From Akkermansia muciniphila (GTDB lineage Bacteria; Verrucomicrobiota; Verrucomicrobiia; Chthoniobacterales; Chthoniobacteraceae): DNA of 35,754 bases. The stretch covers positions 1 through 35,754 of the forward strand of contig CAMCIN010000007.1 of NCBI GenBank assembly GCA_945874745.1, given 5' to 3'. Numbering within the stretch: the first letter of the stretch is position 1; each line of letters opens with the position of its first letter. Positions 1 to 35,754 of this stretch are shown in pieces. A model generated the notes under the pieces. The model saw only the letters and a list, made by a program, of their open reading frames with translations. It made no database searches and was not told where the DNA came from. The position numbers and the translations under genes are program-made.

Positions 1-1
1 A

Positions 2-1048
2 GTCGGCGGCGACGGGGTCAACGGCGTTACCTACCATCCGGAGGAGATGAAACTGCTCCTCGAGGAACTTTGCGTGAGCGCCGGCGTGAAGGTCCAGTTG
101 CACACGCGCATTGTCGCGGCCCAACGCGAAGACCGCCGCCTGACCGCCATCATCACGGAGTCGAAGTCCGGCCGCCAAGCCTGGGCGGCGCCCGTGTTCA
201 TCGACACCACCGGCGACGGCGATCTTGGCGCCCGCGCTGGCTGCGAATTTGAGCTTGGGCGCGAACAATCCTGCCCCTGTCAGCCGATGACGCTTTACGC
301 TTTGGTGACGGTCAATGACGTCCGCGCCTTGGCCGACCAGCTCCACCCAGTGGGCGGAAACGGGCGCCATGTAGGCCCTGATAATTTCAAGGCCGTCCTC
401 GCGGCGGCTGGCGTGACGCCCAGCTACGGCAAGGCGACGCTGTTCCCTATCAAGGACAACCTCGTCCTGCTGATGGCCAATCACGAATACGGCATCAACG
501 CGACCGATGCGGCCCAGGTCACGGAAGCCACCATGCGCGCCCGGGCCGAAGTCAACGAGATCGTCCGCAAGCTGCGCAAGTCCGGCGGCGCATGGGCCGG
601 TGCACAAATCGTGGCCACGCCGGCCCAGATCGGCGTCCGCGACGGCCGTCGTATCAAGGGCCGCTACATGATGACGAAGGACGACCTCATCACAGGCAGC
701 CGTCAGGATGACGCCGTTGTCCGCGCGACCTTTCCCGTCGACATCCACGCCCTGACGGCAGAGGAAAACAAGAAATCGGCTTACTCTAGCGCCGGCGTGA
801 AAGTGAAGCCTTACGACATCCCGCTGCGCGCCCTCATCGCGAAGGACGTCGACGGATTGATGATGGCCGGCCGTTGCATCAGCGGCGACTTTATCGCCCA
901 CGCCAGCTACCGCGTGACAGGCAACGCCGTCGCCATGGGCGAGGCGGCCGGCGTCACCAGCGCCCTCGCTGCTGTATCCAAGCGCGCCCCGCACGAGGTC
1001 CTCTGGTCCGAGGCCGCCGCCCTCCTCCCCAAAGTACGACAGGCCTGA
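2..1048 (+). CDS. FAD-dependent oxidoreductase, C-terminal part (5' end outside window)
   Basis: The reading frame is open from the first bases of the window, so the ATG at 47 is internal and the true start lies upstream. The visible 348 residues match the C-terminal part of the FAD_oxidored family (PF12831). They include an IDTTGDGDLGARAG motif, where the Asp and the glycines contact FAD, and near the end GLMMAGRCISGDFIAHASYR followed by a GNAVAMGEAAGV segment that closes the flavin site. Such proteins are common in Verrucomicrobia and Planctomycetes, often beside sugar-isomerase-like and sulfatase genes, and are presumed to oxidise sugar or secondary metabolites. The substrate is unknown. 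The N-terminal Rossmann GxGxxG motif and any signal peptide cannot be seen. The stop at 1046-1048 is followed by about 500 bases without a gene. Confidence 0.85.
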   Translation, partial: VGGDGVNGVTYHPEEMKLLLEELCVSAGVKVQLHTRIVAAQREDRRLTAIITESKSGRQAWAAPVFIDTTGDGDLGARAGCEFELGREQSCPCQPMTLYALVTVNDVRALADQLHPVGGNGRHVGPDNFKAVLAAAGVTPSYGKATLFPIKDNLVLLMANHEYGINATDAAQVTEATMRARAEVNEIVRKLRKSGGAWAGAQIVATPAQIGVRDGRRIKGRYMMTKDDLITGSRQDDAVVRATFPVDIHALTAEENKKSAYSSAGVKVKPYDIPLRALIAKDVDGLMMAGRCISGDFIAHASYRVTGNAVAMGEAAGVTSALAAVSKRAPHEVLWSEAAALLPKVRQA

Positions 1049-1557
1049 TGATAAAGAGGGAGGGTCCACACCATGTGTTGTCCTTCGGCTCCTTTACCTA
1101 TCCCCTGACGTGCTGACGGGCGTCCTTCAAAGGCCCGCCTTTCAGACGCCGACGCATTCGACGTTGTCTCCGAACTGTTCATTGTGAACCCGAGGCCGTC
1201 GGCCCCAGTTCCGCAGTTTGGAAAGTGGTTGTGCAGGCCTGGCACTGCTTTGTCCAAAAAGGCGACTATTTCCCTGGCACGAATTCGCATTTTGCCCGGC
1301 TTCCGGAGCGCGCTCGCGCGCCATGGTCGTGGGAGCGCTAAAGCTCTTGGCGCTGATGTGTTGTGCCGTATGGAACTGGGAGGGGCGCAACCGCATACTA
1401 TGCCGCGGACAGTGCCCTTAAAACGGGGCTCGTGTTAGAATCGAATCGCAACAAATTAAACCGTTTCAGCGAATCGTTTTCCGTTGCGAGAGCTTCAGGG
1501 GCAGTATCTGGTCTCGCTTGGTGCGTCTGGCGGCCTCACGAACAGCCGAAACTCGCT
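1049..1557. other. intergenic region, no gene recognised
   Basis: This gap lies between two convergent genes, the FAD oxidoreductase on the plus strand and the TIM-barrel gene on the minus strand. The short open frames here have no recognisable motif and overlap each other in different frames, so none is called. No strong terminator hairpin with a T-tract was seen. Confidence 0.5.
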
Positions 1558-2430
1558 TCACTCAAGTTGCCGCCAGGCAGCCATGGTTTTGCCAAGGATC
1601 GTACGCGAGTCGTCCTGGATGCCAAAACCCTGAAAGCCTACCGGCCCGGAGTAGTTCAGTTCCTTGAGGATCCGCAGGAGCCCGCCAACCTCGTAGGACC
1701 CGTCTCCCAGGGGCTGGATCAGGCGCTTCCAATTCATCGTCCGCGTGTCGCCGTTGTCGGCTCCGTTAATGGTTACAAAGAAGAGATGCGGCAACGCGGC
1801 CTTGAGCACCGGCTTGGGATCCCGGTCGCCCTCGACCTTGAGCCAGTGGCAGAGGTTGAACGTGGCTCCCACATTCGGCCGATTCACTTTTTCCACCAAG
1901 CGCAGGGCATCGTCCACGCGTTCAACCCATGAGCCAAGATGGGGGTAAAGCGCGATCCTAACACCACTGGCGCGCGCGAACTCAGCGAGTTCCAACAAGC
2001 GCGGCACCACGAACTCATCGCCCGCCGGGTCGGATGGCCTCAGTTTAGCGCCGCCGCGCGACACGTTGGCTATGGCCAGCCACAGCGCTGTATCCCTGCC
2101 TTTCAGACGGCTCACCAGATCCTTGAGCTTTGCCTCAAGCTCCGGCTTTGCGGAATCGAAATCCAGCGTGAGGTAGGTGTTGAAGACCTTGAGTCCCTGA
2201 CGGTCGAATGCTGCCAAGTATTCGCCGGAGAGATAGCCGCTGGCGCCGATCCCCGCATAGCCGAGTTCCTTCAACAATGCGGCCTGGTCATCGGCACTGC
2301 TCCTGAGCTTGCTGTCGCTCAAGCCGGTGTTCATGGCAAAGAACGGGTTTGCAGGGGCAGCGGCGGACATGGGGGAGCCTAGCAGCAGAAACGCCGCGCC
2401 TCCAAATTGCCATAGGATGGAATGTTTCAT
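1558..2430 (-). CDS. secreted sugar phosphate isomerase/epimerase-like TIM-barrel protein
   Basis: This 290-residue protein starts with a signal peptide (about residues 1-25, ending in SAAAPA), so it is probably periplasmic. The rest fits the xylose isomerase-like TIM barrel family (PF01261): an N-terminal strand with FAMNTGL, a helix carrying LLKELGYAGIG, the barrel segment RIALYPHLGSWV with a metal-type His, VGATFNLCHWLKVEG with another candidate metal-binding His, LFFVTINGADNGD, and a C-terminal GPVGFQGFGIQ. This exported subtype is frequent in Verrucomicrobia and Planctomycetes and rarely characterised. It probably isomerises or epimerises a sugar or cyclitol, but the reaction cannot be fixed. 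It is convergent with the oxidoreductase, a combination often seen in inositol-like or glycoside oxidation gene sets. The ATG at 2430 is supported by the signal peptide. Confidence 0.8.
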   Translation of the reverse strand: MKHSILWQFGGAAFLLLGSPMSAAAPANPFFAMNTGLSDSKLRSSADDQAALLKELGYAGIGASGYLSGEYLAAFDRQGLKVFNTYLTLDFDSAKPELEAKLKDLVSRLKGRDTALWLAIANVSRGGAKLRPSDPAGDEFVVPRLLELAEFARASGVRIALYPHLGSWVERVDDALRLVEKVNRPNVGATFNLCHWLKVEGDRDPKPVLKAALPHLFFVTINGADNGDTRTMNWKRLIQPLGDGSYEVGGLLRILKELNYSGPVGFQGFGIQDDSRTILGKTMAAWRQLE

Positions 2431-2646
2431 CAGTGGGATAGTGGGTCATCAGGGAACCTTCGGCAACCGCCATGGGTCGCGGCGCGAGCAATCCATCAGC
2501 ACTGTCGCTCCAAGGTCGCCGGAAAAATATCGGACGCAAGAAACAGAAACCCTTGCGAAGGAGGGTGCGTTTTCCCACGGGCAAGGGGACCCCTGCGTGT
2601 GGTGTTTGCGTGAACCGGTGCGCACGCCCACGCCCCCCGTTGTGCA

Positions 2647-3359
2647 TCACTTTTCGAGGCCCTGCGGCAAGTCTGTACGCGGCAAGTAGGGCAACACAGT
2701 CCGCCTCCAAATCTCATACCCCGCAGCATTCATGTGCAACCGGTCCGCTGCAAATATCTCCGGGGTCGGCAAGCCGTCCGGTCCCAACATGGGATGGAAC
2801 ACGTCGATGAAAAGGAGCTTTTCATTCTGCTTTGTGAAGACCTCGATGAGGGCGTTGGCGCGGATGACCTCGGCCACCTGCGCCCACCGCTTTGGGTTGC
2901 CTGCAATCGAGATGTAGGCGATCGGCGTCTCGGGTTGGGAGGCCCGGATCTTGCCCACCAGTGCACGGAACGATTCAAAAACCTGCTCCGCGGTTTTCCC
3001 CGCGTTGATGTCATTCCCTCCGGAGTAAACAACGATAAACCGCGGAGTGTGGCCAACACCAGGCGGTCCGCAAAATGGGCGAGGTCGCTCAACTGAGAGC
3101 CTCCGAAGCCGCGATTGAGCAGCCGGTGCTCTGGGAAATCAGCTGCCAGCGTCTTCCAAAGCCGAATACTCGAGCTTCCTACAAAAACGATCCCCCCCTT
3201 TTCGGGAGGATTCTCCGCATCACGACTTTCAAAAGCGGCGATTTCCTTCTCCCACTTTTCGGGCCCCAAGACCGTCTCCGCTGAGCAGGCGTTCCTGGAA
3301 AACAAAAGCGGAAGAGCACACAGCAGGAGCCAGCCACCGACGAGACGCAACAGGTTCAT
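2647..3359 (-). pseudogene. SGNH/GDSL-type hydrolase, broken by a one-base frameshift
   Basis: Two reading frames together make one SGNH hydrolase of about 237 residues. The first part (from 3359) has a signal peptide, block I as VFVGSSSIRLW with the candidate nucleophile Ser, and block II as LLNRGFGGSQLSDL. Near 3045-3050 the frame changes. Before the break the protein reads ADRLVLAT. After it, in the other frame, PRFIVVYSGGNDIN provides block III, and DRLHMNAAGYEIW provides block V with the catalytic Asp and His. Joining them needs one inserted base, so a one-base deletion is the simplest cause. The family acts on esters, often acetylated glycans in secreted forms such as this one. A sequencing or assembly error is equally possible, because both halves are otherwise well conserved and free of further stops. 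The downstream frame could start at a GTG at 2958 but would then lack the nucleophile. Confidence 0.85.
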
Positions 3360-3756
3360 ACCCGTAAGCTCGCCAACCCGGCTCCGCTTTCCAAGTCCTT
3401 ATCCCCACCCATCCCAGAGGCTGAGGGAACCGAGGCGCTGAATGGGTTTTCAAATGGAGATGGGGGCAGGGGTTCAAAGAGGCCCGATGGTGCTCCGGGT
3501 TGTTTGATTGGGAGGGATTTAGGTTTGGCGTCGAGAAACTGCTTGAGGGCGATAGAGCCGGATGTTTCTGTTTTGGGTGCGTCTCCCCGCCGGGTGGTAT
3601 GGAACCTTTCTCCAGCCACTTTTTTGCCGACCACGTCATCCCGGTGGGGGGCTGTGCACCAAACCCACCTGTTTGGAGCCGCGCCCCAACCCTCACTCAG
3701 AAACACTAACCACTGGCCTCGTTAAACACGCCAGAGGTATCCAGAGCCCCCTTCCC
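3360..3756. other. divergent intergenic region between SGNH hydrolase and esterase
   Basis: About 400 bases separate the start of the SGNH hydrolase (minus strand) from the start of the esterase (plus strand), so promoters for both should lie here. Several overlapping short frames are open, but none shows a recognisable domain. No confident promoter or operator was seen. Confidence 0.4.
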
Positions 3757-4650
3757 GTGCGCACCTTCCTATTTCTATTACTTCCCTTCTTTGCCGTGCT
3801 TCCCGCAGGAGCCCAGCAAAAAACCGCCAAAAGCAACACCGCAAACACTCCGCTTGTCATCGCGGGCACGAGGTCCGAGACCTACAGAAAGGTCGACAAC
3901 ACCGAACTCAAGGTGTGGATCTTCGACTCTGCACGCAAGGCGGACAAGCCCCTGCCCGCGATCGTGTTTTTCTTCGGTGGCGGCTGGACCGGCGGCACCC
4001 CGACCCAGTTTGAACCGCAAAGCCGTCACCTCGCGTCCCGCGGCATGATCGCCATTGTCGCAGACTACCGCGTCAAGACGCGGCACGACGCCAAGCCGGC
4101 AGATTGCGTGTCCGACGCCAAGGCGTGCGTACGCTGGGTGCGTGCAAACGCCGCGCGCCTGGGCATCGACCCCACACGTATCGCCGTCGGCGGCGGTTCG
4201 GCGGGCGGACACCTCGCGAGTTCCGTGGCGGTTTTGCCGGGGCTCGATACCGCTGCGGACGACAAGTCGGTCTCCTGTCTGCCTGACGCGCTCGTCCTGT
4301 TTAACCCAGCCACCGTTCTGGCGCCGTTTCCCGGTCTCAACCTCGGCGGCTTCGGCGCCAACCTGAACAAGGAGCGGCTCGGGTGCGAGCCCGTCGAGAT
4401 CTCGCCCATCCACCACGTGAAGACGGGTGCGCCGCCCACCATTATTTTCCACGGGAGGGCCGACACCACCGTGCCCTATGCGACCGTCGAGAAGTTTGCA
4501 GAGGTGATGCAGGCGGCCGGTAACCGGTGTGAGCTTGTCGGATACGAGGGACAGCCCCATGGCTTTTTCAACAAATCAAAAATGGCAGAGACCCTCGGGG
4601 CCACAGACGCCTTCCTCGTTTCCTTGGGCTACCTCCCGGCCGCCCACTGA
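3757..4650 (+). CDS. secreted alpha/beta hydrolase, esterase/lipase type
   Basis: This 297-residue protein belongs to the alpha/beta hydrolase fold, near the BD-FAE/esterase-lipase group (PF20434, PF07859). The GTG start at 3757 is chosen because it begins a signal peptide (VRTFLFLLLPFFAVLPAGAQ). The frame is open further upstream to 3562, but that stretch is not protein-like. The oxyanion-hole motif is FGGG at residues 73-76. The nucleophile elbow is GGSAGG at 146-151 with Ser148. The acid is probably Asp236 in HGRADTTVP, and the base is His268 in GQPHGF. It probably deacylates a glycan or small ester in the periplasm. Only four bases separate it from the sulfatase, so the two are likely co-transcribed, which fits the breakdown of a sulfated and acylated polysaccharide. 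The substrate is inferred from context only. Confidence 0.85.
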   Translation: MRTFLFLLLPFFAVLPAGAQQKTAKSNTANTPLVIAGTRSETYRKVDNTELKVWIFDSARKADKPLPAIVFFFGGGWTGGTPTQFEPQSRHLASRGMIAIVADYRVKTRHDAKPADCVSDAKACVRWVRANAARLGIDPTRIAVGGGSAGGHLASSVAVLPGLDTAADDKSVSCLPDALVLFNPATVLAPFPGLNLGGFGANLNKERLGCEPVEISPIHHVKTGAPPTIIFHGRADTTVPYATVEKFAEVMQAAGNRCELVGYEGQPHGFFNKSKMAETLGATDAFLVSLGYLPAAH

Positions 4651-4654
4651 CCCT

Positions 4655-6445
4655 ATGCGCCACCTCCTGTTCCTCATTTTATTCGGACTCCCGTCCATGC
4701 TGGTCCAAGCACGGACGCCCAATGTGGTCGTCTTGCTCGCTGACGACGCCGGCTGGGGCGACTTCTCCTTCAACGGCAACCGGCAGGTCAACACGCCAAA
4801 CATCGATGGGATCGCCAAGGCCGGCGCGCACTTCGAGCGCTTTTTTGTCCAACCCGTCTGTTCCCCCACACGCGCAGAATTCCTGACCGGACGTTACCAC
4901 CGGCGCCTCGGTGTCTACGGCGTGTCGACCGGGCAGGAGCGGATGAACCCGGCGGAGAAGACTTTCGCCGACTCCTTCAAGGCCGCGGGCTACGCCACCG
5001 GCCTGTTTGGCAAGTGGCACAACGGCAGTCAGTGGCCCTACCATCCGCTCGCCCGCGGCTTCGACACGTTCTGGGGCTATACCAGCGGCCATTGGGGCGA
5101 ATACTTCGACGCGCCGCTCGAGCACAACGGGGACATGGAGCCCTCTAAGGGCTACATTGTGGACATCCTCACGGACAAGGCCCTGGAGTTTATCGAGCAT
5201 AACAGGAGCAGGCCCTTCCTTTGCTTCGTGCCCTTTACCACACCGCATTCGCCCTGGTCGGCCCCCGCCGAGGACTGGGCGCGCTTCAAGGACAAGCCGC
5301 TCGCGCAAACCGCCACTCTGGCCGACAAGGAAAACCCAGACGAGACGCGATGCGCCCTCGCGATGCTCGAGAACCAGGACCGCAACGTCGGCCGCATCCT
5401 CGCCAAGCTCAAGGAACTCAACCTTGAGCCGGACACCATCGTGGTGTTTTTCTCGGACAACGGCCCCAACGGTCACCGCTGGACCGGCGGCATGAAGGGC
5501 CACAAGGGGAGCACCGACGAGGGCGGGGTCCGTTCGCCGCTGTTCGTGCGCTGGCCCGGCAGGATCGTGCCCGGCACCCAGGTGAAGCCCATCGCCGGCG
5601 CCATCGACCTCGCCTCGACGCTCGAGGCGCTCGCCGGAATCAAACGGGCCGGTATCGAACCGCGTGACGGGCGCGACTTGTCGCCCCTGCTCCAGCGCGG
5701 CGTCGACGCGGATTGGGCGCCCCGGCGGCTTTTTCACACCTGGGGCAGCAGCGTCAGCGTGCGGACCGAAACGCATCGTCTCGACAGCTCCGGCAATCTT
5801 TTCGACATGGTCGCCGACCCGGGACAGACCACGCCGCTCCAGGAGCAAGAGCCCAACCTCACCAAAGAGCTCCTCGCCGAGGCCGCCGCCTGGCGCAAAG
5901 AAATGGGGATTGCCTCCGCGGGAGCCGGCAATGGGAAGGCCGGCAAAGGACCCGGGGGCTCCGTCGATCCAAGGCCGATCCAAGTCGGCTACCGTGAATT
6001 CCCCCGCACCATGCTGCCAGCGCGAGACGGCGAGCCGCACGGCGGGCTGCGTCGCAGCGGACGGGCGCCCAACTCCTCCTATTTTGTGAACTGGACCAAG
6101 CCCACGGACGCAGCCGTTTGGAACATCGAGGTCGTCACATCCGGCGCGTACGTGGTCAGCCTGGACTACGCGTGCCCAACGGACGCGGTTGGGACGCCTC
6201 TCGAGTTGTCCTTCGAAGGCTCTCTGCTCAAGGGCCGGCTCACCGAGGCGTGGGACAGTCCGATGAAAAACGAGCAGGACACCTTGCCGCGGCTCAATGG
6301 CGAATCGGTCATGCGCGATTTTCGGACGATGACCCTCGGCGAGATCCGGCTGGAAGCCGGCAAAGGCAAGCTGTGCCTCCGCGCCCCGGAAGTCCCCGGC
6401 AAGCAGGTGATGGACCTTCGGCGCCTCACCCTAACGCTCAAGTAA
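4655..6445 (+). CDS. secreted sulfatase with an added C-terminal module
   Basis: This is a formylglycine-dependent sulfatase (PF00884) of 596 residues. The ATG at 4655 gives a signal peptide ending near VQARTPN. Metal ligands are the DD pair at residues 30-31. The site converted to formylglycine is Cys69 in CSPTR, followed by LTGR. Lys120 and His122 of GKWHNG, His198 of TTPHSP and Asp268-Asn269 of FSDNG complete the usual active site. The core ends near residue 440. After a Gly/Ala-rich linker (AGAGNGKAGKGPGG), about 150 further residues look like a beta-sandwich module, possibly carbohydrate-binding (SSYFVNWTKPTDAAVW and similar strands). Conversion to formylglycine needs a sulfatase-modifying enzyme, which is not in this window. 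It is probably co-transcribed with the esterase just upstream. It likely removes sulfate from a polysaccharide in the periplasm or at the surface; the glycan is unknown. Confidence 0.9.
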   Translation: MRHLLFLILFGLPSMLVQARTPNVVVLLADDAGWGDFSFNGNRQVNTPNIDGIAKAGAHFERFFVQPVCSPTRAEFLTGRYHRRLGVYGVSTGQERMNPAEKTFADSFKAAGYATGLFGKWHNGSQWPYHPLARGFDTFWGYTSGHWGEYFDAPLEHNGDMEPSKGYIVDILTDKALEFIEHNRSRPFLCFVPFTTPHSPWSAPAEDWARFKDKPLAQTATLADKENPDETRCALAMLENQDRNVGRILAKLKELNLEPDTIVVFFSDNGPNGHRWTGGMKGHKGSTDEGGVRSPLFVRWPGRIVPGTQVKPIAGAIDLASTLEALAGIKRAGIEPRDGRDLSPLLQRGVDADWAPRRLFHTWGSSVSVRTETHRLDSSGNLFDMVADPGQTTPLQEQEPNLTKELLAEAAAWRKEMGIASAGAGNGKAGKGPGGSVDPRPIQVGYREFPRTMLPARDGEPHGGLRRSGRAPNSSYFVNWTKPTDAAVWNIEVVTSGAYVVSLDYACPTDAVGTPLELSFEGSLLKGRLTEAWDSPMKNEQDTLPRLNGESVMRDFRTMTLGEIRLEAGKGKLCLRAPEVPGKQVMDLRRLTLTLK

Positions 6446-6463
6446 GCGGCCTGCGTCACTGCG

Positions 6464-7438
6464 CTAGAGTCTGCCGGCCAGAACCTCGGCGAAGAGTGCT
6501 GCGTCGACATTTCCGCCGCACAGCGTGGTTCCAACCACCTGGCCACCGAGCTGGGCCCGCTCCTGCATGGCGGCGGCAAAACTGGCAGCGCCGGCACCTT
6601 CAGCAACATTGTGGGTGTCGGTGTAGAGGGCGCGCATCGCCTGGGCTACCTCGGCATCGGTGACTTGTACGATGTGGTCGATGTGGCTGCGCAAAATCTC
6701 CAGGGCGCCCGCGTCCGCCACCCGGACTGCAATGCCGTCGGCAAGAACGGTGCTTGCGGGCGACGGGACCACATGGCCTGCAACCAGTGACTGCGCATAG
6801 GTTGTCGCCAGGGAGCTGACGACACCCACAATGCGCGCACGGTGGCCGGTGGCAAGTTTGGCTGCAATCGCTCCACAGGCTCCGGAGCCGAGGCCGATGG
6901 GCACATACACCACATCCAGCCGGGGCACTGCGCGGAAAAACTCCAGCCAGTACGTGCTGACCCCAAGCAACAAAGTCGGGTGAAATAGGGGCACCAGGTG
7001 TGCGCCCGTTTCCCCGGCAAGCCGGAGTGCGTGTTCGCGGCTTTCCTGAAAGTCATTGCCGTGCTCGATCACCTCCACCCCCAGGGCGCGCATGGCGGCG
7101 TTCTTTTCGGTCGAATTTCCCAAAGGCACCACGACAGTGCACGGAATCCCGCGGGCCCGTGCAGCCCAGCCCACGCTTTGGCCGTGATTGCCCCGGGTGG
7201 CGCTGATTACGGAGTGCGGCAGCAGATTGTTTTTAGCGAGTGCGTCAAAGTAGCAGAGTCCCCCGCGGAGTTTGAAGGCCCCCACGGGCGAATGGTTTTC
7301 GTGTTTCACCCAGCATTCGGCGCCCAGGCGTTCGCTCAGCAGCGCCCAGCGGTACTGGGGTGTGGCCTGAAACTCGCGGTAGACCACCGACGCAGCGGTT
7401 TCAATCTCGTGCAGACTTGGCAAAACTGGGGTGTTCAC
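6464..7438 (-). CDS. threonine dehydratase-like PLP enzyme (fold type II)
   Basis: This 324-residue PLP-dependent enzyme belongs to the serine/threonine dehydratase group (PF00291). Residues 50-60 read SPVGAFKLRGG, where Lys56 forms the Schiff base with PLP. SATRGNHGQSVGWAARARGI (79-98) is the typical Asn-binding segment. The phosphate-binding loop is GLGSGACGA at 182-190, somewhat different from the usual GGGGL. There is no C-terminal ACT domain, so it is the short catabolic or broad-specificity form rather than the isoleucine-inhibited IlvA. The GTG start at 7438 gives the usual family length; the frame is open to 7564 but the extra 42 residues are not family-like. It is convergent with the sulfatase, with 18 bases between them. 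It might also be a related beta-elimination enzyme such as a hydroxyectoine-type EutB dehydratase. Confidence 0.85.
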   Translation of the reverse strand: MNTPVLPSLHEIETAASVVYREFQATPQYRWALLSERLGAECWVKHENHSPVGAFKLRGGLCYFDALAKNNLLPHSVISATRGNHGQSVGWAARARGIPCTVVVPLGNSTEKNAAMRALGVEVIEHGNDFQESREHALRLAGETGAHLVPLFHPTLLLGVSTYWLEFFRAVPRLDVVYVPIGLGSGACGAIAAKLATGHRARIVGVVSSLATTYAQSLVAGHVVPSPASTVLADGIAVRVADAGALEILRSHIDHIVQVTDAEVAQAMRALYTDTHNVAEGAGAASFAAAMQERAQLGGQVVGTTLCGGNVDAALFAEVLAGRL

Positions 7439-7544
7439 AGCGGGGAAGCATCCGGCTGTCAAAGAGACCGTGCAACCAACTTTAGAGCGGGTCAGGCAAA
7501 AACCCGGGCGCGATTGGCGGGCTAATGTCGTCGCTCCGCGGCGT

Positions 7545-7877
7545 TCATTCCGGCCAACTGCCATCCAGGATGGGCTTTGCGGACAGCTTCGCAGGGTCGA
7601 GGACCACGTGCTTCACCTTTTGGCGTTTCCACGTGTAGGTGATGTGTACTAGGCCGTCCTTGGTTTGGATGAGCGCCGGATAGCTGTACTCGCCCGGGTC
7701 GCTCTCGAGCACGAGCGCGGCATCTCAGGCCAGGCCGTCCATCGAGACCGACACGCACTGCGTCCACTTGCCATCGGCGAACCGCGACACCCAGATGCCC
7801 ACGTCCGGCTGCTTTTCGTCCGCCCCTCCGAACCACGCGGCCACCAATCCGCTCTGCGTCTCCGCAGTCAGCGCGGA
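7545..7877 (-). pseudogene. remnant of an exo-alpha-sialidase gene (large internal deletion and an in-frame stop)
   Basis: Read on the minus strand, this stretch encodes two separated pieces of a BNR-type sialidase (PF13088 family). The first reads SGLVAAWFGGADEKQPDVGI followed by WVSRFADGKWT, the N-terminal blade of these enzymes. After an in-frame TGA near 7725, the same frame continues with AALVLESDPGEYSYPALIQT, then DGLVHITYTWKRQKVKHVVL and DPAKL, the C-terminal end of the same family. About 200 codons of the middle are missing, so the gene is dead. Its 5' end runs directly into the 3' end of the secreted beta-sandwich gene, overlapping its stop. The pieces are recognised from memory of the family, not from a search. 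The gene was probably once the last member of the upstream minus-strand run. Confidence 0.8.
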
Positions 7878-8650
7878 AGTTCCTCGATGAGGATGTCGTC
7901 GAGCAGGAAGGGGCCGAAGCCGATGAAGTTGACGGACTCCTTATCGACGTCGGAGCGTTTGAGGTGGAGCGAGAGCGTCTCCTTGCCGTCCACCCACAGC
8001 GTCCACTGCTCGCCAACGTTCTCAGCGACAAACTGGTACCATTTCCCCGGCGAAAGGCCGAGGTTCTTGAAGGTCGACTCCCCTGGAATGCCATAGGCGC
8101 TGCGAAACGTTCCCTCGGGAAGCTCCAGCACGGCGGGGTCGAGCGTCTTGCCTTTGAGCGCAGGGTGGTTCACGTCGCGGGTGAAGTCGCGCTCGCCGAT
8201 GGAGACGTCGTCGCGCGCGCCCGGCTTCGTAATGCGGGTTACCACGTCCCCGATATGCCAGAGGACACTGCCGGGCTTTCCGGGACGCAGCGGGGCATTG
8301 ATGAGCATGTCCATCAGCGCGCCCTCGCCCTCAAACTTGATGCGGTAGGAGACCCGGACGTTGTGCGCGTGAAACTTCGGATCTATCGATTTGCCGTGTG
8401 CCTTGCCGGGATGCCCTTTCCCGTCGTAGATGCAGGCGATGGCGCCCTCGCGGATTTCCCAGGTCTCCGGGATGTTCCAAGTCAGCCCGCCGCCCCAGAG
8501 CTTGGGCTCTGCACGCAGCTCGCCACCGCTGAAGTCCTCTTTGATCAGGACGGTGCCCTTGGCGCTGCTCTGCGCGCGGGCGGGTGTCAGGCCAAGGCCT
8601 GTGGTGAGGAGGCCAAGGAGGAGCGGAGTGAGCAAGTAACGAGAATGCAT
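7868..8650 (-). CDS. secreted DUF1080/LamG-like beta-sandwich protein
   Basis: This 260-residue protein has a signal peptide at residues 1-26 (ATG at 8650; the frame is open further upstream but without a protein-like character). The mature part reads like a concanavalin/LamG-type jelly roll related to DUF1080 (PF06439, 3-keto-disaccharide hydrolase-like domains). It has KEDFSGGELRAEPKLWGGG near the start, the inner strand HNVRVSYRIKFEG, GKWYQFVAENVGEQWTLWVD, and a final FIGFGPFLLDDILIEELPR. It probably binds or cleaves a carbohydrate outside the cytoplasm; enzyme activity is unproven. It is the last intact gene of the co-directional run that begins with the ECF sigma factor, 49 bases after the DUF1592 gene. 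Its 3' end touches the sialidase remnant. Confidence 0.75.
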   Translation of the reverse strand: MHSRYLLTPLLLGLLTTGLGLTPARAQSSAKGTVLIKEDFSGGELRAEPKLWGGGLTWNIPETWEIREGAIACIYDGKGHPGKAHGKSIDPKFHAHNVRVSYRIKFEGEGALMDMLINAPLRPGKPGSVLWHIGDVVTRITKPGARDDVSIGERDFTRDVNHPALKGKTLDPAVLELPEGTFRSAYGIPGESTFKNLGLSPGKWYQFVAENVGEQWTLWVDGKETLSLHLKRSDVDKESVNFIGFGPFLLDDILIEELPR

Positions 8651-8699
8651 GGGGGGTAGGAGGCTGATTGGTTGTGGGTGAGGGAGTGTTCGAGACCGT

Positions 8700-11324
8700 T
8701 TACTTGGTTTGAAACGCGCGGCTGGAGACCAGGGCCTCGATGATGGCCTGAAGCGTGAGGCCGCGCTTGCGGGCCTGGACCTGAATGTCTGCGCAAAGCT
8801 CCTCGTCGGTGAATTGGGCTGGCCGGCCGAGGGCATAGCTCACGAGATTTTCGATGAGTCCGGAGGCAAAGGCTTTTTCCCGCTTTGCGAGGGCATCGCG
8901 GAGCTGAAAGAAGCCATCGAAGGGTGTTCCATCCGGCAGCGTGCCGCTGGCATCAATGGGGTGGTCCTTGGATTTTCGAACGTTGTAACCGGAGGCGATT
9001 TCCGTCACTTCCACAGCACGCCACAGACCGGCAGCGTTGAAGTGTTCAAGCCCGTATCCGATGGGGTCGATGCGCTGATGGCACTGGGCGCACTGCGGCT
9101 CCTCCATGTGCGAGGTGAGCAGCTCGCGGGCGGAAAGAAGCTTGCCCGCATGACGGCTGAGCTGAGGCACATTGGGCGGCGCGGGCGGCGGTGGGTCGTG
9201 CAACAGTTTGCGCAGCACCCAGGCCCCGCGTTCCACGGGCGAAGAACGCTCTCCATCGGAGCCCATCGCGAGCACGGCCGCCATTCCGAGCAGTCCACCG
9301 CGCGGCGTCTCCGCCGACACGGGGACCTTGCGAAACTCCCTGCCGGTGGCGTTCAATCCGTAGTAATTGGCGAGCAGCTCGTTGATGACCACGAAGTCGC
9401 TCTTGAGCAGCGTGGTGACGGGCAGGTTCTCGGTCAGGATGGTGCGCATTGTATGAAACACCTCGTCGCGTGCTGCGCGTTTGACGCTGTCGTCGAAGCC
9501 CGGATAGAGCCGGGCGTTGAACTGGAAGAAATCCAGCCGCTCCATGCCGAGCCACTGGGGAGTGAAGCCCGTGATGAGGCGCCAGGAATTTGGCGAGGCA
9601 AGCAGCCGCCGGGCCTGCGCCGCCAGCACGGAGGTCTGGGCAAGCTCCCCGGAAAGACCGAGCGCGAGGAGTTCCTCATCCGGCGGACCACCCCACAGAA
9701 AGTAGGCCAGGCGTGTGGCGAGCTCGGGGCCAGTCAACGCGACGCGCGACGGGGAAGGCGGAGCGGTCTGGGTGGTTCCGGTGGCGGGCGCCGCCGGGGG
9801 CATGGCGCCTGTTTCATTGAGATACAGAAAGCTGGGGGAGGAGAGGACGATGCCGAGAGGCTCCTTCAGGGCCTGCTCGAAGGCATCACCTGCGGCACGC
9901 CTTTCGCTGTAATGGCCAACGAGCTTGTCGAGATAACCGGGCCTCACGTTCTTCCCACGGAACGCCGTGGCGGCGAAGCGCGCGAGGATCTCGCGGGCGT
10001 AGGCATCGTCCTGAGGCGCGTCTGCGCCTTTGAAAAAAAGGCGGGAATGAGCGGCGGTCGGCCAGGAGTCGAAGAGGGGGCCCTCCCACTCGACCCAGTC
10101 AATCCATAGCGCGGGATCCACGCCAAAACCGGTCCGCTCGTGCGCCTTGGCAGACAAGTGTGCGGCGTGCTCCCGGTTGTTGGGCATGCGCTCGCGGAAG
10201 GCAAAGACTCGCTCGCCCAGCGTGATGCGCTTCTTGGTCTCAGGTCCAATCTCCACCGACAAGGGCACGGTGAGCGTGGGCAGGGTCACGTCGAACTCAA
10301 TGACCTCCGGCTTGTCCTGCGGAGCAGTGACGTGGCGGCAGTCGATGAGGTTCATCGCATCCTCCAGGGACCGCCCTCGGACGCCGACCTCCACGAAGTG
10401 ACGCTCGGGCTCGGTGCAGGGGATCACACCGATGCTCGCGCGCAGCCGGTAGCGGCCCGGCGGCATGTCGTCGGGTATCGCCAGACCCACCTGCGGATTG
10501 CTGTCGAGGATGGTGAGCAGGGCGCCGGTCTTGGTCTCTGGCCGCGTGAGGTAATCAATCATCGGCGCCGTGTTCTTCTCCCAGACGCCCAGGCGGAACT
10601 TCATCTCAGACTCATCCACGATGCCGAAGTCTGTGGTAGGCCTACCATTCGACGCCTTCCACTGCTTGTAAGCGCGGTAGCCACCCATCTGGTAAAAACG
10701 GAGGATGTGGGTGATGCGTTGATTCGCCTCGTCCTCGGCTTCGATGTGGACTTTCCGGGTCTCGGGTCGCGGAGCGGTGGCGACTGCCTGGTCCAGCGCG
10801 CGGCGGGCAAGCGTGAGGTACTGCTCAAATTGGTCGCTCGAAAGGAAAAGGGATTTTCCGAAGGTGTCGAAGGTGCCGCTGCCGCCGTCGTTTGGGAGGT
10901 CCTTTGCGTCCACCCTGACGCCGAGGAGTTCTTCGATGGTGTTTTGGTATTCGCGCTTGTTGAGGCGGCGCATCGTGATTACGCCGCCCGTGTCGGCGAG
11001 CGCCTTCCGCGCCTCTACGATGGTGCCGGAGAGATGCCGGAGGAATTGCGACTTCTCGGCCGGTTCCGGCTGCTTCTTGTCCTCGGGCGGCATCTCGCCT
11101 GAGTTGAGGGCATTGAGGACTTTTTGCCAGCGCTCCGCAGTGGGAATGTCCGAGAGGGCGAAAGGTAGGTTATCCAGCCGGACATCCGCCTTGGGCTTTT
11201 CCGCGCCGTGGCAGTCGAGGCAGTAGTTATTAAGAAATACCCTCTGGTCCTCGTCCATGCTCGCCTCGTGAGGCGCTGCAAGCAGGGTGGAGAACGGAAG
11301 GCAAAGGAGCGCGGCCAGTTTCAT
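8700..11324 (-). CDS. DUF1592/DUF1588/DUF1585 family protein with planctomycete-type cytochrome c domain
   Basis: This 874-residue exported protein has the domain order typical of Verrucomicrobia and Planctomycetes. A signal peptide (residues 1-17) is followed by a planctomycete cytochrome c domain (PF07635) with CLDCH (Cys35, Cys38, His39) for covalent haem. A DUF1587 segment follows (MRRLNKREYQNTIEELLG), then a carbohydrate-binding-like region, DUF1595 (about 440-500), DUF1592 (about 540-670), DUF1588 with a second CxxCH at 745-749 (CAQCHQRIDPIGYGLEHFNA), and a C-terminal DUF1585 (GRPAQFTDEELCADI). The two haem motifs suggest periplasmic electron transfer or redox chemistry, possibly linked to polysaccharide use; the reaction is not established for this family. 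It starts 9 bases after a DUF1552 gene, the usual genetic partner, so the two very probably act together. Confidence 0.9.
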   Translation of the reverse strand: MKLAALLCLPFSTLLAAPHEASMDEDQRVFLNNYCLDCHGAEKPKADVRLDNLPFALSDIPTAERWQKVLNALNSGEMPPEDKKQPEPAEKSQFLRHLSGTIVEARKALADTGGVITMRRLNKREYQNTIEELLGVRVDAKDLPNDGGSGTFDTFGKSLFLSSDQFEQYLTLARRALDQAVATAPRPETRKVHIEAEDEANQRITHILRFYQMGGYRAYKQWKASNGRPTTDFGIVDESEMKFRLGVWEKNTAPMIDYLTRPETKTGALLTILDSNPQVGLAIPDDMPPGRYRLRASIGVIPCTEPERHFVEVGVRGRSLEDAMNLIDCRHVTAPQDKPEVIEFDVTLPTLTVPLSVEIGPETKKRITLGERVFAFRERMPNNREHAAHLSAKAHERTGFGVDPALWIDWVEWEGPLFDSWPTAAHSRLFFKGADAPQDDAYAREILARFAATAFRGKNVRPGYLDKLVGHYSERRAAGDAFEQALKEPLGIVLSSPSFLYLNETGAMPPAAPATGTTQTAPPSPSRVALTGPELATRLAYFLWGGPPDEELLALGLSGELAQTSVLAAQARRLLASPNSWRLITGFTPQWLGMERLDFFQFNARLYPGFDDSVKRAARDEVFHTMRTILTENLPVTTLLKSDFVVINELLANYYGLNATGREFRKVPVSAETPRGGLLGMAAVLAMGSDGERSSPVERGAWVLRKLLHDPPPPAPPNVPQLSRHAGKLLSARELLTSHMEEPQCAQCHQRIDPIGYGLEHFNAAGLWRAVEVTEIASGYNVRKSKDHPIDASGTLPDGTPFDGFFQLRDALAKREKAFASGLIENLVSYALGRPAQFTDEELCADIQVQARKRGLTLQAIIEALVSSRAFQTK

Positions 11325-11333
11325 GCTTCGCGC

Positions 11334-12617
11334 TCAGGCGAGGAGTTCCTGGATCAGGCCCGTGCTGTCACCGTGGGAAGCGACATCGAGGCCGTTCCCA
11401 CGCAACAGCGTAAGCCAGAGGTTGCAGAGCGGCGTCTTGGGATCACTGAGGACAAGGCTCTGGCCGAGCTTCACCCCGGCGCCGCCGCCGGCAATGAGGG
11501 TGGGGCAGTTGTCCAGGTAGTGGATGCTTTGGATGTTGCTGCCGTAGGCCAGCGTGGTGTGGTCAAAAAGGGCGCTGCCATCGGGTTCCTTGATCGCCTT
11601 CAACTGGTCGAGCAGGCCGGCCAACAACTCGGCCTGCTTAGCGTCGCGGAGTTGGCTGGCCTCCATGCGCGCCCCGGGGCTGTAGTGGCTCAGATTGTGT
11701 CCGGAGAAGGGTATCTTGAGGCTTTTGAGCAGCGAGCTCACCGGCTGCCGGTAGGTGGCCACGCGCGTGACATCCGCCTGCAGGGCGGCCGCAATGAGGG
11801 CATACGCGAGTTTGATCTCTTCGTAGCCGGCGAGCTCGCCCTTCGGCTCCGGCAGGTCCGCGCTTGGGCGTGGTTTCGGCTTGTCCAGCCATTGTTCGTC
11901 CTTTGAAAGCCGCACCTCGATGTCGCGGATGCTTTGCAGGTACTCGGCCAGCTTGTCGCTGTCCTCCTTGCCCAGGCCACGTGCCACGCTGCCGGCGTCA
12001 TCGAGCACCGTGTCGAGCACGCTGCGCTTCTGCTTGAGCTGCGCCTGCCGCAGCGCCAGGGGTGTCTTTTCCTCGGAAAAAAGGCGGTGAAATGTGACGA
12101 CCGGATTGTTGAAGCCCGACACCGGTTTGCCCCGGCGGTCCCAGGCCAGAGAAAGGCCGGGGCCGTGCCCCGACTCCTCGCCATTCTCGCAACTGAGCTG
12201 AAGCGAGGTGAAGCGGGTGTCCTTTCCAAAAACCTCTGCAGCAACCTGATCAGCGGAGATGCTGTTGTGAAAGCTCTGCCCGGGTTCGCCGTAACGGTTT
12301 GCCCCGGTGAGCCAAAAGGTGCTGCCCCAATGCGCTTCGTTGGTGAACTTGTTGGCGAGGTTTTGGATGACGGTGAGGTCTTTTTGATGACGCTCGAGCG
12401 GCTTGAGCCCCGCAGGCAACTGCCAGTCCGCGCCTGTCTTTGTCTTGTCAGGAAACCAGGTCTCCTTTGTGACTCCCCAGCCGAAGCCGAGGAAAATCAT
12501 GCGCTTCGGGGGGGTGACAGCCTTGGCTGCTGCGAAGGCCCTGAATCCGAGCGATTCAAGTAGCGGCAGCGCGATGAGCGCGGTGGAGCTGCGCAAAAAT
12601 TGGCGGCGTGAGTTCAT
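11334..12617 (-). CDS. DUF1552 family exported protein (copy 1)
   Basis: This 427-residue protein of the DUF1552 family (PF07586) begins MNSRRQFLRSSTALIALPLL. That is a twin-arginine-type leader (RRQFLRS), so it may be exported folded by the Tat system. Conserved stretches include RMIFLGFGWGVTKETWFPD, NEAHWGSTFWLTGANRY, FHNSISADQVAA, GHGPGLSLAWDRRGKP, HNLSHYSPG and LAYGSNIQSIHYLDNCPTLI. The fold is thought to resemble alkaline phosphatase/sulfatase-like proteins, but no activity is known. The His-rich NLSHYSP and HYLDN motifs could bind metal; this is inference. It is translated just before the DUF1592 gene (9-base gap) and just after a closely related paralogue. Co-occurrence of DUF1552 and DUF1592 genes is a hallmark of Planctomycetes and Verrucomicrobia. 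Confidence 0.9.
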   Translation of the reverse strand: MNSRRQFLRSSTALIALPLLESLGFRAFAAAKAVTPPKRMIFLGFGWGVTKETWFPDKTKTGADWQLPAGLKPLERHQKDLTVIQNLANKFTNEAHWGSTFWLTGANRYGEPGQSFHNSISADQVAAEVFGKDTRFTSLQLSCENGEESGHGPGLSLAWDRRGKPVSGFNNPVVTFHRLFSEEKTPLALRQAQLKQKRSVLDTVLDDAGSVARGLGKEDSDKLAEYLQSIRDIEVRLSKDEQWLDKPKPRPSADLPEPKGELAGYEEIKLAYALIAAALQADVTRVATYRQPVSSLLKSLKIPFSGHNLSHYSPGARMEASQLRDAKQAELLAGLLDQLKAIKEPDGSALFDHTTLAYGSNIQSIHYLDNCPTLIAGGGAGVKLGQSLVLSDPKTPLCNLWLTLLRGNGLDVASHGDSTGLIQELLA

Positions 12618-12677
12618 CGGGGGTTGCTGGGCGGACGCGCGGGAGGTGTAAGTGCCGTGGGGGGGGATTGTCTTGAA

Positions 12678-13952
12678 TCACGCAAGGAGTTGCTTGACGA
12701 CCCCCGTGCTGTCGCCGTGGCGTTCGGCTTGGACTCCGATGCCTTGGAGCATGGTGAGCCAGAGGTTGCAAAGGGGGGTGTCCTTGGGCAGCACGAGGTG
12801 GTGGCCGAGCTTGAGGTTTGCAGCGCCGCCGGTGAGGAGTGTGGGGCAGTTGTCGAGGTAGTGGATCGTGCGAATGTTGCTGCCGTAGGCGAGGGCGAGG
12901 TGGTCAAACAGGCTGCTGCCATCGGCCTCCTTCGTGGCCTTGAGCTTGTCAAGGAGGCCGGCGAGCAGCTCGCTCTGGGTAGCATCGCGCTTCTGCGAAG
13001 CGGCCATGCGGTCGCCGGGGCTGTAGTGGCTCATGTCGTGTGGGGCGACCTTGGTGCCGAGGCTTTGGAGCAGCGTGCCGACGGGTTGACGGTACGTCAG
13101 GACGCGGGTGCTGTCGGTCTGAAGCGCTGCAACAATGAGGTCATACATCACCTGGATTTCCTCCCTGCCCGCCAGACCCGGCTTGGGTTCGGCGATCGGC
13201 GGGCTGGACTTCGGCACGCTGAGCCATTGTTCGTCCTTACCCAGCCGAAGCTCGATGTCGCGGATGCTTTGGAAGTACTCGTCCAGCTTGTCGGTGTCCG
13301 TTTTGGTGAGGCCCTTCTGCAGGCGGCGCGCGTCCTCAAGCACGGCGTCGAGCACGCTGCGTTTTTGCGCGAGCATCGCCTGGCGCTCGCTGAGCGGTGT
13401 GCTTTCGTTCGAGTACAGGCGGTGGAACGCCGCGACCGGGCTATCCAGTCCCGCCAGCGGTTTGCCGCGCGGGTCCCAAGCCATCGACAGGCCGGGGCCG
13501 TGGCCCGAGTTGGCCACGTCAGGCGAGTTGAGCTGGATGGAGGCATAGCGCGTGTCCGCGCCCAGATGCGCCGCAGCCACCTGATCCGCGCTGATGCTGT
13601 TATGGAAGCTTTGCCCCGGCTCGGCATAGCGGTTGGCGCCTGTGAGCCAAAACGTGCTGCCCCAGTGCGCCTCGTTGGCAAACCGGTTGGAGCAACCCTG
13701 CACCACGGTAATGTCCTTCTGATGCCTTGCGAGCGGTTTGAGTCCTTCGGAAAGGTCCCATTCCATCCCGGTCTTCTTTACGTCGGGAAACCAAGTCTCA
13801 TTTGTGACGCCCCAGCCGAACCCAAGGAAGACCATGCGCTTTGGCGGGGTAGCAACTTTAGGGGCGCTAAAGGCCCTGAAGCCGAGTGTCTCCAGTACGG
13901 GCAGAGCTATGGTTGCGGAGGTGGAGCGGAGGAAGTGGCGGCGGGTTTGCAT
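12678..13952 (-). CDS. DUF1552 family exported protein (copy 2, tandem paralogue)
   Basis: This 424-residue paralogue of the adjacent DUF1552 gene shares nearly all conserved blocks. These include MQTRRHFLRSTSATIALPVL at the N-terminus, RMVFLGFGWGVTNETWFPDV, NEAHWGSTFWLTGANRYAEP, FHNSISADQVAAA, GHGPGLSMAWDPRGKP, HDMSHYSPGDRM and LAYGSNIRTIHYLDNCPTLL. The ATG at 13952 is chosen because its TRRHFLRS leader aligns exactly with copy 1. A GTG at 13976 would add eight residues in front. The two copies look like an old tandem duplication in which side chains have diverged but the architecture is kept, suggesting two related substrates or a hetero-oligomer. It lies 60 bases upstream of copy 1 in the same direction, inside the run controlled by the ECF sigma gene. 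Confidence 0.88.
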   Translation of the reverse strand: MQTRRHFLRSTSATIALPVLETLGFRAFSAPKVATPPKRMVFLGFGWGVTNETWFPDVKKTGMEWDLSEGLKPLARHQKDITVVQGCSNRFANEAHWGSTFWLTGANRYAEPGQSFHNSISADQVAAAHLGADTRYASIQLNSPDVANSGHGPGLSMAWDPRGKPLAGLDSPVAAFHRLYSNESTPLSERQAMLAQKRSVLDAVLEDARRLQKGLTKTDTDKLDEYFQSIRDIELRLGKDEQWLSVPKSSPPIAEPKPGLAGREEIQVMYDLIVAALQTDSTRVLTYRQPVGTLLQSLGTKVAPHDMSHYSPGDRMAASQKRDATQSELLAGLLDKLKATKEADGSSLFDHLALAYGSNIRTIHYLDNCPTLLTGGAANLKLGHHLVLPKDTPLCNLWLTMLQGIGVQAERHGDSTGVVKQLLA

Positions 13953-14061
13953 GGGCAGGGGATGTCGTTCCGACACTAAATGGGAGTGGGTGGGTGCGGG
14001 GTGAGGCCGGGCTAGGCCGCGCAGGGTGAGGTGTTTGCGGAGCGTAGTGCGGGGGTGAGGC

Positions 14062-14826
14062 TCAGGGATTCTTCAGCTGCTCAAGGACAAACTGGATCAA
14101 CTCGGGGCATTCAAAGAAGGAGGGGCCGACCTTGTGCCCTTCGCCGGGAATGACCTTCACGCTCATTGGAATTCCAGCGGCCGCGTAACGCTCCTGGAGC
14201 AGCTTGGTGTTCAGATCGTACGGCACCACCGCATCCGAATCGCCGTGTACGGCAAACAGAGGGACCTTGTGGGCGGCGAGTCCGGCGAGGTTGTCGAGCG
14301 GGTTAAACTCCCTGAGCCTTGCGACCAGTTCCGGCTCTCCCAGCTCAAAATCGGCCAGCGTCTGCGGTTTCGAATTCTTCAATGGCCAGCTTTCGAGATT
14401 GCAAACCGGGTAGATTCCCACCCAGGCCTTAACCTTCTCGGGGTGCCGGAACGCCCAGGCGAGCGTCATCATGCCGCCGCGGCTCTGGCCGAGCAGGATC
14501 GGCTTTGGCGAAAAACCGCGCAGCACCATCGCGTCGTAAAACAGCGTGAGCTTTGCCGTGCTGGCTGGCGCGCCGCGCACCTCGCCGAGATCGCATCCTG
14601 CGATGCTGATACCCGCATTTAGGAAGGTCTCGAAGTACGTCTTTCGCTCGCCGAACGAGAGACTCCTCAATGTCGGCGCGTACCAGACCCAGGGCTTGCC
14701 GGCGGCCGGCTGGGGCGCAGCCTCAAAGAATGCCGGGTGTCCGGCGACGGTGAAGGTTTCGACGGCGCTGGCGGGGAGGGCGCAGGCGAGGAAGGCAAGG
14801 GCAAGGAGGACGCGAAGCGAGGGCAT
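14062..14826 (-). CDS. secreted alpha/beta hydrolase
   Basis: This 254-residue protein has a signal peptide (MPSLRVLLALAFLACALPASA; ATG at 14826 chosen because the frame upstream is not protein-like). The nucleophile elbow is GQSRGG in ILLGQSRGGMMTLAWAFRHP. The acid is probably the Asp in AVHGDSDAVVPYD, and the base is the His in IPGEGHKVG. The N-terminal part (HPAFFEAAPQPAAGKPWVWY, then RSLSFGERKTYFETFLNAGI) resembles a small group of exported hydrolases found in Verrucomicrobia, including those in polysaccharide loci. It is probably an esterase acting in the periplasm. It sits between the anti-sigma gene (61-base gap) and the DUF1552 genes and is probably in the same operon. Confidence 0.8.
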   Translation of the reverse strand: MPSLRVLLALAFLACALPASAVETFTVAGHPAFFEAAPQPAAGKPWVWYAPTLRSLSFGERKTYFETFLNAGISIAGCDLGEVRGAPASTAKLTLFYDAMVLRGFSPKPILLGQSRGGMMTLAWAFRHPEKVKAWVGIYPVCNLESWPLKNSKPQTLADFELGEPELVARLREFNPLDNLAGLAAHKVPLFAVHGDSDAVVPYDLNTKLLQERYAAAGIPMSVKVIPGEGHKVGPSFFECPELIQFVLEQLKNP

Positions 14827-14887
14827 GGCGATGGGTTTTGGACGGGGAAACGGGGTTGGGGGGAGTCGGTACGGGATTGTGCGCGGC

Positions 14888-15841
14888 TCAGCGCTGAGCA
14901 AGCCGCACCGGCAGGGTCGGCTGGGTTTTGAGCGTGAGCCGCACGTCGTCCACAAACTGCGCGCCAAAGGTGGCCTCGGTGCCCACGGGGTTATTGGGTT
15001 TGTGAACGAGAAGATGAATCACTGCGAAAGCCGCCCCGGGCGGAAGCAGCACCTTGGTTGTAACCTTCTGCCAGGCAGCCGTGGCGCCGCCGTGGCTGTT
15101 AAAGTAGCCGGATCCAGCCGCCAGCGACTCTTTTTGAGACAGGGGCCATTCCGCTGGAAGAGTATCCGGCGTGCCGGAGAATACAAAAAGCCGGCAGATG
15201 AACTTCACCTCCTCCCCGGCGTTCGGACGAGCATCCAGAAACCGGGAGGTCAGCTCGAGCATTGCCTCGCCACGGTCGACAACCGCCTGCAACGAGGCGA
15301 GGTCCACAAGCTGATACATGTCGCACGAAGCCGCACCGTGGTGCGGCAGCACCGGTTCCCGTTGCGCACGCTTAAAGCAGAGCGCGCGCTTCCCGTCTCC
15401 CGCTGCCACTGGGGTGCCTTCCACAATCTCGGCTTCGTCCCCGCTCCATACTCCGAACTGCACGGGAAATCCGGAGCCCAGCCGTGCGCGGGGTTCCTCG
15501 AAACTCCCATCCACCAGCGCAAACAATCGGGAAGCGGTGACCACCGCCCGCGGCATCACGTAGCCTGAAACGACAGACGTGAAAAACATTCCCAACACAA
15601 TTCCAGCGGCTGCTGCAGTGAGCGGCCGCCATGAAAACCATCGAAAAGCCGGGCGAGGCCTGCCTCTTGGCTTGAGCTCGGCGAGAGAGCATTCGTTGTC
15701 CAGATAGAGAAACCAAAGCTGGCGGGCCTCGGCGCTGGATTTGAGCAGGGTGGCGATTTGTCGCTGGTCGGCAGCGCTGAGTTGCTCATTTAGCGCGGCG
15801 CTGAAGAGCCGGTGCCATTCGGGTGGGGCCGCTGTTTTCAT
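14888..15841 (-). CDS. membrane anti-sigma factor with extracytoplasmic beta-sandwich-like domain
   Basis: This 317-residue protein starts at the ATG at 15841, which overlaps the TGA of the sigma-factor gene (ATGA). Such coupling is usual for an ECF sigma factor and its anti-sigma factor. Residues 1-60 form a cytoplasmic helical part (HRLFSAALNEQLSAADQRQI, then AEARQLWFLYLDNECSLAEL). This is like the N-terminus of verrucomicrobial FecR-type or LamG-type regulators and likely binds the sigma factor. One transmembrane segment follows at about residues 70-95 (LTAAAAGIVLGMFFTSVVSG). The outer part has strand-rich motifs of a carbohydrate-binding-type jelly roll (DGSFEEP, FGVWSGDEAEIVEG, GKRALCFKRA, ATFGAQFVDDVRL). 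It has no obvious FecR domain. I infer that it senses a ligand outside and releases the sigma factor; ligand and mechanism are not shown by the sequence. Confidence 0.65.
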   Translation of the reverse strand: MKTAAPPEWHRLFSAALNEQLSAADQRQIATLLKSSAEARQLWFLYLDNECSLAELKPRGRPRPAFRWFSWRPLTAAAAGIVLGMFFTSVVSGYVMPRAVVTASRLFALVDGSFEEPRARLGSGFPVQFGVWSGDEAEIVEGTPVAAGDGKRALCFKRAQREPVLPHHGAASCDMYQLVDLASLQAVVDRGEAMLELTSRFLDARPNAGEEVKFICRLFVFSGTPDTLPAEWPLSQKESLAAGSGYFNSHGGATAAWQKVTTKVLLPPGAAFAVIHLLVHKPNNPVGTEATFGAQFVDDVRLTLKTQPTLPVRLAQR

Positions 15842-16398
15842 AGGGTGGAAGCCGCAAGCCGCCGCTGGACGCATTCCGCAAGAGCACGGCGGATGATGTT
15901 GATCTTGTTGTAGATGGTTTTTGGGGCGCAGCCCTCGCGGCGGGCGGCTTCGAGGGCGGTCGTGCCCTCGGTGTAAAGGGTCTCCACGAGGGCGCGGCTG
16001 GGGCGGTCGAGCTTCTCGAGGCAATGCTCCAGAGCTTCCGTCCTTGCGGACCACTGCCGCACATGGTGCACCCGCTCAGCGGCCAGTGTCTCGAGCAGCT
16101 CATCGTCAAACTCCAGCCGGCAGTGACCCGTCACACGCTGGAAGTTGCGCGCCTCATAAAACGACACCGTCGTGGCCCAGGCGACGAAATCCGTTCCCGG
16201 CTCGAAGGTGCCAAACCGCCGCCACATCACCACGCAGGCGCGTTGCAGGACGTCTTCGGCATCGTGGCGGTTTCCGAGGAGTGACATGACATAACGCAGG
16301 AGCAGCCCATGGGCCTCATTGAGCAGCCGCACAAACTCCTCCTGCCGCTCGGCAGGGAGCGGCGGGGCTGGGTCTGGGGGTGACGAGTCGGCAGTCAT
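15838..16398 (-). CDS. ECF RNA polymerase sigma factor
   Basis: This 186-residue sigma-70 family protein is of the ECF type. Region 2 is visible at about residues 24-90 (LLRYVMSLLGNRHDAEDVLQ, then RACVVMWRRFGTFEPGTDFV and AWATTVSFYEARNF). Region 4 is near the C-terminus (LEKLDRPSRALVETLYTEGT, then TALEAARREGCAPKTIYNKI as the helix-turn-helix). The style matches the Planctomycetes/Verrucomicrobia ECF groups that sit beside membrane anti-sigma genes. It overlaps the anti-sigma gene by four bases. All genes from here to 7868 run in the same direction, so it may drive its own operon with the hydrolase, DUF1552, DUF1592 and beta-sandwich genes. The upstream space (16399-16580) should hold its promoter; no clear motif was identified. 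Confidence 0.9.
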   Translation of the reverse strand: MTADSSPPDPAPPLPAERQEEFVRLLNEAHGLLLRYVMSLLGNRHDAEDVLQRACVVMWRRFGTFEPGTDFVAWATTVSFYEARNFQRVTGHCRLEFDDELLETLAAERVHHVRQWSARTEALEHCLEKLDRPSRALVETLYTEGTTALEAARREGCAPKTIYNKINIIRRALAECVQRRLAASTL

Positions 16399-16768
16399 TC
16401 AAAAGGGGTATGTATGAAAGAGGGTGCGAGTTCCCGAGACTTGGGTTTCTTCGCTGTTTTCGGTGCCTGGCGAAGGTAAGGAAAGAGGGGTGACACTCGA
16501 AAACTATTTCATGACTTGCTGGGATTGGTTCTGAACGGGAGAGTGAACGCGTGCGGATTCGATCAAGAAAGTGGCGTGGGGAATCGGGCCTTGTCAGGGA
16601 AATGGAGCGCCTCGAAGCGCTGTTCCAGTGCGCGATCCGCTGCACCAGCCTCGAAGAGTTTGCCGCGGCGCTCTAGGTGCCGTTGAGTTGGGGCCACGGT
16701 TAGCAAAGGCGTCTTTTTGAGGCTGCGGAGCCGAATCTGGATGAGGCCGCCTCTCGTGCCTCCCGCCC
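16399..16768. other. intergenic region with sigma-gene promoter side and an Rpn gene fossil
   Basis: This gap lies between the divergent ECF sigma and Rpn-family genes. It contains a fossil of a second Rpn gene at about 16581-16676 (listed separately) and otherwise no recognised gene. Confidence 0.5.
16581..16676 (+). pseudogene. 3' fragment of a second Rpn-family nuclease gene
   Basis: This stretch encodes GLVREMERLEALFQCAIRCT followed by SLEEFAAAL and a TAG stop. It is almost identical to the last 90 or so bases of the intact Rpn-family gene that ends at 17737 (GLVRETERLEALFQHAIRCA, SLEEFAAAL). Only a handful of bases differ. No start or upstream part of the gene is visible, so this is the leftover 3' end of a tandem or recombined copy. 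The similarity fades soon after the stop codon, which limits the shared block to about 100 bases. Confidence 0.85.
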
Positions 16769-17737
16769 ATGTCCGAGGAAGACCTACACCAGCCCCACGA
16801 CAAGCTCTTCCGCGCGGCGTTCTCCAACCCAGAGACGGCTGCGGCGTTTTTGCAGGCCTACCTCGAGCCGGAATTGGTCGCTCTGGTGGACTGGGGTAGT
16901 CTGCAGGTTGAGCCGGGCAGTTTCATTGACGCCCAGATGAAGGCCACCGAGGCGGATCTTCTCTTCACCGCCAAGGTGCACGGGGAGGACACGCACTTTT
17001 ACTTTCTGTGCGAACACCAAAGCAGTGAGGACCGGCTCATGCCGCTCCGGGTCCTCGCGTACATGGTCCGGATTTGGACCGGGGAGGCCGGGTCGGCAAA
17101 GGGTGCGGGGCGGCTCACGCCAATCATCCCGGTGGTGGTGGCCCAGGACAACCGGGTGTGGAAGACTTCCACCCAGTTCCATGACCTGTTCCAACTGCCG
17201 CCGCAAAAGTGGGAGGAGGTACGGCGTTTCCTGCCGGATTTCAGCTTCCGGCTGTTGCAGTTGGTGGAGCTGCCGTTTGAGGGGATCGCGGGCACGGCGG
17301 ACGGGAAACTGGCGTTGCGTGCGCTCAAGGCGCAGGCGGTGGGGGAGCTGCTTGGGGACCCCGTCTGGGAACCATCGTTGTTGCGGGTGGTGTCTGCCCG
17401 GGTGCTGGACTATCTGATCCGCTACGTTTGGAACCAGGACGTTGACAAGGAAGGGTTCTCGTTGAGATTGAGGGAGCTGCCGAGAACGGACTTAACCCTA
17501 GAGACTATGACACTCGCTCAAAGAATCCGTGAAGAGGGCCGTGAAGAGGGCCGTGAAGAGGGCCGTGAAGAGGGAATGCGGCGGGCGATCCGGAGCCTTC
17601 TGGAGGTCAGGTTCCAGGTTGTGCCTGCGGGCTTGTTCGAGGAGTTGGGCCTTGTCAGGGAAACGGAGCGCCTCGAAGCGCTGTTCCAGCACGCGATCCG
17701 CTGCGCCAGCCTCGAAGAGTTTGCAGCGGCGCTCTAG
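16769..17737 (+). CDS. Rpn family recombination-promoting nuclease/putative transposase
   Basis: This 322-residue protein belongs to the Rpn/YhgA family (PF04754, transposase_31), whose studied members in E. coli are DNA nucleases that promote RecA-independent recombination. The N-terminal part has HDKLFRAAFSNPETAAAFLQ (HDxLFK-like start), EADLLFTAKVHGEDTHFYFL with the PD-(D/E)XK-type acidic residue, and CEHQSSEDRLMPLRVLAYMV (E-x-Q motif). A middle region (LTPIIPVVVAQDNRVWK, then LFQLPP) is typical. The C-terminal third contains a charged helical linker made of four REEG units, encoded by a 12-base tandem repeat, followed by an LFEELGLVRETERLEALFQH tail. It is surrounded by scars of mobile DNA, including a fossil of its own 3' end upstream and a RAYT fragment downstream, which fits recombination activity at this locus. 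Confidence 0.88.
   Translation: MSEEDLHQPHDKLFRAAFSNPETAAAFLQAYLEPELVALVDWGSLQVEPGSFIDAQMKATEADLLFTAKVHGEDTHFYFLCEHQSSEDRLMPLRVLAYMVRIWTGEAGSAKGAGRLTPIIPVVVAQDNRVWKTSTQFHDLFQLPPQKWEEVRRFLPDFSFRLLQLVELPFEGIAGTADGKLALRALKAQAVGELLGDPVWEPSLLRVVSARVLDYLIRYVWNQDVDKEGFSLRLRELPRTDLTLETMTLAQRIREEGREEGREEGREEGMRRAIRSLLEVRFQVVPAGLFEELGLVRETERLEALFQHAIRCASLEEFAAAL
17529..17575 (+). repeat. 12-base tandem repeat inside the Rpn gene
   Basis: The unit gtgaagagggcc is present three times in full, with a fourth copy of 11 bases before the sequence changes. It encodes repeated Glu-Glu-Gly-Arg. Because 12 is a multiple of three, gain or loss of units keeps the reading frame, so the charged linker could vary in length between strains. 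Confidence 0.95.
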
Positions 17738-17824
17738 TTGCCGGGGGCTTTTCCGCTTCTTGCGGGCAACTTTATGGGCGGGCACTTTCCCAGTTCCGTG
17801 CGCTTGTGTCCCTCCCGCACATGC

Positions 17825-17950
17825 CCGAGGGTATCGAAAACTCGCCGCTTCGGTTTCGTCGGGCGAGAAGAGGCTACAGCAGTGCCGGTTCCCTCGGGCC
17901 ATGACGTGGTAACGGGTGCCTTCATATTCAAGGCGGACCTGGCGAGGCAT
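17825..17950 (-). pseudogene. N-terminal fragment of a REP-associated tyrosine transposase (RAYT)
   Basis: The minus strand from 17950 encodes MPRQVRLEYEGTRYHVMARG and then NR, the highly conserved start of RAYT/Y1-type transposases (PF01797, REP-associated). The YHVMARGNR motif is diagnostic. After that the reading drifts (HCCSLFSPDETEAAS) and loses all family features; the HuH motif and the catalytic Tyr region are missing. So only the first 20 to 40 codons survive. The frame then runs antisense through the end of the Rpn gene, which is not meaningful. The exact right-hand limit of homology is uncertain. Confidence 0.75.
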
Positions 17951-17987
17951 GGGCTACGCACGCCGGAAAATTGTTCCCTTCCTCCTT

Positions 17988-18560
17988 TCAGGGAGCGACA
18001 TCGCCCGGCGCGTTCCAGTTCTCAAACAGGTCAAGGTCCGGGTCGGCCACCGGTACTGAGCGCAGCAGACGCTCTTCCAAACCCAGCCGCACCAGCGACT
18101 GCAAAGATCGTTCCGGCCCCGAAAGACGTCCAAGCACCAGCGGAAGCATCCCGACGGGATACACCGCGCAAAGGCCTTCAAACGTGCCGGCCCGTTCCGG
18201 AACCGCGCCGCAGGAGGCCCCGGCCGCTTCCCACAACCTGAGTAGGTAGCGCTCGGACATCCTTGGCAGGTCAACTGCCAGCACCAAAACATGGGACGCT
18301 TGTGCCGTTTCCAGCGCCCGTGCAATGCCCGAAAGCGGCCCCAGATCCACCTCCGTATCGGCTGCGAAACGCACCTGTTCCGCCTCAAACTCTGCCCGCT
18401 GGGAGGCGCGTCCGCATACCACAACCTCCCCGAAAACTGCCCGCAGCTTGGACCACTGCAGCCGCCAGAGGGGCTGTCCGTGGACCTCGAGCAGCGCCTT
18501 GTCCCGGCCCATTCTGGAGGACCGTCCGCCGCACAGAAGCGCGCCGTTGCATGTGCTCAT
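17988..18560 (-). CDS. mobA: molybdenum cofactor guanylyltransferase MobA
   Basis: This 190-residue nucleotidyltransferase begins at the ATG at 18560 with MSTCNGALLCGGRSSRMGRD. This is the L-x-G-G-x-S-x-R-M-G-x-D-K signature of MobA (PF12804), which joins GMP to molybdenum cofactor to give the bis-MGD form. LAVDLPRMSERYLLRLWEAA is the metal and nucleotide region (the Asp of AVDLP), and CAVYPVGMLPLV is the later conserved segment. The start overlaps the stop of the MOSC gene (ATGA), so the two are translationally coupled. The neighbouring plus-strand moa, moe and mog genes confirm the pathway. Its presence indicates that the host has enzymes using bis-MGD, for example of the DMSO reductase family, although none is in this window. 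Confidence 0.9.
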   Translation of the reverse strand: MSTCNGALLCGGRSSRMGRDKALLEVHGQPLWRLQWSKLRAVFGEVVVCGRASQRAEFEAEQVRFAADTEVDLGPLSGIARALETAQASHVLVLAVDLPRMSERYLLRLWEAAGASCGAVPERAGTFEGLCAVYPVGMLPLVLGRLSGPERSLQSLVRLGLEERLLRSVPVADPDLDLFENWNAPGDVAP

Positions 18561-19027
18561 CCGTCCACCCTGAGCGTGCCGCCTTCGATGATCCGCGCCC
18601 GGAGTCCGCCCCGCCCGCGCAAAGCCGCCTCCGCACCGGGGGCCAGGGCGGTGTCCATCCAGTAACAGGGGCGGCATTCCTCGGTTCCCTCGAAAACAAT
18701 CCCTTGGATGGAAAAAGTCCTGCCGATCAGGGTGTTCAAATCCACCCCCCGGGTGAGCACGTTCCGGCGCAACACCGCGGGCTGTTTTTCGCAAACCCCC
18801 AGATCCCCGCACAGCGAGCCGAACACCTCGCTCGAAAAAAAGGTCACCTGTCCCTTGTAGCCGGGTTTGTATTTGAAAAACCGGTCCCCCACCAACCCGC
18901 TGCCGGCCACGCAAGCCACCTCGGGCACGGAGACAATCTGGTGGGCCAGCGCGGACTCGTTGTGGCGGCCGAAAAAGTTGTGTCCGGGCGAAAGGTAGAT
19001 GGCGAGAATTTGGAAGGTTTCCTCCAT
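18557..19027 (-). CDS. MOSC domain protein
   Basis: This 156-residue protein has the MOSC fold (PF03473) linked to molybdenum cofactor handling and sulfur transfer. Visible family features are GSGLVGDRFFKYKPGYKGQV (the conserved G-DR-y motif), the strand QVTFFSSEVF, NVLTRGVDLNTLIGRTFSIQ (the RNxxxxGxDLNxLIG-type motif), and EECRPCYWMDTALAPGAEAA with two Cys in a CxxC arrangement. GLRARIIEGGTLRVDG ends the domain. It is a short stand-alone form, probably cytoplasmic, and is co-translated with mobA. It is transcribed away from moaA, so the 160-base gap between them likely holds a shared promoter region. Confidence 0.88.
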   Translation of the reverse strand: MEETFQILAIYLSPGHNFFGRHNESALAHQIVSVPEVACVAGSGLVGDRFFKYKPGYKGQVTFFSSEVFGSLCGDLGVCEKQPAVLRRNVLTRGVDLNTLIGRTFSIQGIVFEGTEECRPCYWMDTALAPGAEAALRGRGGLRARIIEGGTLRVDG

Positions 19028-19188
19028 GGCAGGCAGCGTATCAGTCCGCCTGCGGGAAGCGAGTCCCGAGGCACCGGCGCTTGTGCCAAAAAAGTGGTCT
19101 GACCCGGGAAGCAGGTGCCGGCCCCGGCTGGGGCTGCCAGAGAGTACTGCTTGTGACGGGGGGGCGAATGGTGTGAGGTGGAAGGGAG
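19028..19188. promoter_or_regulatory. divergent promoter region of the molybdenum cofactor cluster
   Basis: These 161 bases separate the MOSC gene (minus) from moaA (plus), so they should contain both promoters. A GC-rich hairpin (gccccggctggggc) lies near 19122-19137. I did not find a convincing Moco-riboswitch fold or a clear operator. Just before moaA a purine-rich stretch (gaggtggaaggga) provides the likely ribosome-binding site. Confidence 0.45.
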
Positions 19189-20154
19189 ATGGACCCGTTT
19201 GGCCGCACCATTGATTACCTCCGCATTTCGGTCACCGATCGCTGTAACGAACGGTGCCTGTATTGCATGCCCGAGGGGTACAAGGGCTGGGCAAAAAAGG
19301 CGGACCATCTGAGCGCGTCGGAGATCATCCGCATCGTCGAGGCCTCTTGTGCGTTGGGTTTTAGAAAGTTCAGGCTCACCGGCGGGGAACCGCTGTTGCG
19401 GCACGACATCGAGGAGATCTCCGCCGGAATCTGGGCGCTGCCCGGGGTCCAGACCCTTGGGGTGTCCACCAACGGCCTGCGCCTTGCAAAACACGCCCAG
19501 GGACTCAGGCAGGCGGGCGTCCGTTCCTTGAACATCTCCCTGGACGCGCTCTCGCCCGAGGTGTACCGGGGCGTCACCGGGGGCAACGTTGCAGAGGTGC
19601 TGCGCGGAATCGACGCCGCGTGCGCCGCCCAATTCGAGGTCATCAAGCTCAACTGCGTGCTGATGCGCGGGGTGAACGAGGATGAGCTCTGGCCGCTGGT
19701 CCAGTTCGCAGCCGAGCGTAAAATGCTTGTGCGCTTCATCGAGCTCATGCCGGTTTCCAGTGCCGGGGTGCTGGCCGAGGAGCGTTTCTTCTCTGTTCAG
19801 GACGCGATGCAGCTTCTCTCCAAACACGACACGCTCCACGCCATTCCAGACTACCGCCCGGGCAACGGCCCCGCGCGCTACTATGAAATGGCCGGCTCCA
19901 AGGCCCGCGTCGGCTTTATCGGAGCCCTGACCACTCCAGACTTCTGCGGAACATGCAACAAGTTGCGGCTGACCTCCGACGGCAAGCTGCGGCCCTGCCT
20001 CGGTCGCCACGGCGAACTGGACCTGCTTCCCGCCCTCCGCGGGGAGGGGGACCTCCAGTCGACGATTCTGGAGGCCATCCGCAACAAGCCCGAGAACCAC
20101 GAGTTTGCGGAATGTTACGAACCCGGCCGCCCCATGACCGCCATCGGCGGCTGA
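19189..20154 (+). CDS. moaA: GTP 3',8-cyclase MoaA
   Basis: This 321-residue radical SAM enzyme performs the first step of molybdenum cofactor synthesis, turning GTP into the 3',8-cyclo intermediate. The N-terminal iron-sulfur cluster ligands are Cys19, Cys23 and Cys26 (CNERCLYC), followed by RLTGGEPLLR (GGEP motif). The second cluster uses Cys253, Cys256 and Cys270 in FCGTCNKLRLTSDGKLRPCL. The chain ends in Gly-Gly (MTAIGG), the C-terminal tail that MoaA needs for activity. FIELMPV and SLDALSPEVYRGVTGG are further family signatures. It is the first gene of a tightly packed plus-strand run with moaD, moaE, moeA, moaC and mogA. The length is normal for the family. Confidence 0.96.
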   Translation: MDPFGRTIDYLRISVTDRCNERCLYCMPEGYKGWAKKADHLSASEIIRIVEASCALGFRKFRLTGGEPLLRHDIEEISAGIWALPGVQTLGVSTNGLRLAKHAQGLRQAGVRSLNISLDALSPEVYRGVTGGNVAEVLRGIDAACAAQFEVIKLNCVLMRGVNEDELWPLVQFAAERKMLVRFIELMPVSSAGVLAEERFFSVQDAMQLLSKHDTLHAIPDYRPGNGPARYYEMAGSKARVGFIGALTTPDFCGTCNKLRLTSDGKLRPCLGRHGELDLLPALRGEGDLQSTILEAIRNKPENHEFAECYEPGRPMTAIGG

Positions 20155-20161
20155 CATTCCC

Positions 20162-20404
20162 ATGGTCCGCGTTCTTCTCTTCGCCCAGGCGGCAGTCCTT
20201 GCCGGGACTGACAGCTGTGACTGGCTCATTTTGGAGGCTCAAGGCGCCCAAGTGTTTTGGGGCTGGCTGCTCGGCCTGCATCCGGACCTTTCCGCACTGC
20301 GCAACGTGTGTCAACTTGCCCGCAACGGAGAGTACCTGCACGAGGACGGGTTGATTTTCCCCGGCGACGAGCTCGCCGTCCTTCCTCCTTTTTCGGGAGG
20401 CTAA
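20162..20404 (+). CDS. moaD: molybdopterin synthase sulfur carrier subunit MoaD
   Basis: This 80-residue ubiquitin-like protein ends in PPFSGG, the C-terminal Gly-Gly that is adenylated and turned into a thiocarboxylate. It starts MVRVLLFAQAAVLAGTDSCD, the usual first strand, and has a late GDELAVLPP strand (beta-grasp). It supplies sulfur to the molybdopterin synthase complex with MoaE, which is encoded directly downstream with a 3-base gap. No moeB-type adenylating enzyme is in this window, so the activating enzyme must be encoded elsewhere. The middle is more divergent than in E. coli MoaD. Confidence 0.9.
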   Translation: MVRVLLFAQAAVLAGTDSCDWLILEAQGAQVFWGWLLGLHPDLSALRNVCQLARNGEYLHEDGLIFPGDELAVLPPFSGG

Positions 20405-20407
20405 CCC

Positions 20408-20797
20408 ATGGACCTGCACATCCGTTTTTGCACCGCCCCGATCACCCGGCCGCAGCCGTTGCCTGCAGACTCGCCTGGGGCCGGCGCGCGCGCGGAGTTT
20501 TACGGGACGGTGCGGGGTACGGAGTCGGGGTCCGAGATCCGCGGTCTGCGCTACGAGATTTACGAGTCGATGGCAGAGAAGCAGCTCCGGCGAATTCTCT
20601 TGGAGCTGGAGGTCCAGCACCCGTGCACTGCGGTGTCGGTGGTGCACCGGATGGGGGAGGTTTTGGCGGGGGAGGCGGCCGTTTATGTGGGCGTCACCTC
20701 GCCGCACCGTGCAGAGGCTTTTGGAATGTTGTCAGCGCTGATGAACCGACTCAAAAAAGAGGTCCCCATTTGGAAAGCCGAGGTGCTCGCGTGCTGA
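20408..20797 (+). CDS. moaE: molybdopterin synthase catalytic subunit MoaE
   Basis: This 129-residue protein is the large subunit of molybdopterin synthase (PF02391), which converts cyclic pyranopterin monophosphate to molybdopterin. It shows FYGTVRGTESGSEIRGLRYE (the GxVR and L-YE motifs), VVHRMGEVLAGEAAVYVGVT (HRxGxLxxGE) and SPHRAEAFGMLSALMNRLKK, then EVPIWKAEV with Lys117 and Lys123 in the position of the catalytic lysines (KxxxPIWK). It follows moaD directly. Its 3' end overlaps the start of moeA by seven bases. Confidence 0.95.
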   Translation: MDLHIRFCTAPITRPQPLPADSPGAGARAEFYGTVRGTESGSEIRGLRYEIYESMAEKQLRRILLELEVQHPCTAVSVVHRMGEVLAGEAAVYVGVTSPHRAEAFGMLSALMNRLKKEVPIWKAEVLAC

Positions 20798-21963
20798 GCG
20801 TCGAACAGGTCTGGGAGGTGTTGGCCACCCGCATCCGCGCGCTTCCCGCCCGGCGCGTGCCTCTTGCAGAGGCGCTTGGCCTGCGCCTGGCTGAAAGCCT
20901 CCTCGCTCCCGCGGACGAGCCCGCCTTCGACCGCTCCGCCATGGACGGGTTCGCCGTAGCCGGGGCCGCTCCTGCCGGGAGTTTCCGAATCGTGGGGGAA
21001 TGCCTGCCGGGCCAGCCCACCCCGCCCCCGCTCGGCCACGGGGAGGCGTTGCGCGTGTTTACCGGTTCCGCCCTTCCGGGGGGCGTCCGCGTGGTGATGC
21101 AGGAGGACGCGGTACTGGACGGGGAGCGCGTGGCGATCGGGCGGAGCGACGGGCCCTCGCACGTCCGGTTGCGCGGCAGCGCAGCGAAGAGGGGCGCGGT
21201 GCTCCTTTCTTCCGGAGCCGCACTCACGCCGGCGGGGCTCGCGGTTCTGGCCTCGGCTGGGCAGGTCTCCCCCTTGGTGACGCCCAGACCGCGCGTGTTC
21301 CATTTGACCACCGGCAGCGAGGTGGTCGACGCCTCCCAACAGCCGGGCCCCGGCCAGATCCGAAACACTAATGCGCCGCTGATTCGGGGGCTGCTCGCAG
21401 AGCACGGCGCTCTCTGGACGGGCTCGCGGCACGCCGGCGAGGATCCCCGGGAGGCGCTGCAAATCTGCCGGGAAGCGGAGGCGGCCGCTGTCGATCTGCT
21501 TCTGATCTCCGGGGGTTCAAGCGGGGGGGCGCACGACCACACGGGTGCGATTTTGCAGGAGCTCGGTTTTGAAATCGTCTGCCGCAAGGTCAATTGCCGG
21601 CCGGGCAAACCGCTTCTGATCGGAACCAAGGACGGGCAGGTGGCGGTTGGCTTGCCGGGAAACCCGGTTTCGCACTTTGTTACGTTTCATGCGTTTGTGA
21701 GGCCGCTCCTCGCGCTGCTCGGCGGGTTTCCCCCAGCCGTTTGGAGATATGTCCCTTTGTGCGAGGGAAACGTTTTGCGGGCGGATCCGCGCGAGACCTT
21801 TTGGCCGGCCAGCTTGCCCGTCGCGGGGGCCGTCGCGCTGCCCTGGCTGGATTCGGGGCACCTGGGTGCCCTGGTGGGGGTCGATGCGCTTATTCGCGTG
21901 CCTGCCGGCGGGCAGCCTCTTGCAGGCGAGTTGGTGCAGGTGCTTTGCTGCGGTCCGAATTGA
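20791..21963 (+). CDS. moeA: molybdopterin molybdenumtransferase MoeA
   Basis: This 390-residue enzyme inserts molybdate into adenylated molybdopterin. The GTG at 20791 is chosen because it starts the family sequence (VLSVEQVWEVLATRIRALPA) and overlaps moaE by seven bases. The frame stays open upstream through moaE, but that part is antisense-like noise. Features include DEPAFDRSAMDGFAVAG (the S-x-M-D-G-[FY]-A motif), the TGSALPGGVRVVMQEDA strand, LLISGGSSGGAHDHTGAILQ, VNCRPGKPLLIG, and VGLPGNPVSHFVTFHAFVRP (the LPGNPVS motif). The GGSSGGAHD segment differs from the common GGVSVGDYD. A C-terminal domain follows to the end. Confidence 0.93.
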   Translation: MLSVEQVWEVLATRIRALPARRVPLAEALGLRLAESLLAPADEPAFDRSAMDGFAVAGAAPAGSFRIVGECLPGQPTPPPLGHGEALRVFTGSALPGGVRVVMQEDAVLDGERVAIGRSDGPSHVRLRGSAAKRGAVLLSSGAALTPAGLAVLASAGQVSPLVTPRPRVFHLTTGSEVVDASQQPGPGQIRNTNAPLIRGLLAEHGALWTGSRHAGEDPREALQICREAEAAAVDLLLISGGSSGGAHDHTGAILQELGFEIVCRKVNCRPGKPLLIGTKDGQVAVGLPGNPVSHFVTFHAFVRPLLALLGGFPPAVWRYVPLCEGNVLRADPRETFWPASLPVAGAVALPWLDSGHLGALVGVDALIRVPAGGQPLAGELVQVLCCGPN

Positions 21964-21973
21964 ACTGTCCCCG

Positions 21974-22420
21974 ATGAATTCCCCTTTTTCCCATTTGGAG
22001 GGCGGCGAAGCCCGCATGGTTTCGGTGAGCCACAAGCCGGTACAGGCGCGCGTTGCGGAGGCGCGTTGCGCACTTTCCTGCCAGCCCTCGACCCTTGTGG
22101 CGCTGCGGGAACACGCCCTGCCCAAGGGCGATGTTCTCGCGGTGGCCCGCGTGGCGGGGATTCAGGCGGCCAAGGCCACCGCCAGCCTGATTCCGCTGTG
22201 CCACCCGTTGCCGCTTGACCAGGTGCTGGTGGATTTCGTGCTTGGCGGGGAGTGTATTGAAGTGGCCTGCACGGTGCGCACGGGCGCGAAAACCGGCGTG
22301 GAAATGGAGGCACTCACCGGGGCAAGCGTTGCCGCACTCACGCTTTACGACATGCTCAAATCGGCCGACAAAACCATGAGCATCAATAATCTGCGGGTTG
22401 TCAGAAAGGAGAAGGTCTGA
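21974..22420 (+). CDS. moaC: cyclic pyranopterin monophosphate synthase MoaC
   Basis: This 148-residue enzyme is the second step of molybdenum cofactor synthesis, forming cPMP from the MoaA product. It shows ARMVSVSHKPV, AGIQAAKATASLIPLCHPLP (the IPLCHPLP motif at residues 73-80) and KTGVEMEALTGASVAALTLY (106-125, the K-T-G-V-E-M-E-A-L-T motif), followed by DMLKSADKTMSINNLRVVRK. It begins 10 bases after moeA. The internal region is slightly short but all catalytic motifs are present. Confidence 0.96.
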   Translation: MNSPFSHLEGGEARMVSVSHKPVQARVAEARCALSCQPSTLVALREHALPKGDVLAVARVAGIQAAKATASLIPLCHPLPLDQVLVDFVLGGECIEVACTVRTGAKTGVEMEALTGASVAALTLYDMLKSADKTMSINNLRVVRKEKV

Positions 22421-22423
22421 GCC

Positions 22424-22897
22424 ATGAAGGTTGCCCGAATCACGCTTAGTGACCGCGCCAGCGCGGGGGTTTACGCGGACCGCAGCGGCCCGGAGATCGA
22501 GCGCGTTTTTTGCGAGGCCTGGGGCGGCGCGGTGGAATTCGAGGCACACCTGCTCCCCGACGAGCGGGACCTCATTGCCGAGACGCTCCGCCTGGTCTGT
22601 GCGCGGGGCGAGTGTGCCCTGGTGATCACCACAGGCGGCACCGGTCCCTCCGCGCGGGACGTCACGCCGGAGGCGACACGCGCAGTCTTGGAAAAGGAGC
22701 TTCCCGGGTTTGGGGAGGCGATGCGGATGCTGTCCTTTCCGACCGTGCCCACGGCGATCCTGTCCCGGGCGACAGCGGGGATCCGGGGCAAAACGTTGAT
22801 CCTGAATCTGCCCGGAAACCCGAGGGCCATCGGGGAGTGCCTGCCGCCGTTGCTCCCTGCGATTCGCGAAGCGCTCCGACATCTCGCTGGCGAGTGA
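22424..22897 (+). CDS. mogA: molybdopterin adenylyltransferase MogA/MoaB
   Basis: This 157-residue protein adenylates molybdopterin before molybdenum insertion. The diagnostic motif TTGGTGPSARD spans residues 69-79, and the Asp in ARD is the usual catalytic acid. The start MKVARITLSDRASAGVYADR, and KTLILNLPGNPRAIGECLPP near the end, are also typical (LPGxPxA). It follows moaC by three bases and is the last gene of the plus-strand run. A palindromic REP-like element sits just behind it. MogA is preferred over MoaB because the protein resembles the bacterial MogA branch, but the two are hard to tell apart by eye. Confidence 0.93.
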   Translation: MKVARITLSDRASAGVYADRSGPEIERVFCEAWGGAVEFEAHLLPDERDLIAETLRLVCARGECALVITTGGTGPSARDVTPEATRAVLEKELPGFGEAMRMLSFPTVPTAILSRATAGIRGKTLILNLPGNPRAIGECLPPLLPAIREALRHLAGE

Positions 22898-22924
22898 GCG
22901 GAACGGGCTGTGAACTGGAGTCAT

Positions 22925-22997
22925 CCGCAGATTTCTCGGATTCAGCAGATGAGTGGAAAACCATCAAAACATCTGCGGGAATCTGAGTCATCTGTGG
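22925..22997. repeat. REP-like imperfect palindrome after mogA
   Basis: Two 28-base arms (22925-22952 and 22970-22997) are imperfect inverted copies built around atctgcgg and gaatc blocks, matching at about 22 of 28 positions once one gap is allowed. The element lies between the stop of mogA and the stop of the minus-strand gene at 23023, so it could also end transcription from both sides. Such short palindromes with the atctgcgg core are common in intergenic gaps of related bacteria. Confidence 0.75.
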
Positions 22998-23022
22998 AGC
23001 ACTGTCCGAGCGTGAACAGGCG

Positions 23023-23652
23023 CTAGGGAGTCAGCGAAGGAGTGGAAGGGCGGACTTTCAAAAAGGCGCGGGCCGGTTCCAGGCGGATGCTTTCCAGGCG
23101 GTTTAGCAATACGGCCTCCCTTTTGAGCTGGGGCAACACCTTGAGCAGAGGTGACTGCAAGTATTTGACCCAGTAGGGCCCCAAATTGACGCGGCCCAGG
23201 GTTCCCGAGGCAGGCTGGAGTTGAAGGCGCCCTCCTTGGATTTGGACGCCGTAGCGGAGCTGCACATGCCAGTCCCTGGCCCGCCAACGGTAGACAGCAA
23301 CAGCCCTGCAACCACCGGGTTCCAGGCGGAGTAGCAGCCGTTGCAAGGCCGGTGCCGAGGAGTTTTTCCGGGCCGCAGGTAGCAGTTGGGCCAGGTGGAC
23401 ATTGATCTCATCCAGACTGCATTCAAATTCCGACGCTTTCGGAGTGGCCAGCAATCCTGCAATGAAGGGTGCCAACGCCCGGGGTCTCACCGTCGCGGCC
23501 GGGAGGGGTTCCTCGTCTGGAGGGCGGGAAAGCTGGATCGAAAGGGCGAGCAAAGGAGCCAGAAGCAAAGCGCCGAGCAGGGCGTATTGGAGGCCCCTGC
23601 TCCAAAAATGCCTGCTCTGCGGAGCGCCCTTTGTCGGTGCACGGGGGGCCAT
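23023..23652 (-). CDS. membrane-anchored protein of unknown function
   Basis: I do not recognise this 209-residue protein. A short basic N-terminus (MAPRAPTKGAPQSRHFWSRG) is followed by one transmembrane segment at about residues 21-42 (LQYALLGALLLAPLLALSIQ), so it is probably an inner-membrane protein with its main part outside the cytoplasm. The outer part contains ECSLDEINVHLAQLLPAARK, YRWRARDWHVQLRYGVQIQG and SGTLGRVNLGPYWVKYLQSP, which look like alternating strands and helices as in lipid-binding or scaffold domains; this is only an impression. It starts 10 bases after the FmdB-like gene stops, so the two are probably co-transcribed. Confidence 0.7.
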   Translation of the reverse strand: MAPRAPTKGAPQSRHFWSRGLQYALLGALLLAPLLALSIQLSRPPDEEPLPAATVRPRALAPFIAGLLATPKASEFECSLDEINVHLAQLLPAARKNSSAPALQRLLLRLEPGGCRAVAVYRWRARDWHVQLRYGVQIQGGRLQLQPASGTLGRVNLGPYWVKYLQSPLLKVLPQLKREAVLLNRLESIRLEPARAFLKVRPSTPSLTP

Positions 23653-23661
23653 GGAAGCCTC

Positions 23662-24006
23662 CTATGCCTCGGACTTTTTTCCCTTTTTGGCGGGGGCCGG
23701 CGCTGCGGGCGCTGCGGGCGCTGCGGGCGCCGCAGTAGCCGGGGGGGCGGCGGCCGCGGCAGGCGGGGCCGCGTCGCTCTTCGCTGCCGTCTTATAGCTA
23801 TCGGAACGGTAGTCCGTTATGTAAAATCCCGAGCCTTTGAAAATCAGTCCGGCACCGGTGCCGATCTGGCGCACCACCTTGCCCTTGCCCCAGGTTTTTT
23901 TGGAGCAGGCTTCCTTGGGGCAAACCTTCAGCACGTCGTCCTTCATCGACTGAAAGAACTCAAAGGTCTTGTTGCACTTCTGGCAGTGGTAGTCGTAGTT
24001 GGGCAT
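23662..24006 (-). CDS. FmdB-family zinc ribbon protein with Ala/Pro-rich tail
   Basis: This 114-residue protein has an N-terminal FmdB/CxxC_CxxC_SSSS-type zinc ribbon (PF09723). Cys8 and Cys11 (YHCQKCNKTFEFFQS) pair with Cys29 and Cys34 (VCPKEACSKK). IGTGAGLIFKGSGFYITDYR is the usual family continuation (GSGFYxTDY). The last 40 residues are a repetitive, Ala/Pro-rich, flexible stretch ending KKGKKSEA. Members are proposed regulators, and some sit beside formamidase or amidase genes. Here the neighbour is a membrane protein, so the role is open. Confidence 0.9.
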   Translation of the reverse strand: MPNYDYHCQKCNKTFEFFQSMKDDVLKVCPKEACSKKTWGKGKVVRQIGTGAGLIFKGSGFYITDYRSDSYKTAAKSDAAPPAAAAAPPATAAPAAPAAPAAPAPAKKGKKSEA

Positions 24007-24137
24007 ATTCCTTAAACGGGTCGCTCAATGTACCATACGCCGCCCGCCGCACAAGGCTGCGGACCTTGGGCTGCGAACCTGCATTCCTCGGACCGGCGGT
24101 CCTTGGACAGGGGAGCCCCGCCCCTCGCCTCCCCTTC

Positions 24138-25319
24138 TTACTGCGGCGCCAGTTCCGAGGCCACCCTCTGGAATTCCCCCCGAATCTCAGACCCGTCGCC
24201 GTTGGGCATGCCTGCCCGTTGGATGAGTAGCACATACGCGAGTCCTTTGACGGGGTCGCCCCAGCTCTGAGTGGCGTAGGCTCCCCCATGCCCGAAGGTT
24301 CCCTTCGAGAGCGCCGCAGTCGACCCCAGAGGGTCGCGCACCACCTGGAACCCGAGGCCCCAGCTCATTCCTTCCACAAAGCCGGTTTTAATCTCCCCGC
24401 TCTGGGTGGTCGTCATCAGCTCCACCGTCTCTGGTTTGAGCAACTGCTTTCCCTCGAGCGCGCCGCCGTTGAGCATCATGCGGTAGAACTGCGCGACGTC
24501 CTTTGCGGTGGAATACAAACCACCGGCTGGATACGGGGTGCGCCGTCGGTCCGGCAGGCGGCCCTCAGTAAAGTACACGGTGGTTTCCTCCAGCTTGCCT
24601 GTTTCCTTGTTCAGTTTGTAGCTTTTGGCCACCCGCTTAAGTTGTTCCTCTGATGGCCAGAAGGTCGTGTCCCGCATCTGCAGTGGGTCGAACACGCGTT
24701 CCTGAATGAACGTGGCGAAATCCTTACCGCTCAACACTTCCACAATCCGCCCCAGGGTGTTGATGCCGGGATTGGAATAGGTCCACTGGGAGCCCGGCTC
24801 AAACTGCAGCGGCTCCCGCGCGTAGGCCATCGTCAACTCGCCGAGAGTCGAGACGGTCCTCGGGGACTTCACGTCTCCCAGCCCGGCAGTGTGAGTAAGC
24901 AGGTCGCGGACGGTGATCGGCCTTTTTGGCCGGACCAAAACCAGTTTTTTGGCCTCCTTTTTTTCCACCATCCACTGGTTCTTAAACTCGGGCAGGTACT
25001 TCTCCACCGGCTCGTCGATGGACAGTTTGCCTTCTTCCTGGAGCATGAGCACGCACACGGCCGTCATCGGCTTGGTCATGGAGGCGATCCAGAAGAGGTC
25101 GTCCTTCTGCATGTCGCGCCCGATGCCGAGGTCGCTTTTGCCCACCGCCTCCCAGTGGGCGATCCCCGACTTGGTGGCCACCAGCGTCACCGCTCCCGAG
25201 ACGGTCCCGTTGTCCACAAAACGTTGCATCTGGTCCGACACGGTGTCGGCCCGGACCGGCAGGGGACATAGCGAAACGACGGCGGCTAGGACAGCGAGCG
25301 AGGATCGGAGGAGGTGCAT
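24138..25319 (-). CDS. serine hydrolase of the class C beta-lactamase / penicillin-binding-protein-like family
   Basis: This 393-residue exported protein (signal peptide about 1-24) belongs to the beta-lactamase/esterase family PF00144. The nucleophile is Ser80 in SMTK (80-83), the Tyr motif is YSN at 181-183, and the third motif is GHGG with His344 in place of KTG, as in many esterase-like members. TVRDLLTHTAGL is a typical helix. It may act as a peptidase or esterase on cell-wall fragments. It lies next to a NamZ-type gene in the same direction (98-base gap). In Bacillus subtilis, namZ also lies near a gene for a beta-lactamase-fold protein in the muropeptide recycling cluster, so a role in peptidoglycan turnover is a reasonable inference. 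Classical antibiotic resistance is not implied. Confidence 0.88.
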   Translation of the reverse strand: MHLLRSSLAVLAAVVSLCPLPVRADTVSDQMQRFVDNGTVSGAVTLVATKSGIAHWEAVGKSDLGIGRDMQKDDLFWIASMTKPMTAVCVLMLQEEGKLSIDEPVEKYLPEFKNQWMVEKKEAKKLVLVRPKRPITVRDLLTHTAGLGDVKSPRTVSTLGELTMAYAREPLQFEPGSQWTYSNPGINTLGRIVEVLSGKDFATFIQERVFDPLQMRDTTFWPSEEQLKRVAKSYKLNKETGKLEETTVYFTEGRLPDRRRTPYPAGGLYSTAKDVAQFYRMMLNGGALEGKQLLKPETVELMTTTQSGEIKTGFVEGMSWGLGFQVVRDPLGSTAALSKGTFGHGGAYATQSWGDPVKGLAYVLLIQRAGMPNGDGSEIRGEFQRVASELAPQ

Positions 25320-25417
25320 AGGGGGGTGGGAGGTGTTCGGGAAAGGATGCCTTACTCTGTGGAGGGGGGCAATCTCCGGGGTCGACTTCCAGCGGGAGGC
25401 GCGCGCTTCCCATCGGC

Positions 25418-26605
25418 TCAGTAGAGCAGGTAGGGGGAGCGTTCCGACCGGAACTTGTCCACGCCGGGCTTCCAGTTTTGGGCGATGCGTTGCACGGGGG
25501 TGCCGCGGCTGAGCAGGTCGCGGATGTCTTTGCTGCCGTATACCTTGAAGAAAATGTCGAGCTTCTCGCCGGAGGACTTGGCAAAGAGGTCGGGCTTGGA
25601 ACGGCGGTTCACCTCGTTGAGCAGCGCAAGCGCCAGAAAGGTCAGGTCACCCTTGCCCCGCGGGTCGATGGAAAGGCGGCAGCCCCCGAAGCCGTCCCCC
25701 AGATAAGGGCGTGCCTGGACGCCGTCGATGTTGAGGCTCTGGACGTAGCGGGTGAAGGAGTCGGGGTCGATTCCCTTGCCGGCGCAGATCTCAAAGGGGG
25801 CGGGCCCGTCGACGCCTGTTTCGAGCCCGGCCAGCGAGCCGACGATCCCGGTCGCAACGTAGTAGGCGGGCGAATCGTGGCGCGGGATGTTGGGCGAGGT
25901 CTTGATCCACGGCAGGCCGGTGTCCTTCCATACCATGTTGCGCTGCCAGCCCTGCATCGGAACGACGTTCAACTTGCAGCGGGCGGCCATCCACTGGCGC
26001 TCGTTGAGCATTTTGGCCAGCTCCCCGCAGGTCATGCCGTGCACGTAGGGCACCGGAAGCTGTCCCACAAAGGAGATCCACTGCGGCTCGACCGGCGGTC
26101 CCTCCACGCGCACCCCGCCCAGCGGGTTCGGCCGGTCCAGCACCACAAACTGGAGTCCCGCCTCGCCGGCGGCCTCCATGCAGCGCGCCATCGTCGAGAT
26201 GTAGGTGTAGGAGCGGACGCCGATGTCCTGCATGTCGTACACGAGCACCTCCAGCCCCTTGAGCATAGCGGGCGTGGGCTTGCGCGTTGCGCCGTAGAGG
26301 GAGTGGACCGTCAGTCCGGTGAGGGGGTCCTTCTGGTTGTCGACCGATTTGCCAGCGAGTTTCTTACCGTCGAGCCCGTGTTCCGGGGCAAAGAGGGAGA
26401 CCAGTTTGACGCCGGGGGCCTTGGCGAGAATCTCCCGGGTGAGCCGGCCGCGCGAATCCGCGCCGGTTTGGTTGGTGATAAGGCCGACGCGCTTGCCCTT
26501 GAGCGTCTCGAACTGGGTGGCCTGAAGCCGGTCAATTCCAAGCTGCATCGCGTGCAGGGGCAGCACGGTGAAAACCAACATCAGAGCGGCAAGGAGAATT
26601 CGCAT
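25418..26605 (-). CDS. exo-beta-N-acetylmuramidase NamZ-type protein (DUF1343)
   Basis: This 395-residue exported protein belongs to the DUF1343 family (PF07075), shown in Bacillus subtilis to be an exo-N-acetylmuramidase that removes MurNAc from the non-reducing end of peptidoglycan chains. The ATG at 26605 gives a signal peptide (MRILLAALMLVFTVLPLHAM). Family motifs are GLITNQTG (42-48), LFAPEHGLDG (71-80, with candidate active-site Glu75 and His76), VYDMQDIGVRSYTYISTMAR, VLDRPNPLGG, and PWIKTSPNIPRHDSPAYYVA. RPYLGDGFGGCRLSIDPRG is in the C-terminal half. It is probably involved in cell-wall recycling or scavenging, together with the serine hydrolase downstream. No nagZ or murQ gene is in the window. 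Confidence 0.88.
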   Translation of the reverse strand: MRILLAALMLVFTVLPLHAMQLGIDRLQATQFETLKGKRVGLITNQTGADSRGRLTREILAKAPGVKLVSLFAPEHGLDGKKLAGKSVDNQKDPLTGLTVHSLYGATRKPTPAMLKGLEVLVYDMQDIGVRSYTYISTMARCMEAAGEAGLQFVVLDRPNPLGGVRVEGPPVEPQWISFVGQLPVPYVHGMTCGELAKMLNERQWMAARCKLNVVPMQGWQRNMVWKDTGLPWIKTSPNIPRHDSPAYYVATGIVGSLAGLETGVDGPAPFEICAGKGIDPDSFTRYVQSLNIDGVQARPYLGDGFGGCRLSIDPRGKGDLTFLALALLNEVNRRSKPDLFAKSSGEKLDIFFKVYGSKDIRDLLSRGTPVQRIAQNWKPGVDKFRSERSPYLLY

Positions 26606-26751
26606 GGGCAAAGAGGTGTCACAAAACGCAAAAACTCTGCAAGCGCAAGGCAAAGCCGGGCCGGCCCCCCCTTTTTGCACATAGAGACGGCGCCCGCTGT
26701 TGCGGGGGGTTGCCAAAAGGCAGTCTTCGGAGCGAAGGTATACGTCCATTT

Positions 26752-28428
26752 ATGATCCCGGATCCGAGCCGCAAGTACCGCGCCTACCCGCCCATCGCCC
26801 TGCCTGACCGCCAGTGGCCTGGGCGCACCCTGACCCACGCCCCGATTTGGTGCAGTGTGGACCTGCGCGACGGCAACCAGGCGCTTGCGGTGCCGATGAA
26901 CGTTTCCCAGAAGCTGGAACTTTTTGACGCGCTCCTCAAGTGCGGCTTCAAGGAGATCGAAGTCGGGTTTCCCGCTGCCTCCAACACGGAGTTCGCCTTC
27001 ATGCGGCGGCTCATCGAGGACAAGCGCATCCCCGAGGACGTCACCGTTCAGGTACTGGTGCAGGCCCGCGAGGATCTCATCCAGCGGACAGTCGAGTCAC
27101 TGGTGGGCGTCAATAAAGCGATCATTCATCTCTACAACTCCACCTCACCGGCGCAGCGCCGGGTGGTTTTCGGCCTGGAGAAACCACAGATCGTCGAGAT
27201 GGCAAGGCGCGGGACGCGCTGGATTCGGGAGCGGTTGCCGTTGCTGGCCGGTTCGCAGATCCGGATGGAGTATTCGCCCGAGAGCTTCTCGGCCACGGAG
27301 GTGGAGTTTTCCCTCGAGGTGTGCGAAGCAGTGGTGGCCGAATGGCAGCCGAGCGCCGAGAACCCAATCATTTTGAACCTGCCCGACACGGTGGAGGTGG
27401 CCATGCCTAACGTGTACGCCGACCAGATCGAGTGGTTTTGCAAAAACCTCAAGAGCCGGGAGACGTCGATCATCAGCCTGCACACCCACAACGACCGGGG
27501 CACCGGCACCGCCGCGACGGAACTGGCCCTGCTCGCGGGGGCCGACCGGGTCGAGGGGACGCTGTTTGGAAACGGCGAGCGCACCGGCAACCTCGACATC
27601 GTCACGGTCGCCCTCAACCTCTACATGCACGGGATCAACCCCGGACTCGATTTTTCCCACATCAACGCGCTGCGCGAAGTGTATGAACGCTGCACGGGAA
27701 TGACCGTGCCGCCCAGGCATCCCTACGCGGGGGAGTTGGTGTTCACCGCCTTTTCGGGCTCCCACCAGGACGCGATCCGGAAGGGGTTTGCGGAGCGCGA
27801 AAAAAACGGGGGTGAGGCGATCTGGGATGTGCCATACCTGACGCTGGACCCGTCGGATTTGGGGCGGGAATACCGGGAGGTGATCCGGGTCAACAGCCAG
27901 TCGGGAAAAGGCGGGGTGGCCTACCTGTTGGAAAGCCAGTTCGGGATCGAACTGCCCAAGGATTTGCAGCGGGAGTTCGGGCCGCTGGCCAACGACCTGG
28001 TGGACGCACTGGGGCGCGAGGTGACGGCCGCCGAGCTCAAGACGATGTTCTGGCGCGAGTACGTGGAGCGGCACACGCCGCTGGCGCTGCACCATTTCCA
28101 CGCCGACGGCGTCGAGGGCGTTTTCCGTTGTCGGGCGAGTTTACGTCTGGACGGCGCGGATTTGGCGGTGACCGGCGAGGGCAACGGGCCGATCGCGGCG
28201 TTTGTGAACGCACTGGCGGGTGCGGGGCTTCCTGCGTTTGAGGTGACCGATTACCGGCAGGCGGCGCTGGGCAGCGGCACGGAGGCGAGCGCGATCTCGT
28301 ATGTGCAGATCCGCACGGGCGACGGCCGGCTGGTGTGGGGGGCGGGGGTGAACACGCACATCCAGCTGGCGTCGATCGAGGGGGTCGTTAGCGCGCTCAA
28401 CCGGGCCGGGTTGGCCGGGGGGCGCTGA
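26752..28428 (+). CDS. leuA: 2-isopropylmalate synthase LeuA
   Basis: This 558-residue enzyme condenses acetyl-CoA with 2-ketoisovalerate, the first step of leucine synthesis. It is the longer LeuA form with an N-terminal extension. The DRE-TIM barrel motif is DLRDGNQAL at residues 37-45. HTHNDRG at 244-250 gives the metal-binding His residues, and LFGNGERTGN at 271-280 is the second signature. The C-terminal domain from about residue 440 (HHFHADGVEGVFRCRASLRL, then VTDYRQAALGSGTEASAISY) is the regulatory dimer domain that binds leucine in this family. The ATG at 26752 is preferred over a TTG at 26710. It diverges from the NamZ gene, with a 146-base gap that should hold both promoters. Confidence 0.95.
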   Translation: MIPDPSRKYRAYPPIALPDRQWPGRTLTHAPIWCSVDLRDGNQALAVPMNVSQKLELFDALLKCGFKEIEVGFPAASNTEFAFMRRLIEDKRIPEDVTVQVLVQAREDLIQRTVESLVGVNKAIIHLYNSTSPAQRRVVFGLEKPQIVEMARRGTRWIRERLPLLAGSQIRMEYSPESFSATEVEFSLEVCEAVVAEWQPSAENPIILNLPDTVEVAMPNVYADQIEWFCKNLKSRETSIISLHTHNDRGTGTAATELALLAGADRVEGTLFGNGERTGNLDIVTVALNLYMHGINPGLDFSHINALREVYERCTGMTVPPRHPYAGELVFTAFSGSHQDAIRKGFAEREKNGGEAIWDVPYLTLDPSDLGREYREVIRVNSQSGKGGVAYLLESQFGIELPKDLQREFGPLANDLVDALGREVTAAELKTMFWREYVERHTPLALHHFHADGVEGVFRCRASLRLDGADLAVTGEGNGPIAAFVNALAGAGLPAFEVTDYRQAALGSGTEASAISYVQIRTGDGRLVWGAGVNTHIQLASIEGVVSALNRAGLAGGR

Positions 28429-28473
28429 CGCTGGACAGGATAAGCCGGACCAAACCAAACAGGGCTAAGCAAC

Positions 28474-28938
28474 ATGCCATTTAGAGTCTGCAAGTCGTTT
28501 GAAATTGAAAACGGGCACATGCTTTCCAAGCACCCCGACAAATGCCGCTTTCCGCATGGGCACACCCGCAAGGTCGAGTGCGTGCTGCGGGCGGACACTC
28601 TGGACACCAACGAAATGGTGTGTGACTTCAAGGTCGTCAAGGAGCTGCTCGGCGCCTTTCTGGACACCTACGACCACGCTCTTTGCATGAACACCGACGA
28701 CCCGCAGTATGCCCATTTTAAGGCGGCGTACGGCGACCGGGTGATTGGTTTTCCGCACCAAGACCCGACTACGGAGGTGCTGGCCCAGGCCGTGTTTGAA
28801 CACCTCTCGGGGCGGCTGGCCCTCTACGTGGCAACTGTGCAGCCCGGTTACCCAGTGCGGGCAGAGGTGTGCCTGGAGCGGGTGCGGGTGTGGGAGACAA
28901 GCAGCTCCTGGGCGGAATACTGGCCGCAGGCGCAGTAA
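28474..28938 (+). CDS. queD: 6-carboxy-tetrahydropterin synthase (QueD/PTPS family)
   Basis: This 154-residue protein belongs to the PTPS/QueD family (PF01242), which makes 6-carboxy-5,6,7,8-tetrahydropterin on the way to queuosine. The zinc ligands are His15 (ENGHML), His28 and His30 in CRFPHGH, with Cys24 as the catalytic cysteine. TNEMVCDFKVVKELLGAFLD and DTYDHALCMN are the following family segments. TTEVLAQAVFEHLS carries the substrate-binding Glu, and AEVCLERVRVWETSSSWAEY is the end. It follows leuA by 45 bases in the same direction and may share its transcript, although the pathways are unrelated. Other PTPS subfamilies are possible, so the symbol is provisional. Confidence 0.85.
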   Translation: MPFRVCKSFEIENGHMLSKHPDKCRFPHGHTRKVECVLRADTLDTNEMVCDFKVVKELLGAFLDTYDHALCMNTDDPQYAHFKAAYGDRVIGFPHQDPTTEVLAQAVFEHLSGRLALYVATVQPGYPVRAEVCLERVRVWETSSSWAEYWPQAQ

Positions 28939-29259
28939 GACGAATACCCCTAAGCAGCTAACGTTCCGCACCGCCAACCGGCCCCTCTTGCTCCTGGCGG
29001 GGGTGGAGATGGATAGCCGAGCGGCAGCGAGGCTTTGACCCTCTCGACATTGCGTAGTGACTGTCGGAGAAGAAGTGGAGCGGGTGAAGGGAATCGAACC
29101 CTCGTATGCAGCTTGGGAAGATTGGGCGGAGTGTTTATTTTGAGCGGTTTATCAAAACCGGCCACGTTTTAGGCCACGCCATTTTGCCCTTATGCAGGCT
29201 GATCGCCAGGCACTTACAGCTTTAGTGTTCGCAGCTTTTGGGTCATTAAAAGCTGAGTA
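28939..29259. other. gap containing the tRNA fragment at the island boundary
   Basis: No protein gene was recognised here. The only clear structure is the partial tRNA-Gly at 29076-29120. To its right the sequence is somewhat richer in A and T and contains no obvious integrase remnant. Confidence 0.5.
29076..29120 (-). repeat. 3' part of a tRNA-Gly(CCC) gene: probable attachment site of an integrated element
   Basis: Read on the minus strand, this is the second half of a tRNA: anticodon loop ttcccaa (anticodon CCC), the 3' anticodon-stem strand gctgc, a 4-base variable region, the T-arm gaggg-ttcgatt-ccctt, the acceptor strand cacccgc, the discriminator T, and an encoded CCA. The 5' half (D-arm and the matching gcgggtg acceptor strand) is absent, because the sequence departs from tRNA just 5' of the anticodon loop. 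Such a 3' tRNA fragment is the classic attR-type remnant left by a tyrosine integrase. Since the fragment keeps the tRNA 3' end on the left, the original chromosome continues left (queD, leuA) and the integrated DNA lies to the right. Confidence 0.8.
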
Positions 29260-29883
29260 CTAGGGTGTCCGTGCAGCAGGTTCCAGTATGACCTGCACCG
29301 CGTGGTGAACCCGAGTCGAACCCGGCGAAGGCCATTCCGATTTGGGTGCGGCATCAGACCGCCCGGCCCGCTTGATGGCCTCCCGAATCCGAGGCCAGAG
29401 CGCCTCCACGGGATAGCTGGCTTTGGCGTAGGTTCCCAAACAGTCGGTTCCGCCCAGCAAACCGGAGAGGTTTTCCCCAGCAACAGACGGCCAGGCGTCG
29501 CGAAAGTGCAGCAACAGCCACAACTCAAAACAGGGCTTGCTCGCCGCCAGCCGAAAATCCCCTTGGACCTGTTCTTTCAGCACGTCGCTGCGCTCAGAGA
29601 CCGTCCACCGGTCGGTGTCGACCACCAGCCATGCCGAATCCCCCTCGATCCAGTCGCGGTTCCGCCGCCGCTTGGCCAGTTCTTCCCGGAGCCGCTTCAA
29701 GACCCGTGTCGGGTTGCTTTCACCGGGACGCCCCGCGGAGACCAGCACCGTCACGACCTCGCGACAACGATGCCGCAACATCTCGAAGTAAATCGCCTCG
29801 GTCTTCTCCCCCTCCGTCGCAAGCAGCACTACGGGTTTGCGGATCCGCGCGGGAGAGGGGCGCTGATAGCGGGTTGTTTTCAT
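29260..29883 (-). CDS. RloB-like protein (possible AbiLii-type partner)
   Basis: This 207-residue protein fits the RloB family (PF13707), Toprim-like proteins that pair with an RloA-type ATPase. VVLLATEGEKTEAIYFEMLR (residues 18-37) has the conserved acidic EGExTE motif, AWLVVDTDRW (84-93) carries the DxD pair (Asp89, Asp91), and SKPCFELWLLLHF (115-127) is another hallmark. Together these may form a metal-dependent nuclease-like centre. It starts five bases after the ATPase gene stops and is clearly in one operon with it. The pair resembles the lactococcal abortive infection system AbiL (AbiLi plus AbiLii). The family assignment is by recognition of motifs; the defence role is inferred. Confidence 0.8.
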   Translation of the reverse strand: MKTTRYQRPSPARIRKPVVLLATEGEKTEAIYFEMLRHRCREVVTVLVSAGRPGESNPTRVLKRLREELAKRRRNRDWIEGDSAWLVVDTDRWTVSERSDVLKEQVQGDFRLAASKPCFELWLLLHFRDAWPSVAGENLSGLLGGTDCLGTYAKASYPVEALWPRIREAIKRAGRSDAAPKSEWPSPGSTRVHHAVQVILEPAARTP

Positions 29884-29888
29884 CCGGA

Positions 29889-31244
29889 TCAGATCGTTTG
29901 GTGAATTCCCGCTCGAAAGTACGGACGGTGCTTTACGACAGGCACCCCGCCAAAACGGCCTGTGAGGTAGTTCCGCTGCAGTTCGGTGTCGAACCGCAGA
30001 TCCTTGAACTCGCCCAGGGATCTCAGCGTCGTCGCACCGGCGTCGTTCTTTTCCGCAAGCCAGATTTCGTCCCTTCGAAGCAGCTCCTGGTCCATGAGCG
30101 TGGCATCGTGGGTCGTCACAATCAGCTGGGAGCGCCCTTCCGGGGTGCGCCCGTCAAGGAAGGCCGCCAATGCCTCGCGTGCCAGGTGCGGATGCAGGCT
30201 CCGGTCCAGTTCGTCTATGACATACACATGGCCAGGGCCCTTACGCGACAAGGCATGAAACGCCACGGACAGATCCAGATAGCGAAGCGTGCCGTCGGAT
30301 TCCTCATCCAGTCGGAATACTGCTCCTCCCGGTCCCGAGCCTGCGTGTCGTATCCGCAAGGTTGATACCCGGATGTCGCCGTCCTTCAACCTAACGAAGA
30401 ACCGCATCCCATGACGCTTACCGGTTCGAATCAGCTTCACCTCGTTGGGACCGAGGTTGGACCGCAGTTCATCTTTGAGCCCGGCAGGCAGGTCGCTCAT
30501 TTCCTCAAGCGATTTCTCATCGAGTTCCAAGTCCTCGATGCCAAGATCCGCCGCCTTCAATCGCTCCAGTAAAAACTCGCGGAACCCCTCGCGACCGGAC
30601 GCTTCTTCCTCCAGAAAAATCGGCATCGAACCCGGGTCAATGATGGTGATCCCGTGTTCAAAATACTGGAAAACGGGGTCAAGTTCGCGAACGGCCCGCT
30701 GCCGTGCCTCGGCGAGAAACGGTTGGTTAGGGCGCGTCCCCTCGGCCACGAAACGGAGGAAGTCGCGGCGGGACTGGCTTTCCGCAAGTTTGAGCAGGCC
30801 CTTGAGTTCAAACCCGTCCGCGCGGCTGAAAATCACCTCTTCCGAGGTTCGGCGCACCTCGACAAGCTCCTCCCGGAGGACCGCGGAGTCTCCGATGGAA
30901 ATGCCGTACCGGTAGAGCTTGTCGTTGGAGGCTACAAAATCAATTTCCAGTCGGGTTGGCTCCATGGAAGCGCCCGGACATAACCGAAAGGGATGACGCA
31001 GGATGGCGTGGCCGGCTTGGATTCCGAGCGAAACCAGTTGCTTCAGAAAGCCTATGGCCTCGGTGAGGTTTGTTTTTCCCGCTGCATTGGATCCGTAGAT
31101 CAGCGAAATCGGAAGCACGCTGGAGGAAAGGGCTGGGTGCTTGGCTAGACGCTCCGAGTGCCGACGCTCGCGCCCCGCGGTGAGTAACAGCGCCGCTGGT
31201 GCGTGGAAGGAACGAAAATTGGCGACCTCAAAACGGACGATCAT
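29889..31244 (-). CDS. AAA-family ATPase, RloA-like (possible AbiLi-type defence protein)
   Basis: This 451-residue ATPase starts MIVRFEVANFRSFHAPAALL, the typical N-terminus of RecF/OLD/RloA-like ABC-type ATPases (AAA_15/AAA_21). The Walker A motif is GSNAAGKT (51-58). RIRHAGSGPGGAVFRLDEES and DGTLRYLDLSVAFHAL fit the signature region, Walker B is VYVIDELDRS with Asp344 and Glu345, and the switch His is at 379 in TTHDATLMDQELLRRDEIWL. The rest is a helical insertion (about 150-280). It is the first gene of a two-gene operon with the RloB-like gene. ATPase and Toprim-like pairs of this type occur in several phage defence systems (AbiL, PARIS and related). Activity here is inferred from the gene pair. 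Confidence 0.85.
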   Translation of the reverse strand: MIVRFEVANFRSFHAPAALLLTAGRERRHSERLAKHPALSSSVLPISLIYGSNAAGKTNLTEAIGFLKQLVSLGIQAGHAILRHPFRLCPGASMEPTRLEIDFVASNDKLYRYGISIGDSAVLREELVEVRRTSEEVIFSRADGFELKGLLKLAESQSRRDFLRFVAEGTRPNQPFLAEARQRAVRELDPVFQYFEHGITIIDPGSMPIFLEEEASGREGFREFLLERLKAADLGIEDLELDEKSLEEMSDLPAGLKDELRSNLGPNEVKLIRTGKRHGMRFFVRLKDGDIRVSTLRIRHAGSGPGGAVFRLDEESDGTLRYLDLSVAFHALSRKGPGHVYVIDELDRSLHPHLAREALAAFLDGRTPEGRSQLIVTTHDATLMDQELLRRDEIWLAEKNDAGATTLRSLGEFKDLRFDTELQRNYLTGRFGGVPVVKHRPYFRAGIHQTI

Positions 31245-31417
31245 GGAGAAAAAATATCTGAAACCGGACGCTATTCAGTAAAATAATTCCGATAAACTTG
31301 CCTGAGCGTGATTTTTTCACGCCATTTGATTGATCGAGGCCAAAAAGTGCGTTTCAGCACGGGGCGGGTGTTATTTGGCAGTTTGACGAATGAATCGTTA
31401 GATTGTAAGAAGTTCCC
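31245..31417. promoter_or_regulatory. AT-rich divergent promoter region with a small palindrome
   Basis: This gap separates the RloA-like gene (minus) from the first DUF4143 gene (plus) and is clearly more AT-rich than its surroundings. A perfect palindrome (gcgtga, five T, tcacgc) spans 31306-31322 and could be an operator or a terminator-like hairpin. A possible -35 box ttgacg lies near 31382, but its -10 partner is weak. No promoter can be assigned firmly. Confidence 0.45.
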
Positions 31418-32578
31418 ATGCTCGAACGCCAGCTGCAACCCACGCTTCACCGCTTCGCCAAGTCGTTTCCCGTGGTGGCGATCACCGGTTCACGGCAGTC
31501 GGGCAAAACCACCCTGGCCCGGAGTTTTTTTTCGGATTTAAGATACGTCAGCCTCGAAGACCCGTCGGAGTTCGCCTTTGCGCAGGAGGATCCCAAGGGG
31601 TTTCTGGCACGCTTTGCCAAGGGGGCCGTTTTTGACGAGGCCCAGCGTTGGCCTGCTCTTTTTTCGTATCTGCAGGGAATGGTCGACGAGGACCGGACCC
31701 CCGGGCGTTTCGTGCTCACGGGTTCGCAACAGTTCGGGTTGCTGGCTGGAATCACCCAATCTCTCGCGGGCCGCGTGGGGATGACGCGCTTGCTGCCGCT
31801 TTCTCTGGTTGAGATTCCTGCGGAACGCGTCGGAAGTTTGGATGAAATGCTCCTCCGGGGCGGCTATCCCGCGCTGTATGCGGGCTCCGTGGAGTCGAGT
31901 GACTGGCTGGCGAGTTATGTCGCCACCTACGTGGAGCGGGATGTGCGGCAGGTGCTGGAGGTGCGGGACTTGATGGTGTTCCAGAGATTCCTCAGGCTTT
32001 GCGCAGCGCGGACCGGGCAGCTGCTGAATCTAAATGCCCTGGCCGGCGAGGCTGGCATTTCTCACAGCACGGCCCGGGCATGGATGTCGGTCTTGGAGTC
32101 GAGCGATATTGTTTACCTGCTCCCCCCGTACCACAGAAACTTCGGCAAGCGGTTGGTCAAGACGCCCAAACTTTATTTCATGGATGTGGGCCTGGCCTGT
32201 TGGCTTCTGGGCATCCGCTCGCCCGAGGTCCTGTGCGTGCACCCGAGCAGGGGGGCGTTGTTTGAAACGCTGGTGGTGAGCGAGTTTCTCAAACAGCGGT
32301 TCAATCTTGGAAAGCCGGCGGATCTCTATTTTTGGCGGGACAACAGTGGTCTCGAAGCGGATCTGCTGTTTGAGCGGGACGGGCGATTGCAGATGGTGGA
32401 AATCAAGTCAGGCCAAACCGTGACGACCGACTACGTCCGCGCCGCCCAAAAAACGACCCGCTTTGCGTCAGAGGAAGCCTTGATGCCCTGGCTTATCCAC
32501 GGTGGTGAGGACGCCTACGAACGCAATGGGGTGCGCGTGTTGGGATGGACATCCTTTTCCAAAGAAAGCCTCTGCTGA
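31418..32578 (+). CDS. ATP-binding protein, AAA_14 plus DUF4143 (copy A)
   Basis: This 386-residue protein has the two-domain layout of the common DUF4143 ATPases: an N-terminal AAA_14 domain (PF13173) with Walker A GSRQSGKT (24-31) and Walker B GAVFDEAQRWP (Asp73, Glu74), RFVLTGSQQFGLLAGITQSL as sensor region, then a helix-turn-helix-like part (NLNALAGEAGISHSTARAWM). The C-terminal DUF4143 domain (PF13635) has LYFWRDNSGLEADLLFERDG and MVEIKSGQT, a PD-(D/E)XK-like nuclease core (E-x-D, then E-I-K). Such genes are frequent in mobile regions; their function is unknown, although nuclease or toxin-like roles have been proposed. The C-terminus RVLGWTSFSKESLC is encoded inside a 51-base sequence that is repeated near 34.3 kb. 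Confidence 0.88.
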   Translation: MLERQLQPTLHRFAKSFPVVAITGSRQSGKTTLARSFFSDLRYVSLEDPSEFAFAQEDPKGFLARFAKGAVFDEAQRWPALFSYLQGMVDEDRTPGRFVLTGSQQFGLLAGITQSLAGRVGMTRLLPLSLVEIPAERVGSLDEMLLRGGYPALYAGSVESSDWLASYVATYVERDVRQVLEVRDLMVFQRFLRLCAARTGQLLNLNALAGEAGISHSTARAWMSVLESSDIVYLLPPYHRNFGKRLVKTPKLYFMDVGLACWLLGIRSPEVLCVHPSRGALFETLVVSEFLKQRFNLGKPADLYFWRDNSGLEADLLFERDGRLQMVEIKSGQTVTTDYVRAAQKTTRFASEEALMPWLIHGGEDAYERNGVRVLGWTSFSKESLC

Positions 32579-32584
32579 GAATGC
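32534..32584 (+). repeat. 51-base direct repeat, left copy (end of DUF4143 copy A)
   Basis: This copy covers the last 14 codons and the stop of the DUF4143 gene plus six further bases. It matches 34335-34385 at 50 of 51 positions in the same orientation; the single difference is C against G near the stop. The sequence on either side of the two copies is unrelated. Confidence 0.95.
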
Positions 32585-32749
32585 GGGACGAGCGGCGGGT
32601 GCTTTACGACGGGAACACAGCTGATGGCGGTCCTCGCCCGCTATGAGCGTGAAATCACGCTGCTGCTGGAGCACAGGACCCGGCCAGGGGCGGACTTGGT
32701 GACTGGCAACCTTGATGGCGAGGGAAGCTTTCTGGCTTCCGGCGGATGA
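32582..32749 (+). pseudogene. possible decayed RHS/YD-repeat fragment
   Basis: The plus strand contains RRVLYDGN in one frame, then in another frame LMAVLARYEREITLLLEHRT and RPGADLVTGNLDGEGSFLAS. These resemble the core of bacterial RHS proteins (LYDG followed by a G-x-DL-x-G-x-L-x-G-x-GG motif), but only loosely. It would be a frameshifted remnant of about 55 codons. The match is weak and could be chance. Confidence 0.3.
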
Positions 32750-32857
32750 CGTCACTCTGGAACCAGAGAAACTCGTTGAGGAACCTCAGATTTGTTGATT
32801 TGCAGTAACTTAATAGTGAAAGGGCAAACTTCTCATGAGCGGTGAGGTGCAATCGCT

Positions 32858-34036
32858 CTATGAGGAGGAATCCTGCGGCCGCGGCAACGCCTTAAGACGC
32901 TCCATCAGGCGCGACAGCGGAATTGCGGTAATCGCCTCCGCAAGCGGAAATTCATGCTCACCCGGATGTACCACATAGAGCTTCTCCAGCGCGAGGTCCT
33001 GCAGCGCGGTGCGCATGGACTTTGTCGTCCCGGGCTGGTCTGAAAACTTGAACTCGAACCCCAGCCGTCGCCCCCCGTGCAGCAGCAGCAGATCCAGCTC
33101 AGCGCCGCCGTGGGTTCCCCAGAAATACGCGTTCCGATCCCCGCACACCTGCAGAATCTGCTCCAGGCAAAAGCCCTCCCACGAGGCGCCCAGCTTGGGA
33201 TGCCCCTGCAGTGCCGCCACATCGGGAACACCCAGCAGCGCATGCAAAAGCCCGGAGTCCCGCACATAAACCTTAGGCGAGCGGACCTGCCGCTTCTTGA
33301 GATTCTCAAACCACGGCGGAAGTTGTCGCACCACATAGGTGCCACTCAGGATATCGAGATAGCGTCGCGCCGTGGGCTCCGAGGCACCCAATGCCCGCGC
33401 CAGTTCCGCGAGGTTGAGCACCTGTCCATGATAATGCGCAATCATCGTCCAGAAACGCCCCAGCGTGGCCGCCGGAACCTGAATCCCGAACTGCGGGATA
33501 TCGCGCTCCAAAAAGGTCCGACGGAAATCTTCCAGCCACTGCCGGGCCGTAGTGTCATCGGCGGCAAGGTAGGCGCGCGGAAACCCGCCCCGCCACCACA
33601 ACCGCGCCTGCGCATCGGCTCCCAGCTCGGAGAGCGCAAATCCGGTGACATCGATGAACGATACCCGCCCTGCCAGGCTTTCGCTTCCCGCCTTCAGCAG
33701 CGCCGGGGAGGCGCTGCCCAGAATCAGGAAACGCGCCGGCAGATCCAACCGGTCGGCCAACACGCGCAGCAACGGGAACAGATCGGGGCGCCGCTGCACT
33801 TCGTCCAGAATCACCAGCCCTGTCAGGGGGCGCAGTACCAGCTCCGGGTTGGCCAGCCGAGCCAGGTCCGAGGGGGCTTCAAGGTCGAATAGGTGCACCG
33901 GTCCGGAAGTGTCCGCGGCCAGCATCCGCGCCAGTGTGGTCTTGCCCGCCTGGCGTGGCCCTACCAACGATACGATGGGGTTGTCTCGGAGACGACCTCG
34001 GATGGTCTGAAGATAGGCGACCCGCTGCGTGTTCAT
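32858..34036 (-). CDS. ATP-binding protein, AAA_14 plus DUF4143 (copy B)
   Basis: This 392-residue protein is a second DUF4143-type ATPase, clearly different from copy A. Walker A is GPRQAGKT (26-33) and Walker B lies in GLVILDEVQRRPDLFPLLRV. RFLILGSASPALLKAGSESL (sensor) and VTGFALSELG follow. The middle has a winged-helix-like segment (NLAELARALGASEPTARRYL), and the C-terminal part has YFWGTHGGAELDLLLLHGGR and LGFEFKFSDQPG (nuclease-like E-x-D and E-F-K). The ATG at 34036 fits the family start. It is convergent with copy A across a 279-base gap. Two unlike DUF4143 genes side by side are typical of accessory regions. Confidence 0.88.
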   Translation of the reverse strand: MNTQRVAYLQTIRGRLRDNPIVSLVGPRQAGKTTLARMLAADTSGPVHLFDLEAPSDLARLANPELVLRPLTGLVILDEVQRRPDLFPLLRVLADRLDLPARFLILGSASPALLKAGSESLAGRVSFIDVTGFALSELGADAQARLWWRGGFPRAYLAADDTTARQWLEDFRRTFLERDIPQFGIQVPAATLGRFWTMIAHYHGQVLNLAELARALGASEPTARRYLDILSGTYVVRQLPPWFENLKKRQVRSPKVYVRDSGLLHALLGVPDVAALQGHPKLGASWEGFCLEQILQVCGDRNAYFWGTHGGAELDLLLLHGGRRLGFEFKFSDQPGTTKSMRTALQDLALEKLYVVHPGEHEFPLAEAITAIPLSRLMERLKALPRPQDSSS

Positions 34037-34110
34037 TTCCTTGAAAATCTAACGCGCCCTTTTAGAAAAGCACAACAAAAGACTCCGGTTTCCCAGCCGC
34101 CGAATCGTCC

Positions 34111-34419
34111 ATGCCTCAAGCACCAGATTGCCCAAGGCACCGATCCCAGAAAAAGGGGTTGGCGGAAGGGCGTAAACCCGCCCTTCGGGTGGCTTCCGAT
34201 GTGGCCGCCGCCAAGGAAGAGACTGCGGAATACATCCGTTTTCGAGCCTTTGATGATGGGTACTTCTGCGACTTGATCCTCGACTACCTCCAGACCTTTC
34301 ATCAGGGACGCCGGGCCGATTTTGAGCGGCTCCTCGCGTGTTGGGATGGACATCCTTTTCCAAAGAAAGCCTCTGGTGAGAATGCCGATTTCCCGAGCAT
34401 GGACGAATGGCTTCGGTGA
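34111..34419 (+). CDS. possible small hypothetical protein (doubtful)
   Basis: This frame of 102 codons ends 23 bases before the antitoxin gene. No domain was recognised. The later half (RAFDDGYFCDLILDYLQTFH, DFPSMDEWLR) looks more protein-like than the first half, which is rich in Arg and Lys and contains an 8-bp palindrome in the DNA at 34165-34186. The stretch LACWDGHPFPKKAS is read from the 51-base repeat in a different frame from the one used in DUF4143 copy A. It may be the fused remains of two pieces rather than a real gene. Confidence 0.25.
   Translation: MPQAPDCPRHRSQKKGLAEGRKPALRVASDVAAAKEETAEYIRFRAFDDGYFCDLILDYLQTFHQGRRADFERLLACWDGHPFPKKASGENADFPSMDEWLR
34165..34186. repeat. small perfect palindrome (REP-like hairpin)
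   Basis: Eight-base arms gaagggcg and cgcccttc surround a six-base loop. It resembles short palindromes found between genes of related genomes and may be a REP-type or terminator element. Confidence 0.5.
34335..34385 (+). repeat. 51-base direct repeat, right copy
   Basis: This copy matches 32534-32584 at 50 of 51 positions. Here the DUF4143 reading frame (RVLGWTSFSKESLW then stop) is present but unattached to any DUF4143 gene. It therefore looks like a recombination scar or the leftover 3' end of another DUF4143 copy. Confidence 0.95.
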
Positions 34420-34442
34420 CGACCGCGTGGTATTGTAGGCAG

Positions 34443-34718
34443 ATGACTCCGGCAGACATTCGGCTGATGACCGTTCCCGATAAAATCCGGCTCATGGAAG
34501 CCCTGTGGAGGGATCTCTCGGAAGGCGACAAGGTCGTTGAGTCTCCGGATTGGCACGCCGAAGTGCTCGCGGATCGGGTGTCCCGGCTCGCATCAGGTAA
34601 GGACACATTCATTGACTGGGATGTTGCAAAGAAACTCCTCCGTGAAGAATGCGAACAGACAATCCAAGCCGCAGCACGGCAGCCCAGATTCATCCGGGAC
34701 GAGATGACGCGCCTCTGA
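34443..34718 (+). CDS. addiction module antitoxin (unstable antitoxin family), no toxin seen
   Basis: This 91-residue protein resembles the putative addiction module component family (PF09720). Its first 70 residues read MTPADIRLMTVPDKIRLMEA, LWRDLSEGDKVVESPDWHAE, VLADRVSRLASGKDTFIDWD, VAKKLLREECEQ, the typical LMEALWxxL and W-H-x-x-x-L motifs. An extra C-terminal tail (TIQAAARQPRFIRDEMTRL) is unusual, as most members end near the KLL helix. Members usually precede a RelE/ParE-type toxin gene, but no such gene follows here. The ATG at 34443 fits the family start. Confidence 0.75.
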   Translation: MTPADIRLMTVPDKIRLMEALWRDLSEGDKVVESPDWHAEVLADRVSRLASGKDTFIDWDVAKKLLREECEQTIQAAARQPRFIRDEMTRL

Positions 34719-34740
34719 AAGGAAAAGACCGTTTCCTTTC
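34717..34740 (+). terminator. hairpin at the end of the antitoxin gene
   Basis: Perfect 9-base arms gaaaggaaa and tttcctttc with a six-base loop begin inside the stop codon of the antitoxin gene. There is no T-tract after it, so its role as a terminator is uncertain. Confidence 0.5.
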
Positions 34741-35359
34741 AATCTGCGCTCAGGCCTCGAGTGGCCCGAGTGGCTGGCAAAATGGCATTCCTGCCGCCAT
34801 TTTAGGTCGCAAAATGGAGGTCGCGTTTCGTTTTGACCGTCATCGCCTATCATTGCTTTCTACTAGCATCGGCGGCACTGGCAAAACCTCATGGACCCAG
34901 GCCCTTTTTCCAAACACCCCGGCACATCTATCCACTCGCCCCCACCACCCTGCGCAATCTCTCGGTCCGTGCGCCTTTCAGAAGAATTGCCCTGCGGCGA
35001 CATCTACCGTCAGGTCCTCCTCTACGGCGTGACCTGTTTACCCGCTGCGGAGTTTCCTCGCGCTCTGCAACCGGACGGGTTCCCTGGCTGATGTGAGGCA
35101 AGCAAGACTGGACCTTGAGTTCGCCGCCCAGATGTCGCCACGACTTCGGTGCACTCCGCGCTGTGGCCAACAAGCGTTATGCCATAAAAGAAAGGCTCCT
35201 CGGCAGAAACTGTGGGTAAAAGTCGGAAGAAATTGGGGGGCCTCGCTCTCCATTACCCCCCAAGGCTTCGCCGTTGTTAGGGGGGTAATGGAGAGCTTCC
35301 TCCTGTGGTTGCGTTGAGGTATCAACACAGGTGCACGAAACCAAACAAGGAGGTCAGCT
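34719..35359. other. 641-base gap without a recognised gene
   Basis: This stretch separates the antitoxin gene from the ISL3-type transposase. Several open frames overlap, none with a recognisable domain; GGTGKTSWTQALF around 34870-34910 looks Walker-like but has no supporting context. It contains a hairpin (arms aaaatggc and gccatttt, 34779-34803) and the strong 17-bp palindrome at 35245-35296. It may hold remains of older insertions. Confidence 0.5.
35245..35296. repeat. perfect 17-bp inverted repeat with 18-base loop
   Basis: The left arm (35245-35261, gctctccattacccccc) and the right arm (35280-35296) are exact reverse complements, and the loop is aaggcttcgccgttgtta. This can form a very stable stem 64 bases before the proposed transposase start. 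It could be a regulatory or transcription-blocking hairpin in the insertion sequence, or part of its end; the outer boundary of the element was not found. Confidence 0.85.
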
Positions 35360-35754
35360 ATTTCTCTCTCAGTTAAAACCCTCTTCAATGAAGTGCAACC
35401 TTTACGCGGCTTTGTCTGCGAGCACGCACGGCTCGTAAAGCAAGACGATGCACCGATGCGGATTGAAATTCGGCTGCGCCACGCCGCCCGCAGCAAGGCA
35501 ATCTGCCCTTGTTGCTCGCAGCCGGCTGCCGGTTACGACACGCAGCCACAACGGCGCTGGGAGTTCATCCGGCTTTGGGGCATCCGGGTCGAACTCCTCT
35601 ACTGTCCGCGTCGCGTAGAGTGTGACCGTACCCCCGAGTGTGGGATCAAAGTGGAAGCCATGCCGTGGAACGAAGGGAAGCATCCTGCCACACGGGCCCT
35701 GATGGTCTTTCTCTCGCAGTGGGCCCGGCGCATGAGTTGGAAGGAGGTGGCAGG
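35360..35754 (+). CDS. ISL3 family transposase, N-terminal part (runs off the window)
   Basis: The frame is open to the window end (131 codons) and reads LSVKTLFNEVQPLRGFVCEH, IEIRLRHAARSKAICPCCSQ, WEFIRLWGIRVELLYCPRRV and ECDRTPECGIKVEAMPWNEG. This matches the N-terminal zinc-ribbon (zf-ISL3, PF14690, with CPCC and later Cys residues) and following helix-turn-helix of ISL3-type transposases. No ATG lies at the start. A strong ribosome-binding site aaggagg (35347-35353) is followed after six bases by ATT (35360), which gives ISLSVKTLF. A GTG at 35393 is the alternative. The DDE catalytic domain lies beyond the window, so completeness cannot be judged. Confidence 0.85.
   Translation, partial: MSLSVKTLFNEVQPLRGFVCEHARLVKQDDAPMRIEIRLRHAARSKAICPCCSQPAAGYDTQPQRRWEFIRLWGIRVELLYCPRRVECDRTPECGIKVEAMPWNEGKHPATRALMVFLSQWARRMSWKEVA

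What the first reader, a model, noticed from the sequence alone, without database searches (positions are those of the whole stretch)
29260..31244. RloA/RloB-like two-gene operon, a candidate AbiL-type phage defence system
An ABC-type ATPase and a Toprim-like RloB protein are encoded five bases apart and sit in a mobile island, the usual place of defence systems. Both carry intact key motifs (Walker A 51-58, Asp344/Glu345, His379; EGEKTE and D-x-D in the partner). The pair resembles AbiLi/AbiLii, but the lineage is far from the lactococcal examples.
Basis: partly seen in the sequence, partly recalled or inferred. Interest (0 to 1): 0.7.

Follow-up and report, generated by a model that had tools for sequence, protein, structure and literature searches.

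The report
AbiL-type phage-defence gene pair
Two neighbouring genes on a mobile DNA island encode a distant but ordinary member of the known AbiL (RloA/RloB) family of bacterial anti-phage systems: an ATPase that probably senses infection and a probable nuclease that then stops the cell.

Summary
HMMs place both in AbiL: ATPase best hit AbiLi (4e-78), partner best hit AbiLii (1e-21) and Pfam RloB (5.7e-28). The pairing is strongly conserved: 34 of 34 fetched RloB loci from the same family or phylum, and 74 of 78 testable ATPase loci from viral contigs, have the partner adjacent in the same order. A Lactococcus prophage pair annotated 'abortive phage resistance protein' has the same architecture and best HMM hits at 26% ATPase identity. 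The island is real: the displaced 3' half of a tRNA-Gly(CCC) gene (29067-29120) ends it, the intact tRNA lies on another contig followed by primase-polymerase genes, and a relative carries a homologous island end with an MNT/HepT pair in the same slot. Best reading: ATPase sensor or guardian plus Toprim-like nuclease effector causing abortive infection. Membership is well supported; mechanism, trigger and target are inferred. The Toprim fold gained only weak support here. New member of a known kind, low to moderate interest.

The parts
29889..31244 (-). AbiLi/RloA-like ABC-type (AAA_21) ATPase, 451 aa; Walker A 51-58, signature-like S316-x-G318, D344/E345, H351, H379, conserved C-terminal Y426..G429..G432..P435
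   Evidence: Pfam AAA_21 4.8e-31; PADLOC AbiLi 4.1e-78; conservation
29260..29883 (-). AbiLii/RloB-like protein, 207 aa; E24-G25-x-x-T28-E29, D89-x-D91, F119-E120-x-W122, H126; probable Toprim-type nuclease effector
   Evidence: Pfam RloB 5.7e-28; PADLOC AbiLii 1e-21; AlphaFold2 model pLDDT 89; conservation
29884..29888 (-). 5-base gap between ATPase stop and RloB start; two-gene operon
   Evidence: sequence; adjacency conserved in relatives
29067..29120 (-). attachment-site duplicate: displaced 3' half of tRNA-Gly(CCC), 54 bp identical to the intact gene's 3' end on contig C8; one end of the island
29137..29273 (.). island terminus, 85% identical over 137 bp to the terminus of a related island in G010 that carries MNT/HepT instead
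31418..32578 (+). AAA_14 + DUF4143 ATPase, island cargo; PADLOC defence candidate PDC-S01
32858..34036 (-). second AAA_14 + DUF4143 ATPase, island cargo; PADLOC defence candidate PDC-S01

Best explanation
The two genes are a divergent AbiL (RloA/RloB) system carried as cargo at one end of an element integrated in a tRNA-Gly(CCC) gene. The most likely mechanism: the ABC-type ATPase forms an oligomer that holds RloB inactive and senses infection; when triggered it releases or activates RloB, a metal-dependent Toprim-like nuclease (E24, D89, D91 as metal ligands), which cuts an essential nucleic acid (an RNA such as tRNA slightly more likely than DNA), arrests the cell and so aborts phage replication. 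Shown here: gene pair, motifs, family membership, conserved pairing, mobile-element location. Inferred: defence function, trigger, regulation by the ATPase, nuclease activity and its target.
For: HMM placement of both proteins in AbiL; all 29 aligned ATPase relatives hit AbiLi and all 30 RloB relatives hit AbiLii. Fixed partner and order in 34/34 cellular and 74/78 viral-contig loci. Frequent carriage on prophages and plasmids. Same architecture as a lactococcal prophage pair annotated as abortive phage resistance. Conserved acidic residues at the ends of strands 1 and 3 of the model, the Toprim arrangement; in-register but weak profile match to OLD Toprim domains. Literature: AbiL is a bicistronic lactococcal abortive-infection system, and F. 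nucleatum AbiLii is toxic in E. coli (PMC3985639); RloB relates to OLD_TOPRIM by HHpred, and AAA proteins neutralise a paired TOPRIM_OLD toxin (PMC10440598); in PARIS the ATPase AriA sequesters and releases the Toprim tRNase AriB (PMC12409363).
Against: No PDB fold match of the RloB model to any Toprim protein surfaced and the profile match to OLD Toprim has only 10-27% probability. In the one AbiL pair tested as toxin-antitoxin, AbiLi did not neutralise AbiLii, and lactococcal AbiLii was not toxic in E. coli (PMC3985639), so the guardian part of the model is uncertain. No phage data exist for this pair.
Confidence: 0.75

Rival explanations
1. It works as an addiction or stabilisation module of the integrated element (toxin RloB, antitoxin ATPase), with phage defence secondary or absent.
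For: It sits at the very end of an integrated element, where a related element carries an MNT/HepT toxin-antitoxin-like pair instead; AAA/TOPRIM pairs behave as toxin-antitoxin in PMC10440598; AbiLii from F. nucleatum is toxic (PMC3985639).
Against: F. nucleatum AbiLi did not neutralise its AbiLii (PMC3985639); the family is classed as abortive infection on functional data from Lactococcus (cited in PMC3985639 and PMC10440598). The two functions are not exclusive.
Confidence: 0.15
2. Same system, but the effector acts on DNA (degrading phage or host DNA, as OLD or Gabija nucleases do) rather than on RNA or tRNA.
For: The ATPase is of the OLD/PtuA/RecF kind, and OLD-family Toprim nucleases cut DNA (PMC10568477).
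Against: The closest mechanistically solved split ATPase/Toprim system, PARIS, cuts tRNA (PMC12409363). Neither target was tested for RloB.
Confidence: 0.4
3. The ATPase and RloB have a housekeeping role (for example DNA repair), and the defence label is only inherited annotation.
For: Some OLD-type ATPases have non-defence roles (archaeal Cran1, PMC12796447, abstract); the ATPase shares motifs with RecF and SMC.
Against: Patchy distribution (RloB over the cut-off in 4 of 40 genomes of the family and 66 of 388 in the phylum sample) and carriage on prophages, plasmids and this island do not fit housekeeping.
Confidence: 0.05

Closest known systems
AbiL (AbiLi/AbiLii; RloA/RloB), lactococcal abortive infection system
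   Same: Two genes, ATPase first then RloB, adjacent and on one strand; best HMM hits AbiLi and AbiLii; same motifs; mobile-element location.
   Different: Only 26% ATPase identity to the Lactococcus prophage pair; carried on a tRNA-Gly-integrated element; activity untested.
PARIS (AriA/AriB)
   Same: ABC ATPase plus separate Toprim-type effector; the ATPase hits AriA second best (5e-31).
   Different: Effector is RloB (PF13707) with no AriB hit; none of the 40 genomes of the family carries DUF4435 (PF14491), taken from own knowledge to be the AriB family.
Septu / retron Eco7-type PtuA ATPases
   Same: PtuA structures are among the best sequence-profile matches of the ATPase in the PDB (7e-8 for 8ee4).
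   Different: Partner is RloB, not the HNH nuclease PtuB; the PADLOC PtuA hit is weak (about 3e-5).
OLD / Gabija GajA single-chain ATPase-Toprim nucleases
   Same: Same kinds of domains; weak in-register profile match at E and D-x-D.
   Different: Two separate proteins here; no OLD-like_TOPRIM (PF20469) match in this genome.

Membership tests
AbiL (AbiLi/AbiLii) | ATPase matches AbiLi model better than other defence ATPases | tested here: met
   AbiLi 4.1e-78, next AriA 5.2e-31
AbiL (AbiLi/AbiLii) | Partner is a RloB/AbiLii protein | tested here: met
   PF13707 5.7e-28, above cut-off; AbiLii 1e-21
AbiL (AbiLi/AbiLii) | Bicistronic, ATPase upstream and adjacent | tested here: met
   5-base gap; order conserved in 34/34 and 74/78 loci
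AbiL (AbiLi/AbiLii) | Intact ATPase and effector motifs | tested here: met
AbiL (AbiLi/AbiLii) | Protects against phage by abortive infection | not testable with these tools
   needs plating and infection assays
Toprim nucleases (for RloB) | Glu after strand 1 and D-x-D after strand 3 of an alpha/beta fold | tested here: met
   E24 after strand 18-23, D89/D91 at the end of strand 83-89 in a model with pLDDT 89
Toprim nucleases (for RloB) | Structural or profile similarity to known Toprim domains | tested here: inconclusive
   No Toprim chain among the listed Foldseek/VIA rows; hhalign to OLD Toprim in register but 10-27% probability
PARIS (AriA/AriB) | Effector AriB | tested here: not met
   RloB protein gives only the AbiLii hit in PADLOC and only RloB in Pfam
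Septu (PtuA/PtuB) | HNH nuclease partner | tested here: not met
   Partner is RloB, no HNH match

The most novel reading that the evidence does not exclude
This genus carries a family of elements integrated in tRNA-Gly(CCC) whose distal end is a fixed cargo slot in which defence or toxin-antitoxin modules (AbiL here, MNT/HepT in a relative) are exchanged next to a conserved terminus of about 137 bp.
Probability: 0.4. Interest if true: 0.35.

Novelty: new member of a known kind. Interest (0 to 1): 0.2.

Why it matters
It extends the AbiL family to another distant lineage and shows how strictly the ATPase and RloB travel together: RloB occurs over the cut-off in 66 of 388 genomes of the phylum sample, and all 34 loci examined in the family and phylum carry the ATPase. 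The conserved residues (E24, D89, D91, E120, H126 in RloB; a C-terminal Y-x2-G-x2-G-x2-P motif in the ATPase) give direct mutants for working out AbiL, whose effector target I found no report of in the papers searched. The tRNA-Gly island end with exchangeable cargo is a place to look for more such systems in this genus.

Tried and rejected
Single-sequence AlphaFold of RloB was poor (pLDDT 43) and was replaced by a 65-sequence alignment model. Foldseek and VIA searches of the good model gave only generic Rossmann-like rows (best Z 8.0 to a designed protein) and one BFVD RloB-like protein, so they do not decide the fold. PDB sequence searches with RloB and its profile found nothing meaningful. 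Single-protein scans of viral contigs found nothing; alignment-based scans found many relatives. PARIS and Septu membership rejected on the partner. ORF 28950-29165 (minus) is not a gene: it reads through the displaced tRNA-Gly half. I tried to confirm the empty site by finding tRNA-Gly next to the 6-pyruvoyl tetrahydropterin synthase (PTPS) gene in congeners; none of the fetched loci (up to 1.5 kb flanks) has it, so the original flank arrangement stays unproven.

Full report
Observation. Pfam gives AAA_21 (4.8e-31) for the first and RloB (5.7e-28, cut-off passed) for the second. PADLOC gives AbiLi (4.1e-78) and AbiLii (1e-21); the next best for the ATPase is AriA (5.2e-31) and PtuA is far weaker. 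No NCBIfam model passes its cut-off.

Pairing. RloB (PF13707) was found in 5 of 40 genomes of the host's family (4 over the cut-off) and in 67 of 388 genomes drawn from its phylum (66 over the cut-off). In the 30 phylum loci fetched (the best-scoring ones, so not a random sample) and in the 4 family loci other than the window, an AbiLi-like ATPase lies immediately upstream on the same strand, without exception. Alignment-based scans of viral contigs gave 80 ATPase loci (the best 80 of 181 relatives): 74 have RloB downstream, 4 do not, 2 are cut by the contig end. Of 18 RloB loci, 17 have the ATPase upstream and the other begins at the contig end. Annotated records agree: Klebsiella phage ST13-OXA48phi12.1 (ATP-binding protein plus 'RloB domain-containing protein'), a Geminocystis plasmid (plus 'RloB family protein'), a Hymenobacter plasmid ('RloA'), and Lactococcus phage proPhi7 (two 'abortive phage resistance proteins'). 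The proPhi7 pair has the same best PADLOC hits and Pfam RloB; the ATPases are 26% identical. All 29 aligned ATPase relatives hit AbiLi and all 30 RloB relatives hit AbiLii.

Conserved residues. ATPase: Walker A G51-x-N53-x-x-G56-K57, S316-x-G318 (signature-like), D344/E345 (Walker B), H351, Q373, H379, and a C-terminal Y426..G429..G432..P435. RloB: E24, G25, T28, E29, Y32, D89, D91, F119, E120, W122, H126, Y152. The RloB model (pLDDT 89, pTM 0.85) alternates strands and helices, with E24 following strand 1 and D89/D91 ending strand 3, the Toprim arrangement (the arrangement itself is from own knowledge of the fold). Independent fold evidence is weak: no Toprim structure surfaced in the Foldseek or VIA rows, and the profile match to OLD Toprim domains puts E24 on the OLD glutamate and D89-x-D91 on D-x-D, but at only 10-27% probability. 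The relation of RloB to OLD_TOPRIM by HHpred is reported in PMC10440598.

Island. A 54-bp stretch at 29067-29120 is identical to the 3' half of an intact tRNA-Gly(CCC) gene on contig C8 (31825-31898). The orientation puts the element to the right of 29120, so the gene pair lies inside it, next to its end. After the intact tRNA on C8 come an uncharacterised protein, a helix-turn-helix protein and a primase-polymerase. Relatives use the same site: G003 has the same uncharacterised gene after its intact tRNA-Gly, G008 has a tRNA-Gly 3' half beside phage holin and peptidase genes, and G010 has a 3' half preceded by a terminus 85% identical over 137 bp to window 29137-29273 but with an MNT/HepT pair as cargo. 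The similarity stops 14 bases inside the end of the RloB gene, so the AbiL pair looks like exchangeable cargo; this rests on one comparison. That C7 and C8 are the two ends of one element is inferred from the matching att copies and orientation; the middle is not assembled, and tRNA-Gly was not found beside the PTPS gene in congeners.

Mechanism. From the literature: AbiL is a bicistronic abortive-infection system; AbiLii from Fusobacterium nucleatum is toxic in E. coli while lactococcal AbiLii was not, and F. nucleatum AbiLi did not neutralise its partner (PMC3985639). AAA proteins neutralised paired TOPRIM_OLD toxins in two other bacteria (PMC10440598). In PARIS the ATPase AriA holds the Toprim tRNase AriB until a phage protein triggers release (PMC12409363). 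The most likely mechanism here is therefore an ATPase sensor/guardian and a metal-dependent nuclease effector that arrests the infected cell. Whether the target is RNA or DNA is open (I lean slightly to RNA), as is the trigger.

Verdict. A distant but regular member of AbiL. Novelty is low.

Noticed in passing
window 28948-29037: A degenerate copy of a dispersed ~90-bp repeat with roughly 35 further places in the same genome (71-88% identical), possibly a REP- or MITE-like element.
   Followed up: partly
window 31418-32578 (+) and 32858-34036 (-): Two AAA_14/DUF4143 ATPases in the island, both strong matches to PADLOC defence candidate PDC-S01; a 51-bp direct repeat (32534-32584 and 34335-34385) duplicates the 3' end of the first one.
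   Followed up: partly
window 34407-34718 (+): Addiction-module antitoxin-like protein (Unstab_antitox, 1.3e-15) with no recognised toxin gene beside it.
   Followed up: no
window 35245-35296 and 35393-35752 (+): A perfect 17-bp inverted repeat in a stretch that also sits at the ends of contigs C134 and C304 (93% identical), followed by an ISL3-type transposase fragment cut by the contig end: probably the repeat that broke the assembly.
   Followed up: partly
L031 4979-8035 (+): In a Spirochaetaceae MAG, a relative of the ATPase is fused to a D12-class N6-adenine DNA methyltransferase (1019 aa), with no RloB found beside it.
   Followed up: no
L069 (G011:C11:3378-3944): The RloB gene of a congener, next to its AbiLi-like ATPase, holds an in-frame TAA: probably a decayed copy or a sequencing error.
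   Followed up: no
ATPase residues 426-435 and relatives in alignment A2: C-terminal Y-x2-G-x2-G-x2-P motif, nearly invariant in AbiLi-like ATPases; a candidate contact for RloB.
   Followed up: no
L048 (G005:C76): In a congener tRNA-Gly(CCC) is followed after about 116 bp by tRNA-Ala(CGC), perhaps the arrangement before element insertion; in the window's genome the att half is followed by PTPS instead.
   Followed up: partly
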